Counted from the first letter of the stretch, positions 1 through 64,000 are shown. The stretch: DNA of 64,000 bases from an uncultured Opitutaceae bacterium (GCA_903916755.1 CAIWXW010000201.1:1-64000), one strand, 5' to 3'. Notes: generated by a model from the sequence alone, not told the origin. Made by a program: numbers and translations.

Positions 1-1
1 C

Positions 2-955
2 GGCGGCCTCGCCGCCGCGGGCGGCCCGGGCGGCCGGCGCGGCGCGGGCTTCCGCGGCCGCAACCTGCCCCAGGCGCTGACCTGGACCAACGACGCGAAG
101 CATTACCAGTTCTGGAACGACGGGGGCGACGACGGCCGGTTCACGATCACGGAGGTGCGGCCCGGAACCTACACCCTCCATGCCTTCGCCGATGGCGTCC
201 TGGGTGAATTCGCGCGGGCGAACATCACGGTCGTCGCGGGCCAGGACTTGAACCTGGGGCAGCTGGTCTGGAAGCCGGTCCGCTATGGCCAACAGGTCTG
301 GGAAATCGGCTACCCCGACCGCACCGGGGACAAGTTCTTCAAGGGCGATGGCGACAACTACTGGCTCTGGGGCTGGGGCCTGCGCTATCCCCTCCTCTTT
401 CCCAATGACGTGACCTACACGATCGGAAAGAGCGACTATCACCGCGACTGGTTCTTCGAGCAGGTGCCGCATGGCGAATCGCGGGAATGGCTCAACCCCG
501 AGGCAAAGGATCCGGCGAACCAGCGGTTCGGCTGGGTCAAGGCCGGGGCACAGCTGACCACGGCCACCTCCGACCCGTGGCGGGTCTATGGGCGGGGACG
601 GGCGACGACCTGGACCATCAAGTTCAACCTGGACCGGCCCTCCAGCGGAACCGCGGCCCTGCGCCTGGCGCTGGCCGGAGCGGACACCCCCATCCTTTCG
701 GTGGCGGTCAACGGCCGGAGCGTGGGAGACATCCACCCGTTCAGCACCAATGCCCTGCGCTACAACACGAACAAGAGCGTGTGGCAGGAGCAGACCCTGA
801 AGTTCGACGCCGCCCAATTGAAGGCGGGCGAGAACACCCTGCAGCTCACCGTCCCGGCGGGGGAGCTTACCAGCGGCGTGGTCTATGACTATCTGCGGCT
901 CGAGCTCGACGACGGGGCCACGTGGGTCCCGGCCCCGCCGCCGGCCAAGACCTGA
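2..955 (+). CDS. Rhamnogalacturonan lyase, PL4 family (C-terminal part)
   Basis: The reading frame is open to the left edge, so only about 317 C-terminal residues are seen and the true start lies outside the window. The segment RPGTYTLHAFADGVLGEF matches the fibronectin-like domain II of PL4 enzymes, and the part from WEIGYPDRT to the end matches the carbohydrate-binding-like domain III, with its YDYLRLEL ending. PL4 lyases cleave the rhamnose-galacturonate backbone of rhamnogalacturonan I by beta-elimination. The catalytic domain I is not visible. The neighbouring GH28, GH106 and GH43-like genes support a role in pectin breakdown. It is convergent with the GH28 gene. Confidence 0.85.
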   Translation, partial: GGLAAAGGPGGRRGAGFRGRNLPQALTWTNDAKHYQFWNDGGDDGRFTITEVRPGTYTLHAFADGVLGEFARANITVVAGQDLNLGQLVWKPVRYGQQVWEIGYPDRTGDKFFKGDGDNYWLWGWGLRYPLLFPNDVTYTIGKSDYHRDWFFEQVPHGESREWLNPEAKDPANQRFGWVKAGAQLTTATSDPWRVYGRGRATTWTIKFNLDRPSSGTAALRLALAGADTPILSVAVNGRSVGDIHPFSTNALRYNTNKSVWQEQTLKFDAAQLKAGENTLQLTVPAGELTSGVVYDYLRLELDDGATWVPAPPPAKT

Positions 956-967
956 GCAGAACAACGA

Positions 968-988
968 ACCGGGCCCCAGCGGCCCGGT
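968..988. terminator. Hairpin between convergent genes, possible terminator
   Basis: A perfect 8-bp inverted repeat (ACCGGGCC / GGCCCGGT) with a 5-base loop lies between the convergent PL4 and GH28 genes. There is no clear T-run on either side, so intrinsic termination is only a possibility. Confidence 0.4.
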
Positions 989-1040
989 CCTCCATCGTCC
1001 GGTCGCACACGGCGGGGGAAACCCTAGCCGATCCGTCGCA

Positions 1041-2357
1041 TCAGGGCGTCGCCGCCGGCACCGCGTAGGCCATCCCATTCACCTTCACATTGGTGAAGAC
1101 GAGGTTTTCCGTGGCGCCAACGATCAACTGCGGGTCCGCGAGCTTCACGTCAAAATTTTCGAGCGTGATGTCGCTGATCGTATCGCCCGGGTTGCCGCGA
1201 ATGCCACCGAACGAACGGAACGAGCCCGTCACGTTGCGGATCGTAAGGTGACTGATCCGCTGCGTCGGCGGCGCGTGGCCCTGGAGATCGAAGAACTGCC
1301 GCCAGGGCGCGATCTGGATCAGCCGGCCCGCTCCGCCGGAGAGCTGAATCCCGTCGATCGTGATGTCCTCGTAGTTCTGGGGGGTGTCGGGGCGAAGCTT
1401 GAGGCAGACGAGGTTGGTCCGCCCGGTGATCCGGCAGTTGCGCACGGTGACATGCCGGATGAGGGTCGCCTCGCTGCCGCAGGTCAGCATCCCGTTGCCG
1501 TCGCCGAACTCGCAGTCCTCGATCAGGATGTTCTCGTCCGGCGGGCTGTCCGTGTCGCGGTCGGCCAGCGGGCCCTTGCTGCCCTTGAGCGCGATGTTGT
1601 CGTCGTTCACCTCGATGCGGCAGTGCCGGATCGTCACATCCTGGCAGCTGTCGACGTCCATGCCGTCCGTGCTCGGTCCAAGAATGGGGCCCTTGGTGGG
1701 GGCCGTGATGGTCAGCCCTTCCGCCACCACATCATGGCAGCGGTAGAGGTGCAGGTTCCAGAAGCCGGAATTCTGGAGGGTGATGCCGCTGATCCGCACG
1801 TCGTGCGAGCGGTCGATGAACACCAGCCGCGGGCGCTCGACCTCCAGGTTGGTGCACTGGGGATTCTCATGCCGGCGCTGCCAGAAGGCGGCCCAGAACA
1901 TGATGCCATTGCCGTCGAGCTTGCCCTTGCCGCCGATCCGCACGCGGTCCATGTGCTGGGCGTTGACCAGCGCCATCCGCCACGGCTCGAAGTGGCCCTC
2001 GATGCGCGTCGTCAGCTTGGGATAGTCCGCGATATTGTTGGAGCCCAGGAGCACGGCGCCCTCGTCAAGGTAGAGGTCCACGCCGTTCTTGAGGAAGATC
2101 GAGCCGCTGCGGAAGGTCCCGCGCGGAATCTCGACCACGCCGCCGCCGGCCGCGGCGGCGTGGTCGATCGTCTGCTGGATGGCCGCGGAATTGAGCACCT
2201 TGCCCCCGGCCACCGCGCCAAAGTCGGTGATGAGAAAATGCTTCCCCTCCGGCAGGCGGGGCTGGGCGGACGCCTGGCCGAGGGCGACGCGGGATCCCGC
2301 GCACAGCACGAGGGCCAGAGCAAGGGCGAAGGAGGGGCGGAGACGAGACAAGGTCAT
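1041..2357 (-). CDS. Glycoside hydrolase family 28 protein (polygalacturonase-like), secreted
   Basis: The protein has 438 residues and starts with a clear signal peptide (about residues 1-30, ALALALVLCAG core, cut near GQA). After it come the DFGAV segment typical of right-handed beta-helix GH28 enzymes and many parallel-helix repeats. STDGMDVDSC and EVNDDNIALKGS correspond to the GH28 NTDG and DD catalytic strands, and DGNGMLTCGSEA replaces the usual GHG segment. GH28 enzymes hydrolyse galacturonan or rhamnogalacturonan linkages. It is probably periplasmic or exported and works with the adjacent PL4 and GH106 products. The exact substrate cannot be read from sequence. Confidence 0.88.
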   Translation of the reverse strand: MTLSRLRPSFALALALVLCAGSRVALGQASAQPRLPEGKHFLITDFGAVAGGKVLNSAAIQQTIDHAAAAGGGVVEIPRGTFRSGSIFLKNGVDLYLDEGAVLLGSNNIADYPKLTTRIEGHFEPWRMALVNAQHMDRVRIGGKGKLDGNGIMFWAAFWQRRHENPQCTNLEVERPRLVFIDRSHDVRISGITLQNSGFWNLHLYRCHDVVAEGLTITAPTKGPILGPSTDGMDVDSCQDVTIRHCRIEVNDDNIALKGSKGPLADRDTDSPPDENILIEDCEFGDGNGMLTCGSEATLIRHVTVRNCRITGRTNLVCLKLRPDTPQNYEDITIDGIQLSGGAGRLIQIAPWRQFFDLQGHAPPTQRISHLTIRNVTGSFRSFGGIRGNPGDTISDITLENFDVKLADPQLIVGATENLVFTNVKVNGMAYAVPAATP

Positions 2358-2453
2358 AGGGCGGAAGGGTCGAACCGGAAGGGGACCTGATCCATAGCTA
2401 ACCCGTCCCGGTAATCGAGTTAAAGGCGCATGCCGTCGAACAGTCCGCCCGGC

Positions 2454-2897
2454 CTAAAAGACCGGTGTCGGCTCCCGGCCCTCATCCGCATCGTGCAGAT
2501 CGACATAGGTGCGGAGGTCATCGCGCCCCGCAAAGCCGTCGCGCGCCTTGTTCTGCTCGAGGCCCGCGCTGCCGCTGTCCCGCCAGCCCCTTTTCAGCAG
2601 GAAGAGGTTCCACACCAGGATCTGCTCCTCATTGGGGGCTTTCCGCCCGCGAAAGACCTCGTCGAAAACGGCCTCGGCGGAGCCGCCGCGGAGCGTGCAG
2701 GCCTTCACCTGCTCGTAGTCGATTTCCCAGTGGCGGCAGAACCGGGCGTCAAAGCTGGTGGGATCCTCCACCACGCCGAGATGGTAGCCCGGGGGGAGGA
2801 CCCCCTTCGCCTGCAATCGGATCTTGTCCACCATCCGCGCGAAATAAACGAGGCCGCGTGTCCTGACGTGATCACTGACCGGAGTTTGGCGGTTCAT
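2454..2897 (-). CDS. DUF5069 domain-containing protein
   Basis: This is a 147-residue soluble protein. The segment RTRGLVYFARMVDKIRLQA followed by HLGVVEDPTSFDARFC fits DUF5069, a small uncharacterised family common in Verrucomicrobiota and Planctomycetota. No signal peptide or membrane segment is visible. It lies downstream of the MFS transporter gene on the same strand, 41 bases away, so they may be cotranscribed. Its function is unknown. Confidence 0.72.
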   Translation of the reverse strand: MNRQTPVSDHVRTRGLVYFARMVDKIRLQAKGVLPPGYHLGVVEDPTSFDARFCRHWEIDYEQVKACTLRGGSAEAVFDEVFRGRKAPNEEQILVWNLFLLKRGWRDSGSAGLEQNKARDGFAGRDDLRTYVDLHDADEGREPTPVF

Positions 2898-2938
2898 GGG
2901 GGAAAGCTAGGGGGCAGCCACCGCCGCGACAACGGATT

Positions 2939-4165
2939 TCAGGCCGCCACCGGAGCCGGCCGCGCCACATGGCGGTGCCATTGCCGCGAAAGCACCAGGT
3001 GCACGACGATGGCCAGGGCGCAGCTGCCCAGGCAAAGCAGCACGACCCCCGTCCAGCCGTCGCGGGCGAACGCCCAGCTGGCGACAAACGAGCCGAGGGC
3101 AAAGCATCCAAATAGGCCGCCGACGTACACCGCGTTGATCCGGCTCCGCGCGCTCGGCTCGAGCGAATAGATCAGCGTCTGGTGGGAGACCATCGCCACC
3201 TGCACGCCGAGATCGAAGAGCGCCGCCGCGACCGCCACCCCCACCAGCGAGTCCGGCCACACCAGCATCGAGGCAAAGGACCCGGCGACCAGCGCGATGC
3301 CCGCCCGGATGTTGAAGAGGGGACCGTGGCGGTCGGCCAGGCGGCCCGCGATCGGGGCCATCGCCGCGCCGGCGAAACCCGCCAGGGCAAACGACCCGAT
3401 CGCGGCCGGGCTCAGGTGAAAACGGGGCTGCCCCAGGTAAAAGGAGAGCATCGACCAAAAAGCGCTGAAGGTGAGCCCGATCAGGCCCTGGCCCACCGTG
3501 CTGAGGATGAGAAGCGGCTGATCGACGATGAGGCGTCCCATCGACCGCATAAGCGCGGGATAGGTGGCGGCATGGGACTGCGGCAGCGCGGGCACCCGCC
3601 GCGCGACCAGGAACGCGATCACGAGCGCGAGGCCCCCGGCGGCGAAGAACGGCGCCCGCCACCCCGCCGCCTGGGCCACGATCCCGCTGAAGACCCGCGA
3701 TCCCAGGATGCCCAGGAGCAGCCCGCTCATCACGATCCCGATCGCCCGCCCCCGCCGTTCCGGCGGGCTGAGCTCGGCGGCCAGCGGCAGGAAGTCCTGG
3801 GCCGCGGTCGCACACAGGCCGATCGCCAGGCTGCCGGCGATCATTTCGGCGACGTTGGTCGACAAGCCCGTCAGGACCAGCGCCGCGCAGACCAGGAAAA
3901 GCTTGGCCAGGATCAGCCGCTTCTTGGCGATGATGTCGCCGAGCGGCACCAGGAAGACGATCCCACTGGCATAGCCGATCTGCGTCACGGTCGTGACGAC
4001 ACCCATTTGCCGGATCGATGCGTGCAGCACCCCACCCAGGAGGTTGAGGATCGGCTGGCTGAGATAGATCGAGGACACGCTCACGGCCGTCCCGAAAGCC
4101 AGCAACCGCAGGAGCGCGTTTTCGGCGCGCGGAGCGGCGGTCATCGGAGGGGACGAAGGCGACAT
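2939..4165 (-). CDS. Major facilitator superfamily transporter
   Basis: The protein has 408 residues from the ATG at 4165 (MSPSSPP); a second ATG at 4144 (MTAAPRA) is equally possible. A longer frame to 4273 would run into the divergent GH43-like gene, so it is not preferred. About twelve hydrophobic segments are visible. The loop GDIIAKKRLILAK between TM2 and TM3 and the loop GRLADRHG later are the two MFS signature loops. The substrate is unknown; drug or sugar-derivative export are both plausible. It is divergent from the GH43-like gene, with a short shared promoter region of about 95 bases. Confidence 0.85.
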   Translation of the reverse strand: MSPSSPPMTAAPRAENALLRLLAFGTAVSVSSIYLSQPILNLLGGVLHASIRQMGVVTTVTQIGYASGIVFLVPLGDIIAKKRLILAKLFLVCAALVLTGLSTNVAEMIAGSLAIGLCATAAQDFLPLAAELSPPERRGRAIGIVMSGLLLGILGSRVFSGIVAQAAGWRAPFFAAGGLALVIAFLVARRVPALPQSHAATYPALMRSMGRLIVDQPLLILSTVGQGLIGLTFSAFWSMLSFYLGQPRFHLSPAAIGSFALAGFAGAAMAPIAGRLADRHGPLFNIRAGIALVAGSFASMLVWPDSLVGVAVAAALFDLGVQVAMVSHQTLIYSLEPSARSRINAVYVGGLFGCFALGSFVASWAFARDGWTGVVLLCLGSCALAIVVHLVLSRQWHRHVARPAPVAA

Positions 4166-4260
4166 GAGGAAGGGAGGTTGTTTTTCAGCCGAATATTGGC
4201 GAAACCATTCTGGGTCGTCCGCCTCGAATCCCCCCTGCCCCCGTTCGCACCCGTCCCCCC

Positions 4261-5331
4261 ATGAAATCCGCACCCTGGCTGATCTGTCTCCTCGCGCTGC
4301 TGGCCGCAGGCGGACCCGCCGCCCCGGCCGCGCCCGCGGCGGATCCCGCTTCGCACGTGGCCGCCAAGCCGCTTTTCCGGGATCCCGTGTACGACGGGGC
4401 GGCGGATCCGACGGTCATCTACCGCGCCGCCGACCGGAAATGGTACATGTTCTACACGGTGCGCCGGGCGAACGTTCCCGGGTTGAACGGCGTGGGCTGG
4501 GTGCACGGCACGCCGATCGGCATCGCCACCTCGGCCGACGGCGGCGCCTCGTGGCAATACGCGGGGCGGGCCAGGATCAACTATCCCGGCGCCGTCGCCG
4601 ACGCCACCTGGTGGGCGCCCGCGGTGGTGTTTCACCGCGGGATCTATCACATGTTCCTGACCTACGTGCCCGGCACGTTCAGCGACGGGTGGGCGCATCC
4701 CCGCGACATCATCCACCTGACCAGCCAGGATCTCCTGGCCTGGGACTACCAGTCCACCCTGCCCCTCTCCTCGCACAAGGTCATCGATCCTGGCCTCCTG
4801 CACCTGCCCGACGGCACCTGGCGCCTGTGGTACAAGGACGAGGCGAACGGTTCGTCGACCCATGTCGCCAACAGCCCCGACCTCGAACATTGGACCGATG
4901 GCGGCCGGGTCCCCGGTCTCTCCGACGCCAGTGGGGAGGCGCCGCTGCCCTTCCATTGGAAGGGCCACGACTGGTTCCTGCGCGACATCACCGGGGGATC
5001 CCACGGGCTCGCCCTCTATCGCTCCGAGGACACGGTGCATTGGCAGCGCGTCGGCACGCTGCTGCAGAAGCCCGGCACCGGCCGGGACGACCGGGTCATC
5101 GGCCACCATCCCGACATCATCATCTCGGAGGATCGTGCTTACATCTTCTACTTCACGCATCCCGGACAGGCGGGCGGATCCGACGGCGACGATCGCCGGC
5201 GCAGTTCCATCCAGGTGGGCGAACTCCAGTACGATCGCGCCGCGCAGACCCTGACCATCGACCGCGACGCCCCGACCGTGATCCAGCTCCAGCCCCCGGC
5301 CGACCCCGAGACCGAGTCGAAGATCAACTGA
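4261..5331 (+). CDS. Secreted GH43/GH32/GH117-type five-bladed beta-propeller glycosidase
   Basis: The protein has 356 residues with a signal peptide (LICLLALLAAGGPA). Propeller blades are visible as repeated D-P/W-Y-F strands: DGAADPTVIYR then WYMFYT, WWAPAVVFHRGIYHMFLTY, KVIDPGLLHLPDGTWRLWYKD, and a final HHPDIIISEDRAYIFYF. The aspartates in ADPT and IDPG match the general base and pKa-modulating aspartates of clan GH-F and GH-J enzymes. It likely releases arabinose, xylose or a similar side-chain sugar from pectic polymers. Family number and substrate are uncertain. Its 3' end faces the GH106 gene with a 23-base gap. Confidence 0.75.
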   Translation: MKSAPWLICLLALLAAGGPAAPAAPAADPASHVAAKPLFRDPVYDGAADPTVIYRAADRKWYMFYTVRRANVPGLNGVGWVHGTPIGIATSADGGASWQYAGRARINYPGAVADATWWAPAVVFHRGIYHMFLTYVPGTFSDGWAHPRDIIHLTSQDLLAWDYQSTLPLSSHKVIDPGLLHLPDGTWRLWYKDEANGSSTHVANSPDLEHWTDGGRVPGLSDASGEAPLPFHWKGHDWFLRDITGGSHGLALYRSEDTVHWQRVGTLLQKPGTGRDDRVIGHHPDIIISEDRAYIFYFTHPGQAGGSDGDDRRRSSIQVGELQYDRAAQTLTIDRDAPTVIQLQPPADPETESKIN

Positions 5332-5354
5332 TCGGGGCGAGCGGAGACCCGGAT

Positions 5355-8300
5355 TCAGCGCCTGGTCTCGGAGACGAGGGTGACCGGGCCCAACAGGCCG
5401 GAGTCGGCGAGCGGCACCGGCCGGGGACTGAAAGCGCGCACCGGCTCGGAGGTCAGCACCCGCCTTTCGGGCGGCTCCGATTTGTCGCCAATCTGCCGGT
5501 TGGTCCATTCGTTGGTCACCGCGACCACGAGGTCGTTCGCGCCCGGATGAAGCACGTCGGTCACGTCGACCCGATAAGGCGCCTTCCAGAGCAGATCGAG
5601 GACGCGCCCGTTCAGCGTGACCTGGACCACGTCCCGCGCAACGCCGAGATCGAGGATGATCCGGCCGCCGCGCCCGGCCAAATCCGCCGGCGCCTCGAGC
5701 GTCTTCGTGTAGGTGGCGGTGCCGGAGAAATACTTCACCCCGGGATCCGGGTTCGCGATCCACGATTGCAGCGCCGGCAAGGTGAGGTGCGCCGGCGCGC
5801 CCCAGCGCGGGGGAAAGCTGACGTCCCAGGGTCCCTCGACCGTGGCCAGCACCGTATCCTCGGTCCGCGGCACGACGCGCACCGGCGCGGATGACGGATG
5901 ACGGAAGACGACAAAGACCGCCTCGCGCTCCGCCAGCTGAAGGGGGACCACAGTCTGGCCGGCGGCGCTGGCGTAACCCGCCGGCTCGATGGCGCCGGTG
6001 TCGGGATGCCACAGTTCCGCCTCGCGGCCGGCGACCCGGAAACGGGCCTCAAGGTCCTGGGCCCGGTCGCTGCGGTTCGCGACGAAGTAGATCTCGGCGT
6101 CCGCGGTCCGGCGGTGGATCCAGGCATAATCCGAATCGAGCGCGCGGCTGGCCTCGAAATCCCGCGGCACGCCGGCCGCCTGGAGGACATCCGTGAGCGG
6201 CAGGCCCCAGAAGACCAGGCCCTTCCCGTAGTAACGCTTGGTGCGCATCACGCCGTCGAGGTCGCCCCAGATGTCATTGGCCAGCGCCCGCACCTCGTCG
6301 TCCGCGGCGGGATAGCCCGTCAGGCTCGGCGACTGCCCCGGCCGCGGGCCCACGACCGTCACGCCGCCGGCCACCAGTTCGCGGATCTTGCGGAGGACGG
6401 GCGGCGTCATCCGGTCCAGCGGCGGCAGCACCAGGACGCGGTAGCTCATCCCGTCCGGGAGCAGCAGCCGGCCGTCCGCACTCACGCTCATCCGGTGGAG
6501 GAGGATGTCGGCGTTGATGCAGTCGTAGTCGTAGCCTTCGGGCGGCGTGGGCTGGAGGCCGGCGCCCCAGAAGGGCTGGCTCGAGGGGATGCCCTCGGGT
6601 AGAAGATAGGCGAGGTCCGCCACGAAAAGCCCCTGCTGCAGCAGGTAGGAATTGCGGGCGAGGTAGGTCATATAGGGCTTTGCCTGCTCCGCCCAGGTGA
6701 TGTTCCGGTTGATGTGCGTGCCGACCATCGTGTTGCCGGGCTTGGTATCCAGCGGTTGCTCCGCGGACGTGTGGAAAATGAAGCGATTCACCCCCTGGGC
6801 GAACCAGTAGTCGCCGATCTTCTTCAGGGTGTACGGTGCCTCGTAGCCCCCGCCGGTGAACGATTCGGTGCCGACCAGCTTTTTGCCGTAGGCGTGCGCA
6901 GCCGAGGCCGCGCCCCGCACGTCGACATAATACTGCAGCTCCGGGTGCAGCGCATGGACCCAGAACTCGCCCATCGGGATCTCCACCTTGCTCTTGTTGA
7001 GCAGCGTGTCCTCCATGATGTCCATCGAGACGCCGGAGGCCTCGGCGTAGAGGCCAATCCCGCGCTGGCGGAGGAGCTCCGCCATCGTGCCGTAGTGATT
7101 TTCGGCGAACATGTCGGCCAGGGTCCGGCGGAAGTCCCAGAGAAACCGGTCGCTGAGGTCCGCGTTGCCGACGATCCGGCCGGCCAGCACCGGCAGATAG
7201 GGCACCGGGTCATAGCCCCGCCGCCGGTGAAATTCGGCGATCATCTCATCGGTCCAATTCTGGTTCTCCGCTTCCCAGCTGTCCATGGTCATGTACCGCA
7301 AGCTCTTGCCAAAGAGCGGTCCAAGCTGCCGGGCGATCGGGTCCACATAGCCGTGGAAGTAGCTTTCGACGTCCTTGCGGCTCAGCTTGTCGACCTCATA
7401 CCCGGAACCGGTCGGGGGGGCGGGCCGGTTCTTGGCCCCGGTGAGCGAATACCCCATCCGCAGGATGGTCCAGTTTCCGGCCGGCACGGCCCAGTCGAGG
7501 CTGCCATCCGGCGCCATCCTGGCCGTCAGGTCGATCACGTCCGCGGCGGCGATCGCGGACGCGGCCGGGACCGCCGGGGTCCGGGACGACTCGTACTCAT
7601 AGAGAAAGTTAAAGCCCGCCTTTTCCTGCCAGTGGTTCACCCGCGCGCCCGTGTGGACGATGAACTCAGCCAGCGCGTACTGCGCTGCCGGCAGCGTGCG
7701 GTCCTGGCTCATCACCACGGCGGGCGTCGCCGCGGCCCGGGTCATCTCGATCCGGAAAAACCGCGCGGTCGTCAGCGGAAAGGCATAGGTGCGGATGGTG
7801 GCGGCGCGGTACATGACCGGTCCGGGCAGCTCGACCAGGGTCCGGAAGGCCACGCCGTCGTCGCTCACGGCGATCCGCCCGACGGGCACGCCCCGGCCGG
7901 GCGCCACCAGTGTGATGGCCCGGGCCGCGACCGGCTGGTCGAATTCGTACTGCACCCAGGCGGCGCCGCCGCCGGCCGGCGCGGGCACGTCCAGGGACGT
8001 GTTTAGATTGCCGTCCATGAGGACGGCGCCATCGATCGGACCGGCGTCGGAGGTGACCCGGGGATGCAGCTCGGCCATGGTCTTCTCCTCCGCCGGCGTG
8101 CGGTAGGCCACCACCGCGCTGTCACCATAGTAAGTGGGATCGGGCGCCCCGCCCAGGAGGGCGCGGCCGCCGGCCGCCAGGTTGCCGAAGGGTCCGTTGC
8201 TCGAGGGCGGCTGGGCCAGCCTGCCGTGGAAGTCCTGCGGGCCGCTCAGGGCTGTCTCGCTCCAGACCAGCTTCTTCATCGCCTGCGCGGGCTTGACCCA

Positions 8301-8711
8301 GGGGCCGCCCGTCTCGCTCCAGCCGGCCGAGCTGAAGATCGACATCTCAAGCCCCAGGCGGTCGGCCTCCGCGGCGGCATAGCGGACCGCATCGAACCAT
8401 TCCGGATGGCCGAAGAGGATCTTGGGCTCAACGGACTGGCCGCCGCCCGAGCCGACGTCCGACAGCTGCATGCCGCCGATCCCCACCCGCTTCATCCATT
8501 CGAGGTCCTTGTGGATGCCTTCCTTGGTGACATTGCCGTTGGTCCAGTGCCACCAGGTGCGCGGCTTGGCGGAATCCGGGGGGGTCTGGAACCCCTGCGC
8601 CAGGGCGTCCAGGGCCGGCTGGGCGGAGGCGGAGGACGGGGCCAGCGGCGAGGCCAGGAGGGCCAGGGCGAGCGCCGGGCGCAGGCGATTCAGGGCGAGG
8701 TCCATATTCAT
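5355..8711 (-). CDS. Alpha-L-rhamnosidase-like protein, GH106 family
   Basis: This large 1118-residue secreted protein has a signal peptide of about 30 residues (ALALALLASPLAPSSASA). The start of the mature region, PRTWWHWTNGNVTKEGIHKDLEWMK then VGIGGMQLSDVG, is diagnostic of the GH106 TIM-barrel. A discoidin-like insert is suggested around residues 230-330. The C-terminus (ALQSWIANPDPGVKYFSGTA and beyond) is a galactose-binding jelly roll. GH106 enzymes remove rhamnose from rhamnogalacturonan oligosaccharides, which fits the neighbouring PL4 and GH28 genes. The start is ambiguous: ATG at 8711 or 8705. The pair is split from the rest of the pectin genes by recQ. Confidence 0.88.
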   Translation of the reverse strand: MNMDLALNRLRPALALALLASPLAPSSASAQPALDALAQGFQTPPDSAKPRTWWHWTNGNVTKEGIHKDLEWMKRVGIGGMQLSDVGSGGGQSVEPKILFGHPEWFDAVRYAAAEADRLGLEMSIFSSAGWSETGGPWVKPAQAMKKLVWSETALSGPQDFHGRLAQPPSSNGPFGNLAAGGRALLGGAPDPTYYGDSAVVAYRTPAEEKTMAELHPRVTSDAGPIDGAVLMDGNLNTSLDVPAPAGGGAAWVQYEFDQPVAARAITLVAPGRGVPVGRIAVSDDGVAFRTLVELPGPVMYRAATIRTYAFPLTTARFFRIEMTRAAATPAVVMSQDRTLPAAQYALAEFIVHTGARVNHWQEKAGFNFLYEYESSRTPAVPAASAIAAADVIDLTARMAPDGSLDWAVPAGNWTILRMGYSLTGAKNRPAPPTGSGYEVDKLSRKDVESYFHGYVDPIARQLGPLFGKSLRYMTMDSWEAENQNWTDEMIAEFHRRRGYDPVPYLPVLAGRIVGNADLSDRFLWDFRRTLADMFAENHYGTMAELLRQRGIGLYAEASGVSMDIMEDTLLNKSKVEIPMGEFWVHALHPELQYYVDVRGAASAAHAYGKKLVGTESFTGGGYEAPYTLKKIGDYWFAQGVNRFIFHTSAEQPLDTKPGNTMVGTHINRNITWAEQAKPYMTYLARNSYLLQQGLFVADLAYLLPEGIPSSQPFWGAGLQPTPPEGYDYDCINADILLHRMSVSADGRLLLPDGMSYRVLVLPPLDRMTPPVLRKIRELVAGGVTVVGPRPGQSPSLTGYPAADDEVRALANDIWGDLDGVMRTKRYYGKGLVFWGLPLTDVLQAAGVPRDFEASRALDSDYAWIHRRTADAEIYFVANRSDRAQDLEARFRVAGREAELWHPDTGAIEPAGYASAAGQTVVPLQLAEREAVFVVFRHPSSAPVRVVPRTEDTVLATVEGPWDVSFPPRWGAPAHLTLPALQSWIANPDPGVKYFSGTATYTKTLEAPADLAGRGGRIILDLGVARDVVQVTLNGRVLDLLWKAPYRVDVTDVLHPGANDLVVAVTNEWTNRQIGDKSEPPERRVLTSEPVRAFSPRPVPLADSGLLGPVTLVSETRR

Positions 8712-8957
8712 GCGGGGTGGGCGGGGATGACGCGCGGAAGGCGGTCAGAAGCGGCAGGGATCGGGCAGGGGTGTTATGCGATCGGCAGAACAAAATGGGC
8801 AGAAAAAACGCGGGGAAGATGTGGAAATCTTTGTGGATTGGGGGCCGGAACCTCCCCGGCTCCCCGTTCGCTGGCGTGTCCAGGAAGGATTCCCAGGCCA
8901 CGCAGAATCCCCGATTTTTTTCGTGCCGTCCGCGGGCGCTTGCCATCATAGAAGAGG

Positions 8958-10793
8958 ATGCCCGCCGACCCGCCCGATCTTTCCGCCCTGCTGAAGCGGG
9001 TCTTTGGCTATGGGGAGTTCCGGCCGCACCAGCGGGAAATCATCGAGGCGACCCTGGCGGGCCGCGATGTTCTGGCCCTCCTGCCGACCGGCGGCGGCAA
9101 GTCCCTGTGCTTCCAACTGCCGGCCCTGGCGCGGCCGGGTCTGACCATCGTCGTCTCCCCGCTGATCGCCCTGATGAAGGACCAGGTCGACTCCCTCCGC
9201 GCGAGCGGCGTCGCCGCCACCTTCCTCAATTCGAGCCTGGGCGCGGCCGAGGCCAAGTCCCGGCTCCGCGAGCTCCACCAGGGCGAGATCAAGCTGCTTT
9301 ATGTCGCCCCCGAGCGCCTGATGCTCGATGGCTGGGCCGACAATCTTCAGAAATGGAACGTCAGCGCGATCGCGATCGACGAGGCCCACTGCGTCTCGGA
9401 ATGGGGCCATGATTTCCGGCCGGAATACCGCCAGCTGGCCCGGCTCCGGAACGCGCTGCCCGAGGTGCCGCTGATCGCGCTCACCGCCACCGCCACCGAG
9501 CGGGTCCGCACGGACATCGCCGCCCATCTGAAGCTGCGCCACCCGGCGGTCTTCGTCTCCAGCTTCAACCGGCCGAACCTCGCCTACCGGGTCATTCCGA
9601 AGGACCAGCCGCTGAAGCAGATCCTGGAATTCATCAAGCCGCGGGACCAGGAGAGCGGAATCATCTACTGCGCGAGCCGCGCCAGCGCCGACCGCCTGGC
9701 CGAATCGCTGGCCGGCCGCGGGCTGTCGGCCCGGCCGTACCACGCGGGCCTCGACGCCAAGGAGCGCTCGGCCAACCAGGAGCGGTTCCTGCGGGATGAC
9801 ACGCGGATCATCTGCGCCACCGTCGCCTTTGGCATGGGCATCAACAAGCCCAACGTCCGCTGGGTCATCCACCACGACCTGCCGAAGAACATCGAGGGCT
9901 ACTACCAGGAGACCGGGCGCGCGGGCCGCGACGGACTGCCGGGCGACTGCCTCCTTCTCTTCAGCGCGGGCGACGTCGCGAAGCAGACCCATTTCCTGGA
10001 CGAGATCACCGACGAGCATGAGCGCCAGCTCGCCCGGTCGCAGCTCCGGCAGATGGTGCACTATGCCGAGAGCGCCGGCTGCCGGCGGCAGGAGCTGCTG
10101 GCGTACTTCGGCGAGGCCTACCCCGGCGACAACTGCGGGGGCTGCGACAACTGCCTCGAGCCGCGCGAGAGCTACGACGGGACGCTCGTCGCCCAGAAAT
10201 TCCTCTCGTGCCTCTACCGGATCCGGCAGGCGAGCCGCTTCGGCACCGGGCAGAACCACGTGATCGACGTGCTCCTCGGCGCGGACACCGAGAAGATCCG
10301 CCGCTGGGGCCACGACCAGCTCACGACCTACGGGATCGGCAAGGAGATCGCGCGCAATGAGTGGGCCGCCGTCGGCCGCGAGCTGATCCGCTTCGGGCAC
10401 GTCGGCGTGAGCGCCGGCGAGTACGCCACCCTGGAGTTGACCGACGAGGGCCTCGCGATCCTCAAGGCGCGCTCCCCCGTCATGCTGACCAAGCCGATCG
10501 CCACCGCGAAATCCCGCCGCGGCCGGCGGGAGACCGACATCGCGTGCGACGAGATCCTCTTCGAGCGGCTGCGCGCGCTGCGCAAGCGGATCGCCGACGA
10601 GCGCGGCGTGCCGGCCTACATCATCTTCGGCGACGCGACCCTGCGCACCATGGCCCGGGCCTATCCCGAAAGCGTCGCGGCCATGGATGGGATCCCCGGC
10701 GTCGGCGAAAAGAAGCGGGCGGAGTTCGGGGCCGCCTTTGCCGAGGAGATCGCCCGCTATCTCGGCGCGAACTCGCGCGTGCAGTTCGGCTGA
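8958..10793 (+). CDS. recQ: ATP-dependent DNA helicase RecQ
   Basis: The protein has 611 residues. The order is a superfamily 2 helicase core with Walker A GGGKS near residue 47 and DEAH box followed by CVSEWGHDFRPEY near 140; the RecQ C-terminal zinc site with four cysteines (SAGCRRQEL, then NCGGCDNC) at about 375-398; a winged helix; and an HRDC domain from about 535 ending in GIPGVGEKK. RecQ unwinds DNA 3' to 5' in recombination and fork repair. It is divergent from the GH106 gene across 246 bases of AT-richer intergenic DNA that should hold both promoters. The ATG is preceded by AGAGG at very short spacing, so initiation is not obviously strong. Confidence 0.95.
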   Translation: MPADPPDLSALLKRVFGYGEFRPHQREIIEATLAGRDVLALLPTGGGKSLCFQLPALARPGLTIVVSPLIALMKDQVDSLRASGVAATFLNSSLGAAEAKSRLRELHQGEIKLLYVAPERLMLDGWADNLQKWNVSAIAIDEAHCVSEWGHDFRPEYRQLARLRNALPEVPLIALTATATERVRTDIAAHLKLRHPAVFVSSFNRPNLAYRVIPKDQPLKQILEFIKPRDQESGIIYCASRASADRLAESLAGRGLSARPYHAGLDAKERSANQERFLRDDTRIICATVAFGMGINKPNVRWVIHHDLPKNIEGYYQETGRAGRDGLPGDCLLLFSAGDVAKQTHFLDEITDEHERQLARSQLRQMVHYAESAGCRRQELLAYFGEAYPGDNCGGCDNCLEPRESYDGTLVAQKFLSCLYRIRQASRFGTGQNHVIDVLLGADTEKIRRWGHDQLTTYGIGKEIARNEWAAVGRELIRFGHVGVSAGEYATLELTDEGLAILKARSPVMLTKPIATAKSRRGRRETDIACDEILFERLRALRKRIADERGVPAYIIFGDATLRTMARAYPESVAAMDGIPGVGEKKRAEFGAAFAEEIARYLGANSRVQFG

Positions 10794-10802
10794 GCGCCGG
10801 AC

Positions 10803-12086
10803 TCAGGTGCCGGCCGGCCGCGGCGCCGCCCGCGTCTTCCGCCAGGCGTCGGCCGCAGCTTTCGTCTGCCGGCGGAAGATCTCGCCGTTCGACGAAATCA
10901 TGAGGTCCTGCGCCGGAAAGTAGCGCCAGTCCGCGAACCCCACCTTCGGCCGGACGCCAGCCCGGAGGATCTTTTGGCGCGGGCCCTCCGCCAAATCCGG
11001 CGAACCGGCATAGGGCACCTCGCGCCCCTGGCCGGGCTGATACTCAATGTGCACCCGATTGGCCGCGGGATCGAGGGTCCAGCGGATGGCGCCCAGGGGA
11101 GCCGCGAGCGATTCGCCGCCGCCGTCCGCGCCGAGGTAAAGGCCGGACGGCTCCGGCGCCCCGGCCACCTTCCACAGGCCCGCCAGCCGATTCGGTTTCA
11201 CCCGGATCGCCACCGGACGGGCCGGCGGCAGGGGATGCCTGAACACGCCCTGCAGCCAATCGACCACCTGTTGCTTGTAGGCGGTCTGCGGCGGATCCAT
11301 CAGGTCCCAGTTGCCCATGACGTGCACGCCACGGGGGATCGTGATCATTTCACAGGGGACTCCGAGCGCATCGAGGGCCGCCTTCCAGATCAGGGAACCC
11401 GGGTAGTCGACGCTCTGGTCGGCCGTGCCATGCAGGAGCAGGAACGGCGGCAATTGCGGCGTCACGAAGGCGATGGGCGAGGCGTCCTGGAGCAGCTGCA
11501 CCGTCGGCCGGTCGAGCGTGGCGGGCGGCAGGCCGAACAGGGCCTGGAGCGAGGGGCTCGGCGTGTTGCGCCGGAACGAGTCCTCGACGAGATCGTTCGG
11601 GCCGTAGAAGCAAATGACCGCGGCGAGCCGGCGCTCCGGGTGGTCCGGCGTGGCCCGGACCGCCACCATATTGACGAGGTGGCCGCCCGCGGAGTCGCCG
11701 CTGAGCGCGATCTTGGACGGATCGATGCGGTAGGCCTGGGCATGCGCGCGCACAAACTGCACGGCCGCCTCCACGTCCTCGACACAGGCGGGATAGCGCG
11801 CCTGGCGCGACAGCCGGTAGTTGATCGTGAACCATGCGATGCCGCCCTTCGTCAGGGGATCCAGGATCGGCCGCACCTCCTTCGGGTCCTCCTTGTCGCC
11901 GGTGGCCCAGCCGCCGCCGTGCACGATCACCACGGCGGGAAACGGACCCCGCCCGTTGGGGATGCAGAGGTCGAGCCGCTGGGACATTCCCTCCGGCGCG
12001 GCATAGATGACGTCCCGCTCCACATGCGCGGCCGAGCACAGCCCGGTGAGGGCGCCGAACCAAATGCCAACGAACAGGGTTTTCAT
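10803..12086 (-). CDS. Secreted alpha/beta hydrolase (esterase/feruloyl esterase-like)
   Basis: The protein has 427 residues from the ATG at 12086, which gives a clean signal peptide (MKTLFVGIWFGALTGLCSA). Visible features are the oxyanion-hole motif VIVHGGGWATG, the nucleophile elbow ALSGDSAGGHLV, the acid LLLHGTADQSVDY and a histidine in PRGVHVMGNWD. This is the hormone-sensitive-lipase/BD-FAE-like layout. After about residue 290 there is an extra beta-rich C-terminal domain of unknown role. It probably deacylates plant polysaccharides or their oligomers. It lies downstream of the ABC transporter gene on the same strand with a 28-base gap. Confidence 0.82.
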   Translation of the reverse strand: MKTLFVGIWFGALTGLCSAAHVERDVIYAAPEGMSQRLDLCIPNGRGPFPAVVIVHGGGWATGDKEDPKEVRPILDPLTKGGIAWFTINYRLSRQARYPACVEDVEAAVQFVRAHAQAYRIDPSKIALSGDSAGGHLVNMVAVRATPDHPERRLAAVICFYGPNDLVEDSFRRNTPSPSLQALFGLPPATLDRPTVQLLQDASPIAFVTPQLPPFLLLHGTADQSVDYPGSLIWKAALDALGVPCEMITIPRGVHVMGNWDLMDPPQTAYKQQVVDWLQGVFRHPLPPARPVAIRVKPNRLAGLWKVAGAPEPSGLYLGADGGGESLAAPLGAIRWTLDPAANRVHIEYQPGQGREVPYAGSPDLAEGPRQKILRAGVRPKVGFADWRYFPAQDLMISSNGEIFRRQTKAAADAWRKTRAAPRPAGT

Positions 12087-12114
12087 GGGGTAACGGGGCG
12101 GGCGGTGGGCGCTC

Positions 12115-13905
12115 TCAGCGATAACCGGCCGCCTGCAGTTCGAAAAGTCCGGCGTACTTGCCGCCACGGGCCACGAGCTCGGCATGGCTGCCGCTTTCCA
12201 CCAGACGCCCCTCGTCGAGGACCAGGATCTTGCCGGCCATCCGCACGGTGGAGAAGCGGTGCGAGATGAGGACCGCCATCTTGCCTTCGCTCAGCTCGAC
12301 AAAGCGCTCGTAGGCCTCGAACTCGGCACGGGCGTCCAGGCTGGCGGTCGGTTCGTCCAGGATCAGGATCTGCGCCTCGCGCATGTAGGCCCGGGCCAGC
12401 GCGACCTTCTGCCACTGGCCGGTGGAGAGGTCGGTGCCGCCCTCGAAGCGGCGGCCCAGCATCTGGTCGTAGCCCTGCGGCAGCTTCGCAATGACCCCGG
12501 CGGCCAGGCTCTTCTCGGCGGACCGCTCGATCCGCGCCTGGTCGGCCAGCGCCGCGACTTGCCCAAAGCCGATGTTCAGGCTCACGGACATGTCGTACCG
12601 CATGTAGTCCTGGAAGATGACGCCGATCTCATGGCGGAGCCGCTCGGCGTCGTATTCGCGGAGATCGACGCCGTCGAGCAGGATCTGGCCCTCGGTGGGA
12701 TCGTACAGCCGGGCCATCAGCTTGGTGATCGTCGTCTTCCCCGCCCCGTTCTCGCCCACCAGCGCGATCTTCTCGCCCGGGCCCAGGGCGAAGCTGATGT
12801 GCTCGATCACCTTCTTCTTCGAGCCGGGATAGGCGAACGACACGTTCCGGAATTCAAACCCCAGCCGGATCGGCCGGGGCACGGGCCGGGTGCCGGAGAC
12901 CAGGGTCGGCCTGGCCTCCAGGAATTCAAACAGGTCGCGCAGGTAGAGCGCCTGCTCGGAGGCGTCGACAAACTGGCTCACGAGGTTCTCCATGATGTCG
13001 CGCGACCGGGAGAAGGCGCTGGCGATCAGGCTCAGCCCGCCGACGCTGAGCAGGCCGTGCAGGGCCTGAAAGACGACGTAGGCGTAGGCGCCGTAGTAGG
13101 CGACGCTCGGAACGACGCCGACCGCCGTGCCATGCACGGCGCGGTGGATCGCCAGCTTCCGGTTGTCCGCATAGAAGGAATCGAAGATCCGCCGGAAGCG
13201 CTGGCCGAGAAAGCCGTCGAGCCCGAAGATCTTCACCTCCTTGGCGCTCTGGCGGCTCGCGCCGAGATAGCGGATATAGTCGAGCTCGCGCTTGGCCGGC
13301 GTCTGGCGGAAGAGCAGCGAGTAATTCAGGAAGGCGAACTTCGTCTCCCCCAGAAACACGGGGATGGTCGAAAGGGCCAGCAGCACGAGCAGCCAGGGCG
13401 AGAAGGCCACGACGGCGAGCATCATGGTGAAGAGCGTGATCGACTGGCGCGCCATGCTGGCGACCGAGACCAGCATGCCCAGGCGCGCGCGCGCCTGCTG
13501 GCGGGCCCGCTCCATCTTGTCGTAGAAGACCGGGTCCTCGAAGGAGGCGAGGTCCAGCGACGAGGCGTGCTGCATGATCATGACGTCCAGCCGGTGGGTG
13601 AACCGGTCGCCGAGCAGGCTGTCCGACAGCGAGATCATCCGGGACAGGGCGTCGGCCACGACCGCCAGGACGAAGGCCGCCCCGATCATGGTCCAGACGT
13701 CGGTCGCGGGCACCGGCAGGTGCCGGATGGTCGCCACGACGTCGTTGAGGATGCGCTTGGCGACGAGCAGGCTCGCAATCGGGATGAGCGCCGCCGCCAG
13801 GCGCAGGCCGAGCGAGCACAGGCACAGCCAGCGATTCGTCTCCCAGACCATCCGGAAAAGCGGCGGCAGCCGCTTGAGCGCGGCAAAGCGCTCCCGCCAG
13901 GTCAT
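12115..13905 (-). CDS. ABC transporter, fused permease and ATPase (exporter type)
   Basis: The protein has 596 residues from the ATG at 13905, chosen because GGAGG sits 7 bases upstream; a longer frame reaches 13944. The N-terminal half (1-330) has about six membrane segments. The ATPase half has Walker A GENGAGKTT, Q-loop VIFQDY, signature LSTGQWQKVALARA (the usual LSGGQ is LSTGQ here), Walker B ILILDEPTASLD and H-loop ISHRFST. It belongs to the lipid, peptide or multidrug exporter group and should act as a homodimer in the inner membrane. The substrate is unknown. Confidence 0.9.
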   Translation of the reverse strand: MTWRERFAALKRLPPLFRMVWETNRWLCLCSLGLRLAAALIPIASLLVAKRILNDVVATIRHLPVPATDVWTMIGAAFVLAVVADALSRMISLSDSLLGDRFTHRLDVMIMQHASSLDLASFEDPVFYDKMERARQQARARLGMLVSVASMARQSITLFTMMLAVVAFSPWLLVLLALSTIPVFLGETKFAFLNYSLLFRQTPAKRELDYIRYLGASRQSAKEVKIFGLDGFLGQRFRRIFDSFYADNRKLAIHRAVHGTAVGVVPSVAYYGAYAYVVFQALHGLLSVGGLSLIASAFSRSRDIMENLVSQFVDASEQALYLRDLFEFLEARPTLVSGTRPVPRPIRLGFEFRNVSFAYPGSKKKVIEHISFALGPGEKIALVGENGAGKTTITKLMARLYDPTEGQILLDGVDLREYDAERLRHEIGVIFQDYMRYDMSVSLNIGFGQVAALADQARIERSAEKSLAAGVIAKLPQGYDQMLGRRFEGGTDLSTGQWQKVALARAYMREAQILILDEPTASLDARAEFEAYERFVELSEGKMAVLISHRFSTVRMAGKILVLDEGRLVESGSHAELVARGGKYAGLFELQAAGYR

Positions 13906-13912
13906 CGTGACT

Positions 13913-13917
13913 CCTCC
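13913..13917 (-). promoter_or_regulatory. Ribosome binding site of the ABC transporter gene
   Basis: On the minus strand GGAGG lies 7 bases before the ATG at 13905. It decides the start in favour of the shorter product. Confidence 0.75.
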
Positions 13918-14032
13918 CTCGGATCTTGGCGGCAGGGGCTTCATCGGTCGTCCGTCACCATGCCCGGAGGGCGGCTGCGGTCAAAACCTCGTTGGCCCGC
14001 CGGAGGCGTCCGGAAGGCGCGGTCGCAGGAGC

Positions 14033-15361
14033 TCAGGGGACGGCGAGGCGGGCGACCCGCACGCCGGCCGAGGCCTCCGTCGCGATGATGGTCCCCGCGC
14101 CCAGATCCAGCCAGCCGGGACCCTGCGCCCCCGCGGGCGCGGCAAAGCAGAGGGTGTCGCTGCCGCTGCCGGAGGCGTAATGGGCGAAGCCGCCGGCGCG
14201 CAGGGCCAGGCGGGGATGGCCCTTCACCGTCACGTTCTCCGAAAAGATGAGCGCAAGCTGTCCGTCCCGGGTCTCGATGCGACTGACCGTCGGACCGGCG
14301 GAATTCTCCGGGTCCCAGGCGCCGTCAAAGGTCCACCGGGCGGTGACCTGCTCCGGCTTGGGCGAACCCGCGGCCGACGCCAGGTTCTGGGTGATCCACG
14401 GATAATCGCCGCCGTCGCGGTGGCTGTTCCAGAAGTAGAGGCGCTCACCCCAGCGGTTGGTCGGGTCGTGCTCCCGGTTCTGCCGGAGGTCATCGGCCGA
14501 GGGCGTGCCGCCATCCAGGGGGTAGATCACCCGGGACGGCGCCCGGTTGCTCATGTCGGCGGCAAAGACGCAGCCGATCAGGAAGAACTGCGCGTCGTGA
14601 TGGTGGCGCGCCAGGCGCCAGTTCGGCACCCCGTCAAACCGGCAGTCCTTCAGGACGAACTTCATGTTCCGGTCGCGGCTGCCATCGTGCCAGATGGCGG
14701 CGTCATTGCGCGGGTTCACCTCGTCGATCCGGGAGTCGACCATGTAGCACCAGCCCCGCGGGCAGATGAAGTCGACCGAGCCGCATACGTCGAGCCGCGC
14801 GTGATAGTAGCGGCCGTTCGGGCTGGCGTGGGCCCCGGCGTCCTCGCTGAACATCCCGTCGCTCGTCCGCCAGAGCGAAAGCGTGTCGTTGCCCTGGCTC
14901 CAGACGTTGGCATCGGTGATGACGGTACGATCGCCGCGGCCATAGATGGCGAAGGCGTGCACCCCGATCACGTTCTGGGTGTTCTGGACCGTCAGGTTCT
15001 GCAGGACGCAGTCGTCGCCGTTGATGTTGACGACCGCCGTCCCGAGCTTGTCCGGATGCCGGCGGAATTCGACCGCTCCCTGGGGAAACTCTATTCGCGT
15101 CCCGGCGCGGCTCTGGCCGATGAGCGTGACGTCAGCCGCGTCGATCCGCACCTTCTCGCGGTAGACGCCGTCCTTCACGAGAATGATCACGCGCTCGTGG
15201 TTGCCCTTCGGGACGGAGGCAACGGCCGCCTGCACGGTCGTGAAATCGCCGCTGCCATCGGCGGCGACGGTGAGATCTGGCTTCACGGGGAGGGCGGCCT
15301 GGGCGGAGACGGAGGCCGCCAATAGGCCGGCGCCGAGAAGGGCAAGGATGGGGAAGCGCAT
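14033..15361 (-). CDS. Pectinesterase, CE8 family, secreted
   Basis: The protein has 442 residues from the ATG at 15361, giving a signal peptide (FPILALLGAGLLAASVSA). DLTVAADGSGDFTTVQAAV is the hallmark start of the CE8 beta-helix. Later CGSVDFICPRGWCYMVDS matches the GxVDFIFG catalytic segment, with the aspartate nucleophile kept but the phenylalanine-glycine replaced, and the expected Q-A-FAIYGRGDR strand is present. CE8 enzymes demethylate homogalacturonan so that GH28 and lyases can act. A long frame reaching 16165 is GC-driven and overlaps other genes. The C-terminal roughly 120 residues are less typical. Confidence 0.87.
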   Translation of the reverse strand: MRFPILALLGAGLLAASVSAQAALPVKPDLTVAADGSGDFTTVQAAVASVPKGNHERVIILVKDGVYREKVRIDAADVTLIGQSRAGTRIEFPQGAVEFRRHPDKLGTAVVNINGDDCVLQNLTVQNTQNVIGVHAFAIYGRGDRTVITDANVWSQGNDTLSLWRTSDGMFSEDAGAHASPNGRYYHARLDVCGSVDFICPRGWCYMVDSRIDEVNPRNDAAIWHDGSRDRNMKFVLKDCRFDGVPNWRLARHHHDAQFFLIGCVFAADMSNRAPSRVIYPLDGGTPSADDLRQNREHDPTNRWGERLYFWNSHRDGGDYPWITQNLASAAGSPKPEQVTARWTFDGAWDPENSAGPTVSRIETRDGQLALIFSENVTVKGHPRLALRAGGFAHYASGSGSDTLCFAAPAGAQGPGWLDLGAGTIIATEASAGVRVARLAVP

Positions 15362-15499
15362 GGGAAGGGGGATCGGCGCCGAACGGGGCCTGGGCGCACC
15401 GCGATAGCGAAGCAGCCGGGGATGAAAGGCAAGACGCAGGGCACGACCCCAAGCATCGGCGGGATTTGCTTCCCCTGGGAATTGACGCCAGCTTGCGGG

Positions 15500-15901
15500 A
15501 TGCGCCCCAGCCGCCTCACAGCCTTCCTCCGCTGCATTCTCGGCCTGCTGTTCGTCCTCGCGGGCGCGAACCACTTCCGCTCGCCTGCGACCTATTACGG
15601 CATGATGCCCGGCTGGCTGCCCGCCCCGGCGGTCATGAACGCGATCGCCGGCGCCGCGGAAATCGCCTGGGGCATAGGCCTTCTCATCCCCGGCCTGCGC
15701 CGCTGGGCCGCCTGGGGCCTGATCGCGCTCCTGGTGGCGGTCTTTCCGGCCAATCTCCACGTGGCGCTCCAGGGCTACATGCCCGGCTTCACCTTCTCGC
15801 CGGCCGTGCTCTGGCTGCGGCTCCCCTTCCAGGCGGTTTTCGTGGCGGCCGTGTGGGCGGTGGGGCTGCGGCCACGTTCCACCGGACAACACCGTCAATA
15901 G
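15500..15901 (+). CDS. DoxX-like small membrane protein
   Basis: The protein has 133 residues from the ATG at 15500, with four predicted membrane helices. The opening FLRCILGLLFVLAGANHF with the following PGWLPAP and AIAGAAEIAWGIGLLIPGLRR fits the DoxX-like group of small redox-linked membrane proteins. Its function is unknown. The stop overlaps the convergent slyX-like gene by 7 bases. Confidence 0.7.
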   Translation: MRPSRLTAFLRCILGLLFVLAGANHFRSPATYYGMMPGWLPAPAVMNAIAGAAEIAWGIGLLIPGLRRWAAWGLIALLVAVFPANLHVALQGYMPGFTFSPAVLWLRLPFQAVFVAAVWAVGLRPRSTGQHRQ

Positions 15902-16107
15902 TGGGGCGGCGGCGGCTCCGGCGGCTCCGGCTCGGCGGTGGCGCCCTCCCCGGCCCGGATCCGGTCCCGCTGGCGCAGCGCGGCGATTTCCCGTCGCAGC
16001 TTCCTCAGTTCCTCCCCCATTTCCGCCATGGCCTTGTCCTGTTCGAGGACATGGCGCTCCAGCCACGCGTACCGCGCCTCGAGGTGAACCAGACGTTCGT
16101 CGCCCAT
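15895..16107 (-). CDS. slyX: SlyX family protein
   Basis: This 70-residue protein has a heptad-rich coiled coil (LVHLEARYAWLERHVLEQDK through EELRKLRREIAALRQR) and a short proline-rich tail ending PPPPHY. Length, coiled coil and the PHY ending match SlyX, a small protein of unknown role named for its position near slyD in enterobacteria. The start at 16107 (MGDERL) is chosen because the frame upstream lacks any family similarity. Confidence 0.8.
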   Translation of the reverse strand: MGDERLVHLEARYAWLERHVLEQDKAMAEMGEELRKLRREIAALRQRDRIRAGEGATAEPEPPEPPPPHY

Positions 16108-16260
16108 GCCGAACGGTCGCAGCCCTGCTCGGCATGTCAGGCCTTTTCTTCGGGATACCGCGCATCCGGCGCGAGGGGACTTACGAGGGGAATTCGCTGA
16201 CCGGCAAGCCTTTGCTGCTGCGATGAAACCCGGGGCAACAAAAGAAGTCTCATTCTCGCC

Positions 16261-16599
16261 ATGAAAAATATCATCGCCCGCGCATTCTTTCGTTCCACCC
16301 GCCTTCCCCGCTTCGCCGCCCTGGGGCTGCCCGCCTTGCTGCTGGCCGGCTGCATGGAGGCGCCCCGCCGCGCCGTGGTCGTCTATGGGCCGCCCCCACC
16401 CGTGCAGGAAGAGGTGGTTCCGGCCGCCCCTGGACCTGGCTACGTCTGGATCCACGGCCACTATATCTGGCGCCATCGCCACTATCTTTGGGTCGGCGGA
16501 CACTGGGAGTACGCGCCGCATCCGGGCGCGGTCTGGATAGAAGGCCACTGGGAAAATCGCGGGGGCAACTACGTCTACGTCGAAGGCTACTGGCGTTGA
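16261..16599 (+). CDS. YXWGXW repeat-type lipoprotein
   Basis: This 112-residue protein has a lipoprotein signal ending in LLLAGC and then a proline-rich linker. The C-terminal half carries repeats of aromatic pattern: YVWIHGHYIWRHRHYLWVGGHW, AVWIEGHW and YVYVEGYW. Such YXWGXW repeats occur in small cell-envelope proteins of unknown function. It is probably anchored in the outer membrane. It is divergent from the slyX-like gene. Confidence 0.75.
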   Translation: MKNIIARAFFRSTRLPRFAALGLPALLLAGCMEAPRRAVVVYGPPPPVQEEVVPAAPGPGYVWIHGHYIWRHRHYLWVGGHWEYAPHPGAVWIEGHWENRGGNYVYVEGYWR

Positions 16600-16607
16600 G
16601 CCGGGCC

Positions 16608-16634
16608 CATCCGCCACCACCGCCGGGGCGGATG
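16608..16634 (+). terminator. Hairpin after the YXWGXW gene
   Basis: A perfect 8-bp inverted repeat (CATCCGCC / GGCGGATG) with an 11-base loop begins 8 bases after the stop. No T-run follows, so the terminator role is tentative. Confidence 0.35.
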
Positions 16635-16698
16635 CGGCCTTGAGCTTTCACCACGGAAGTGACAGCGTCCTTCGGCCCTCGGTTAACCCACCCCACCC

Positions 16699-16824
16699 AT
16701 GTTCGCTGATCGATTCCGCGGTTATTTCCACCATCACCCGCACGGCGCGCCGCTTGGCGCCGCCGTGATGCTGCTGGTCGTGGTGCTTCTGGTCGTCGCG
16801 CTCATTCGCACGAGCCGGGATTGA
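16699..16824 (+). CDS. 41-residue single-pass membrane protein, unknown
   Basis: The frame reads MFADRFRGYFHHHPHG followed by one hydrophobic helix (AAVMLLVVVLLVVALI) and a short basic tail RTSRD. The polar-basic head, single helix and position between two other small envelope genes on the same strand make it plausible. There is no recognisable family and no strong Shine-Dalgarno site. Confidence 0.45.
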   Translation: MFADRFRGYFHHHPHGAPLGAAVMLLVVVLLVVALIRTSRD

Positions 16825-16925
16825 GCCGTCGCGATCGCGACGGGAATAGGCCCGGCGGGGAACCGCCGGGCGTAGGGTCTGTCCGTGAGGGGAGCGTCCT
16901 CAGCCCTCGAACCCCGGAAACCCCC

Positions 16926-17081
16926 ATGCTCGGCACCATTCTCCTCGTCTTCCTGATTCTCATGCTCGTCGGCGCCCTTCCGACCTGGCCGCACAGCCGC
17001 AACTGGGGTTATTATCCCACCGGCGGCCTCGGCCTGGTCCTCATCATTGTCGTCATTCTCCTGCTGACCGGCACGATCTGA
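16926..17081 (+). CDS. DUF3309 family small membrane protein
   Basis: This 51-residue protein consists of two hydrophobic helices around the invariant stretch ALPTWPHSRNWGYYPTGGLG, which is diagnostic of DUF3309. The true start is the ATG at 16926; the longer frame from 16821 has no similarity. The family is widespread in proteobacteria and other soil bacteria; its role is unknown. Confidence 0.9.
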   Translation: MLGTILLVFLILMLVGALPTWPHSRNWGYYPTGGLGLVLIIVVILLLTGTI

Positions 17082-17206
17082 CCAGCCGTCACGCTGGGCG
17101 CTTTTCCGCCAGGGACCTCTCGCGGCGGCCTGAAGCGGCACACCACGGCGCGGCCCCCGCTCATATCGTTCGCAGGAGGTCGAGGCAGAAAAAGCTCCGA
17201 AGAAAC

Positions 17207-17226
17207 GGGAGTTGCTTGTAAGGGGG
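17207..17226 (+). promoter_or_regulatory. Promoter-like motif shared with 54586-54604
   Basis: GGGA-G-TTGCTTGTAAGGGGG lies 50 bases before the CE15 start. Almost the same string (one base absent, one substituted) occurs at 54586-54604 before the TonB-like gene. TGTAAG resembles extracytoplasmic-function sigma factor -35 elements. Which sigma factor would use it cannot be decided from this window. Confidence 0.4.
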
Positions 17227-17275
17227 TCTGCCGGCGGGTCAGAGTGTGGGCCGCACCCCCGCTGACCAGCGCCCC

Positions 17276-18616
17276 ATGAGCACGTTCCTTCGCTCCGCCC
17301 GCCCCCTTCTCGTCCTTTCCCTCGCCGGCGCTCCGCTCTTCGGCGCCGACGCCATCCCGGCGACCGCGGCGGTGACGCCCCGCTCCGACGCCCACGGCAA
17401 TCCCATCCGCCGGGCCCGCACCGGCCACGTCTCCAACTACGACGAGGCCAAGGTGGGCGCGTACACCCTGCCCGACCCGCTCGTGCTGGCCAGCGGCGAG
17501 CGCGTGACCCGCGCGGCGACCTGGTTCAATCTGCGCCGGCCTGAGATCCTCGAACTCTACCGCGAAAATATCTTCGGCCGTGTGCCCGACAGCGCGCCGC
17601 CGGTGCGCTTCTCCGAGGGCGCCACCGATCCCCAGGCGTTGGGCGGCACCGCCATCCGCCAGGAAATCATCGCTCACTTCGGCGCGGGCGCCGCGGGTCC
17701 GGACGTGCACGTCACCCTCTACCTGCCGGCGCATGCTCGGGGCCCCGTGCCGCTGCTGCTGCACCTGATCTTCGGGCTCGGCGCGCGGCCCGCCCGGCCG
17801 GCCGCCCCCGGCGCGGTCGTCGCCGCGGCTCCCCCCGCCGGGGCGCGGCGCTTCGTCGAGGTCGGTCCGATCGCCGATATCCTCGCCCGGGGCTACGGCT
17901 ATGCGACGGTGCGCTACAGCGAGATCGAGCCCGATCTGGCCTGGGACGCGCCGGACCGGCCGGTCGGCGTGCGCGCGCTGGCCCTTGCCCCGGGCCAGAC
18001 CCAGCCGGCGCCGGACGAATGGGGCACGGTCAGCGCCTGGTCGTGGGGCGCCAGCCGGCTGCTGGACTACTTCCAGGCGGATCCGGCGATCGATCCCAAG
18101 CGCATCGCGCTGATCGGCCATTCCCGCCTCGGCAAGACCGTCATCTGGTCCGGCGCCCGCGATCCGCGCTGGGCCCTGATCTATTCGAGCTGCGCCGGCG
18201 AGCTCGGCACTTCGCTCGCCCGCCGCGATTTCGGCGAGACCGTCGACGACATGGCCCAGAACTTCCCGTGGCAGTTCGCGGGCAACCTCCAGAAATACGC
18301 GGGGCACTGGAGCGACCTGCCGGTCGACACCCACATGGTGATCGCGCTCAACGCGCCCCATCCGGTCTTCATCGGCGGGGGCACCACCGACCAATGGTCG
18401 GATCCCCATGGCGAATTTCTGGCCGAGGTCGCCGCCGGGCCGGTCTACCGCCTGGTGGGCAAGACCGACCTGGGCGCCGCGGAGATGCAGGTCGATACGC
18501 CGCTCATCACCGGCGACCTCGGGTTCCACTACCACGACGGCGGCCATGCGATCACCCCCTCCGACTGGAAGGCCTTCCTCGCGTTCACCGACCGGTATTT
18601 TCAGCCCAAGCCCTAA
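17276..18616 (+). CDS. Glucuronoyl esterase, CE15 family
   Basis: The protein has 446 residues from the ATG at 17276, with a signal peptide (RPLLVLSLAGAPLFGA). The nucleophile motif GHSRLGKT fits the CE15 GxSRxGK signature; a downstream CAGELG segment and the HYHDGGHAI histidine complete the expected catalytic set. CE15 enzymes cleave esters between lignin alcohols and glucuronic acid on xylan; bacterial members are common in Opitutus relatives. It contains insertions typical of bacterial members (LGARPARPAAPG region). The end overlaps the convergent NYN gene by 4 bases. Confidence 0.9.
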   Translation: MSTFLRSARPLLVLSLAGAPLFGADAIPATAAVTPRSDAHGNPIRRARTGHVSNYDEAKVGAYTLPDPLVLASGERVTRAATWFNLRRPEILELYRENIFGRVPDSAPPVRFSEGATDPQALGGTAIRQEIIAHFGAGAAGPDVHVTLYLPAHARGPVPLLLHLIFGLGARPARPAAPGAVVAAAPPAGARRFVEVGPIADILARGYGYATVRYSEIEPDLAWDAPDRPVGVRALALAPGQTQPAPDEWGTVSAWSWGASRLLDYFQADPAIDPKRIALIGHSRLGKTVIWSGARDPRWALIYSSCAGELGTSLARRDFGETVDDMAQNFPWQFAGNLQKYAGHWSDLPVDTHMVIALNAPHPVFIGGGTTDQWSDPHGEFLAEVAAGPVYRLVGKTDLGAAEMQVDTPLITGDLGFHYHDGGHAITPSDWKAFLAFTDRYFQPKP

Positions 18617-19095
18617 GCGCCGGGAGCGCGCCACTGGGCATCATTCTCCCGCCGTCGTTCCTGCAGCCGGGATTGCTGGCGCTGGTCCGCCCGCGCGAGC
18701 CAGGTGGCCAGATCCGCCGACGAGATGCTGCCGGCGCCCAGGGCCTCGATGGCCAGGCGCTCGCCCCGGTCGTCGGTCGCCACCAGGCAGTCGGCGGCCG
18801 AGCGCGCCCGGCTCACCAGCTGGGCGATCACGTCGTCCGCGGTGGTGCCGGTCGGCGTGTAGATGTGCGCGAAGGTGGCCTGGCCGCCCGGGTGCTCGAC
18901 CGACAGCTCCTCGCCGCGGCCGTCGAAGACCACCGTGACGCGCAGGGCCTCGGCATCATGCAGCAGGCGCATGGCTTGGGAGAGGCGCCGGCGGGCGTTC
19001 TCCCGATCGCGCTTGAGCAGCGCGCGCAGTTCCGGCCACGCGTGCATGATATTGGCGCCGTCGACCAGGAGGTGCTTCTGCTCCGGGACGGCCAT
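18613..19095 (-). CDS. NYN domain protein, YacP-like (predicted RNase)
   Basis: This 160-residue protein shows the PIN-like NYN acidic pattern: LLVDGANIMHAWP, VTVVFDGRG, TADDVIAQL and CLVATDDRGE, each giving an aspartate of a metal site. YacP-like proteins are predicted ribonucleases acting in RNA processing. The basic C-terminus (RQQSRLQERRREN) may bind RNA. It is followed on the same strand by the gene starting upstream at 19635. Confidence 0.82.
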   Translation of the reverse strand: MAVPEQKHLLVDGANIMHAWPELRALLKRDRENARRRLSQAMRLLHDAEALRVTVVFDGRGEELSVEHPGGQATFAHIYTPTGTTADDVIAQLVSRARSAADCLVATDDRGERLAIEALGAGSISSADLATWLARADQRQQSRLQERRRENDAQWRAPGA

Positions 19096-19116
19096 GGCGT
19101 GGTTCGGCCGGGCCGG

Positions 19117-19635
19117 TCAGGCGACGGGCGCGGGCGGCTCCAGGTCGCGCGCGTAGCGCGCGAGCACCCCGGCGGAATGGGCGATGTAATAGCCGGCCAG
19201 CAGCTCGAAGGTCAAATAGGTCAGGGCGCTCTCGCCCCAGCCCGGCACCGGCCGGCCCGCGACCGTGAAATTATTGTAGAAGGCCGCCATGCGATAGACA
19301 ATCCGGATGACGAAGAGGAGCGTGAGGCCGATGCCGAGATGCGCGTTCGGCGTGTAGAAGCGGCCGGAGGCGATGGTGGTGAAATGCGTGAGCCGCAGGG
19401 CCCAGCAGCCCAGGGCCAACCCGCCCGCCAGGCCGGCGGCCCAGCCGAGCATCAGCTGTGAATGGCCGAGGGTCGGCAGGAGGATCAGCAGGCTGAGCAG
19501 GGTGAAGACGCCGATGCTGAACTTCAGGCGCCCCGGCCGGAACTGCTGCTCGCCGATGGTGCGGCGCAGGCGCATGTAGATCCGCCACGCCACATAGACG
19601 GTGACCAGCAGGCCGATCAGGAGATGGGTGTTCAT
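19117..19635 (-). CDS. Multi-pass membrane protein, possibly CcdC/DUF1453-like
   Basis: The protein has 172 residues and about five hydrophobic helices. The pattern at the N-terminus (YVAWRIYMRLRRTIGEQ) and the arrangement of helices resemble CcdC/DUF1453 proteins. I am not sure of the family. It lies 21 bases upstream of the NYN gene on the same strand, so the two may be cotranscribed. Confidence 0.6.
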   Translation of the reverse strand: MNTHLLIGLLVTVYVAWRIYMRLRRTIGEQQFRPGRLKFSIGVFTLLSLLILLPTLGHSQLMLGWAAGLAGGLALGCWALRLTHFTTIASGRFYTPNAHLGIGLTLLFVIRIVYRMAAFYNNFTVAGRPVPGWGESALTYLTFELLAGYYIAHSAGVLARYARDLEPPAPVA

Positions 19636-19802
19636 CGCGGTCGCCCCGAAAAGAGGCGGCGCAGTCTCCGGTCCACCGGGCGGCCGGGCAAGCCCGCATT
19701 CCCGGGCGATGGCGCGCGGGCGGGACGGACGGCCAAGGGCCGCGCCAGCCGCAGCCTTGGCGTATTTCCGGAACCGGCGCCGGGGCCGGGCTACTATGGG
19801 GG

Positions 19803-20354
19803 ATGCCCGCCACCCTCGCCTCCCTGCATGAGCTCCTGATCGATGAACTGCGCGATCTTTACAGCGCCGAGACCCAGCTGGTCCACGCGCTGCCGAAGAT
19901 GGCCAAGGCCGCCAGCAACCGCGAGCTGAAGAAGGGGTTCACCCACCATCTCACGCAGACGCGCGGGCACGTGCGGCGGATCGAGCGGGCGATGAAGCTC
20001 CTGCGCGCCTCGCCCCGGGGCAAAACCTGCGAGGCGATGAAGGGGCTGATCAAGGAAGGCGCGGAGGCGATCCAGGCGAAAGGCCCCGCCGCGGTGCGCG
20101 ATGCCAACCTGATCGGAGCCGCCCAGCGCGTGGAGCACTACGAGATGGCCGCGTACGGCGCGACGCGCGCCTTCGCGGAAAAACTCGTCCAGGACCAGGT
20201 CGCGGCGCTCCTGCAGCTCACGCTCGATGAGGAAGGAGCGACCAACAAGAAGCTTGTCGAGATCGCCGAAACGGTGAACGACGACGCCTTTCTCGCGACC
20301 AACCGCCGCGAGGTCGTGCCCGAGACCATGCGGCGTCCCTCGCTGACGCTCTAG
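19803..20354 (+). CDS. Ferritin-like DUF892 protein (YciE/YciF type)
   Basis: This 183-residue all-helical protein begins [20 protein letters not shown], the hallmark of the YciE/YciF family. Glutamate and histidine residues spaced for a di-iron helical bundle recur ([34 protein letters not shown]). These proteins are linked to stress resistance; a metal-storage or scavenging role is inferred. It overlaps the convergent prmA stop by 4 bases. Confidence 0.9.
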
Positions 20355-21220
20355 GCGGGGCGCACCAGCGCCAGATCGCTCCATTCGCCCATCGTTCGCG
20401 CGTCCGAGGCCCAGCGGGGGGCGGCCGACTCAAAATGGCGGCGGACTGCCGCGCCCTCGGTGGCGAGGATGCCGCTCAGCACCAGCGCGCCGCCTGGAGC
20501 CACCGCCGCGACCAGCGCCGCCGCGTGGGCCATCAGCACGTCGGCCTGGATGTTGGCGAGGACAACATCGGCCTGGCGGCCGGCGAGGCCGGCGCCCAGG
20601 TCCGCCACGAAGAACGGCACCCGGTCCTCGAGCGTGTTCAGCTCGGCGTTCTCCATGCTCACTCGAACGGCCTCCGGATCGTTGTCAAAGGCCGCCACGT
20701 CGCCCGCCCCGAGCAGCACCGCCGACAGCGCCAGGATCCCCGAGCCGCAGCCCGCATCGACGACGGAAAATCGCGGCTTCCTTTCGGCCAGGCCCACCAG
20801 CCGCTCCACGCAGAGTCGCGTGGTCTCGTGGTTGCCCGTGCCGAAGGCGAGCCCCGGATCGAGCCAAAGGACCGCGTCCCCCGGCGGCAGCTGGAACCGG
20901 GGGCGCTCCCAGACCGGCACCCAATGCAGCCGCCCGAACTGCCAGGCCTTGAAATGCTCGCGGTAGCTGTCGCGCCAGTCGCTCTCGGGCAGTTCCCGGA
21001 CCGCCGGCGGCCCGCAGGCGCCCGGGGGCAGCCGCTGGGCCAGGGCCGACCATTGGGCGCGCGCCTCGGCCTCGCTCGCGAAGATGCCAAGCAGCCAGGC
21101 GCGCCGGGCCAGCGCGTCCTCGCGCAGGCTCCAGCCGTCCTGGCCCTGCTCCAGCAGCACCTCCTCGATGGCATCGGCGGTGGCGGCGGGGATCTCGGCC
21201 TTGATTTCGGTCAGGGGCAT
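20351..21220 (-). CDS. prmA: Ribosomal protein L11 methyltransferase
   Basis: The protein has 289 residues. The N-terminal 90 residues form the L11-recognition domain. [17 protein letters not shown] is the PrmA-specific motif and [20 protein letters not shown] is the SAM-binding motif I, with AFDNDPEAV and NIQADVL following. PrmA trimethylates L11 in the ribosome. It is divergent from the hybrid histidine kinase gene; the starts are only about 60 bases apart. Confidence 0.92.
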
Positions 21221-21279
21221 GGGTGAGCCGCGAGCATTTGCGCTCCCCGCGCGGGTGGCAAGCGGCTCACACGGGCCTT

Positions 21280-23592
21280 ATGGCTTGCCAGCGCCCAGGC
21301 CGATTCGGGAAAATCCCCCCGTTGCGGCGAACGTCTCCATCTTTCCGGTGCCGGCGGACTTGGGCCGCCCTCCTCGTCCTCGGATGGGCCGCCCTCACGG
21401 GCCGCACGGGAGCGGCCGAAGCCGGCCTCGATCCGGTGGTTCTGCAGCTCAAGTGGCTGCATCAATTCCAGTTCGCCGGCTACTACGCCGCGCAGGCCCA
21501 GGGCTACTATCGCGCCGCCGGGCTGGACGTGCGGCTGCGGGAGGCGGTGCCGGGCCAGGATCCGACGGATGCGGTCCTCGACGGCCGCGCCAATTTCGGG
21601 GTGGGGACCTCCGAACTCCTGCTGCGCCGCAAGGCCGGGGCGCCGGTCGTCGTCCTGGCCACCATCTACCAGCATTCGGCGCTGGTCCTCCTGGCCCGGC
21701 ACGAACCGGGCCTCGACGACCTGCAGGCCCTGAGCAACCGGCCGATGATGATCGAGCCCCTCTCGGCGGAGCTCTTTGCGTACTTCAAATATGAGGGGAT
21801 CGACCCCAAGAAGCTGCATCTGCAGGACCACACCTTCGACGTCCGCGATCTCATCAGCGGCCGCGTCACGGCGATGTCCGGATATTCGACGGATGAGCCG
21901 TTCCAGCTGAAGCAGGCCCACCTCGATTTTCTCACCTTCACCCCGCGGGCCGGGGGGATCGATTTCTACGGCGACAACCTCTTCACCACCGAGAAGGAGC
22001 TCCATGATCATCCCGCGCGGGTGGAGGCGTTCCGCCGCGCCAGCCTGCGGGGCTGGGAATACGCCATGGCCCACCGCGAGGAGATGGTCGACCTGATCCT
22101 CCGCTCCTACAGCACCCGCAAGAGCCGCGCGCACCTCATGTTCGAGGCCGAGCATACCGCGGCCCTGATGCATCCGGAGCTGATTGAGATCGGGCACACG
22201 AATCCCGGGCGGTGGCGCCATATCGCCGACACGTACGCCGAGCTGGGCATGCTGCCCGCGGCCTACCCGCTCGACGGCTTCCTCTACGATCCGAACGCGC
22301 CGCCCGATCTCACCTGGCTCTACTGGTCGCTGGCCGGGGCCACGCTGCTGGCCATCGGGGCCCTGGGCTGGGCCCTCCCGCTGGTGCGCCTCAACCGCCG
22401 GCTGCGCCAGCAGATCGCCGGCCGGGAGCGGGCGGAGGCGCAGCTCCGGGCGGCCGTCGCCGCGGCGGAGCAGGCCAACCAGGCGAAGAGCCAGTTCCTG
22501 GCCATGATCAGCCATGAAATCCGCACGCCGATGAACGGCGTGATCGGGATGACCTCGCTCCTGCTCGACTCCCCGCTGTCGGACCGCCAGCGCGACTGGG
22601 CCGAGACCATCCGCCTGTGCGGCGGCTCCCTCCTCACCGTCATCAACGACACGCTCGACTTCTCGAAGATCGAATCCGGGCGGCTCGAACTCGACAGCCA
22701 GCCCTTCTCGCTGCGGGGCTGCCTCGCGGGCGCCTGCGAGGTGGTCGCCGGTCGCGCGGCGGAGAAGCAGCTGACCCTGGGCTGGCAGGCGGACCCCGCC
22801 GTGCCCGACACCTGGCGCGGCGATGGCGCGCGGCTCCGCCAGATCCTCCTCAACCTGCTCGGCAACGCGGTCAAGTTCACGGACCGGGGCGAGGTCGCGC
22901 TGACCGTGCTCCGGGGCGGCGACCCCTCCGAGCTCGCCTTCGCCGTGCGCGACACGGGGATTGGCATCTCGCCGGACGTGCAGCCGCGGCTCTTCCAATC
23001 CTTCGCCCAGGCCGACGCCTCGATCGCGCGCCGCTATGGCGGCACGGGCCTCGGGCTCGCGATCAGCAAGCGCCTGTGCGAGCTGATGGGCGGGCGGATC
23101 TGGATTGAAAGCCAGGAAGGACAGGGATCGACGTTCCGGTTCACCGTGCGCCTGGAACGGGCCGAGGCCAGCGACTTGCCGCCGGCGCCGGCGGCAACCG
23201 GCGCGCCCGCGCCCGAGGCGTTCCGCCCGTGCGAAATCCTCCTGGCGGAGGACAATGCCGTCAACCGGACGATCGCCCTGCACATGCTCGAGCGGATGGG
23301 CTATCGGGCGGATCTGGCGGGCAATGGCCGCGAGGTGCTGGCGGCGCTCGACCGGAAGGCCTACGACGTGATTCTGATGGATGTGCAGATGCCGGAGCTC
23401 GACGGCCTGGAAACCGCCCGCACCCTCGGCCGGCGCGGCGGGCCCCGCCCCTGGATCATCGCGCTCACGGCGCAGGCGATGCCGGGCGATCGCGAGGCCT
23501 GCCTCGCGGCCGGCATGGACGACTATCTGGTCAAGCCGCTCACCTCCGACGCCCTGGCCGCGGCCCTCGTCCGCGTGGGCGTCCGCGCCTAG
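21280..23592 (+). CDS. Hybrid sensor histidine kinase with periplasmic NMT1/THI5-like domain
   Basis: The protein has 770 residues from the ATG at 21280 (a GTG at 21223 gives 789). Order: signal/TM segment; an NMT1/THI5-like ligand-binding domain (LKWLHQFQFAGYYAAQAQGYY, about 50-300); TM helix about 344-370; short coiled coil; HisKA with the H-box MISHEIRTPMNG near 410; HATPase_c with NLLGNAVKFTDRG near 525; and a C-terminal receiver with ILLAEDNAVN near 650 and phosphoacceptor in ILMDVQMPELDG near 700. The sensor fold binds pyrimidines or similar small molecules in related proteins; the ligand here is unknown. No partner regulator gene is adjacent. It overlaps the convergent purN by 4 bases. 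Confidence 0.92.
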   Translation: MACQRPGRFGKIPPLRRTSPSFRCRRTWAALLVLGWAALTGRTGAAEAGLDPVVLQLKWLHQFQFAGYYAAQAQGYYRAAGLDVRLREAVPGQDPTDAVLDGRANFGVGTSELLLRRKAGAPVVVLATIYQHSALVLLARHEPGLDDLQALSNRPMMIEPLSAELFAYFKYEGIDPKKLHLQDHTFDVRDLISGRVTAMSGYSTDEPFQLKQAHLDFLTFTPRAGGIDFYGDNLFTTEKELHDHPARVEAFRRASLRGWEYAMAHREEMVDLILRSYSTRKSRAHLMFEAEHTAALMHPELIEIGHTNPGRWRHIADTYAELGMLPAAYPLDGFLYDPNAPPDLTWLYWSLAGATLLAIGALGWALPLVRLNRRLRQQIAGRERAEAQLRAAVAAAEQANQAKSQFLAMISHEIRTPMNGVIGMTSLLLDSPLSDRQRDWAETIRLCGGSLLTVINDTLDFSKIESGRLELDSQPFSLRGCLAGACEVVAGRAAEKQLTLGWQADPAVPDTWRGDGARLRQILLNLLGNAVKFTDRGEVALTVLRGGDPSELAFAVRDTGIGISPDVQPRLFQSFAQADASIARRYGGTGLGLAISKRLCELMGGRIWIESQEGQGSTFRFTVRLERAEASDLPPAPAATGAPAPEAFRPCEILLAEDNAVNRTIALHMLERMGYRADLAGNGREVLAALDRKAYDVILMDVQMPELDGLETARTLGRRGGPRPWIIALTAQAMPGDREACLAAGMDDYLVKPLTSDALAAALVRVGVRA

Positions 23593-24167
23593 CGCGCGCC
23601 CCCGCTCAACCGGGCGATCACGGCGGGCAGCAGGGCATGCTCCGCCGCGTGGACCCGGGCCGCGAGGGTCTCGACGGTGTCCGTCGGCTCAACCGGCACC
23701 GGGGCCTGCGCCACAATCGGGCCGCCGTCGACCGCGAGCGTGACATAGTGCACCGTGCAGCCGGTCGTCTTCACCCCGCTGCGCAGCGCCTGGCCAATCC
23801 CGTCCAGGCCGGGAAACTGCGGCAGCAGGCTCGGGTGCAGATTGATGATCTTCCCCGCGAAGGCACCGAGGAATCCCGGCTTGAGGACGCGCATGAATCC
23901 GGCGAGGACCACCAGGTCCGGCCGTTCCGCCTGAACGGCGGCGATGAACCGCTGCTCCCCCTCCCCCTCCAGCTTGGTCCGGAACGGGGCTGGATCGACA
24001 AACCGGGCCGGCACGCCGAACGGCGGGCCCAGCGCGAGGATGCCGGCGGCGGGCTGGTCCGAGAAGATTGCGACCACCTGCGCCTGGCCCAGCCGCCCGG
24101 CCCGCTGCGCCTGCAGGATCGCCTCGGCGTTCGAACCGCGGCCGGAACCGAGGAGGACGACGCGCAT
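23589..24167 (-). CDS. purN: Phosphoribosylglycinamide formyltransferase
   Basis: The protein has 192 residues starting MRVVLLGSGRGSNAEAIL, the PurN phosphate-binding loop. VVLAGFMRVLKPGFL and IINLHPSLLPQFPGLDGI carry the catalytic asparagine-histidine-aspartate set (NLHPSLLP), with the aspartate in VDGGPIVAQ. The enzyme transfers a formyl group from 10-formyl-THF to GAR in purine synthesis. A frame continuing to 25091 overlaps other genes and is not preferred. It is the last gene of a tightly packed operon, 2 bases after the rfaE2 stop. Confidence 0.93.
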   Translation of the reverse strand: MRVVLLGSGRGSNAEAILQAQRAGRLGQAQVVAIFSDQPAAGILALGPPFGVPARFVDPAPFRTKLEGEGEQRFIAAVQAERPDLVVLAGFMRVLKPGFLGAFAGKIINLHPSLLPQFPGLDGIGQALRSGVKTTGCTVHYVTLAVDGGPIVAQAPVPVEPTDTVETLAARVHAAEHALLPAVIARLSGGAR

Positions 24168-24169
24168 GA

Positions 24170-24664
24170 TCAAAGGCGACCGCCGGCCTTCAGGGCCGCG
24201 ATCTTCTGCGTCGTGCTGTGCCCCGGCAGAAAGGGCATGAAGCGGATCTTCGCCCCCGCCGCCTCGAGCGCGGCGCGCTCCGCCGGATCGAGCGTGGCCA
24301 GAGTGTAGTCGCCCGCCTTGCAGTAGACGTCGGGCCGCAGCGCGCGGATTTCCCGGTCCAGGCGCTTGCCCCGGAAGATGACAACCGCGTCCACGTACGG
24401 GAGGGCGCCGAGGGCCCGGGCGCGCTCCCCCTGGCCCTGCACGGGGCGGGTCGGGCCCTTCAGCCGCCGCGTGCTGGCGTTCGAATTCAGGGCGACAAAC
24501 AGCGCGTCGCCGAGCCGGCGGGCCCGCTGGAGGTAGTGCCGGTGCCCCGGATGGAGCAGGTCGAAGACGCCGTTGGTCAGCACCACCCGCCGGCCGGCGG
24601 CGGCCAGGCGGCGTCGCCGGGCGATCGCGGCATCCAGCGTCAGGAGCTTGCGGTGGCCGGCCAT
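24170..24664 (-). CDS. rfaE2: Heptose-1-phosphate adenylyltransferase (RfaE2/HldE C-terminal type)
   Basis: The protein has 164 residues from the ATG at 24664 (a GTG at 24670 is possible). VVLTNGVFDLLHPGHRHYLQ is the nucleotidyltransferase HxGH motif, followed by LFVALNSNASTRRLKG and the FMPFLPGHSTTQKI tail that is characteristic of RfaE domain II. It activates D-glycero-beta-D-manno-heptose 1-phosphate to ADP-heptose for LPS. The kinase domain is not in the window, so a separate gene elsewhere is expected. Operon neighbours are dnaJ upstream and purN downstream. Confidence 0.9.
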   Translation of the reverse strand: MAGHRKLLTLDAAIARRRRLAAAGRRVVLTNGVFDLLHPGHRHYLQRARRLGDALFVALNSNASTRRLKGPTRPVQGQGERARALGALPYVDAVVIFRGKRLDREIRALRPDVYCKAGDYTLATLDPAERAALEAAGAKIRFMPFLPGHSTTQKIAALKAGGRL

Positions 24665-24678
24665 GCCCACGCGCCGGC

Positions 24679-25809
24679 TCAGAAGAACTTCTTCGCTTTT
24701 TCGAAGAAGCTGCGGGAGGTCGGCTCGGCGGCGTCGCCGCTGACCCGGCCAAAGTCCTCGAGCAGCTTGCGCTGCTCGGCGGTGAGGGCCGTCGGCACCT
24801 CCACGTGCACGCGGACCAGCTGGTCGCCATGGCCCCCGGAGCGCAGCCGCGGCATGCCCTTGTCACGGAGACGGAAGGTCGTGCCGCTCTGCGTGCCCAC
24901 GGGAATCTTGAGCGAGGCCTTGCCCGAAAGCGTCGGAACCTCGATCGCGCCCCCCAGGGTAGCCAGGGTAAACTTGATCGGAATCTCGCAGAAGAGGTCG
25001 TCGCCCTGGCGCTCGAACAACTCGTGCTCCTTGACCGTGAGCACAATGTAGAGGTCACCCGCCGAGCCTCCGGCCGAGCCGGCCTCGCCATTGCCCGCCG
25101 ACCGCAGCCGCGAGCCCGTGTCGACCCCGGGGGGGATCCGCACGGTCAGCTTGGTCGTCTTGGGCATCCGCCCCTCGCCCCGGCACTCCGCGCAGGGCTT
25201 CTCGATCTTGCGGCCGCTGCCGCCGCAGGTCGGGCAGGTCTGGGCAAAGACGATGATGCCGCCGGAGCGGCGGACTTGTCCGGAGCCCTTGCAGGTCGGG
25301 CAGGTGACGCGCTTGGTGCCCGGTTCGCCGCCGGACCCGTGGCAGCGCTCGCAGGTCGCCAGCTTGCGGAAGGAAATCTCGCGCTCGAATCCGCGCGCCG
25401 CCTCCTCGAGTGTGATCTCGAGGTCATAGCGCAGGTCGGCGCCGTCATGGCCGCTCTCCCGGCCGCGGCCGCCGCCGAACATCTCGTCGAAGATCCCGCC
25501 GCCGCCGCCCTGGTTGAAGACGTCGCGAAAGATGTCGAAGGGATCGTGGCCGCCAGCGCCGCCGCCGCCGCCGCCCGGACCCGCAAAGGCCGCGTGACCA
25601 TAGCGGTCATAGGCGGCGCGCTTCTCCTGGTCCTGCAGCACCTCGTAGGCCTCGGAGACCTTCTTGAACATCTCCTCCGCCTCCTTGTTGCCGGGGTTCT
25701 TGTCCGGGTGGTACTGGATCGCCTTCTTGCGGTAGGCCTTCTTGAGCTCCTCCGCCGTGACCGTCCGCTCCACGCCGAGCAGCACGTAGAAATCTTCCTT
25801 GGCCGCCAT
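24679..25809 (-). CDS. dnaJ: Chaperone protein DnaJ
   Basis: The protein has 376 residues. The J domain (1-70) contains [10 protein letters not shown] glycine/phenylalanine-rich segment follows ([15 protein letters not shown]), then four CxxCxGxG zinc repeats at about 145-205 ([32 protein letters not shown]) and the client-binding C-terminal domains. It works with DnaK and GrpE. It begins 2 bases after the grpE stop. No CIRCE element was seen upstream. Confidence 0.96.
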
Positions 25810-25811
25810 GG

Positions 25812-26375
25812 TCAGCTTTCCGCGCCTCCCTTGGGGGCCGGGCCGCTGGACACCACCACGGAGGCGGGACGCAGCAGGCGGCCGTTGAGGGAGAAGCCCG
25901 GCCGGACGACCGTGAGGACATGCTCGGCCGGGACCTTCGGATCAGCCTGGTGCGAAATGGATTCGTGCTGGTGCGGATCGAACGCGAGGCCGGCGGGATT
26001 GATCTCCTTGAGGCCGTGGTTGGCCAGCGCGCTCTTCAGCTGCTGGAGCACCATTTCCACCCCGTCGGTCAGGGTCTTGAGATCGGCCTTGGGCTGGCGG
26101 GCGGCCGCGAGACCCAGGGCCAGGTTATCCAGGGCCGGCAGCAGGTCTTCCAGGACGCGGGAGGAGGCATAGAGCCGGAGCTCGTCCTTTTCCCGGACCG
26201 TGCGGCGGCGAAAGTTCTCTAAGTCAGCTGCCACCCGAAGGTAACGATCGTGGTTATCCACCGCCTCCTTCTTGGCCGCCGCCAGGGGGTCCAGCTTGGT
26301 TCCCTCCATGGCGGGCATGACGTCGGCGGAGGGCGGAACGGAGGGATCGGCAGGAAAATCGTCGGAGGCAGGCAT
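25812..26375 (-). CDS. grpE: Nucleotide exchange factor GrpE
   Basis: The protein has 187 residues. A long helical stretch ([20 protein letters not shown]) is the canonical dimerisation helix, and [12 protein letters not shown] and [20 protein letters not shown] are the GrpE signature regions. The C-terminal beta-wing ends near VVSSGPAPK. It acts as the ADP-release factor for DnaK. It sits between manA and dnaJ. Confidence 0.94.
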
Positions 26376-26396
26376 GCGGAAGTAAAAGGCGCTAAC

Positions 26397-27371
26397 CTAT
26401 ACGAAATTTTCCGTCAGGAGCAAGATCGTGGTCGCGTCCGCCGCAAAGGTGAAGGTTCCCCCATAGGGCAACAGGAGATTGTCCCCGGGGTCGACGGCAA
26501 AAGGACGCTTCTCGCCGCCGCCCTCCGCCTGGAGCGAGAGCTGGCCGCGGACCACGCTGAGGAGCCTGGGCTGCTCGCCGGCGGCGACGTGGAGGCGCTC
26601 GCCGGCGCCGAGCAGGACGCGGCGGATCCGGAATTCCGCGCAGTCGGCGATCACGCCCGAGGTCGGCGAACCCCGCACCAGCTCGGCCTCGTAGTCGTCC
26701 CAGCGGATGCTGCGCAGCGACTCGGCGATATGCAGCTGGCGGGGACGGCCGTCCAGCCCTACCCGGCCCCAGTCATGGACCCGGTAGGTGGTGTCGGAAT
26801 TCTGCTGGATCTCGAGGATGAGATTGCCGGCGTCAATCGCATGGACCTCTCCGCTCCGGACCAGGATCGAGTCGCCGGCGGCCACCGGAAAATGATGCAC
26901 GCAAGCCTCGACCGTGCCATCGGCCAGGGCGCGCTCGAATTCCGGCCGCGTGACCCCGCGGCGCAGGCCGACGATCAGCTCCGCGTCCTGGGCGGTGTGG
27001 GCGATGTACCAGTTCTCGGTCTTCGGCTCGCCGTGGAGTTCAGTCGCGACGGCCGCCGGGGGATGCACCTGCAGGCTGAGGCGCTCGTGGCAGTCGAGCC
27101 ACTTCACCAGCAGGGGAAACGGCCTTCGCGCCGGCCAGCGCGGGCCCATGACGGCGGCGGCCTGCTCGGCCAGCAGACGGCGGAGGGTCCAGCCCTGCCA
27201 CGGGCCCCCGCGGACCAGCGACTGGGCCTCCGGCCGGTCGACGATCTCCCAGCTCTCGCCGATCGGACGGCCGGCCGGCAGCGGCCGGCCGAAGACCGCG
27301 TCGAGGGCGCGGCCGCCCCACACCCGTTCCTGATAGAGGGGGGTGAAGCGGAGGGGTTCGCGCAGATGCAT
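26397..27371 (-). CDS. manA: Mannose-6-phosphate isomerase, class I
   Basis: The protein has 324 residues from the ATG at 27371; TTG at 27383 is a less likely start. The zinc ligands are seen in LSLQVHPPA (Gln, His), KTENWY (Glu) and GEVHAIDAG (His). The N-terminal YQERVWGGRALD and PIGESWEIVDR are typical of the bacterial short type I isomerase. It interconverts mannose- and fructose-6-phosphate for sugar use or envelope precursors. It is the first gene of the manA-grpE-dnaJ-rfaE2-purN operon and is divergent from ftsK. Confidence 0.93.
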   Translation of the reverse strand: MHLREPLRFTPLYQERVWGGRALDAVFGRPLPAGRPIGESWEIVDRPEAQSLVRGGPWQGWTLRRLLAEQAAAVMGPRWPARRPFPLLVKWLDCHERLSLQVHPPAAVATELHGEPKTENWYIAHTAQDAELIVGLRRGVTRPEFERALADGTVEACVHHFPVAAGDSILVRSGEVHAIDAGNLILEIQQNSDTTYRVHDWGRVGLDGRPRQLHIAESLRSIRWDDYEAELVRGSPTSGVIADCAEFRIRRVLLGAGERLHVAAGEQPRLLSVVRGQLSLQAEGGGEKRPFAVDPGDNLLLPYGGTFTFAADATTILLLTENFV

Positions 27372-27469
27372 GGCTAAATTCAAAGATACTCCGGCAGCGT
27401 CAGGATTTACATTTGACCGGTCCGGATGTTAGCGTGAGACACACGTTCTCGTTCGGTCTGCTACCACAA

Positions 27470-29920
27470 ATGCCCAAGTCGGAGACTTCAAACCCAAACG
27501 GCGGCCGGTCTTTCCCGCCCGCCCGGTCCACCCCGAACTGGGTCGCGGCCTCCGCCTGCGTCCTTTCCGGACTCTTCCTGCTGGTCGCCTTCATCGATTA
27601 CAGCCCGGGGCAGAGCCGGTTCTTCAACACCAATCCGACCGAGCACAATATCGCGGGCAGCTTTGGGGCGACGCTCGCCCAGAAGGCCTTCCTGAGCATC
27701 GGCCTGGCGACGTGGCTGATCCCGATCTTCCTCTTCTGGCTCTTCTACCTCGCCCTCCGCAACCCGCGGCGGCTGACCCCGCTGCGCTTCGCCGCCATGG
27801 TGGGGGCGATCCTCGCCGGCGCCGGGTTGCTCGCGATGGTGGACTTCCTGCCCAAGTACGATGACACGAACTACTTTCCGCACGGTCTGGGCGGCGTGCT
27901 GGGCGGCGTCATCTATGCGCATGCCCTGCGCGACATGGTCGGCGACTTTGGCACCGTCCTGCTGCTGGGCGCCGTCTATATCCTCAGCCTCGTCTTCATC
28001 TTCACCCAGGACATCGGGGCCGAGGTCGACAAGCTGCTCGCGCAGTTCTCGGCCTGGCGCGCCGAGCGGGCGGCCAACCGCGCGCTGCTGGCCGGCCAGC
28101 GCGACCGCGCCAGCATGGCCAAGCGCAAGGCGGAGCCCGCCCCGGCCGTCCGCGCCCCCCTGGAACTGAAGGCGCTGGATCCGGAGAAAGCCAACGTCCT
28201 CGTGGCCAAGTTCGACCCGAAGGCCGCGGCCGCCAAGGCCGCCACCGACGCCAAGGCGGCATTTGAGGCCGCCAAGGCCCGTGAGACCAAGCTCGACCCG
28301 AAGGCGGGGGCCGACAAGCCGCTTGCCGGCAAGTTCGCGCTGAACATCGTCAAGCCGGAGGAGACAAAGAAGGCCAAGGCGGCGGTGCCGGTCAGCGTTG
28401 ATGACAACTACCAGTTTCCCGCGATTTCCCTGCTGAAGGAGCAGGTGCGCCAATCCGTCCAGAGCAGCGAGGAGGAGCACCGGCGCAATGCCGAGAATCT
28501 CCTGCGGATCCTGGGCGAGTTCGGCGTCGAGGTCACCCTCGGCGAGATCCACGTCGGGCCGGTCATCACCCGCTACGAAGTCGTGCCCGCCCCCGGTGTC
28601 CGCGTCGAAAAGATCTCCGGCCTGGACAAGAACATCGCGCTCGGCATGCGCGCCCAGTCCGTCCGCATCCTGGCGCCGATTCCGGGCAAGGCCGCGGTCG
28701 GTGTCGAGGTGCCGAATGAGAAGCCGACCCCGGTGGGCCTCCGCGAGATCATCGAGAGCGAGGACTGGAGCTCGTCCAAGGCCGAGCTGCCGATCGCGCT
28801 CGGCAAGGACGTGTCGGGCAAGCCCCTGATCTCCGACCTGACCAAGATGCCCCACCTTCTGATCGCCGGCGCCACCGGCTCCGGCAAGTCGGTCTGCATC
28901 AACGCCATCGTCGCCTCGATTCTCTACTCGAAGAGCCCCCATGACGTGCGGCTGATCATGGTCGACCCGAAGGTGGTCGAGCTGAAGATATTCAACGCGC
29001 TGCCGCACATGCTGATTCCGGTGCTGACCGAGCCCAAGAAGGTGCCCGCCGCCCTCAAGTGGCTGCTGCGGGAGATGGAGCAGCGCTACCAGATCTTCGG
29101 CAAGGTGAATGTCCGCAACATCATCGGCTTCAACCACCGGAAGAAGGGGCCCAAGGACGAGCCGGTGCCGGATGCGCAGGGCGCCCTGCCCGGCGTCGAT
29201 CCCCTCGCCCTGGACGACGGCATCGAGATCCCCGACCACATGCCGTACATCGTGGCGATCGTCGATGAGCTCGCCGACCTCATGATGGTGGCGCCGGCGG
29301 AGATCGAGACCAACGTCGCCCGCCTGGCCCAGCTGGCCCGGGCCGCCGGCATCCACCTCATCATCGCGACGCAGCGCCCCTCCGTGAATGTCGTCACCGG
29401 CATCATCAAGGCCAACCTGCCCTCGCGCATCGCCTTCCAGGTGGCCTCGCAGATCGACTCGCGCACCATCATCGACGTGAAGGGGGCGGAAACCCTGATC
29501 GGGCGGGGCGACATGCTCTTCACCCCGCCGGGCAGCTCCGCCATCCTCCGGGCCCAGGGCGCGTTCGTGGCCGACGACGAGATGCAGGCCATTGTCGACT
29601 ACCTCAAGGAGAACAACGACCCGCCGGTCTACGCCCAGGCCGTGCAGCAGCAGATCGAGCGCACCGCCCGCGAGGACAACGAGGACGGCGACGACGGGGA
29701 CGAGGACGACGAGATGGGCGACGACGGCGAACTCTACCAGCAGGCCATCGAGGTCCTGAAGTCCACCAAGCGCGCCAGCACCTCCATGCTGCAGCGCCGG
29801 CTCCGCATCGGCTACAACCGCGCGGCCCGGATCGTCGAGATCATGGAGGAAAAGGGCATCGTCGGGCCCGAAAACGGGTCCAGCCCCCGGGAAATCCTGG
29901 TCGACCTCGATTCGCTCTGA
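27470..29920 (+). CDS. ftsK: DNA translocase FtsK
   Basis: The protein has 816 residues from the ATG at 27470. The N-terminal 1-180 carries about four membrane helices; a charged alanine/lysine-rich linker covers 185-310; the RecA-like motor has Walker A GATGSGKS near 467 and the YIVAIVDELADLMM Walker B near 593, plus ATQRPSVNVVTGIIKANLPS; and the C-terminal gamma winged helix starts near 757. FtsK couples chromosome dimer resolution to division at the septum. An acidic EDNEDGDDGDEDDE stretch precedes the gamma domain. The linker is short compared with enterobacterial FtsK. Confidence 0.96.
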   Translation: MPKSETSNPNGGRSFPPARSTPNWVAASACVLSGLFLLVAFIDYSPGQSRFFNTNPTEHNIAGSFGATLAQKAFLSIGLATWLIPIFLFWLFYLALRNPRRLTPLRFAAMVGAILAGAGLLAMVDFLPKYDDTNYFPHGLGGVLGGVIYAHALRDMVGDFGTVLLLGAVYILSLVFIFTQDIGAEVDKLLAQFSAWRAERAANRALLAGQRDRASMAKRKAEPAPAVRAPLELKALDPEKANVLVAKFDPKAAAAKAATDAKAAFEAAKARETKLDPKAGADKPLAGKFALNIVKPEETKKAKAAVPVSVDDNYQFPAISLLKEQVRQSVQSSEEEHRRNAENLLRILGEFGVEVTLGEIHVGPVITRYEVVPAPGVRVEKISGLDKNIALGMRAQSVRILAPIPGKAAVGVEVPNEKPTPVGLREIIESEDWSSSKAELPIALGKDVSGKPLISDLTKMPHLLIAGATGSGKSVCINAIVASILYSKSPHDVRLIMVDPKVVELKIFNALPHMLIPVLTEPKKVPAALKWLLREMEQRYQIFGKVNVRNIIGFNHRKKGPKDEPVPDAQGALPGVDPLALDDGIEIPDHMPYIVAIVDELADLMMVAPAEIETNVARLAQLARAAGIHLIIATQRPSVNVVTGIIKANLPSRIAFQVASQIDSRTIIDVKGAETLIGRGDMLFTPPGSSAILRAQGAFVADDEMQAIVDYLKENNDPPVYAQAVQQQIERTAREDNEDGDDGDEDDEMGDDGELYQQAIEVLKSTKRASTSMLQRRLRIGYNRAARIVEIMEEKGIVGPENGSSPREILVDLDSL

Positions 29921-29973
29921 TCCCGCGCCACTTCCTGCTTTCCCTTCTTCGTAAAAGCTTCTAAGAGACTTCT

Positions 29974-30741
29974 ATGCAGACCATCGGTGAACGGCTGGAA
30001 GACGCGCGCAAACGAAAGGGCATCTCCATCCGGGAAGCGGCCGAGGCGACCAAGATCCGCGGCGACTATCTGCAGAAGTTCGAGAGCAACCAGTTCGACA
30101 TCGACCTGTCGGCGATTTATCTCCGCGGCTTCCTCCGCAATTACGCCTTCTTCCTGAAGCTGCCGACGCAGCGGATCCTCGACGACTACGAGGCGCTCGG
30201 GCGCGGCGACTCCCGGCCGCACGCGCCAAGCCGCGAAGTCTACGGCCGGATGGATCTCTCCATCGCCTCGGCGGAAGATCGCGCCGACCAGGCCGCGGCT
30301 GGCGAGGCCGCCACCCGGCCCAATCCCCCTCTTTCCCGCGGCCACAACAATCTGCCGAAGGCGCCGGCCGTCGATCCGGCCCTCGTCTTCAAGGGCGGGA
30401 TCGCCCTCGCGGCGGTGCTGGCGCTGGTCGTGATCGTCTGGATCGCGAAGTCGCTGCTGGGCGGGTCGGGCGCGGCCGCCACCGAGCCGCGCGGCGTCGC
30501 CGCGTCGGCCGAGCCGACGGTCACGCTGGTCGCCCTCGACACCGTGCGCGTGAGCGTGACTTTGATCAGCGGCAACCGCGTCCTCCTGCCGGAAACCACC
30601 CTCGAGCGGGATCAGAAGCTCGTCGTCACCCGGCCCGGCCCCGTGCTGATCCAGGCGGATGTCGGCTCTAACCTGCAGTTCGACGTCAATGCCCACCGCT
30701 ACGCCATGCCGCCCGGCTCCAACCGGGTGAAGCTGGAGTAA
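29974..30741 (+). CDS. RodZ-like helix-turn-helix membrane protein (DUF4115)
   Basis: The protein has 255 residues. An N-terminal Xre-type HTH_25 domain (TIGERLEDARKRKGISIREA, then YLQKFESNQF) is followed by a linker, one TM helix near 135-160 (ALAAVLALVVIVWIA) and a beta-rich DUF4115 C-terminal domain. This is the RodZ layout; RodZ links MreB to the elongation machinery in other bacteria. Being downstream of ftsK fits a cell-shape or division role. Its 3' end is 3 bases from the convergent hypothetical gene. Confidence 0.8.
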   Translation: MQTIGERLEDARKRKGISIREAAEATKIRGDYLQKFESNQFDIDLSAIYLRGFLRNYAFFLKLPTQRILDDYEALGRGDSRPHAPSREVYGRMDLSIASAEDRADQAAAGEAATRPNPPLSRGHNNLPKAPAVDPALVFKGGIALAAVLALVVIVWIAKSLLGGSGAAATEPRGVAASAEPTVTLVALDTVRVSVTLISGNRVLLPETTLERDQKLVVTRPGPVLIQADVGSNLQFDVNAHRYAMPPGSNRVKLE

Positions 30742-30744
30742 GGC

Positions 30745-31290
30745 TCAGCGCAGCGCAACCGGGGCGCCGAGGACCTCGCGCAGGATGACCGCCCGCCGGA
30801 AACTGGCGGGATCGCGCAGTTCCGCCAGCCAGGGCGAGACGGCGCCCGCCGCCGGCTCCGGCATCACCACCCAGGATTTGACGTTGGCCGCGGCCTGGTC
30901 GAGCGCCCGCACCTGGGCGGAAAGCCGCTCCGACCGGGCAACGGCCGCCTGGGCCTGCTCCTCGCTGAATGCCGGACGCGCCGGCGGCATCCGGGGCGGA
31001 TCCTCCTGGCGCCGCGCCAGGGTTTCCGCGCGGCGCGTCGGCCCCCCGAAGGGATCGACGGGCATGATCTCGCCGCGGCGCTCCGCAATCTTGCGCCGCA
31101 CCTCGTCCTGCACGCGCTGGGTCCGCGCGGCCTCGTCGCCCGGCGCCGCCGGCTCGCCCGGGCGCTTCGCGCGCATCTTCTTCCAGCTGGCGATCAGCCA
31201 CGCCGCCAGCGCGATCAGCATCGGCACGAGGCTGTGCATGTTGCCGAACAGCCGCTCAATCGGCTCCTCGCTGCGGAAGGAGGGGTCCAT
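30745..31290 (-). CDS. Conserved membrane-anchored hypothetical protein
   Basis: This 181-residue protein has one hydrophobic segment (LVPMLIALAAWLIASW) near the N-terminus, then a charged helical region (KRPGEPAAPGDEAARTQRV), and a C-terminal motif LRDPASFRRAVILREVLGAP. The C-terminal LRQAIVLREILGPP-like motif appears familiar from Verrucomicrobiota and Planctomycetota proteins of unknown function. It is next to floA/nfeD on the same strand, so it may be the last gene of that unit. Confidence 0.6.
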   Translation of the reverse strand: MDPSFRSEEPIERLFGNMHSLVPMLIALAAWLIASWKKMRAKRPGEPAAPGDEAARTQRVQDEVRRKIAERRGEIMPVDPFGGPTRRAETLARRQEDPPRMPPARPAFSEEQAQAAVARSERLSAQVRALDQAAANVKSWVVMPEPAAGAVSPWLAELRDPASFRRAVILREVLGAPVALR

Positions 31291-31305
31291 GGACGGGAAC
31301 CGCGC

Positions 31306-32313
31306 CTACTTCTTCTGTTCCGGCTGGGCGATGCTGCCGCGCATGGCGGTGTCGGCCTGGATGTTCTCCATCTTGTAATAGTCCATCACGCCGAGGCGGC
31401 CGGAGCGGAACGCCTCCGCCATGGCGAGCGGCACCTGCGCCTGGGACTCGACCACCTTGGCCTGCATCTCCTGGACCCGGGCGCGCATTTCCTGCTCGAG
31501 GGCGACCGCGGCCGCGCGGCGGATTTCCGCCTGGGCCTGCGCCATGTTCTTGTTGGCCTCGGCCTGGGCGACCTGGAGGCGGGCGCCGATGTTCTCACCG
31601 ACGTCGACGTCCGCGATGTCGATCGAGAGGATCTCGAAGGCCGAGCCCACGTCGAGGCCGCGGGCCAGCACCGTCTTGGAAATGCTGTCCGGCGCCTCGA
31701 GCACGTGCTTGTAGCTGTCGGCCATGCCGATCGTCGTCACGATGCCCTCGCCCACCCGCGCGATGATCGTCTCCTCCTTGGCGCCGCCGACGAACCGGTC
31801 GAGGTGGGTGCGGACCGTGACGCGGGCCTTCACCTTCACCTGGATGCCGTCCTTGGCGACGCCGTCGATCGTCGTGCGGCCGCTCTCGGGATTGGGGCAG
31901 TCGATCACCTTCGGATCGACGGAGGTGCGGACCGCCTCGACCACCGACTTGCCCGACCCCTTGGTCGCCAGGTCGATGGCGCAGGCCCGGTCCCAGTCGA
32001 GGGTGATGCCCGCCTTCTGCGCGGCGATCAGCGCCTGCACGGTCGGGACCACGTTGCCGCCGGCAAGGTAGTGGGCGGCGATCTTGTCGGTGTTGAGGGG
32101 GATGCCCGCCTTGACCGCGGTGATCCGGGCGGTGACGACGAGGTTGTAGGGCACGCCGCCGAGGCGCATGCCGATTAGGTTCATCACGCTGACCGGGGCG
32201 CCGTTCATGCGGGCCTTCAGCCAGGTGCCCAGGTAGGACAGAAAGATCCCCACGAGGACCAGGAGGACGATGCCAATGACGATCAGGACGACGAGCGGGA
32301 GGTTTTCAGTCAT
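31306..32313 (-). CDS. floA: Flotillin-like protein FloA (UPF0365)
   Basis: This 335-residue protein begins with one membrane hairpin ([20 protein letters not shown]) and carries a SPFH/PHB-like region and a long helical C-terminus ([19 protein letters not shown]...[20 protein letters not shown]). [11 protein letters not shown]-type N-terminal and [17 protein letters not shown] fit FloA (YqfA), a scaffold of functional membrane microdomains. It is downstream of two NfeD genes on the same strand, the usual FloA/NfeD pairing. Confidence 0.93.
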
Positions 32314-32331
32314 GAGAGAAGGAAGCGGGAG

Positions 32332-32796
32332 CTAGAGTTGGGAGACGATGAGGCGGAAATTGTCGATGCCGGTGACGCGCAGGACGGCGCCGAGGGGCGC
32401 GTGGCCGGTCTGGCAGAAGGCCTCGTAGCGCTGGCCCGCGACCAGGACGTAGCCGCTGGGCGCCAGGGTGGTCAGCGCGGTGGCGTCCTGGCCCACCACG
32501 GCCTCGCGCGCGGCCAGGGGCGGCTGCGCGGCGCCGGAGGTGGCATGCACGATCAGCCCGCGGCCGAAGCGTGTCTTGGGCAGGATCGTGAGCTCGAAAT
32601 AGATCGTGAAGGCCAGGAGCGCCGCCGCGACCAGCCCGGCCGTCCCCGCGCCGAAGAGCCCGAAGCGGTCGTAGGCCACGGCACAGCCCGCCAGCATCAC
32701 CGCCGCGCCGACCGCGGCCAGGAGGAAACTGGCCGCGAAGATGTCCATCGCCAGCAGGACGATGCCAACCGCGAAAAGCAGGAGGACGACACTCAT
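32332..32796 (-). CDS. NfeD family short protein
   Basis: This 154-residue protein has four predicted helices (MSVVLLLFAVGIVLLAMDIF, then further ones) and an OB-fold-like C-terminus (ATSGAAQPPLAAREAVVGQDATALT...). The ATG at 32796 overlaps the stop of the long NfeD gene by 4 bases (ATGA), so the two are translationally coupled. It is probably the small NfeD partner of FloA. Confidence 0.8.
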   Translation of the reverse strand: MSVVLLLFAVGIVLLAMDIFAASFLLAAVGAAVMLAGCAVAYDRFGLFGAGTAGLVAAALLAFTIYFELTILPKTRFGRGLIVHATSGAAQPPLAAREAVVGQDATALTTLAPSGYVLVAGQRYEAFCQTGHAPLGAVLRVTGIDNFRLIVSQL

Positions 32797-34205
32797 GATT
32801 TCAGCGGTTCGACGACCAAGCCGAAGTCCGAACAGCCCCGCACCACGACCGGGGTGCCGGCCGCGATCGAACCGACCTCCACCTTGGCCTCGTAGCGCCG
32901 GCCCTCGATCTCGACCTGGCCGCCGGGACGCAGCGCCGTCATCGCGCGCGCCTCGCGGCCGATGAAGCTTTCGAGGCCCTGGCCCGAGGCCGTGCCGGCG
33001 GTCTGGGCGGAACCCCGGACATGGGCGCCGACAATCAGGCGGTCCCAGACCCAGCCCTGCGGCAGAAAGCGGATAAGGACAAGGCCCAGCAGGGCGGCCA
33101 GCGCGGCCCCCAAGCCGAGATTTATCATGGGGCCGGCGAAGGCGTGGGCCGACCAAGCCACCTGCACGGGTTCGTTCGGCCAGAGGTCCGCCATCGACCA
33201 GAGGAGCGATCCGCCGATCAGCAGGACGCCGATCACGCCGAGAAAGCCCGCGCTGTGGAAGAAGACGAGTTCGAGGAGAAGCAGGACGGCACCCAGGGCA
33301 AAGATCAGGACCGGCTCGTGCCCGGAGAGGCCCGCCACGTGGCTGCTGAGAAAGACCGTGCCCAGGAGCAGGACGCCGGCGACGCCGAAGATATTGAAGC
33401 CAGGGGTCTTGAATTCGATGAAGAGGGCCAGCAGGCCCAGGCCCAAGAGCACCGGGGAAAACTTGTTGAGGACGACGGAGAGCCGCTCCGACCACGTGAT
33501 GTCCAGCCGCTCGATCGTGTAGTTTCCGGCGCCGAATTTCTTCGTCAGCAAGGCGTCAAGGTCCGGCGCGATGCCGGAACCGAGCAGCGGAACGGCCGGC
33601 TTTCCGTAGGGCTTCATCGCTTCGCTCGCCGTGAGCGACAGGAGCTCGCCCTTGGGCTTGATGACCTGGTCGTCGATCTTGAGCTCCGTGTCGGCGTCGA
33701 TCATGGCCGAGACCACCTGGCCCCGGTAGCCCTTCCCCTCCGAGATCGAGCGCATCCGCGCCTTCAGGTAGCTCACGAGCTTCTGCTTCATCGTGGCGTC
33801 GACGTCCTGGCCGGTCGAGGTCACGGGTGCCGCCGCCCCGATGATGCCGTCGGGGGAGAACCAGATTTCGCTCGTGGTCGCGGAAATGAAGGAGCCGGCC
33901 GACATGGCCTCATTGTCCACATAGGCGATCGTCAGTCCCGGAAAGCGGGCGAGCGCCTCCATCATTTCCAGGGTGACGTCGATGGCGCCACCCGGCGTCT
34001 TGAGGTCGAGGACCACCGCGTCGGCGTGCTGCGCGATCGCATCCTTGAGGCCACGGCGCAGGATGTAGAGCTGCGGCTCGGCGATCTCCTCGCGGAGCGG
34101 GATGACCACCACGCGCTTGGGCGGAGTGACCTCCACGGCCCGGGCAGAAAAACCGCCGACCGACGCTGCCAAGGCACCCGCCAGGATCTGGAGCCAACGC
34201 CGCAT
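32793..34205 (-). CDS. NfeD family membrane serine protease (ClpP-like domain)
   Basis: The protein has 470 residues. A signal peptide (about 1-24) precedes a ClpP/SppA-like protease domain (30-235) with VVLDLKTPGGAIDVT, the catalytic serine in NEAMSAGSFIS and GIIGAAAPV. It is followed by about five TM helices (250-400) and a C-terminal OB fold (VGREARAMTALRPGGQVEIEG region). Related proteases (such as PH1510 of Pyrococcus) cleave stomatin-like partners. Here the partner gene is FloA, two genes downstream. The start is at 34205 with a typical signal sequence. Confidence 0.9.
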   Translation of the reverse strand: MRRWLQILAGALAASVGGFSARAVEVTPPKRVVVIPLREEIAEPQLYILRRGLKDAIAQHADAVVLDLKTPGGAIDVTLEMMEALARFPGLTIAYVDNEAMSAGSFISATTSEIWFSPDGIIGAAAPVTSTGQDVDATMKQKLVSYLKARMRSISEGKGYRGQVVSAMIDADTELKIDDQVIKPKGELLSLTASEAMKPYGKPAVPLLGSGIAPDLDALLTKKFGAGNYTIERLDITWSERLSVVLNKFSPVLLGLGLLALFIEFKTPGFNIFGVAGVLLLGTVFLSSHVAGLSGHEPVLIFALGAVLLLLELVFFHSAGFLGVIGVLLIGGSLLWSMADLWPNEPVQVAWSAHAFAGPMINLGLGAALAALLGLVLIRFLPQGWVWDRLIVGAHVRGSAQTAGTASGQGLESFIGREARAMTALRPGGQVEIEGRRYEAKVEVGSIAAGTPVVVRGCSDFGLVVEPLKS

Positions 34206-34335
34206 GATGGACTCTTATTACTACGGCCGACCGGGGGGTTACGCAAGCGCGGTATCCCCACCTAAGCCGCTGCCAGGACGATGCATGGGGCAATTTCGCG
34301 TTTGGCGGGAGGGCGTATCGGGCTAGCGTGCCGGA

Positions 34336-34620
34336 GTGCCCACCTCCTGCCGTCTCTCGGTCAAAACGATCCCGGGTGCCTCGCGCAATGCGATCGAGGG
34401 CTGGATCGGCGAAGAACTCAAAGTGAAGGTGACCGCCCCCGCCGTGGACGGACGGGCCAATGCGGCGCTCTGTGAGTTCCTCGCCGATCAATTGGGAGTT
34501 CCGCGCCGGACGCTGATCCTCCTGCGGGGAGAGAAATCACGGCACAAGGTGATCGGGATCGAGCACGTCACCCCGGAAGATCTTCGGTGTAAGATCGAGG
34601 ACCTCATCGCCCATCGCTAA
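34336..34620 (+). CDS. DUF167/YggU family protein (UPF0235)
   Basis: This 94-residue protein starts at GTG. VKTIPGASRNAIEGW and VTAPAVDGRANAALCEFLADQLGV and ILLRGEKSRHKVIGI are the conserved blocks of the YggU/DUF167 fold. The family's function is unknown. The region between it and the divergent NfeD gene is short (about 130 bases) and should hold both promoters. Confidence 0.9.
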   Translation: MPTSCRLSVKTIPGASRNAIEGWIGEELKVKVTAPAVDGRANAALCEFLADQLGVPRRTLILLRGEKSRHKVIGIEHVTPEDLRCKIEDLIAHR

Positions 34621-34636
34621 TCCGGGTTCCGTCGGG

Positions 34637-34930
34637 TTAACCCAGGGAAGGCGGTAATTCCCGGATGAAGGCCCAGGAGATCTCCGCGAGTTCGCCCGTA
34701 TCATACCGGATCCTAAACCCTATCCTGGAGTCGTCCACGGCCACCTCGATCGGAATGGCTCGATCCGAAATTTCAGCGGCCTGCCTGATCGTCCTATGGG
34801 GTTCCAGGAAGGAAAGGCTGTCTTCAAATTCCACGCTGAACGCATCCTCCCACGAAAGATAACTCGCGTGCGTGATTTCGACCATGCGGGCGGTCCCGAA
34901 CGGCTTCTTCAGCTGAACTCCCGTTTTCAT
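34637..34930 (-). CDS. Small conserved-type hypothetical protein, second gene of a coupled pair
   Basis: The protein has 97 residues from the ATG at 34930, chosen because this ATG overlaps the TGA of the 46-residue ORF (ATGA). A longer start at 34990 adds a lysine/arginine-rich 20-residue extension. The core reads VEITHASYLSWEDAFSVEF and IGFRIRYDTGELAEISWAF. It may be related to DUF2442-type small proteins, which often follow DUF4160 genes, but I cannot confirm the family. It is 16 bases from the convergent YggU-family stop. Confidence 0.6.
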   Translation of the reverse strand: MKTGVQLKKPFGTARMVEITHASYLSWEDAFSVEFEDSLSFLEPHRTIRQAAEISDRAIPIEVAVDDSRIGFRIRYDTGELAEISWAFIRELPPSLG

Positions 34931-35067
34931 CGTTTTCTTTCCCGTTTTATCTCCCGAACGACTGCGACGAGTTTTCGGCTTGGAATCCATCCTTCGAGGC
35001 TGCGAAACGTCACGAGATTGATGCGGCCGAGCTTTTTGCCCCCGGCGCTTCGTACGTGAACGTGCAT
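34927..35067 (-). CDS. 46-residue ORF, DUF4160-like fragment
   Basis: The frame reads MHVHVRSAGGKKLGRINLVT and continues to EIKRERKR. HVHV near the start followed by GG and a basic helical end resembles DUF4160, although it is shorter than the usual about 80 residues. TAGGAG, which includes the argD stop codon, serves as a well-placed Shine-Dalgarno site about 12 bases upstream. Its TGA overlaps the next start (ATGA). Both signs suggest it is translated. It was probably acquired or inherited as a unit with its partner gene. Confidence 0.5.
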   Translation of the reverse strand: MHVHVRSAGGKKLGRINLVTFRSLEGWIPSRKLVAVVREIKRERKR

Positions 35068-35082
35068 GGCGGAGTCAATCTC

Positions 35083-36297
35083 CTATGCCTTCCGGGCCAA
35101 GACACCCCGGAAGATCTCCACCGACCGGGCCAGCTCGTCCGCCGACGCATTCAGCGGCGGCAGCAGCCGCAGCACATTCACGCCCGCCCCGGCCACCAGC
35201 AGCCCATTCTCCCGCAGGGCAACCGCATAGGGCGCGGAATCGACCAGCAGCTGCACGCCGACCAGGAAGCCCCGGCCCCGCACGCCGCCCACCTGCTTGG
35301 GAAATTCCGTCACGAGGCCCTGCAGCGCCTGGATCCAGGGCTTGCTGGCGCTGGTCACGTGCGCGAGCAGTTTCTCCCGCTCGATCACGTCGAGCGTCGC
35401 CAGCGCCGCCGCGCAGGCGAGCGGGGTCCCGCCAAAGGTCGTCCCATGCGAGCCCGGCTGGAAGAGCTCGGCCGCCCGCTCCCCCACCCAGATGGCGCCG
35501 ATCGGAAAGCCGCCGCCCAGGCCCTTGGCCATGGCGATCGCGTCCGGCCGGATGCCCGCCTGCTCAAAGGCGTAGAAGGTGCCGGTCCGGCCGATGCCGC
35601 ACTGCACCTCGTCGACCATCAGGAGCAGGTTCTTTTGGTCGCAGAGCCGCCGCAGCCCGACCAGGAACTCGGGCGTGCAGGGATTGATCCCGCTCTCGCC
35701 CTGGATCGACTCGACGAAGATCGCCGCGGTGTCGTCGTCGACCAGGTCGGCGAAGCTGCCGAGGTCGTTGAGCCGTCCGAAGGAAAAGCCCGGAACCAGC
35801 GGCCGGAAGCCGCGCTGGATTTTCTCCTGCGGGGTCGCGCTCATCCCGCCGAACATCCGGCCGTGAAACGCCTTCTCCGCGCAGATGACCTTGTAGCACT
35901 TGGCCTCCTCCCCGACTTTGCGCATCCCGTGCAGCCGCGCGAGCTTGAGCAGGCCCTCGTCCGCCTCGGCGCCGCTGTTGCAGAAGAACACCCGGCCCGG
36001 CCCGGCATAGCCGACCAGCCGCCGGGCCAGCTCACCCTGGTTCGGATTCCGGAAGAGATTGCTGGTGTGGATCAGCTCGGCCGCCTGCTGCTGCACCGCC
36101 CGCACCCAATGGGGATGGCAGTGGCCGATCGCGTTGACCGCGATGCCGGAGGTGAAGTCGAGGTAGGCGTTGCCCTGGTCGTCCCACACCTGCGTCCCCT
36201 GGCCGCGGACGATCGTCAGCGGCGCGCGGGCGTAGTTCTTCATCACGTGCGCGTCGTAGAGCTCCGCCGCGCTGCTGCGGATCAGGGAAGGGTTCAT
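35083..36297 (-). CDS. argD: Acetylornithine aminotransferase
   Basis: The protein has 404 residues. [20 protein letters not shown] is the subclass III aminotransferase block, [20 protein letters not shown] carries the PLP-stacking aspartate, and [16 protein letters not shown] contains the lysine that forms the Schiff base. The enzyme makes N-acetylornithine. Its ATG overlaps the argB stop by 4 bases, so translation is coupled. The short DUF4160-like ORF follows its stop directly. Confidence 0.95.
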
Positions 36298-37175
36298 CCG
36301 TGCACGATTTCGGTGCCGATGCCCTTGTTGGTGAAGATCTCGAGCAGCAGGCTGTGGGGCAGGCGCCCGTCGATGAAATGGACCCGCTGGACGCCCTCCT
36401 CCAGGGCGCGGACGGCGCTGCCGACCTTCGGCCGCATCCCATGGTCGATGATCCCCTTCTTTTTCAGGTCCTCGACCTGGCTGATCTTGAGCGTGGAGAT
36501 CAGCGAGGCGGGATCAGGCGGGGCCGCGAGGAGCCCGGGGACGTCGCTCATGTACACGAGCCGCCGCGCCCGCAGGGCGCTGGCCACCCGGCCGGCCACC
36601 AGGTCCGCGTTCACGTTGTAGGGCTTGCCGTCGAGCCCCTCGGCCACGGGAGAAATCACCGGCACGAAGCCCTCGGCGATCTCCTTCTTGATCAGTTTCA
36701 CCTTCACCTCCGTGACCTCGCCGACAAAGCCCAGGTCGATCTCGTTGCCATCCTCGTCCCGGGTCATCTTCTCGCAGACGAGGACGCTGTCGCCCGGGAG
36801 GCCGCTGGGCTTGCCCTTGGCGCCGGAGATGGCCTCGCAGACGGCCTTGTTGACGATCTCGTCCAGGGTCTTCTTGACGATGGCCACGGTGGCCTCGTCG
36901 GTCACCCGGAGGCCCTTGATGAAATTCGCCTTGAGGCCCGACTCCGCCATCGCGCGGGTGATGGCCTTGCCGCCGCCGTGGACCACGACGACGTTGACGC
37001 CGACCGCGGCCAGGAAGGCGATGTCAAAGGCGACGCGGGTGCGGACGACCGGGTCGGGGTCGTCCATGAAGCTGCCGCCGTACTTGACGACGAAGGTCGC
37101 CCCCCGGAAATCCTGGATGTACGGCAGGGCCTCGAGGAGCACCTCGGCCTTGGCCGTAACTTCAGCGACGTTCAT
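36294..37175 (-). CDS. argB: Acetylglutamate kinase
   Basis: The protein has 293 residues. [11 protein letters not shown] is the phosphate-binding start, [15 protein letters not shown] binds substrate, and [20 protein letters not shown] is the aspartokinase-family core. An N-terminal helix of about 25 residues precedes the kinase fold, which is the feature of arginine-inhibited hexameric forms, so feedback inhibition by arginine is inferred. It is the first gene of argBD and divergent from argJ with 123 bases between the starts. Confidence 0.95.
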
Positions 37176-37298
37176 TGCGCATGCAGGTTCGGGATCAACG
37201 TGAAGGAGTCATAATGCACCCGCGCCGTCCTTTTCCATAATAATTTTGAGGGAAAAATCGGCTTCACTCCGAGGCCTCGTCCGCCCACTGCTGTCGGA
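37176..37298. promoter_or_regulatory. Divergent argB / argJ promoter region
   Basis: This 123-base divergent intergenic region contains an AT-rich centre (37231-37256) with an inverted repeat TTTTCC / GGAAAA around CATAATAATTTTGA. TAATAATTTT could serve as a -10 region in one or both directions. No convincing ArgR-type operator was found. Confidence 0.4.
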
Positions 37299-38615
37299 GT
37301 GCCCGACGCCGCCCTCTCCTTTCCCAATCGGGAAGCCCACCGTGCCTGGCTGGCCAGCCAGGGCCGGCTGCCCGCCGGCTTCCGTGTCGGCCGAACTGAG
37401 TTCGCCTTCACGCCGCGCGAGGCGCCCAAGCCGGCGAAAATGACGCTCACCCTGATCGCGCTCGACCGGCCCTCGCCGGACTTCGGCGCCGTCTTCACGC
37501 GCAATGCCCTCCCGGGAGCCCCCGTCCTGGTCGGCCGCCGGCGGCTGCAGGAAGGGGCCCTGGGCGCCATCATCGTCAACAACAAGATCTCGAATGTCTG
37601 CGCGCCGGGCGGCGAGGCCGCCGCGGAGCAGATCAGCGCCGAAACCGCCCGATTGCTGGGCTTCGCGCCCAGCCAGGTGCTGCCCAGCTCCACCGGCGTC
37701 ATCGGCTGGGGCCTGCCGGTCGAAGCCATGCTCGCAGCGCTGCCCCAGGCGGTCGCCGCGCTGGCCGGCGGCTCGATCCTGCCCGCGGCCGAGGGGATCG
37801 TGACCACGGACCTCTATCCCAAGATCCGCCGCGCCCAGGTCGGAGGCGGCTCGATCGTCGGGATCGCCAAGGGCGCCGGCATGATCGAGCCGAATCTGGC
37901 GACCATGCTCGTCTACCTCCTGACCGACTTGGCGGTGCCACGCGCCGAGCTGCGGGCGATGCTGGCCCGCGCCGCCGACGCCACCTTCAATGCCATCAGC
38001 ATCGACAGCGACACCAGCACCTCGGACACGGTCGCCATCGTTTCCTCCGGCCTCGTCCCCTGCCCCGACCAGGCGGCGTTCGCCCGGGGCCTGGAGGAGG
38101 TCTGCGCCGCCCTGGCCGAGGATGTCGTCCGCAATGGCGAGGGGGTCCGCCATGTCCTGCGCGTGACCGTGCGCGGGGCCACCGACGCCACGTTCGCCCG
38201 GGCCCTGGGCAAGGCCGTGGTCAACGCCCCGCTCTTCAAGTGCGCGGTCGCGGGCAACGACCCGAACGTGGGACGGCTGGTCCAGGCGATCGGCAAGTAT
38301 GTCGGCGCCCAGCCGAAGGTCGCCGATCTCTCGCGCCTGAGGCTGCGGCTGGGCGGCATCGAAATCTTCGCGCAGGGCATCTTCCAGCTGAACCCGGACA
38401 AGGAAAAGGCGCTGGCCGATCACCTGAAGGGGGCCGAGCTCTACGCCAGCGCCCCGCCCAGGGAAGGCGTCTTCGCGCCGCCGATCGACTTCCCCCCGCA
38501 CAGCCGCTGCGTCGAGATCGAGATCGATCTGGGCTCCGGGCCGGCCGGCGCGGTCGTTTTTGGCGGCGACCTGACCCACGAATACGTCAGCGAAAACGCC
38601 GACTACCGCAGCTAA
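37299..38615 (+). CDS. argJ: Bifunctional ornithine acetyltransferase/N-acetylglutamate synthase
   Basis: The protein has 438 residues starting at GTG. GIAKGAGMIEPNLATMLVYL contains the Ala-Thr self-cleavage site that creates the alpha and beta chains. VLPSSTGVIGW, the SIDSDTSTSDT segment and PNVGRLVQAIGKYV are further ArgJ signatures. It recycles the acetyl group from acetylornithine to glutamate. Whether it is mono- or bifunctional cannot be decided by eye. Its 3' end overlaps the accessory cassette gene by 4 bases. Confidence 0.94.
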   Translation: MPDAALSFPNREAHRAWLASQGRLPAGFRVGRTEFAFTPREAPKPAKMTLTLIALDRPSPDFGAVFTRNALPGAPVLVGRRRLQEGALGAIIVNNKISNVCAPGGEAAAEQISAETARLLGFAPSQVLPSSTGVIGWGLPVEAMLAALPQAVAALAGGSILPAAEGIVTTDLYPKIRRAQVGGGSIVGIAKGAGMIEPNLATMLVYLLTDLAVPRAELRAMLARAADATFNAISIDSDTSTSDTVAIVSSGLVPCPDQAAFARGLEEVCAALAEDVVRNGEGVRHVLRVTVRGATDATFARALGKAVVNAPLFKCAVAGNDPNVGRLVQAIGKYVGAQPKVADLSRLRLRLGGIEIFAQGIFQLNPDKEKALADHLKGAELYASAPPREGVFAPPIDFPPHSRCVEIEIDLGSGPAGAVVFGGDLTHEYVSENADYRS

Positions 38616-39007
38616 GCGGATATTGAATCCCGAACCTCGTGATAGGCGAGATTTCGAATGATCGTGTTACTGAGGCCTCCTGAAATGTTTTCCGGAATTA
38701 TTCCGTGAGCTCCATTGGCTGGGACCGGATCAGCGAGAACAGTTAGGCTGACTGGAGTTTGATGCGCTCGTCCTAATTCTTCCAATCGGCCCACCCCAAT
38801 TTCTCCGAGGCGCTCGAGTCGCCGGCCAGGAAGTTTCTGCACCGTGGCCGCGAGCACCCGCCACTGTTTTGCCAAAGGGAAGATCGCCAGCCGACTGATT
38901 GAAGTATTCATGCCTCTGAAAAGGCTGGGCGAAACTCGACCACTCGCGGCATCGTATTTGTCAGAACAAATGGCCCTCAACACCTGCTCTCGCGATTCCA
39001 ACCGCAT
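38612..39007 (-). CDS. Hypothetical protein, third gene of TIGR04255 cassette
   Basis: The protein has 131 residues from the ATG at 39007; a TTG at 39019 would overlap the previous stop and add 4 residues. It reads SGRVSPSLFRGMNTSISRLA near residue 30, then a basic helix-rich middle (KLPGRRLERLGEIGVGRLEEL) and ends YHEVRDSISA. No family is recognised. It follows the 162-residue gene with 8 bases between stop and ATG. DNA composition is AT-richer than the surroundings. The stop overlaps the argJ stop by 4 bases. Confidence 0.65.
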   Translation of the reverse strand: MRLESREQVLRAICSDKYDAASGRVSPSLFRGMNTSISRLAIFPLAKQWRVLAATVQKLPGRRLERLGEIGVGRLEELGRAHQTPVSLTVLADPVPANGAHGIIPENISGGLSNTIIRNLAYHEVRDSISA

Positions 39008-39015
39008 ATCGGTTC

Positions 39016-39504
39016 TCAAAAAACAGCTTGGCTGCAGCGCGCGGCAAACTCTCCAAGAGCCTCTGGAGGGATCACACCCTCTTCACCCATCGATTCTATG
39101 AAATAGCGGGCTCCATCAGGCATTATGGTGGCGTCGATCGTGCGCCCTTCGCGATCCTCCCAAGTGAGTTCAAAGTAACCTTCATCCGTCAAAAAAATAC
39201 TGGGAGGATGTTGGGCTGTGACAAAATGGGCTGCTTGCAGGAATTTTTGGAAATTCCTGTAAGTTCCCCACCCCACCGCATGGCTGTGTTCACCGGTCCA
39301 ACCATCGGGCCATCGGCTAAAATCGTGGAAGCGCTGATACCCGACGTCCCCAAGTTTAGCATAAACGAGACCAGGAAGCGCCGGGGGCACGTCGGTATCC
39401 ATCCACGAAGTGACACTTGGCACCATCCGGCACATCACCGGACGAGGAGCCATCCATTGCCCATGTGCGACCGTGGGCTTCGGCATATCAGCGACGGGAG
39501 GCAT
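39016..39504 (-). CDS. Hypothetical protein, second gene of TIGR04255 cassette
   Basis: The protein has 162 residues (ATG at 39504; a second ATG at 39486). Visible features are SRWPDGWTGEHSHAVGWGTY, followed by FQKFLQAAHF and a beta-rich core PSIFLTDEGYFELTWEDREG then IDATIMPDGARYF. This W-DG plus FL plus PDG pattern looks like a small soluble protein family often seen in operon with TIGR04255 genes, but this is from memory and no search was possible. No signal or TM segment. Eight bases separate it from the TIGR04255 stop. Confidence 0.65.
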   Translation of the reverse strand: MPPVADMPKPTVAHGQWMAPRPVMCRMVPSVTSWMDTDVPPALPGLVYAKLGDVGYQRFHDFSRWPDGWTGEHSHAVGWGTYRNFQKFLQAAHFVTAQHPPSIFLTDEGYFELTWEDREGRTIDATIMPDGARYFIESMGEEGVIPPEALGEFAARCSQAVF

Positions 39505-39512
39505 AAAACGAA

Positions 39513-40262
39513 TTAATATTCAGGTTTTAGTGTAGCAAGGAAGCTCGGCCTTACCAGCTCACGAAAGAACATTTCCTTTTGGACCTCATGGGCTTGGTCA
39601 AAAAGCACAACCGCTTGCTCCCAAAATAATTGCGAGTCCGAACCAAAACCCAGATCAACATCAAGCAGACATCCCTGTTTTGGTCCTGTTGGTGAAGCCA
39701 GCACTGAATTATTCGAAATTTGGACCCGACAAGCATGTCCTCTGCGTTCAAGTTCACTCACGATCTGGAGCGGCCGCGCCACTTCGCTCTTACCCCCGAT
39801 CAACAGGTCGACCTGCAGGCACTCTTGCACAGGATTTGTAAAAAAATCCATGAACCGGAGACCCATGCGTTCTGGAACTTTCACCAATTTTAACGGCCGA
39901 ATTTGGGCGAGCACCCAAGTAAGCATCTCTCGGTACGCGGACCATCCAGGATATTCAGTGCCATTCATGCCGAGAAAAAGGCATCGCGGGCCGACATGCA
40001 GCGAAAGCTGTTCTCCGTTCATCACCACCGTGGGCGCATATCGCAATTCAGGCATCGTCGCCCGGGCTGCATCCGGGATTTGTGCATGAGGCAGATCGGT
40101 TTGCTTCGGAAATCGTTCACGCACAGCGCTGTAAATCAGACCAGGAACAACCGTCGGACTTTGGTCGGTTTGAAAACGGACCTCTGTGATCGCGTTGACG
40201 ATCGAACACGGCGTGATGCGCGTGGGCAGACGCAAATCAACAGATTTAGGCGAATCGGGCAT
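39513..40262 (-). CDS. TIGR04255 family protein
   Basis: The protein has 249 residues from the ATG at 40262 (MPDSPKSVDLRLP). The N-terminal NAITEVRFQTDQSPTVVPGL and the later YPGWSAYREMLTWVL and C-terminal LFDQAHEVQKEMFFRELV fit the TIGR04255 family, whose members are about 250 residues and of unknown function. Genes of this family are sporadically distributed, which suits an accessory or defence-like role (inferred). It is the first gene of a three-gene, AT-richer unit inserted between argJ and the polyamine genes. A 76-base gap separates it from the decarboxylase stop. Confidence 0.75.
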   Translation of the reverse strand: MPDSPKSVDLRLPTRITPCSIVNAITEVRFQTDQSPTVVPGLIYSAVRERFPKQTDLPHAQIPDAARATMPELRYAPTVVMNGEQLSLHVGPRCLFLGMNGTEYPGWSAYREMLTWVLAQIRPLKLVKVPERMGLRFMDFFTNPVQECLQVDLLIGGKSEVARPLQIVSELERRGHACRVQISNNSVLASPTGPKQGCLLDVDLGFGSDSQLFWEQAVVLFDQAHEVQKEMFFRELVRPSFLATLKPEY

Positions 40263-40344
40263 TACCAAGGACTACTAACAACTAATCCCTGCCGTTTTTA
40301 AGCCAAGCTGGTTGTTTTCCTAAAAAAGCGCTATCAGGCCCCGC

Positions 40345-41484
40345 CTAACGGTTGACGTGGACGACCTTCGCGGGCGGAAACCCGTTGAAGTACGTGGCCG
40401 AGGCGTGGCTGTAGGCGCCGATGTTCACGCTGTAGACGTAGTCATCCCGCTGCAGGTCCGGCAGGTTCTCGGCCATCGAGACCACGTCCAGGGCGTCGCA
40501 GGTCGGGCCGAAGACCGAGCAGATCTGGGTCGGTCCCTTCTTGAACGCCTTCACCGGGTACTTGCAGTGGTCGAAGATGACGCCGGAGTAGGTGTGGTAC
40601 ACGCCGTCGTTGATGTAGTAGCACATCTTGCCGTCGCGCACCGCCTTCCCGGTGACCTGCGACACGGCATAGCCGGCGGAGGCGACCAGAAAGCGGCCGG
40701 GTTCGGCCAGGATCTGGATGTCCTTCGGAAAGAGCCGCTCGATCTCCGTGTTGATGACCTTGGCCAGCTCGCGGAAGGGCTTGACCGACGAATCATACGG
40801 CGCCGGGAAGCCGCCGCCGATGTCGATCAGGTTCATCTTGTGGTAGCCCCGGTCCTTGGCTTCCTGGAAGATGTTCGCCGTGAGGCTGAGCGCCTGGACG
40901 TAGTTTTCGAAGTTCGTGGTCTGGCTGCCGACGTGGAAACTGATGCCCTCGACGGTCAGGCCGACCCGGTCGGCCGCGAGGATCAGATCGACCGCCTCGC
41001 CCGGCGAGGCGCCGAACTTGGATGACAATTCCACCATCGCCCCGGTGTTCGGGACCTTGAGCCGCAGCGCGAGCCCGGCATTCGGCGCGTGCTTTTTGAT
41101 CTTCTGGATCTCCTCCAGGTTGTCGAAGGTGACAAGGGGCTTGTACTGGTTCAGCTCCTCCAGGGTCGAGGTCGGCTTGGTCGGATTGGCGTAGATGATC
41201 TTGTCCCAGATCCAGTCCTGCCGCTGCTTGGCCGGCAGGTGCTTGATGTTCTCGTGGACGATCATGAACTCCGGCATCGAGGCGACGTCGAAGCTGGCGC
41301 CCTCCCGGTAGAGCGTCCGGACAATCTCCGGATCGGGGTTCGCCTTGACCGCGAAATAGACCTGGACGCGGGGGAGATACTTCCGGAACTGCCGGTAGTT
41401 CTTCCGCAGCTCGTCGTGATCGATCACGAAGAGCGGCGTGCCGTGCTTTTCGCCCAACTGTTTCAGCTGCTTCAGGGTGATCAT
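40345..41484 (-). CDS. PLP-dependent ornithine/lysine decarboxylase (group IV, fold III)
   Basis: The protein has 379 residues. YFAVKANPDPEIVRTLYREG contains the PLP lysine, FDVASMPEF follows, HVGSQTTNFENYV is the fold III signature, GGGFPAPYD binds phosphate, AEPGRFLVASAG follows, and VFGPTCDALDVV carries the catalytic cysteine-aspartate. It makes putrescine or cadaverine. Placement 26 bases after homospermidine synthase and near the arginine genes favours ornithine as substrate. AAAAAA (TTTTTT on the coding strand) lies shortly after the stop, near 40323, but no stable stem was seen. Confidence 0.88.
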   Translation of the reverse strand: MITLKQLKQLGEKHGTPLFVIDHDELRKNYRQFRKYLPRVQVYFAVKANPDPEIVRTLYREGASFDVASMPEFMIVHENIKHLPAKQRQDWIWDKIIYANPTKPTSTLEELNQYKPLVTFDNLEEIQKIKKHAPNAGLALRLKVPNTGAMVELSSKFGASPGEAVDLILAADRVGLTVEGISFHVGSQTTNFENYVQALSLTANIFQEAKDRGYHKMNLIDIGGGFPAPYDSSVKPFRELAKVINTEIERLFPKDIQILAEPGRFLVASAGYAVSQVTGKAVRDGKMCYYINDGVYHTYSGVIFDHCKYPVKAFKKGPTQICSVFGPTCDALDVVSMAENLPDLQRDDYVYSVNIGAYSHASATYFNGFPPAKVVHVNR

Positions 41485-41510
41485 CGGAAACGGGGTCGGG
41501 CGCGGCGGCT

Positions 41511-42968
41511 TTAGTCAGCCTCGTCGATCAGGAAGTTCTGGAACTGCCAGGGATCCTTCCGGTCGAGGTCCGGCTGGTTGAACCCCTTGAAGGCGTTCAC
41601 CCGGCCCTCGAGCGGGGTCCAGTCGGACGGGGTCGAGATCCACTTGCCGAGATAGGGCTTGGCGATCTTGAGGACGTAGTCGTGCGGCATGTCGTCCGGC
41701 ACCGTGATGCCCTGGGCGGGATTCTCGATCATCCACATGCAGGCGGCGACGACCGAGATGGCGACCTGCATGGTGGTCGCATTCTGGTGCGGGACCAGGC
41801 GGCGGGACTCCTCGATGCTGAGGTCGCTGCCGACCCACCAGGAATTGTAGGAGTGGCCCATCAAGAGGGCCCCGAGGATGTCGGCCCCCTTGGTGATCTC
41901 GTCGTTCATGATCCGCTGGTTCTTCACCAGCTCGTAATCATAGCCGCGCAGCTCGTTCAGCGAGGCGATGGCCATGTCGCAGGGGCAATACGCGTAATGC
42001 ACCGTCGGGCGGTACACGGCCTTCTTGCCCTTCCAGACCGTCAGGCTGTCGGAAATCGTGAAGGCCTCGCCGTGGCGGACGACCATGCCGCTGATGCGGT
42101 AGTTCGGCACCCAGGAGCGGACCCAGGTGTTCATGCCCATCCGCGCGAGGCAGATCTGGTTCTGGGGGCCGTCCTTGTGGGTGTAGGCGTACTTCGGGAG
42201 CTTCTTCTCGTGCGTGCCCCAGCCCATCTCGGCGGTGGTGGTGCCCTCCTCGCGGAAGCCCTCGATGCTCCAGGTGTTGACGAACTCGTCGACCTGCTTC
42301 GGCTGGTCGGTGATCTGGGTGTCGCGCTCGCTGCAGTGGATCACCTTGACGCCCAGGTTCTGGGCCAGGTGGTTGAAGCTGCGCGCCGCGATCAGGCTTT
42401 GCAGCTCCTCCGCCGCCTTCCCCTTCACCTTCTTGTCGGCCAGGGTCCGGTGGCCGATGTCGAGGAGGCCCTGCTTGGTGAAATGGGAGATCAGGCCGGG
42501 ATTGGCGCCGTGCTCGATCACCGCGGTGACGCCCTTGTCCTTCCAGGTGGCGATGCGCTTCCGCAGCTTCATATGCCGGTAGTAAAGCGTCCGCTGCTGC
42601 GGGGGCGTGTTCGGGCCGCCGGCGTACGGATCCCACAGCTCGGTCGAGGTGTTGATGTACATGACGCCGTGGTCATGGCACCACTGGAGGATCTCGATCG
42701 CGTCGATGTTCCAGGCGAGATCGATCAGGAGGTCGCCGGCGGAGACGTGCCGGCCCAGCAGCTTGGCCATGTTCTCCTCGGTCACGCGGTCCCGCACGAA
42801 ACGGACGCCCTTGGAGGTCCAGGGCTTCAGCTTGGCCGCCTTGTTCTCAAAATCCATCACCGTGATGTTCCGCGCCGGCACCTTGATGTGCTTGAGCAGG
42901 ATGGGCAGCGTGCACTCGGCGACCGCGCCGTAGCCAACGAAGAGGATTTTGTTCGGGAAGGTGATCAT
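41511..42968 (-). CDS. hss: Homospermidine synthase
   Basis: The protein has 485 residues, near the usual 470-480. It has the N-terminal Rossmann motif ILFVGYGAVAECTLPILLKH, and GANPGLISHFTKQGLLDIG, IHCSERDTQITDQPKQVDEF and HSYNSWWVGSDLSIEESRRL are typical Hss stretches. The enzyme joins two putrescine units into sym-homospermidine using NAD. The upstream argC and downstream decarboxylase complete an ornithine to putrescine to homospermidine route. The saccharopine dehydrogenase fold could also suggest carboxynorspermidine synthase, but length and motifs favour Hss. Confidence 0.87.
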   Translation of the reverse strand: MITFPNKILFVGYGAVAECTLPILLKHIKVPARNITVMDFENKAAKLKPWTSKGVRFVRDRVTEENMAKLLGRHVSAGDLLIDLAWNIDAIEILQWCHDHGVMYINTSTELWDPYAGGPNTPPQQRTLYYRHMKLRKRIATWKDKGVTAVIEHGANPGLISHFTKQGLLDIGHRTLADKKVKGKAAEELQSLIAARSFNHLAQNLGVKVIHCSERDTQITDQPKQVDEFVNTWSIEGFREEGTTTAEMGWGTHEKKLPKYAYTHKDGPQNQICLARMGMNTWVRSWVPNYRISGMVVRHGEAFTISDSLTVWKGKKAVYRPTVHYAYCPCDMAIASLNELRGYDYELVKNQRIMNDEITKGADILGALLMGHSYNSWWVGSDLSIEESRRLVPHQNATTMQVAISVVAACMWMIENPAQGITVPDDMPHDYVLKIAKPYLGKWISTPSDWTPLEGRVNAFKGFNQPDLDRKDPWQFQNFLIDEAD

Positions 42969-42999
42969 GGGGACGTCGTGATGAGTGAGAAAAGCGAAA

Positions 43000-43020
43000 G
43001 GTGTTCATCCGGGAAACACC
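43000..43020 (-). promoter_or_regulatory. Small hairpin upstream of hss
   Basis: A 6-bp inverted repeat GGTGTT / AACACC with a 9-base loop sits about 30 bases upstream of the hss ATG on its leader. It could be part of a leader structure. No known riboswitch is recognised. Confidence 0.25.
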
Positions 43021-43108
43021 CTCCGCTGACAAGTGTTTTTCCGGGAGCAACATCGCCCCGTCGCCGGCTTGTAACCCGCGGGGCCGGCGGCCGCCAAAAC
43101 CGGCCCCC

Positions 43109-43133
43109 GGCCGGGCCCTTTTTCGGCCCGGCC
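43109..43133 (-). terminator. GC-rich hairpin after argC
   Basis: A perfect 9-bp repeat GGCCGGGCC / GGCCCGGCC with a 7-base loop lies just after the argC stop (43145). There is only a TTTT downstream on the minus strand. It could attenuate rather than end transcription into hss. Confidence 0.4.
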
Positions 43134-43144
43134 GAACCGGCCGC

Positions 43145-44170
43145 TCAGACGAGGCCCGCCGTCTCCTCGAGCCCAAACCAGAGGTTCATGATCTGCACCG
43201 CCTGGCCGCTCGCGCCCTTCCACAGGTTGTCGAGGGCGGAGGTGAGGACCACATTGCCCGTCCGCGGGTCGAGCACCGCCGACATGTCGACCCGGTTGGT
43301 CCCGACCACGTGCGCGGTGTCCGGGGTCTCCCCGCTCGGCCGGATCCCGATGAAGGGCGCGGCGCCATAGGCGGCCCGCCAGGCGGCGTAGATCGCCTCC
43401 ACCGTCACACCGGGCATCGCCGGCACGGTGATCGTGCTGGCGATGCCGAAGCGCATCGGCGCCAGATGCGGGTTGAACTGGATGACGGTGGGCCCTCCGG
43501 CTCTCAGCTCGAGCTGCTCTTCGATCTCCGCCAGGTGCCGGTGCTTGGTCAGGCCGTAGGCCTTGGCGCTCTCCGCCCGCTCGACGTAAAGGTACATTTC
43601 CTCGGCCTTTCGGCCGGCGCCGCTCACGCCGCTCAGGGAATTGGCCACGATGTGGCTGCGCGAGACCAGGCCGGCCTGGAGCAGCGGCGCCAGCGGGACG
43701 AGGATGCTGGTGGGATAGCAGCCGGGCGCGGCCACCAGCTTGGCCTCGGTCTTCCAGGCGGGCGGGCTCAGCTCGGGCAGGACGTACCGGGCCAGCGGCA
43801 GCAGCTCCGGCGCGTGGTGATCGCCATAGTACTTCTGGTAGGTCTCCAGCCGGGCGATCCGGAAGTCCGCGCTCAAGTCGATCACCCGCTTGCCGGCGGG
43901 GACCAGCACCTGGGCATAGGTGGCGGCGGCGCCATGGGGGAGCGCGAGGAAGATGACATCGAGGTCCGACCGGGCCAGCGCGGCCGCGTCGGGCTCGGTG
44001 AAGGCCAGCCCCCGGTCCCGGCCCAGGAGGGCCGGCATGACCTTCGCAAGCGGCTTGCCCGCGTGGGCCCGCGAGGTCACCGCCGCGAGGCGGGCCTGCG
44101 GATGACCGAGGAGGATATTGACCAGGACTTCGCCGGAGTAACCGGAGGCGCCGACAATGCCGACTTTCAT
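43145..44170 (-). CDS. argC: N-acetyl-gamma-glutamyl-phosphate reductase
   Basis: The protein has 341 residues. VGIVGASGYSGEVLVNILLG is the NADP-binding loop of this dehydrogenase, LVAAPGCYPTSILVPL carries the catalytic cysteine and LPHGAAATYAQVL is another ArgC signature. The enzyme reduces acetylglutamyl phosphate. It stands at the head of the argC-hss-decarboxylase strand, separate from argBD and argJ. The gap to hss is 176 bases. Confidence 0.95.
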   Translation of the reverse strand: MKVGIVGASGYSGEVLVNILLGHPQARLAAVTSRAHAGKPLAKVMPALLGRDRGLAFTEPDAAALARSDLDVIFLALPHGAAATYAQVLVPAGKRVIDLSADFRIARLETYQKYYGDHHAPELLPLARYVLPELSPPAWKTEAKLVAAPGCYPTSILVPLAPLLQAGLVSRSHIVANSLSGVSGAGRKAEEMYLYVERAESAKAYGLTKHRHLAEIEEQLELRAGGPTVIQFNPHLAPMRFGIASTITVPAMPGVTVEAIYAAWRAAYGAAPFIGIRPSGETPDTAHVVGTNRVDMSAVLDPRTGNVVLTSALDNLWKGASGQAVQIMNLWFGLEETAGLV

Positions 44171-44223
44171 GGGAGGAAGCGTCTAGGACGGAAGTGGAGG
44201 AATCGAGTATGAACTCTATAGCC

Positions 44224-44254
44224 AAAAAAAAAGCCCGCGCCAATTGGCGCGGGC
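44224..44254 (-). terminator. Intrinsic terminator of the porin gene
   Basis: A perfect 11-bp stem (GCCCGCGCCAA / TTGGCGCGGGC) spans 44233-44254, followed on the minus strand by nine T (AAAAAAAAA at 44224-44232). It lies just after the stop of the porin gene. Confidence 0.9.
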
Positions 44255-44279
44255 TTCGAAGTGAGTCAGGATCGCTGGA

Positions 44280-45122
44280 TTACCAGGACCAGGTCAGACC
44301 AACCGAGACCACGCCTTTGCCCTGGGCGGCGGTGTTCTTCACGCGCTTGAAGCCCTTCTGCTTGAAGTAGGCGTCGGAACCGGCCGTGTAGGCCCAGCCG
44401 ACCGTCAGCTTGAGGTCCTTGGTGAGCTGGTAGGGGGCGGCGACGCCGGCCAGCCAGTAGTTGCCGTAGGCATGGGTGTGCGGGGTCGAGCCGTTCACCG
44501 CATCATACTGGAAGTAGGTGCCGACCGTGCCCGTGAAATCGAGCTCGGTGCCCCAATCCTTCAGCGGAACCGTGTAGTAGCCATTCAGCTCATACGTCGG
44601 GCCGTGGAGGATCACGTCGTCATAGACCTTGGGCTGGATCTTGAAGCCGCCGACCGTCCAGTTGAGGGCGAGGTTGGGCTCGAAGGTCTCGCGGTAGAAG
44701 CCCTGGTTCGTCGGGGCGTGGATGTAGGTGTACCAGGTGAAGCCGGGCTGCAGGCTCAGGGAATCCGTGAGGGCCCAGGTGTAGGAGCCATACGGATCGA
44801 GCTCGGGCTGCGAGGAACCGGGGGAAACCTTGTTCCGGCCGATCGGATTGCTGGCCCAGATGCCCAGGTCCCAGTTGCCGTAGGTGGCATCATAGGCGCC
44901 CTGAATCGAGTCCTGGCCGAGGCGCACGCCACGGAACATGTACTGCGAAACGTAGGTCGGTGAGAGGGACTGCGACCACGACGGAGCCGGGGGCGGCGTC
45001 GGGGCGGCCACGGCGGCCGCGGCGGGGGCGGCGGGGGCGGGCGTGTTGCCCGTCTGCGCGTTAACTTGGAGAACCCCCGCGCTGAAGCCAGCGAGGAGAA
45101 TTGCGATGAGTTTCTTGTTCAT
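44280..45122 (-). CDS. TorF-family putative porin
   Basis: The protein has 280 residues. A signal peptide (KLIAILLAGFSAGVLQVNA) precedes an alanine/proline-rich linker (APAAPAAAAVAAPTPPPAP), then beta-barrel strands with aromatic girdles (SPTYVSQYMFRGVRLGQDS, PGFTWYTYIHAP, LTVGWAYTAGSDAYF) ending in VGLTWSW, a typical outer-membrane C-terminus. It is expected in the outer membrane. The substrate is unknown. Its expression is probably strong, as suggested by the good terminator. Confidence 0.82.
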   Translation of the reverse strand: MNKKLIAILLAGFSAGVLQVNAQTGNTPAPAAPAAAAVAAPTPPPAPSWSQSLSPTYVSQYMFRGVRLGQDSIQGAYDATYGNWDLGIWASNPIGRNKVSPGSSQPELDPYGSYTWALTDSLSLQPGFTWYTYIHAPTNQGFYRETFEPNLALNWTVGGFKIQPKVYDDVILHGPTYELNGYYTVPLKDWGTELDFTGTVGTYFQYDAVNGSTPHTHAYGNYWLAGVAAPYQLTKDLKLTVGWAYTAGSDAYFKQKGFKRVKNTAAQGKGVVSVGLTWSW

Positions 45123-45839
<717 letters not shown>

Positions 45840-45847
45840 GGGCTCGG

Positions 45848-46276
45848 TCAAATGGAGTACTTAACGGGGTTCTGGGCCTCGTGGGTGTGCTGGGGACCGG
45901 CGAAGACGCGCAGCTTGGTCAGCATGGTGGCCGCGAGGCGGTTCTTGGGCAGCATGCCTTTCACGGCGTGCTCAATGATGAATTCAGGGTGCTTCTGGCG
46001 CATCACCTTGAGGCTGCGGTAGCTCTCGCCACCGACAAAGCCGGAGAAGAACATGTACTCGTTCTGCTCCTCTTTTTTGCCGGTCAGCACGACCTTCTCG
46101 GCATTGATGATGACGACAAAGTCACCCGTGTCCACGTGGGCGGTATAGGAAGCCTTATGGCGGCCGCGAATCAGATTTGCGGCCTTCACGGCGAGACGGC
46201 CTAGCACTTGCCCTTCAGCATCAATAAGATGCCATTTGGGTTGCACCGTCTCCTTCTTAGCGAGGAAGGTTTTCAT
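45848..46276 (-). CDS. rplM: 50S ribosomal protein L13
   Basis: The protein has 142 residues starting MKTFLAKKETVQPKWHLIDA. GRLAVKAANLIRGRHKASYT and KVVLTGKKE are L13 motifs and GMLPKNRLAATML is near the C-terminus. An upstream in-frame start at 46291 is less likely. It is first in the operon with rpsI and divergent from the DUF423 gene. Confidence 0.97.
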   Translation of the reverse strand: MKTFLAKKETVQPKWHLIDAEGQVLGRLAVKAANLIRGRHKASYTAHVDTGDFVVIINAEKVVLTGKKEEQNEYMFFSGFVGGESYRSLKVMRQKHPEFIIEHAVKGMLPKNRLAATMLTKLRVFAGPQHTHEAQNPVKYSI

Positions 46277-46374
46277 GGGAAAAGAGGTCAAGAGCTAGAC
46301 TTTCGCCGAGGCCTGTCAACCCCTCTTTTGCGGCTGGCGTTGCAGGAGGCTTCGGACCTATACGACCTGTGCAA

Positions 46375-46776
46375 ATGACTCGGTCCCAATCCGCCCTGCT
46401 CGCCGCCGGTTTCCTCGGGGCCGCCGGCGTCGCCACCGGCGCCCTCGGCGCCCACGCGCTCGCCGCCACCCTGGCCGCCCGCGACACCCGCACCGTGTGG
46501 GAAACCGCCGTGCATTTCCATCTCTTTCACGCGGTTGCGCTGGTGGGGCTGGCCGGCTGGCTGCGCTCGGGCGAAGGCGGGGCCGCGGGAAAAAGGGCCG
46601 GCTGGGCGGCCCGCTGCTGGACCGTGGGCACGATCCTTTTTTCCGGCTCCCTCTATGCCCTCGCCTTCGGCGTCGCTCCGCACTGGGTCGGGCCGGTGAC
46701 GCCGCTGGGCGGACTTTTTCTCCTCGCTGGATGGATCTTCGCGGCCGCGGCAGCCGTCGCGCCGCATGAAGGCTGA
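46375..46776 (+). CDS. DUF423 membrane protein
   Basis: This 133-residue protein has four membrane helices. GAAGVATGALGAHAL, WETAVHFHLFHAVALVGL, GTILFSGSLYALAFGV and VTPLGGLFLLAGW are the DUF423 (YgdD-like) blocks. The ATG at 46375 is preferred over GTG at 46369. It overlaps the cca start by 11 bases. Confidence 0.9.
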   Translation: MTRSQSALLAAGFLGAAGVATGALGAHALAATLAARDTRTVWETAVHFHLFHAVALVGLAGWLRSGEGGAAGKRAGWAARCWTVGTILFSGSLYALAFGVAPHWVGPVTPLGGLFLLAGWIFAAAAAVAPHEG

Positions 46777-48172
46777 TTTTCCACTGCCGGTCGATCTGCG
46801 GGCAATGCTCGACGCGGTGCGCCGGGTGGGGCGGCCGCGACTGGTCGGCGGCGGCGTGCGCGACTGGCTGATGGGTATCGCCAGCAAGGACCTCGACGTC
46901 GAGGTGGCCGGCGTGGACTTCGAGACGCTGCAGCGCGTGCTCGATCCCTTCGGCGCCACCGACGTCGTCGGCCGGAGCTTCGGCGTCATCAAGGTACGGA
47001 GCGCCGCCACCGGCGCGGAGTACGACTTCACCCTGCCCCGCCGCGAATCGAAGACCGGCGCGGGCCACCGCGGCTTCGCCGTGCAGCCGGATCCGAACCT
47101 GAGCGATGCCGAGGCGGCCGCCCGCCGCGACTTCACCCTCAACGCGATCGCCTACGATCCCTTCGCCGGCGCCCTGATCGATCCCCTGGGGGGCCAGGCC
47201 GACCTCCAGGCCCGCGTCCTGCGGCACAGCAGCGCCGCGTTCACCGAGGACCCGCTGCGCGTCCTTCGCGCCTTTCAGCTCGCGGCGCGGTTCGACTTCA
47301 CGCTCGCGCCGGAAACGGCCGCGCTCTGCCGCTCGATCGCCGACGCGTACGCCGAGCTCCCGGTCGAGCGGGTCTGGGGCGAATGGGACAAGTGGGCGGT
47401 CAAGTCCCTGAAGCCCTCGCGCGGCCTGGACGTCCTCGAGCAGACCGGCTGGCTCCGCCATTTTCCCGAGATCGCGGCGATGCGCGGCACGCCGCAGGAG
47501 CCGGAATGGCATCCGGAGGGCGATGTCTTCACCCACACCCAGCATTGCCTCGACGCCCTGGTCACCCTCGAGGGCTGGCGCGTCGCCGAGGCGCCGCGGC
47601 GCCGGCGCCTCACGCTCGCGGTGCTGGCGCACGATTTCGGCAAACCCTCGACCACCGCCTTCGCCGAGCGACGGGGGGCGATGCGCTGGATCAGCCCGGG
47701 CCACGAGGCGGCCGGCGGCCCGCTGGCGGAGACCTTCCTGCGCCGCATCGGCGCCCTGCAGGAGCTCATTCCGCCCGTGACCGCGCTGGTGGTGCATCAT
47801 CTGGTCCACCATCGCGGCCATAACGCCGGCTACTCATCGACCCAGGTGCGGCGGCTGGCCCGAAAATTGGCGCCCGCCACGATCGAGGAGCTCGCGCTGG
47901 TCATGTTCGCGGATTCCTTCGGGCGGCCGCCGCTGCAGTCGCCGGAGACGATCATCCTGATCAACAAGATGCGGTCCGAGGCCAAGGCGATGGCGCTGGA
48001 GGACGCGGCGCCCCGCCCGCTGCTGCAGGGCCGGCACCTGCTCAAGCTGGGCTGCCGTCCGGGCCCGGGTTTCAAGCCGCTCCTCGACGCGGCCTTTGAG
48101 GCGCAGCTCGACGGCGCCTTCATGGACGAGGCGGGGGCGGTCGCCTGGATCAGGCCGCGGCTGCCGGCATGA
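46766..48172 (+). CDS. cca: CCA tRNA nucleotidyltransferase with HD domain
   Basis: The protein has 468 residues. The NTase motif LVGGGVRDWLMGIASKDLDVEV (GG.VRD...DxD) is near 28-48, with RRDFTLNAIAYDPFAGALIDPLGG following. Around residues 247-340 it shows HTQHCLDALVTL and AHDFGKPSTTAF, an HD phosphohydrolase domain. This is the class II CCA-adding or poly(A) polymerase-like type that also removes phosphates. It adds CCA to tRNA 3' ends. Starts inside DUF423 and its stop overlaps the GH20-like start by 4 bases (ATGA). Confidence 0.9.
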   Translation: MKADFPLPVDLRAMLDAVRRVGRPRLVGGGVRDWLMGIASKDLDVEVAGVDFETLQRVLDPFGATDVVGRSFGVIKVRSAATGAEYDFTLPRRESKTGAGHRGFAVQPDPNLSDAEAAARRDFTLNAIAYDPFAGALIDPLGGQADLQARVLRHSSAAFTEDPLRVLRAFQLAARFDFTLAPETAALCRSIADAYAELPVERVWGEWDKWAVKSLKPSRGLDVLEQTGWLRHFPEIAAMRGTPQEPEWHPEGDVFTHTQHCLDALVTLEGWRVAEAPRRRRLTLAVLAHDFGKPSTTAFAERRGAMRWISPGHEAAGGPLAETFLRRIGALQELIPPVTALVVHHLVHHRGHNAGYSSTQVRRLARKLAPATIEELALVMFADSFGRPPLQSPETIILINKMRSEAKAMALEDAAPRPLLQGRHLLKLGCRPGPGFKPLLDAAFEAQLDGAFMDEAGAVAWIRPRLPA

Positions 48173-50142
48173 AGGCGGCCCGGCCCTGCCGCGCGTTCCA
48201 GTGGGATCTCGCCCGCCAGGCGGAACGGCTGGACTGGCTCCTGGCCCAGCTGCCCCGCTACGCGGGCTGGGGCTACGAGGAACTCTACCTCCATCTCGAG
48301 GACGCCGTGGAATACCCCAGCCTCCCCGGCGTCGCCCGGCGCGGCGCCTATTCGCACCGGGACCTGGGCCGGCTGGTGGCCCGCGCGGGGAAAGTCGGGA
48401 TCCGCGTCGTGCCGATCGTCAACCTGCTCGGGCACACGCAATACCTGCTCAACGATCCGACGCTGCGGGACCTCAACGAACTGCGGGCGGCCGACGGCCG
48501 CCCGCTGGCGCGGGGACAGATCAGCCCGCTGCATCCGCGGACGCTGGCGGTGGCCGACAAATTGCTGCGGGACGTCGCGGGTTTCTGCACGGCGGGCAAG
48601 GTGCACGTCGGCCTCGATGAATCGTACCACCTCGGACGGCATCCCCGCAGCCAGGCCGAGATCGCGCGGATCGGGCTCGCGGGGCACTTCGCGCGCTATG
48701 TGGGGCGGCTCCACGGCCTGGCGGCCGCCCGGGGCCTGCGCCTGGGACTCTGGGCGGACATGCTGGCGCTCCTGCCGACGGCCGTTCCCCTCCTGCCGCG
48801 CGGCGTGATCGCCTACGACTGGTACTACTATCCGTTCCGACGGAAGCCCCGGATCGAGCTGCGCAATTTCGCGGAGTATGACCTCGCGCCCGCCCTGCGC
48901 GCCCGCGGCATCGCATACTGGGGCTGCCCGATGAACGGCGCGTTCCGCCACGAGCCCCTCCCGATCGTCGGGGAGCGCCTGGCCAACATCGTCTCCTGGT
49001 GGCGCCGCTGCCGCGCGACCGGCGCCGCCGGCATGCTGGTGACCTCGTGGGAGCCGCAGCGACTGGCCGCGGAAATCCCGCAGCTGGTGGATGCGGCGGC
49101 GGCCGGACTCTGGCTGGAGGGAGAGGAGGATCCGCAGCGCCTGCTGGCCGCCGGATGCCGGCGGCTGTGGGGCCGCGCGGGCCGCGCCGCGCCGCCGGCC
49201 CTCGCGGTCACGGACGCGCATCCCTTCTCCGGCTACTCGCGTTGGCAGATCAATGATCGCTGGGACACCGTCGTGGGGACGGAGTCGCTCGCCGCCGCGA
49301 GCGCCGAGCGAAAAGCCTTGGCGCGCCTCGCCCGGCGGCCCGGCCTCCCCCCCTCCCTCGCCGCCAGCGCGCGGTTTCGCGCCTTCGTGGCGGAACGGGA
49401 CTATTTCGTGCGGCAAGCCGGCCAGGCGGTCTGGAGGCTGCGCGCCGCCCGCGGCGACCGGGCCCGGACGACGCTCCTCCGGGAGCAGGAACGGAAGGCG
49501 GCGGAATTCGCCCGGGCGCTGGTGAGCGGAAGGAAGGCGGCCCAGGCCATGTGGCGCCGGACCCGTCCGGCGCGGATCACCAGCGACAACGAGGCCATCC
49601 TGGCCTCGGACCGGCTCCGCCTGGCGGCCTGGAGGGCCTGGCTGAGGCGGGTGCGAGGCCGCCCCGGGGCGGCGGCCCTGGCCTCGCCCGTCGCCGGGGC
49701 CTGGCAGCTGCTGGTCCGCGTCCGCAACTTCGCGCCTGCGGCCCAGAGGATCGTGCTCGAACGGCGGGAGGCGGACCAGCCGTGGCGGGAGGTGCATGGC
49801 CTGTTCCTGATCGAATTCCAGGCCCGGGCAACGCGTTCGCGCGCCGCGCTCGAAACGTGGTTTTCGGCGCCGCTGGACTGGGCCGGTCCTTCGGCGCCCT
49901 TTCCGACCCTGCGGATCGCGGCCCGCGGCTTCGGCCGCTTTGGCATCGGCCCGGTGCTGCTCACCGACGGGGTCCGGCATTTTTCCACGGGAAAGACGCG
50001 GACGGTCCTCGGCGCGAACGCACCCGCCCGCGGCTATCCGGATTTCGACTGGCGCCAGAATCGCGGCACGGCGCCGCTGCGACTATCCGCTCGATCGCCC
50101 GCTGGGCCGGTCAGGACCCGATCGGGTGCCAGGTCGTCTTGA
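48169..50142 (+). CDS. GH20-like TIM-barrel glycosidase (uncertain)
   Basis: The protein has 657 residues without a signal peptide, so cytoplasmic. QWDLARQAERLDWLLAQLPRYAG then GYEELYLHLEDAVEYPSLPGV fits the start of a GH20-type barrel, and the segment GKVHVGLDESYHLGRHP contains the Asp-Glu pair placed like the HxGxDE catalytic motif. FDWYYYPFRRKPRIE and WEPQRLAAEIP follow. The second half is helical and positively charged and looks unusual. Function suggested: beta-N-acetylhexosaminidase or a relative. It is translationally coupled to cca (ATGA). The C-terminus overlaps the convergent ALDH-like gene by about 30 bases. Confidence 0.65.
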   Translation: MKAARPCRAFQWDLARQAERLDWLLAQLPRYAGWGYEELYLHLEDAVEYPSLPGVARRGAYSHRDLGRLVARAGKVGIRVVPIVNLLGHTQYLLNDPTLRDLNELRAADGRPLARGQISPLHPRTLAVADKLLRDVAGFCTAGKVHVGLDESYHLGRHPRSQAEIARIGLAGHFARYVGRLHGLAAARGLRLGLWADMLALLPTAVPLLPRGVIAYDWYYYPFRRKPRIELRNFAEYDLAPALRARGIAYWGCPMNGAFRHEPLPIVGERLANIVSWWRRCRATGAAGMLVTSWEPQRLAAEIPQLVDAAAAGLWLEGEEDPQRLLAAGCRRLWGRAGRAAPPALAVTDAHPFSGYSRWQINDRWDTVVGTESLAAASAERKALARLARRPGLPPSLAASARFRAFVAERDYFVRQAGQAVWRLRAARGDRARTTLLREQERKAAEFARALVSGRKAAQAMWRRTRPARITSDNEAILASDRLRLAAWRAWLRRVRGRPGAAALASPVAGAWQLLVRVRNFAPAAQRIVLERREADQPWREVHGLFLIEFQARATRSRAALETWFSAPLDWAGPSAPFPTLRIAARGFGRFGIGPVLLTDGVRHFSTGKTRTVLGANAPARGYPDFDWRQNRGTAPLRLSARSPAGPVRTRSGARSS

Positions 50143-50977
50143 ACTCCACGAAGTCCCGGATCGCGTAGAGGTGCTGCGCGTCCGCGGAAAACCAGTCGAT
50201 CCGCTCCTCCGCCTTGAGGAGCCGCGTGCGCTTCACGCTGTCCGCCGCGCCGAGCTGGATGGCCTTGCGCTCGTCCGCGCTGGCCACGGCGGAGACGGCC
50301 CGCAGGTGGGTGTGCGTGGCGAAAGTCGGGACCAGCTCCTTGCGGAAGCCGGTCAGGAGGTTCACCACGCCGCCCGGCAGGTCGCTGGTCGCCAGCATCT
50401 CGCCGAGGACGATCGCCGGATAGGGCGCCTTCTCGGACGCCAGGGCGACCGTGGTGTTGCCGCTGGTGATGACCGGCGCCACCAGTGAGATCAGCCCGAG
50501 CAGGGGCGCCGGGTCCGGCGCGACGATGCCCACGATGCCCATGGGTTCCGTCACCGTGAAATTGAAGAACGGCGCGGCCACGGGATTCACGTTGCCGAGC
50601 ACCTGCTCGTACTTGTCCGCCCAGCCGGCGTAGTAGATCAGCCGGTCCACCGCCGCGGACACCTCGCGCACGGCCGCGGCGCGCCCGATGCCGCCGACGC
50701 CCAGTGCCTCGGCCATTTCCGCGCGTCGCGCCTCGAGCATCTCCGCGAGACGGTAGAGGATCTGGCCGCGATTGTAGGCCGTGCGCCGGGCCCAGCCGGG
50801 GCCCGCCTTGGCGGCGGCCTCGACGGCGTTGCGCAGGTCCTTGCGCGTGCACTGCGGGATATTGGCGTAGAACGCGCCCCGCGCGTCCCGCAGCGGGAAG
50901 GTGCGGGCGCTCTCGGAGCGGATAAACGCTCCGCCGACATAGACTTTCGGAGTTTTGGTGATGGGCAGGCGGGGCAT
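50111..50977 (-). CDS. Truncated aldehyde dehydrogenase-like protein (ALDH16 C-terminal-domain-like)
   Basis: The protein has 288 residues and aligns with the N-terminal nucleotide-binding part of ALDH. The NAD-binding stretch reads VAPDPAPLLGLISLVAPVI instead of VIPWNFPLLMLAWKIAPAL and lacks the KPAE lysine. The catalytic cysteine region is missing. It is probably not an active enzyme. In ALDH16 proteins a complete ALDH domain is followed by such a defective ALDH-like domain; here the two are separate genes 12 bases apart, and their summed length (790 residues) matches ALDH16. It may form a complex with the full ALDH. Confidence 0.75.
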   Translation of the reverse strand: MPRLPITKTPKVYVGGAFIRSESARTFPLRDARGAFYANIPQCTRKDLRNAVEAAAKAGPGWARRTAYNRGQILYRLAEMLEARRAEMAEALGVGGIGRAAAVREVSAAVDRLIYYAGWADKYEQVLGNVNPVAAPFFNFTVTEPMGIVGIVAPDPAPLLGLISLVAPVITSGNTTVALASEKAPYPAIVLGEMLATSDLPGGVVNLLTGFRKELVPTFATHTHLRAVSAVASADERKAIQLGAADSVKRTRLLKAEERIDWFSADAQHLYAIRDFVEFKTTWHPIGS

Positions 50978-50989
50978 GGCGCGTTCTCG

Positions 50990-52498
50990 CTAGACCAGCT
51001 TGGCGTAGTCGAGGATGCCCTGGCGGCCGCCCTCGCGGCCGAAGCCGGACTCCTTGTAGCCACCGAAGGGCGACGCCGGGTCGAATTTGTTGAAGGTGTT
51101 GGCCCAGACCACGCCGGCCTTGAGCTCCGTCGACATCTTGAGGATGCGCGAGCCCTTGTCGGTCCAGACGCCGGCGCTCAGGCCGAAGGCGGTGTTGTTG
51201 GCCTTCTCGACCGCCTCGTCCACGGTCCGGAAGGTGAGGATCGAGAGGACCGGGCCAAAGATCTCCTCGCGGGCCACCCGGTGGCTCTGCGTGACCCCGG
51301 TCAGCAGCGTCGGGCGGAAGAAGAAGCCGCGGGCCGGGAGCGGGCACGGCGCCTGGTAGAGCTCGGCGCCCTCTTTGACGCCCACGTCCACCAGGTGGCG
51401 GATCTTGTTCAGCTGCTCGCGGGAGTTGATCGCGCCGACGTCGGTGTTCTTGTCGAGCGGGTCACCGACGCGCAGGACGCGCAGCCGCTGCTTCAGTTTG
51501 GCGATGACGGCTTCCGCCACCGGCTCGTGCACCAGCAGACGGGAGCCCGCGCAGCAGACGTGGCCCTGGTTGAAGAAGATGCCGTTGACCACGCCCTCCA
51601 CCGCCTGGTTGATCGGCGCGTCGTCAAAGATGATGTTCGCGGCCTTGCCGCCCAGTTCCATCGTCATCTTCTTGTCGGTCCCGGCCAGCGACCGCATGAT
51701 GATCTTGCCCACCTCGGTCGAGCCGGTGAAGGCCACCTTGGCGGCGATCGGGTGCGCCATGACGGCGGCGCCGGTCGCGCCGGCGCCCGTCACGAGATTG
51801 ACGACGCCCGGCGGCAGTCCGGCATCCTGGAAGATCTCGGCCAGCTTGAGGGCCGTGATCGGGGTCGTCTCCGCCGGCTTCAGCACGACCGTGTTGCCCA
51901 TGGCCAGCGCGGGCGCGATCTTCCAGGCCAGCATGAGCAGGGGGAAGTTCCAGGGAATGACCTGCCCCACCACGCCCAGGGGCGCCACGCGGCGGCCGGG
52001 GGCCACGTACTCGAGCTTGTCGGCCCAGCCGGCATGGTAGAAAAAGTGCGCGGCCGCCATCGGCACGTCGAAATCGCGCGACTCCTTGATCGGCTTGCCG
52101 CCGTTCAGGGTCTCGGCGACCGCGAACTCGCGGGCCCGGTCCTGGAGCAGGCGCGCGATCCGGAAGAGGTACTTGGCGCGCTCGCGGCCGGCCATCCGGC
52201 CCCAGACGCCATCGGCGGCCCGCCGGGCCGCCTGGTAGGCCGCGTCGACATCCGCCGGCCCGGCCAGCGCAACCTCGGCCAGCTTCTTCTCCGTCGCCGG
52301 ATTGATCGTGTCGAAATACTTGCCGCCGCGCGCCGGGACGAATTTGCCGTCGATGAAGAGATCGTAGCGCGGCTTGAGCTTCGGATCGGCCGTTTCCGGC
52401 GCGGGATCGTACGGCCAGAGGTCGCCGAAGATGAGTTCCGGCCGCGGCCGGCCCGAGCGGGGGGAAGACTTGGGCGGCGGGGAGGCGAGCGGAGGCAT
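50990..52498 (-). CDS. Aldehyde dehydrogenase, NAD(P)-dependent
   Basis: The protein has 502 residues. VIPWNFPLLMLAWKIAPALA and GNTVVLKPAETTPITA carry the NAD-binding asparagine and lysine, TMELGGKAANI has the catalytic glutamate and FNQGHVCCAGSRLLVHE the catalytic cysteine. TVDEAVEKANNTAFGLSAGVW and the final NKFDPASPFGGYKESGFGRE are conserved. Likely oxidises acetaldehyde from the DeoC reaction. It begins 4 bases after the deoC stop, and the truncated ALDH gene follows. Confidence 0.93.
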   Translation of the reverse strand: MPPLASPPPKSSPRSGRPRPELIFGDLWPYDPAPETADPKLKPRYDLFIDGKFVPARGGKYFDTINPATEKKLAEVALAGPADVDAAYQAARRAADGVWGRMAGRERAKYLFRIARLLQDRAREFAVAETLNGGKPIKESRDFDVPMAAAHFFYHAGWADKLEYVAPGRRVAPLGVVGQVIPWNFPLLMLAWKIAPALAMGNTVVLKPAETTPITALKLAEIFQDAGLPPGVVNLVTGAGATGAAVMAHPIAAKVAFTGSTEVGKIIMRSLAGTDKKMTMELGGKAANIIFDDAPINQAVEGVVNGIFFNQGHVCCAGSRLLVHEPVAEAVIAKLKQRLRVLRVGDPLDKNTDVGAINSREQLNKIRHLVDVGVKEGAELYQAPCPLPARGFFFRPTLLTGVTQSHRVAREEIFGPVLSILTFRTVDEAVEKANNTAFGLSAGVWTDKGSRILKMSTELKAGVVWANTFNKFDPASPFGGYKESGFGREGGRQGILDYAKLV

Positions 52499-52502
52499 GG
52501 GG

Positions 52503-53438
52503 TCAGTAGCTGTCGGTGGCGTCGCTGAAGTAATAGGGCGCCTGATACGCGCCGCTCTTTTCCTTGGCCAGCTGCCGGAGGAGGTCGTTCAGGAGCGCGC
52601 TGGCGCCGAAACGGTAGCGCTCATTGGTCAGCCAGGCGTCGCCCAGGGTCTCCTTGATCGCGATCAGGAACTGGAGGGCCTGCTTGGCCGCGCGGATGCC
52701 GCCCGCGGGCTTCATGCCGATCGCGGTCCCCGTATCGAGGTAAAAGTCGCGGATGGCCTCGAGCATCACCTGGTTGTTGCCCAGGGTGGCGTTGAGCGAG
52801 GTCTTCCCCGTGCTGGTCTTGATGAAGTCGCCCTCGCGGATCGATTCCATCGCCAGGAAGGAGGCGACCCGGATCGAGTCGTAGGTCTCCAGCTCGCTCA
52901 CCTCGAGGATGACCTTGAGCGCGGCGTCGCCGCAGGCCTCGACCACGGCGGAGATCTCGTCGCGCACCTCGTTGTATTCGCCCGAGAGAAAGGCGCCCCG
53001 GTTGATGACCATGTCGATCTCATCCGCGCCGTCGGTCACCGCCGAGCGGACCTCCTGCAGCCGCAGCTTGAGCGGCAGCTGGCCCGAAGGGAACGCCGTG
53101 GCGACGGAGGCCACGCGGACCTTGGTGTCGGCCACGTGCGACTTGGCGCGGCGCACCATCGAGGGATAAACGCACACGGCGGCGACCGTCGGCACGGTGG
53201 GATCGTCGCTGGGATGCAGCGCCTTGCTGCAGAGCGAGTCGATCTTGCCGGGGGTGTCCTTGCCCTCGAGGGTCGTCAGGTCGACCATCGAGACGGCCTT
53301 CCGGAGGCCCCACACCTTCGCCTCCTTCTTGATGCTGCGGGTGGTGTACTTCGCCACCCGCTCCTCGATGCCCACGGCATCGACCGGCCCGATCTCGTCG
53401 AGCACGCGGAAAAAGGCTTTCGGAGGGGCAACCGGCAT
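52503..53438 (-). CDS. deoC: Deoxyribose-phosphate aldolase
   Basis: The protein has 311 residues from the ATG at 53438; the upstream frame to 53570 shows no similarity and overlaps the divergent gene. AVCVYPSMVRRAK, DEIDMVINRGAFLSGEY, GDFIKTSTGKTSLNAT (Schiff-base lysine) and MKPAGGIRAAKQALQFL match the longer, eukaryote-like DERA type. It splits deoxyribose-5-phosphate into glyceraldehyde-3-phosphate and acetaldehyde. It is first in the deoC-ALDH-ALDH' operon. Confidence 0.92.
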   Translation of the reverse strand: MPVAPPKAFFRVLDEIGPVDAVGIEERVAKYTTRSIKKEAKVWGLRKAVSMVDLTTLEGKDTPGKIDSLCSKALHPSDDPTVPTVAAVCVYPSMVRRAKSHVADTKVRVASVATAFPSGQLPLKLRLQEVRSAVTDGADEIDMVINRGAFLSGEYNEVRDEISAVVEACGDAALKVILEVSELETYDSIRVASFLAMESIREGDFIKTSTGKTSLNATLGNNQVMLEAIRDFYLDTGTAIGMKPAGGIRAAKQALQFLIAIKETLGDAWLTNERYRFGASALLNDLLRQLAKEKSGAYQAPYYFSDATDSY

Positions 53439-53523
53439 GGAAGGGGAAGGGTCGCTCTGAAACGCCCGGGTTTCAACGGCAAACTGGTTGCCATGCCCGC
53501 CGTTTCCGGTTGATTGCCGACCC

Positions 53524-54240
53524 ATGCTGTCATCGGCGGAATTGCGGGGCCTGCGCTCGCTGCGCGACAAGAAGCACCGCGAGGAGCTGGGGCTGTTCGT
53601 GCTGGAGGGCGAAAAGGCCGTGCGCGATGCCCTCGCCGTCCCGTTCGCGTTCGAGCAGATCTACGGCACCGAGGCCTGGACGGGCGAACGCACCCAGTTT
53701 GTGACGCCGGAGGAAATGGCCCGGCTCAGCCACTTCCCCACGCCCTCGAGCGTCTTCGCGGTGGGCCGCGTCACGCGGCCGCCGCTGCCCGCGGGCGCGC
53801 TGGAGCGCGGGCTCTCGCTCGCCCTCGACGGGGTGCAGGATCCCGGCAACGTCGGCACGCTGCTGCGCATCGCCGACTGGTATGGGCTCGACCGCGTGCT
53901 GCTCTCGCCCGACTGCGCCGATCTTTTTTCCGCCAAGGTCCTGCAGGCGAGCATGGGCTCCTTCGCGCGCATCCCGGTGCACACCGCGGATCTGGGCGCG
54001 GCGCTGGCCGGGCTCGCCGCGCCCGTCCTCGGCTGCGAATTGGAGGGCGACGACATCCACGGCCTCCCGGCCCTCCGCGACGGCGTGATCGTGATCGGCA
54101 GCGAAGGCCGGGGCCTTTCGCCCGCCGTCGCCGCCCGGGTCACGCGGCGCGTGACCATCCCCCGGTTCGGCGGCGCCGAGTCCCTGAACGCCGCGGTCGC
54201 GGCGGCAGTCATCTGCGACAACCTGCGGCGGCCGCGGTAG
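53524..54240 (+). CDS. SpoU/TrmH family RNA 2'-O-methyltransferase
   Basis: The protein has 238 residues from the ATG at 53524. The N-terminal RSLRDKKHREELGLFVLEG is the substrate-binding domain start; SLALDGVQDPGNVGTLLRIADWYG, VIVIGSEGRGLSPAV and IPRFGGAESLNAAVAAAVI are the three SPOUT motifs, which form the trefoil knot. It probably methylates rRNA or tRNA ribose; the target is not determined. It is divergent from deoC. Confidence 0.92.
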   Translation: MLSSAELRGLRSLRDKKHREELGLFVLEGEKAVRDALAVPFAFEQIYGTEAWTGERTQFVTPEEMARLSHFPTPSSVFAVGRVTRPPLPAGALERGLSLALDGVQDPGNVGTLLRIADWYGLDRVLLSPDCADLFSAKVLQASMGSFARIPVHTADLGAALAGLAAPVLGCELEGDDIHGLPALRDGVIVIGSEGRGLSPAVAARVTRRVTIPRFGGAESLNAAVAAAVICDNLRRPR

Positions 54241-54253
54241 CGGCCGGGGCGGA

Positions 54254-54490
54254 TTACTTCTCGCGCGAGCCGCTGCTCTTCTTGCCGCCGCCGGCCGTGA
54301 ACATCGTCCCGGCCAGGAATCCGACCGCAAAGATGCCAAAGTAGATCAGGCAGGCCGACTCAGTCAGCTTGTGCTGGAGGGCGACCGGAAAATAGAAATC
54401 AATGCGCTGGGTGTTGTTCATGCCCACGTAGAGCATGACAAAAAGGATGGCCAGGACCACGAGGGTGCGGAGGAACACTTTGAAGTTCAT
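54254..54490 (-). CDS. LapA/DUF1049-like small membrane protein
   Basis: This 78-residue protein (ATG at 54490) has two hydrophobic segments (LRTLVVLAILFVMLYVGM and CLIYFGIFAVGFLAGTMF) separated by NNTQRIDFYFPVAL, the NxxxVxF-like link of DUF1049/LapA proteins. LapA takes part in LPS assembly control in E. coli; whether this does is unknown. It is convergent with the SpoU methyltransferase. Confidence 0.65.
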   Translation of the reverse strand: MNFKVFLRTLVVLAILFVMLYVGMNNTQRIDFYFPVALQHKLTESACLIYFGIFAVGFLAGTMFTAGGGKKSSGSREK

Positions 54491-54585
54491 ATAGGTTAGC
54501 AACGGGGTAACCTCCCCCCTCTCCCGCCGCAAACAGAAAGCGGGTGCCGGACCGCCGATGTTACAATTTGACGACAGGCAGGCAT

Positions 54586-54604
54586 GGGACTTGCTGTAAG
54601 GGGG
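54586..54604 (+). promoter_or_regulatory. Promoter-like motif, second copy
   Basis: GGGACTTGCTGTAAGGGGG matches the motif at 17207-17226 except for one absent T and one substitution. If it is a -35 element the start of transcription would be about 54625-54635. TTGACG at 54568-54573 upstream is an alternative sigma-70 -35 element, with TTGCTG 17 bases later. Confidence 0.4.
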
Positions 54605-54630
54605 CCGTAGACTAATCATCCACCTGCTTT

Positions 54631-54654
54631 CAAAGACTACCTCAAGGTTCTTTG
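54631..54654 (+). promoter_or_regulatory. Hairpin in leader
   Basis: CAAAGA / TCTTTG form a 6-bp stem, and ACC / GGT extend it inside. It is the first of the hairpins in the leader. Confidence 0.4.
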
Positions 54655-54659
54655 ATTTT

Positions 54660-54700
54660 CCCCCTTTAGCCGGCATAGGTCGGAGGGGGTTTCGTGTTTT
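54660..54700 (+). terminator. Possible internal terminator or attenuator
   Basis: CCCCCT and AGGGGG flank an inner CCGG...TCGG region and are followed by TTTCGTGTTTT. It could end a short RNA started at about 54600-54630, or act as attenuator of the downstream gene through the alternative TAAGGGGG pairing. Confidence 0.35.
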
Positions 54701-54857
54701 CGACGGATGCGCCGGCGAGGCGCATCCCTGAGTTGGTACGAGTCCACCCCAAAACGGAAACTTTGGCCCTGCTTAACCGCGGGGCCGAAACGCCCGGCCT
54801 CCGCCGGCTCCGCCGGCGGGGATCGGGCGCTCAACCAACAAAGTAGAAAACAAAACT

Positions 54858-54874
54858 CTCCGCCCAGTGCGGAG
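54858..54874 (+). promoter_or_regulatory. Hairpin covering the Shine-Dalgarno site of the TonB-like gene
   Basis: CTCCGC (54858-54863) and GCGGAG (54869-54874) form a 6-bp stem with a 5-base loop. GGAG (54871-54874) is the likely Shine-Dalgarno site 11 bases before the ATG at 54886, so the stem sequesters it. A thermosensor-type or ligand-dependent control is possible. Confidence 0.5.
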
Positions 54875-54885
54875 TTTATATACCA

Positions 54886-55272
54886 ATGAAAGCAGTCAAT
54901 AAACTCGCCATCCTGCTCAGCCTGAGCTCGTTCGCGCCGCTCTTCGCCTCGGCGAAGTCGGTCGAACAGGCTTACCTCGCGTCCTACCATGGGACCGCTG
55001 GATCCCCGGTGCCCGTTGCGGTCGTCAGCCCGCACGTTAGCTCGGATTACATCGGTTCGACGGTCGAACTCGAGTTCATCGTGGATACGAAGGGCCTGGT
55101 GTCCGATGTCAGCGTGAAGTCGTCCCCGGACAGCGTCCTGGCTGACGCCGTCGTGGCCGCGGTGAAGGAGTGGAAGTTCTCGCCCGCGCTCCGTGATGGT
55201 GCGGCGGTGACGACGAAGGTCGTCCTGCCCGTGCACATCGTGGACGGCGGTTCCGATTACGCCGCTAACTGA
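54886..55272 (+). CDS. Secreted protein with TonB C-terminal domain
   Basis: The protein has 128 residues with a signal peptide (KLAILLSLSSFAPLFASA). The rest is a single TonB_C-like domain: GSTVELEFIVDTKGLVSDVS, then SSPDSVLADAVVAAVKEWKF and SPALRDGAAVTTKVVLPVHI. There is no membrane anchor or proline-rich span, so it cannot be a classical TonB energy transducer. The product should be a free periplasmic domain. A strong terminator follows, so the transcript is likely monocistronic. Confidence 0.8.
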   Translation: MKAVNKLAILLSLSSFAPLFASAKSVEQAYLASYHGTAGSPVPVAVVSPHVSSDYIGSTVELEFIVDTKGLVSDVSVKSSPDSVLADAVVAAVKEWKFSPALRDGAAVTTKVVLPVHIVDGGSDYAAN

Positions 55273-55292
55273 GCCTAATCCAGAAAAAAACC

Positions 55293-55330
55293 AAGGGCGC
55301 CTCCGTACGGAGGCGCCCTTGTTATTTTCT
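55293..55330 (+). terminator. Intrinsic terminator of the TonB-like gene
   Basis: A perfect 14-bp palindromic stem AAGGGCGCCTCCGT / ACGGAGGCGCCCTT spans 55293-55320, followed by GTTATTTTCT. The A-run before it on the plus strand suggests bidirectional function, which could also stop transcription from the other strand. Confidence 0.9.
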
Positions 55331-55717
55331 AGGATTTGGGTCGAAAGGGGACCGTTTTACGGGTGCCCCCCACCGGACGACGCGGAATCGGTCGCCACGA
55401 GGACGGTTAGGAGGAAGACAATAACTGCGGGTATCATGGTGTGGTTCTGACGGTTAACAGGACGCTTGGGTCGGCTTGAGTGACGCTACTAGCTATAGGT
55501 AATGAGACCCTACCGGAGGTATACGGCCACGCCGATAAGAAAGTTGAGGGGGAGCGATAGTTTCTTGCAGACTAACGGCCGGTATTAGCCGGCATGGATC
55601 AGGCGAACGCGCCCGGGCATCCGGGCGGGCGCCGGGATCGTAGCAACTCCCGGAGCCGTAGATTCCGCACTTGAAGCACGGCCTTAAATTTCGTCTGATT
55701 TCGTCCTAACTTTACTC
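55331..55717. other. Intergenic region upstream of the desaturase gene
   Basis: Nearly 390 bases with no clear gene on the plus strand. It contains one perfect 7-bp hairpin CGCCCGG / CCGGGCG at 55610-55627 and a weaker GCCGG / CCGGC repeat near 55577-55592. A possible 26-codon minus-strand frame lies at 55357-55437. The desaturase promoter should lie in the right part, but no clear -35 and -10 pair was seen. Confidence 0.6.
55357..55437 (-). CDS. Possible 26-residue hydrophobic peptide
   Basis: The frame reads MIPAVIVFLLTVLVATDS followed by a glycine-rich end. It has one hydrophobic helix and no convincing ribosome binding site. It may be chance in an intergenic region. Confidence 0.25.
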   Translation of the reverse strand: MIPAVIVFLLTVLVATDSASSGGGHP

Positions 55718-56884
55718 GTGTCCCTCTCGCAAAGCGCCCTCCGCCCCTTTCGTGTCGTTTCCACGGCTGTCGTCCAATGGTTCGACGCCGACTATGCTCC
55801 CCAGGGGCCGGAGAAGATGCGCCAGGAACCGGACCGGGTCGATTGGGTTCGCTGCATTCCCTTCATCATTCTGCACTTGGGATGCCTGGGTGTGATCTGG
55901 ACCGGGGCGAGCCCCTTTGCCGTCTGGATGGCGGTTGGTCTCTATTTCGTCCGGATGTTCGCCGTCACCGGCATCTACCACCGCTATTTCTCCCACAAGA
56001 CCTACAGCACCTCCCGGCTGGGGCAATTCCTGCTCGCCCTCTGGGGCGGCACGACCGTCCAGCGCGGCCCGCTCTGGTGGGCCTACCACCACCGCCACCA
56101 CCACCAGCATTCGGACGAGGCCGAGGACGCCCATTCTCCCCATGTGCATGGCTTCTGGTGGTCGCACATCGGCTGGATCACCAGCCGCCGCAATTTTCCG
56201 ACCGATTACTCGACGGTCCGCGACCTCACCAAGTTCCCCGAGCTCGTGTTCCTGAACCGCTTCGACGCGATCGTGCCCCTGGCGTTCGCCTTCGGCATGT
56301 TCGGCCTGGGCCACCTCCTCGGGGCCCATGCGCCCGGCCTGCACACCAACGGCTGGCAGATGCTCGTGTGGGGTTTCTTCATCAGCACCACCTTCCTGTT
56401 TCACGGCACCTCCTGCATCAACTCCATGGCCCATCTGATGGGCAAGCGGCGGTTCAAGACCGAGGATGATTCCCGCAATAGCCTGATCCTCGCGTTCATC
56501 ACCCTCGGCGAGGGCTGGCACAACAATCACCACCGGTACATGAGCGCGACGCGCAATGGCTTTTACTGGTGGGAAATCGACCCGACCTACTACGCGTTGA
56601 AGGGCCTTTCCTGGACCGGCCTGATCTGGGGCCTGAAGGCCGTGCCGAAGACCGTCCTGGCCGAGGGTGAGATCGCCGATCACCACGCCTCGGTCGCGGC
56701 GGCCCACCGCGCCACCCAGGTGCACCCGGAGTATGCCACCCTCCGCCGGGTCGTCCCGGCCGCGGCCGCCATCGCGGTGGCCACGGTCAACGCCGCCCAT
56801 GGCGTGAAGCCGCTGCCGCCGATCGGCGTGCACGCGCAGGTCACCGAGACGCAGAAGCCGGCCGGGGCTAGCCCCGAGTCCTGA
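55718..56884 (+). CDS. Acyl-CoA/acyl-lipid delta-9-type desaturase
   Basis: The protein has 388 residues with a GTG start. The three histidine boxes are HRYFSHK (near 88), HHRHHHQHSD (near 124) and HNNHH (near 268), holding the di-iron site, with membrane helices between them. It introduces a double bond into saturated acyl chains in the inner membrane. The C-terminal 70 residues are hydrophilic and not conserved. It is the first gene of the lipid cluster, 34 bases upstream of the FAD oxidoreductase. Confidence 0.93.
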   Translation: MSLSQSALRPFRVVSTAVVQWFDADYAPQGPEKMRQEPDRVDWVRCIPFIILHLGCLGVIWTGASPFAVWMAVGLYFVRMFAVTGIYHRYFSHKTYSTSRLGQFLLALWGGTTVQRGPLWWAYHHRHHHQHSDEAEDAHSPHVHGFWWSHIGWITSRRNFPTDYSTVRDLTKFPELVFLNRFDAIVPLAFAFGMFGLGHLLGAHAPGLHTNGWQMLVWGFFISTTFLFHGTSCINSMAHLMGKRRFKTEDDSRNSLILAFITLGEGWHNNHHRYMSATRNGFYWWEIDPTYYALKGLSWTGLIWGLKAVPKTVLAEGEIADHHASVAAAHRATQVHPEYATLRRVVPAAAAIAVATVNAAHGVKPLPPIGVHAQVTETQKPAGASPES

Positions 56885-56918
56885 GCGCCGGCCCGCGCGC
56901 GGGCCCCTTCGTCCCGCC

Positions 56919-58202
56919 ATGCAGCGCCTCGCCATCATCGGATCGGGCATCGCGGGGCTCGGCTGCGCGCATTTTCTGCGCCGCCGCTTCGAGATCACGG
57001 TCTTCGAACAGGCGGCCTATGCCGGCGGCCACACGAACACGGTGGACGTGTCCGAGGGCAGCCGCCAGCTGCCGATCGACACGGGCTTCATGGTCTTCAA
57101 CCGGCAGACCTATCCCCTGCTGACCCGGCTCTTCCAGGAACTCGGGGTCAAGGTGAAGCCGGCGCCGATGTCCTTCAGCGTGCGCCACGCCGACAGCGGG
57201 CTCGAGTTCTGCGGCTCTTCGCTCAATCACCTCTTCGCCCAGCGCCGCAACCTCCTTCGCCCCCGCTTCTACCGGATGCTGGCGAGCATTGCCCGCTTCA
57301 ATCGGGAGGCGGTGGCAGCCCTGGCGCGGCCGGAAATCCGGGAGCTGACGCTGGGCGACTATGTGCGGCGCGGAAACTACGGGCAGGATTTCTTCGATTT
57401 CTACCTCGTTCCGATGAGCTCGGCGGTGTGGAGCACGCCGCCCGCCCTGATGCTCGAATTCCCCGCGGCGACCCTCCTGCGTTTTTTTTCCAACCACGGC
57501 TTCCTTGGGCTGGACACCCAGCATCCCTGGCTGACGGTCGACGGCGGGGCGCGCAGCTACGTGCAGAAGATCACCGCGCCCTGGCGGGACCGGATCCGGC
57601 TCCGGTCGCCCGTCGCGCTGGTCCGCCGGGCGCCCGGCGGGGTGAGCGTGATGACGGCCGACGGCACGGCGGACACCTTCGACCGCGTCATCCTGGCCTG
57701 CCACGGCGACCAGGCGCTGCGGCTGCTGGCCGGGCCGACGCCGGACGAATTCCGCCTGCTCAGCGCCTTTCGCTACCAGCCCAATCTCGCCACCGTGCAT
57801 ACGGACGCTTCCGTCATGCCGCGGACCCGCCTGGCCTGGTCGAGCTGGAACTACGAGCTGGCGCGCGGGCCGGACGGGAAGGCCGTCGCCGCGACGCACT
57901 ATTGGATGAATTCCCTGCAGGGGGTCTCGGACCTCGAGAACTATTTCGTCTCGATCAACGGGTCGGCGGCGATCAATCCGGACAAGATCATCCGGACCAT
58001 CCCCTATGAGCACCCGCTTTTCAGCCTGGCAGCCATCCGCGCACAGGAAGAGCTGCCTCGGCTGAACGCCACCGCGGCGGGCACGACCGAGACCTTCTTT
58101 GCGGGCAGCTACTTCCGGTACGGCTTCCATGAGGATGCCCTGCTGAGCGCCTTCAACCTGAGCCAGCTTCTGCTGGGGGGCGATCCCTGGGCCGCGGCCT
58201 GA
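56919..58202 (+). CDS. FAD-dependent oxidoreductase (amine-oxidase-like, linked to CFA genes)
   Basis: The protein has 427 residues. RLAIIGSGIAGLGCAHFLRR is the Rossmann FAD motif, GGHTNTVDVSEG follows, then DTGFMVFNRQTYPLLTRLFQ. FAD-amine-oxidase-like enzymes of this kind commonly sit with DUF1365 and CFA synthase; in furan and methylated fatty acid pathways such FAD proteins desaturate or reduce acyl chains. The exact reaction is not decided by sequence. No signal peptide. A hairpin separates it from the next gene. Confidence 0.85.
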   Translation: MQRLAIIGSGIAGLGCAHFLRRRFEITVFEQAAYAGGHTNTVDVSEGSRQLPIDTGFMVFNRQTYPLLTRLFQELGVKVKPAPMSFSVRHADSGLEFCGSSLNHLFAQRRNLLRPRFYRMLASIARFNREAVAALARPEIRELTLGDYVRRGNYGQDFFDFYLVPMSSAVWSTPPALMLEFPAATLLRFFSNHGFLGLDTQHPWLTVDGGARSYVQKITAPWRDRIRLRSPVALVRRAPGGVSVMTADGTADTFDRVILACHGDQALRLLAGPTPDEFRLLSAFRYQPNLATVHTDASVMPRTRLAWSSWNYELARGPDGKAVAATHYWMNSLQGVSDLENYFVSINGSAAINPDKIIRTIPYEHPLFSLAAIRAQEELPRLNATAAGTTETFFAGSYFRYGFHEDALLSAFNLSQLLLGGDPWAAA

Positions 58203-58217
58203 ATTGGGGCTGGCCCC

Positions 58218-58249
58218 ACGCGCGGGCAGGGATTTAACTCCCCGCGCGT
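58218..58249 (+). terminator. Hairpin between the FAD oxidoreductase and DUF1365 genes
   Basis: A perfect 9-bp stem ACGCGCGGG / CCCGCGCGT with a 14-base loop. A second small hairpin CCATGC / GCATGG lies at 58269-58283. The lack of a T-run suggests processing or attenuation rather than termination. Confidence 0.4.
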
Positions 58250-58339
58250 CCCGCATCCGCCGCGCCCCCCCATGCGTAGCATGGGCGAGGCTCCTTCCGA
58301 GCCCAGATCCCCACCGAATCCATAGGCCAATATCGAACG

Positions 58340-59206
58340 ATGAGGAGCTGTCTCTACGAATGCCGCGTCATGCACCACCGGTTCGCCCCCAAGGCGCACC
58401 GGTTTGCCTACCGCATTTTCCTCTTTGCGATCGACCTCGACGAGCTGGCGAGCCTGCCCGGCCGGCTGGCGCTGTTCTCGGTCGGGAAGGCCAACGTGTA
58501 CAGCCTGCGCGAGCAGGACTATCTGCCGACGGGCGAAACCCTTCATCGCCCGAGCCCGGCGGAGGCGGCGCGACCCGCCCAGGCGGGCAGCCCGTCGCTC
58601 AAGGCGCGGGTCATCCGTTACCTCGCCGGGCGCGGGGTGGACCTGACCGGCGGCCGGGTCGTCCTGGTCACCCTCCCGCGCGTCCTCGGCTACGGCTTCA
58701 ATCCGGTTTCCTTCTACTTCTGCTACGACCGCGACGACGTTCCGGTGGCCGCCCTGGCGGAGGTGACCAACACCTTCCGCGAGATGAAGCCCTACTTCCT
58801 GGGGCCCGAAACCCGGCGCGCCCAGGCGGCCGGCGCGGCCTTTTTCCAGCGGACGCCGAAGGACTTCTACGTCTCGCCCTTTTCCGACGTCGACGTGGCC
58901 TTTGACTTCGCGCTGCGGGAGCCGGGCGAGAGGCTTTCGATCCAGATCGATGACTACTGCGGGACGGACCGCACGCTGACCAGCCTGCTCACCGGCACGC
59001 GCCGCGCCTTGTCCGGCCCGCGCCTGGCGTGGTGGACGGTCAAGTACCCGCTCCTCACCTTGCGGATCATTTTTCTCATCCACTGGCATGCGCTCCGGCT
59101 CAAGCTCAAGCACCTGCCTTGGTTCTCCAAGGCGGCGCGCCCCCAGGATCAACGCGACCTTTACCGGCCCCACGGGTCCATCGCCCACTCCCTCGAAACG
59201 CCATGA
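58340..59206 (+). CDS. DUF1365 domain-containing protein
   Basis: The protein has 288 residues. The N-terminal CLYECRVMHHRFAPKAHRFAYR, then YGFNPVSFYFCYDRDD and EVTNTFREMKPYFL are the DUF1365 blocks. The family is almost always beside CFA synthase-type genes; biochemical role unknown, lipid binding is inferred. Its stop overlaps the CFA synthase start (ATGA). Confidence 0.92.
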   Translation: MRSCLYECRVMHHRFAPKAHRFAYRIFLFAIDLDELASLPGRLALFSVGKANVYSLREQDYLPTGETLHRPSPAEAARPAQAGSPSLKARVIRYLAGRGVDLTGGRVVLVTLPRVLGYGFNPVSFYFCYDRDDVPVAALAEVTNTFREMKPYFLGPETRRAQAAGAAFFQRTPKDFYVSPFSDVDVAFDFALREPGERLSIQIDDYCGTDRTLTSLLTGTRRALSGPRLAWWTVKYPLLTLRIIFLIHWHALRLKLKHLPWFSKAARPQDQRDLYRPHGSIAHSLETP

Positions 59207-60516
59207 ACTCCGATTCCGTCGCCCTGCCCGACTCCGCCAGCCTGACGCGCGCCCCCGCCGCCTCCTTCTTCCGCGGCCCCCTGCTGGAAGCCCTGCGCGC
59301 GATGCGCAAGGGCTGCCTGCGGATGGAACTGCCGGACGGGCAGAGCGTGCAGTTCGGCGACGGCGCAGGCGCCCCCCCGGGAATCCTGCCGGTGCGCGCG
59401 CCCGCGCGGCCGATCGCGAACGTCGCCGTGATCCGGGTCCGCGATGAATCCTTCTTCAAGCGCTGCGCCCTCTTCGGCGACATCGGCTTCGCCGAGGCCT
59501 ACCTGGACGAGGCCTGGGAGACGCCCGACCTCACCGCCGTGATCGCCTGGTTCCTGCTCAACCTGGAGGACGCCCCGACCCTCTCCGGCTCCTCCCAGCG
59601 GCCGTCGACCCTGCGCAACCTCTTCCGCCTGATCAACCGCGCCGGCCACGTCTTCCGCTCCAACTCGAGGGCCAACGCGCGCCGCAACATCGGCGAGCAC
59701 TACGATCTCTCCAATGCGTTTTTCGGCCTCTTCCTCGACCCGAGCATGATGTACTCCGCCGCCAAGTGGACGCGGGCCGATCTGACGCTCGAGGAGGCCC
59801 AGCGCGAGAAGAACGACGCCCTCTGCCGCCTGCTGCGCCTCCAACCCACCGACCATGTGCTGGAGATCGGCACCGGCTGGGGCGGCTGGTCGGTCTATGC
59901 CGCCCAGTCCTACGGCTGCCGCGTCACCTCCGTCACCATCTCCCGCGAGCAGTACGAACTCGCCACCCGGCGGGTGGCGGAGGCCGGCCTGTCGGATCGC
60001 GTCACGGTGGAGCTCCGCGACTACCGCGACCTGACCGGCAGCTACGACAAGCTGGTCTCGATCGAGATGATGGAGGCGATCGGCCACTCGTACCTCCCGC
60101 ACTTCTGCGGCGTGGTCAGCCGCGCGCTCAAACCCGGCGGCCTCGCCGCGCTCCAGTTCATCACCTGCCCGGACCATCGCTACCGGGAGTTCCGCCGCGG
60201 CGTCGACTTCATCCAGAAGCACATTTTTCCCGGCTCCCTGCTCCTCTCGCTGAACCGGGTCAACGAGCTGCTCGCCCGCGCCGGCGGCTTCACCCTGCAC
60301 GCGGTGGACGACCTCGGCCTGGACTACGCCCGCACGCTGCGCGAGTGGCGGGACCGCTTCGCCAGCCGCCTGGAGGAGGTGCGGGCCCTCGGCTTCGACG
60401 AGCGCTTCATCCGCAAGTGGAGCTACTATCTCTGCTACTGCGAGTCGGCCTTCGCGCTGCGCAACATCTCCGTGGTGCAGGCGCTCTACACCCGGCCCAA
60501 CAACCTGGGCGTCTGA
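59203..60516 (+). CDS. cfa: Cyclopropane-fatty-acyl-phospholipid synthase family protein
   Basis: The protein has 437 residues from the ATG at 59203, which overlaps the DUF1365 stop. NIGEHYDLSNAFFGLFLDPSMMYSAAKW is the CFA entry motif and VLEIGTGWGGWSVYAAQSYG is the SAM motif I, with ISREQYELATRRV and EMMEAIGHSYLPHF following. It transfers a methylene or methyl group from SAM to acyl chains of phospholipids. About 110 N-terminal residues form the lipid-binding domain. Confidence 0.92.
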   Translation: MNSDSVALPDSASLTRAPAASFFRGPLLEALRAMRKGCLRMELPDGQSVQFGDGAGAPPGILPVRAPARPIANVAVIRVRDESFFKRCALFGDIGFAEAYLDEAWETPDLTAVIAWFLLNLEDAPTLSGSSQRPSTLRNLFRLINRAGHVFRSNSRANARRNIGEHYDLSNAFFGLFLDPSMMYSAAKWTRADLTLEEAQREKNDALCRLLRLQPTDHVLEIGTGWGGWSVYAAQSYGCRVTSVTISREQYELATRRVAEAGLSDRVTVELRDYRDLTGSYDKLVSIEMMEAIGHSYLPHFCGVVSRALKPGGLAALQFITCPDHRYREFRRGVDFIQKHIFPGSLLLSLNRVNELLARAGGFTLHAVDDLGLDYARTLREWRDRFASRLEEVRALGFDERFIRKWSYYLCYCESAFALRNISVVQALYTRPNNLGV

Positions 60517-60526
60517 GCGCTGGCGG

Positions 60527-60931
60527 ATGATCACCTTCCTGCGGGTCCTGTTCCTCCTGATCCTGGCCTCGATGCTGGCGGTCACCACCTGGGCCAGCCT
60601 GCAGTGCCCGCTCTTCGCGGTGCCGCGGCCGGTCTTCACCCATCCGTGGTTCCTCGCGACGATGGCGGACGCCTACGCGGGCTTCGTGACCTTCTTCGTC
60701 TGGGTCTGCTACAAGCAGACCGGCTGGGTGGCACGCGGGGGATGGTTCCTTGCGATCATGCTCCTGGGCAACATCGCCATGTCCTGCTACTGCCTCGCTG
60801 AGCTCTGGCAGACGCCGCGCGATGGCCGCATTGCGGACATCGTCGCGACGCGGCGCGCCGGCCCCGGCCCCCTGGGCCTGGTGCTGGCGGCGCTGGGCGC
60901 GGCGGTCACCCTGCGCGGATTGGCCGGTTAA
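60527..60931 (+). CDS. DUF1475 membrane protein
   Basis: The protein has 134 residues and four membrane helices. FLRVLFLLILASMLAVTTWA, DAYAGFVTFFVWVCYKQT and MLLGNIAMSCYCLAELW match DUF1475. Its function is unknown. It begins 10 bases after the CFA synthase stop, so it belongs to the same operon. Confidence 0.82.
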   Translation: MITFLRVLFLLILASMLAVTTWASLQCPLFAVPRPVFTHPWFLATMADAYAGFVTFFVWVCYKQTGWVARGGWFLAIMLLGNIAMSCYCLAELWQTPRDGRIADIVATRRAGPGPLGLVLAALGAAVTLRGLAG

Positions 60932-61024
60932 AATCTCGCGACCGCCATAACTCGGCTTGTGCTGCGGGCCCGCCGTATCCAAGCTCGCCTTTCTCCCGGC
61001 TGCTGCTCCCGGCCGCGTCTCTGC

Positions 61025-61615
61025 GTGACTGACCCTGCCCCCCCCCCTTCCGTTTCCGCGCCGAAGCCGACGTTCTGGCAGCGCCGCATCGCGCACCCGA
61101 TCGTGGGGCAGCTCACCCAGGGGATCACGCCGGAGAAGATCGCGCTGACCATCTCCGTCGGCAGCGCCTGCGCCTTCTTTCCCATCCTGGGCACCGCCGC
61201 CCTCCTCTGCCTGATCGTCGGCATCGCCCTGAAGCTGAACCAGCCGCTGATCCAGTTGATCAACGCGCTGTGCTCCCTGCCCCACCTGGTGAGCGTCTAC
61301 GCCCTGATCCGCTTGGGCGACCTGATCTTCGGCGTGCCCCGCCCCCGCTTCACCATCCGCGAATTCATCACGCATCGGCCGCACACCTTTCCCAACCTGT
61401 GGGCCATCGTGCTCGCGGTCTGGCGCGATCACAGCATTTACTTCCACCGGTTCGGCGCCGCCGCGCTCCATGCGCTGGTCGCCTGGGCCCTCATCGCCCC
61501 GTTCTGGATCCTGCTGATCCACCGCCTGGTCTATCCGCCGCTGAAGCGCGCGGCGCTCAAGCGCGGGGCTTTCCGGCTGATCGCGGCCCCGCCCGAGGCC
61601 GGTTCCCCGCCGTGA
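61025..61615 (+). CDS. DUF2062 domain membrane protein
   Basis: The protein has 196 residues from the GTG at 61025 (a GTG at 60959 would add 22 poorly hydrophobic residues). Conserved segments: LTQGITPEKIALTISVGSAC, FFPILGTAALLCLIVGIALK and QPLIQLINALCSLPHLV. It is DUF2062, a family of inner membrane proteins of unknown function. Its stop overlaps the DUF1295 start (GTGA), so the two are coupled. Confidence 0.85.
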   Translation: MTDPAPPPSVSAPKPTFWQRRIAHPIVGQLTQGITPEKIALTISVGSACAFFPILGTAALLCLIVGIALKLNQPLIQLINALCSLPHLVSVYALIRLGDLIFGVPRPRFTIREFITHRPHTFPNLWAIVLAVWRDHSIYFHRFGAAALHALVAWALIAPFWILLIHRLVYPPLKRAALKRGAFRLIAAPPEAGSPP

Positions 61616-62415
61616 GCGCCGGCCTCCTGGTACTGCTGGTGGCCGGGGCGCTGCTGGTGCTGTTCGGCCTGGTCTACCTGCTCGCCCGGGCCATCGACAA
61701 CTACGGCGTCGTCGACATCGCTTGGTCCTACGCCCTTGGCGGCACCGCGCTCGCCTACGCGCTGCTCGGGCCGGGCTGGCCGGTGCGGCGGGCGCTGATC
61801 GGCGCCCTGGCGGTGGTCTGGAGCCTGCGCCTCGGCACCCATCTCCTGATCCGGGTCGCCCGGCACCATCCGGAGGAGGACACGCGCTATCGCCAGCTGC
61901 GGCAGGACTGGAAGGGCCGCTTTGCCGCCAAGATGGCCGGCTTCTTCCAGCTGCAGGCGCTCTCGGTGGTCGCCCTCTCGCTGCCGTTCCTGCTGGCCTG
62001 CCGCAATCCGGCGCCGGGGCTGCGCCCGCTTGAATTCGCCGGCACGGCGCTCTGGTTGCTCGCGGTCACGGGCGAGGCGGTGGCGGACGCGCAGCTCGCC
62101 GCCTTCCGGCGCGACCCCGCGCGCCGCGGCCAGGTCTGCGCGGCGGGCCTCTGGCGCCTCAGCCGCCATCCGAACTATTTTTGCGAATGGCTGATCTGGG
62201 TCGCCTATTTCCTCTTCGCCCTGGCCTCGCCCTGGGGCTGGATCGCCTTTTTTTCGCCCGCCTGCATCCTCGCCCTCCTGCTGAGCGTAACAGGGATACC
62301 AATGACTGAAGCACAATCCCTGCGCAGCAAGGGCGAGGCCTATCGCGCATACCAGCGGACCACGTCCGCCTTCCTGCCGTGGTTTCCCCGGCGCCTGGCG
62401 CGCCGGTCCCGCTAG
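61612..62415 (+). CDS. DUF1295 protein (steroid 5-alpha-reductase-like fold)
   Basis: The protein has 267 residues with a GTG start overlapping the previous stop. Six to seven membrane helices; GVVDIAWSYALGGTALAYAL, DTRYRQLRQDWKGRFAAKM and RLSRHPNYFCEWLIWVAYF are diagnostic. DUF1295 proteins resemble 3-oxo-5-alpha-steroid 4-dehydrogenases and ICMT-like enzymes, so an NAD(P)H-dependent reduction of a lipid double bond is possible but unproven. The next gene starts 7 bases later. Confidence 0.9.
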   Translation: MSAGLLVLLVAGALLVLFGLVYLLARAIDNYGVVDIAWSYALGGTALAYALLGPGWPVRRALIGALAVVWSLRLGTHLLIRVARHHPEEDTRYRQLRQDWKGRFAAKMAGFFQLQALSVVALSLPFLLACRNPAPGLRPLEFAGTALWLLAVTGEAVADAQLAAFRRDPARRGQVCAAGLWRLSRHPNYFCEWLIWVAYFLFALASPWGWIAFFSPACILALLLSVTGIPMTEAQSLRSKGEAYRAYQRTTSAFLPWFPRRLARRSR

Positions 62416-62422
62416 GCCGGCC

Positions 62423-63439
62423 ATGGTCGACGCCCTGCTGCAACGCGGCCTGCTGCCCGACTGGCTCGTTCGCCTCGGCATCCGCCGCCTGCTGGCCCAG
62501 CGCCTGCGCGAGGAAAGGAGCCGGTACGATGCGGCCGCCTATGTCGCGGACCTCGACACGCGGCCGATCGCCGAGGACACCCGCGCCGCCAACGCGCAGC
62601 ACTACGAGGTGCCGACCGCCTTTTACCAGCGCTGCCTCGGCCGCCGCCTGAAATACTCGGGCTGCCTGTATCCGACCGGCGGGGAGACGCTGGACCAGGC
62701 GGAGGAGGCCATGCTCGCCCTCTATGTCCAGCGCGCCCAGCTCGCCGACGGCCAGGAGATCCTGGAACTTGGCTGCGGATGGGGCTCGCTCTCCCTCTAT
62801 CTGGCGGAGCGCTTTCCGCGCGCGCGGATCACCGGGGTCTCGAATTCCCGGACGCAGAAGGAGCACATCGACGCAGCGGCAAAGGCGCGCGGCCTGCGGA
62901 ACCTGCAGATCGTGACCTGCGACATGAACGCCTTTGCGGCCGACGCGGGGCGCTTCGACCGGGTGGTCTCGGTCGAGATGTTCGAGCACATGAAGAACTA
63001 CCGCCGGCTCCTGGCCCGCGTCGCGGGCTGGCTCAAGCCGGACGGGCGGCTCTTCGTCCATATCTTCACCCATCGCGACCTTTCCTACCACTTCGTGGCC
63101 CGCGACGAGACGGACTGGATGTCGCGCCACTTCTTCACCGGCGGCCAGATGCCGGCCCACGATCTGCTCACCCGCTTTTCGGACGACCTGCGGCTGGTCC
63201 AGGACTGGAAGGTCAACGGCCGGCACTACCAGCGCACCGCCGAGCACTGGCTCAAGAACATGGACCGGCACCGCGCCGAGATCCTGCCGCTTTTCGCGGA
63301 GACCTATGGGCCGGCCGAGGCGCGGAAGTGGTGGGCCTACTGGCGCGTCTTCTACCTGAGCTGCGCGGAGCTGTGGGGCTACCGCGGGGGCGACGAATGG
63401 ATCGTCAGCCACTACCTCTTTGCCCCGGTCCGACGCTGA
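62423..63439 (+). CDS. Second CFA-like SAM-dependent methyltransferase
   Basis: The protein has 338 residues. NAQHYEVPTAFYQRCLGRRL and KYSGCLYPTG are CFA-family substrate motifs, and ILELGCGWGSLSLYLAERFP is SAM motif I, followed by GVSNSRTQKEHI and SVEMFEHMKNY. It lacks the long N-terminal lipid domain of classical CFA synthases and resembles coclaurine N-methyltransferase-like and fatty acid methyltransferases. Placement 7 bases after DUF1295 suggests a joint reaction. Substrate unknown. Confidence 0.87.
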   Translation: MVDALLQRGLLPDWLVRLGIRRLLAQRLREERSRYDAAAYVADLDTRPIAEDTRAANAQHYEVPTAFYQRCLGRRLKYSGCLYPTGGETLDQAEEAMLALYVQRAQLADGQEILELGCGWGSLSLYLAERFPRARITGVSNSRTQKEHIDAAAKARGLRNLQIVTCDMNAFAADAGRFDRVVSVEMFEHMKNYRRLLARVAGWLKPDGRLFVHIFTHRDLSYHFVARDETDWMSRHFFTGGQMPAHDLLTRFSDDLRLVQDWKVNGRHYQRTAEHWLKNMDRHRAEILPLFAETYGPAEARKWWAYWRVFYLSCAELWGYRGGDEWIVSHYLFAPVRR

Positions 63440-63496
63440 CCGGGCAAGGCCGCCCAGGACCGCCGGATTGCCGCCCCGCCGGGCCGGCCGCCCCCC

Positions 63497-64000
63497 TCAG
63501 CGCGAAGAGCGCGGGCGCAAGCCCTCGGCCGGAAAGCGTCGCAGGTATTTGAGCGCGATCTCGAATTCTCTCGGCAGGGGCGCGGCGATCCGGAGCGGGG
63601 CGCGGGTGTCCGGGTGCAGGACACCCAGCTCGCTCGCATGCAGGGCGAGCCGCCCGATCAGGGGCCGCTCCTCCTCCCGGCCCTTGTAGTTTCGCTTGAG
63701 GTCCGACAGCAGCAGCGGCGCGGACGGGTCCCCGTAGACGGCGTCGTACAGGACCGGGGCGCCGACCGCCGCCAGGTGGGCCCGGACCTGGTGGACCCGG
63801 CCGGTCGCCGGGCGGCACTCCACCCAGGCGAACCGGCCAAAGGCCTCCAGGCGGCGGAAGGCCGTCTCGCTGGCCATCCCACCCCGCTTGCGAAAGACCC
63901 GCATGCGGCCGCGCTGATGCTCGTCCTCGTCCAGGCCCAGCTCGACGGTGAACTCAGCCGGCAAGCTCCCGGCGGGATCCCGCACCCAGGCGTCTTCGGG
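63497..64000 (-). CDS. RluA-family RNA pseudouridine synthase (C-terminal part)
   Basis: The gene runs off the right edge, so only the last 167 residues are seen. ASETAFRRLEAFGRFAWVEC and PATGRVHQVRAHLAAVGAPVLYD are the RluA motifs of the second half of the catalytic domain (GR.HQ.R.H). The catalytic aspartate motif lies outside the window. The target (23S rRNA or tRNA) is unknown. It is convergent with the methyltransferase gene. Confidence 0.88.
   Translation of the reverse strand, partial: PEDAWVRDPAGSLPAEFTVELGLDEDEHQRGRMRVFRKRGGMASETAFRRLEAFGRFAWVECRPATGRVHQVRAHLAAVGAPVLYDAVYGDPSAPLLLSDLKRNYKGREEERPLIGRLALHASELGVLHPDTRAPLRIAAPLPREFEIALKYLRRFPAEGLRPRSSR

Follow-up and report, generated by a model that had tools for sequence, protein, structure and literature searches.

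An acquired three-gene cassette led by a TIGR04255 protein in an Opitutaceae genome: a probable toxin-antitoxin-like conflict module

What is a 1.7-kb cassette of three co-directional genes doing between argJ and a decarboxylase gene in an uncultured Opitutaceae bacterium, and how did it get there? The cassette lies on the minus strand at positions 38612–40262 of the window, which here means the whole 64,000-nucleotide stretch of DNA that was analyzed. Its products, T1, S2, and S3 in gene order, had been given in a preliminary description as proteins of 249, 162, and 131 residues encoded on the minus strand with 8-base gaps. Coordinates, strands, lengths, and gaps all agree with those found here, both intergenic gaps being 8 bp. 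The 131 residues of S3 are counted from an ATG, and an alternative in-frame TTG start is present four codons upstream.

Table 1 Features of the cassette and its boundaries (window positions)
Feature	Position	Strand	Description
T1	39513–40262	minus	249 aa; TIGR04255 / phrog_5464; constant first gene of the module
S2	39016–39504	minus	162 aa; middle protein, antitoxin- or adaptor-like by position
S3	38612–39007	minus	131 aa; third protein, proposed effector
Upstream block	40263–40318	minus	Putative promoter-like sequence (AGCTTGGCTT...), common to both other Opitutaceae copies
Right-hand insertion junction	38612–38615		S3 stop codon overlapping the argJ (+ strand) stop codon
Approximate left-hand insertion junction	40319–40344		Just 3′ of the PLP-dependent decarboxylase gene; placed from the empty sites of congeners

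The cassette differs from its surroundings in composition. At 0.532, its GC content is below the mean of 0.678 for 1650-bp stretches of the window (z = −4.25), and no other stretch of this length is lower. GC3 is 0.51, 0.54, and 0.52 for the cassette genes, compared with 0.94 for argB, 0.92 for argJ, 0.93 for the decarboxylase gene, and 0.95 for the dehydrogenase gene. A second, smaller GC dip (0.575) is found in the flank at 34500–35099.

Each of the 13 genomes from the genus of the window has the decarboxylase gene. In the three congeners whose locus reaches argJ (L105–L107), argJ and the decarboxylase gene are direct convergent neighbors with no cassette, their stop codons being only 5–23 bp apart. 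Copies of all three genes, in the same order but among entirely different neighbors, are present in L001 and L002 from two other Opitutaceae, with protein identities to T1, S2, and S3 of 76, 59, and 70% for L001 and 75, 56, and 64% for L002. Between these two copies, DNA identity of ~80% starts 56 bp before the T1 ATG, runs as far as the last S3 codons, and ends abruptly outside. Because homology is confined to the upstream block and the three genes, the moving unit is that block plus the genes. An AGC.GCTTGGCTT-like sequence is present upstream of the cassette in the window too.

Foreign composition, empty sites in congeners, and unrelated sites elsewhere support horizontal acquisition, so both the AT-richness and the acquired origin put forward in the preliminary description are borne out. 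That description had named three outcomes that would speak against it, and none was observed: the three genes do co-occur elsewhere, their GC and GC3 differ from the flanks, and the three congeners compared lack them at this place. The moving unit, as defined by comparing L001 and L002, contains no transposase or integrase, and neither a tRNA gene nor convincing terminal repeats were found at the insertion in the window. At other loci, a tRNA-Val gene (L017, 1280–1351) precedes a T1-S2-S3 cassette by ~100 bp, and a tRNA-Arg gene precedes a T1-HEPN module by ~430 bp (L008).

T1 had been assigned to TIGR04255, and it is indeed a full-length member. It matches positions 2–251 of the 252-position NCBIfam profile with 70.6 bits (E = 1.7e-19), where the curated cut-off is 30 bits. 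It also matches phrog_5464 (PHROG 5464; E = 2.5e-24), and no Pfam family at E ≤ 1. TIGR04255 bears the NCBIfam subfamily label ‘sporadTIGR04255’ and is a family without described function. It is named in no paper of the open-access literature searched; papers outside that literature may exist.

The AlphaFold2 model of T1 (pLDDT 94.2) can be read, from the order of its elements, as two similar halves, each with a beta-sheet plus a long helix. The best Foldseek matches are an AdoMetDC prozyme (E = 1e-5, TM 0.31) and TBP (E = 3e-4), and VIA-align gives Z scores of at most 8.3, to guanidino kinases. Such matches are to be expected among common alpha/beta arrangements and are therefore not taken as a sign of function, and as T1 is without a clear structural relative, its role is read only from its position in the module. 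Conserved charged and aromatic residues of T1 could form a binding or active site. SecB was considered as an identity for T1 and received no support from sequence: hhalign against Escherichia coli SecB gives 0.5% probability, and the SecB model PF02556 has no match in the genome. The comparison of folds speaks neither for nor against a remote kinship with SecB.

What follows T1 was compared among its places in a class sample of genomes, which number 30, of which 27 are classifiable. At all 27, a small middle gene comes next, followed by a third gene unless the contig ends. The third gene is S3-like at 20 of them, including one apparently broken copy (L022). At the others, it encodes a PIN domain twice (L021 and L144; Pfam E = 2.8e-11 and 6e-11), a HEPN domain once (L008; Pfam E = 5e-4, just under the cut-off), DUF7689 once (L127; E = 8.6e-43), and a Cys-Asp motif protein twice (L143, and L125, where the middle gene is of helix-turn-helix type). 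At L124, where the middle gene is again of helix-turn-helix type, the contig breaks off within the locus. On viral contigs, T1 is two genes upstream of a Cys-Asp protein, with the motif SN(S/T)CD, in 44 of 46 loci, many of these contigs being near-copies and one of the two loci without T1 being cut by a contig end.

In the broken copy (L022, 2716–3476), S3 apparently stops after ~58 aa and a REP-associated-transposase-like gene follows, so that the effector is apparently inactivated while T1 and S2 remain. A YafO-like toxin suspected at another locus (L032) received no support from Pfam, NCBIfam, or the PDB.

How the partners are exchanged was read from a tree of 68 T1 proteins inferred by maximum likelihood. 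It requires 12 changes of partner, where the least possible number is 5 and the shuffled mean is 29, and the PIN clade falls within a clade with 99% support whose other members are mostly of Cys-Asp type. Deep branches of the tree are weak. Thus, the downstream pairs are mostly inherited with T1 and sometimes swapped. The fixed place of TIGR04255 before exchangeable toxin-like pairs is new, and T1 more generally leads, as the unvarying gene, a pair that differs between copies in a widespread and apparently undescribed kind of module.

S2 and S3 themselves match nothing in Pfam or NCBIfam at E ≤ 1, in line with the earlier remark that the third gene is unrecognised. A recognised toxin or antitoxin domain is absent from both proteins of the window and occurs only in those cousin modules whose third gene is of another kind. 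Searches of PDB sequences with profiles of T1, S2, S3, and the Cys-Asp protein returned nothing significant. S2 consists of a variable N-terminal part of ~60 aa and a conserved C-terminal core (GW ... PS-x-F-x-TD-x-G-x-x-EL-x-W), and its profile comparison with the S2 of other modules gives 96% probability (E = 4.7e-9). The two S3 subtypes match each other with 91% probability (E = 9.5e-7). Both comparisons support homology of the two subtypes, but they are not fully independent, because the members were picked with joint profiles. The S3 alignment has conserved residues E7, R11, S36-x-x-R39, and H101, which are all present in the window copy and are candidates for catalysis. The predicted structure of S3 is unusable (pLDDT 38), because too few usable sequences were available.

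T1 and S3 are statistically linked. Among 384 genomes of the class sample, T1 is present in 25, S3 in 21, and both in 20, where 1.4 would be expected (hypergeometric p ~1e-27, ignoring phylogeny); thus T1 accompanies S3 in 20 of the 21 S3 genomes. Among 289 genomes of a phylum sample, T1 is present in 13, the S3 profile in 12, and both in 10, where 0.5 would be expected (p ~2e-14, again ignoring phylogeny). The sampled genomes are all from one phylum, and the sequences behind the S3 profile came from T1 modules of two subtypes. In shared genomes, T1, S2, and S3 are directly consecutive, with the exception of one genome (G532) whose T1 and S3 matches are on different contigs.

Two genomes (L098 and L099) have the S2-S3 pair without T1, which suggests that S2 and S3 form a unit of their own. 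The N-terminal part of S2 differs in both, a feature that may mark dependence on T1. Plasmid searches with S2 and S3 yielded no relatives, and scanning viral sequences with S3 or with the T1 of the window added none.

T1 modules are also carried by temperate phages, at accessory positions. In Pseudomonas phage VW-6S, the module comes directly after the CI repressor gene and near the integrase gene; in Sulfurimonas phage SNW-1, it is near the CII gene; and in the Peduoviridae phage Dobby of Pseudomonas, a module of the Cys-Asp type is located between the integrase and portal genes. Others are found in prophages and one on a small Phocaeicola (Bacteroidota) plasmid, while the majority of the bacterial copies found belong to large chromosomal contigs. 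P2-like phages have a known defence hotspot, the old/tin locus, on the portal side of their cos region (PMC9122126). The Dobby module resembles it in adjoining the portal gene, but its other neighbor is the integrase gene instead of gpA, and its type is Cys-Asp and not S2 plus S3.

Two S2-S3-type cassettes, one chromosomal (L013) and the other on a viral contig (L042), have the same gene directly behind them, at 258–569 and 5681–7783, respectively. Its product, named by resemblance, combines a UvrD-like helicase with a RelE-like N-terminus, in which the two copies share 81% identity over 104 aa.

Taken as a whole, we consider it probable that the cassette, compact and acquired, is a three-part conflict module of toxin-antitoxin-like type in which S3 is the effector, S2 its partner, and T1 a constant controlling component. 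Since the PIN and HEPN cousins have a known toxin type as the third gene, S3 would by analogy be the effector and S2 its antitoxin-like partner. Small, adjacent, co-directional genes in fixed order, as in type II toxin-antitoxin systems, are found in all copies. PIN (VapC-like) and HEPN toxins occur in such systems, and the third genes at L021, L144, and L008 encode these domains, although the window's S2 and S3 are neither PIN nor HEPN nor of another named family, and an extra gene is present upstream. The conflict or toxin-antitoxin type proposed in the preliminary description is therefore favored by association, as T1 relatives precede PIN and HEPN genes with a small partner and occupy accessory phage positions, and not by any domain of the window's own S2 and S3.

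We conceived a mechanism on this basis. S3 would be most likely a growth-inhibiting enzyme, with the Ser-x-x-Arg and His residues as a candidate active site. S2 would use its conserved C-terminal core to keep S3 inactive and offer its variable N-terminal arm to T1, which would control the S2-S3 pair as a shared regulator or sensor. For example, T1 might bind the S2 arm and stabilize S2 until a signal of infection or stress pulls T1 away. In this scheme, T1 would act on the middle protein, and the presumed trigger is phage.

The closest known layout is that of toxin-antitoxin-chaperone (TAC) systems, such as HigBA1-SecB-TA of Mycobacterium tuberculosis, in which one type of chaperone is combined with HigBA, HicAB, or MqsRA pairs (PMC5105189); CmdTAC (PMC11618068) is another example. 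Common to these systems and the cassette are three genes side by side, a third component that stays the same while the toxin-antitoxin pairs are unrelated, and a middle protein with a poorly conserved arm. By analogy with the SecB-like chaperones of TAC, binding and stabilization of the middle protein is the likeliest role for T1. There are two differences, however. First, the constant component here is T1, which is not SecB by sequence. Second, the variable arm of S2 is N-terminal, while the TAC extension is the C-terminal ChAD. For the first reason, we do not class the module as TAC; what it shares with TAC is its layout and proposed logic.

A more far-reaching version of the preferred reading takes TIGR04255 as a new, universal, non-SecB third component, chaperone-like or sensor-like, of three-part anti-phage systems into which different pairs are plugged, and S3 as a new toxin family. 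The S2-S3, PIN, HEPN, DUF7689, and Cys-Asp pairs would then all depend on T1. We hold this version tentatively, as possible but short of probable.

Strict anti-phage defence is a narrower form of the preferred reading, modeled on CmdC, CmdA, and CmdT. In CmdTAC, CmdC lets go of the toxin on meeting a phage capsid protein (PMC11618068). Correspondingly, T1 would sense a phage product and release S2, and S3 would shut the cell down in abortive infection. The module positions in VW-6S, Dobby, and SNW-1, the CmdTAC-like layout with its capsid-sensing chaperone, and the two cassettes directly followed by the RelE-like/UvrD-like helicase gene point in this direction. Against it, PADLOC families are no commoner in the flanks of ten cassettes than in controls from the same contigs (62 vs 62 proteins), with few matches at E ≤ 1e-10 in both sets, a small sample, and a rough choice of open reading frames. 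PADLOC also has no strong match to T1, S2, or S3. Its only matches are weak ones between the S2 core and the C-terminal part of PDC-M32A (E = 0.0015 for the window and 0.0025 for L016). The PADLOC candidate PDC-M32 is matched over only ~60 residues, with no match to T1 or S3, and the S2 match is no evidence of membership. Given both sides, a purely defensive role is a real contender that we stop short of favoring.

Rather unlikely, in our judgment, is that the cassette is an addiction module only, stabilizing itself or its prophage or plasmid with no defence role. The sporadic distribution of T1 (25 of 384 genomes), the compact mobile unit without other cargo, and the copies on a small Bacteroidota plasmid and in prophages would fit, but the bacterial copies are mostly on large chromosomal contigs.

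Taken alone, the adjacency of the genes could also reflect an enzyme or regulator of three subunits with no toxin among them, a metabolic or regulatory complex, the PIN and HEPN neighbors of T1 relatives then being coincidental. Conserved gene order, the absence of a recognised toxin domain from S2 and S3, and the conserved charged and aromatic residues of T1, a possible binding or active site, are consistent with such a complex. However, the pair behind T1 is swapped for unrelated pairs including PIN and HEPN ones, S2 and S3 are found without T1, and the sporadic, acquired distribution is unlike that of a core enzyme, all of which makes this explanation improbable. Finally, there is next to no chance that these are native AT-rich genes of the lineage conserved at the site, a view for which no supporting point was found, with GC3 about half that of the neighbors, unrelated sites in other Opitutaceae, and empty sites that refute it unless all three congeners lost the cassette precisely.

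If the preferred reading is true, a family filed as sporadic and of unknown function becomes the common handle of three-part conflict systems in bacteria, prophages, and a plasmid, and the two unnamed families S2 and S3 are flagged as antitoxin- and toxin-like partners. The toxin-antitoxin-chaperone layout would also exist with an unrelated third protein. It would further give a simple rule for finding effectors, which is to look two genes downstream of TIGR04255.

Two minor observations concern the Dobby locus (MK034952, L025). The T1 reading frame there spans 1090–1854, but the deposited annotation starts at 1483, leaving half of the gene unannotated. The same sequence contains, at 2187–2786, a member of an unnamed family of ~200-aa proteins (A12) with invariant QGD, SN-x-CD, and KLS-x-H-x-x-R motifs. 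In Pseudomonas prophages, this family, to which the 46 viral loci above belong, provides TIGR04255 with another effector-like partner.
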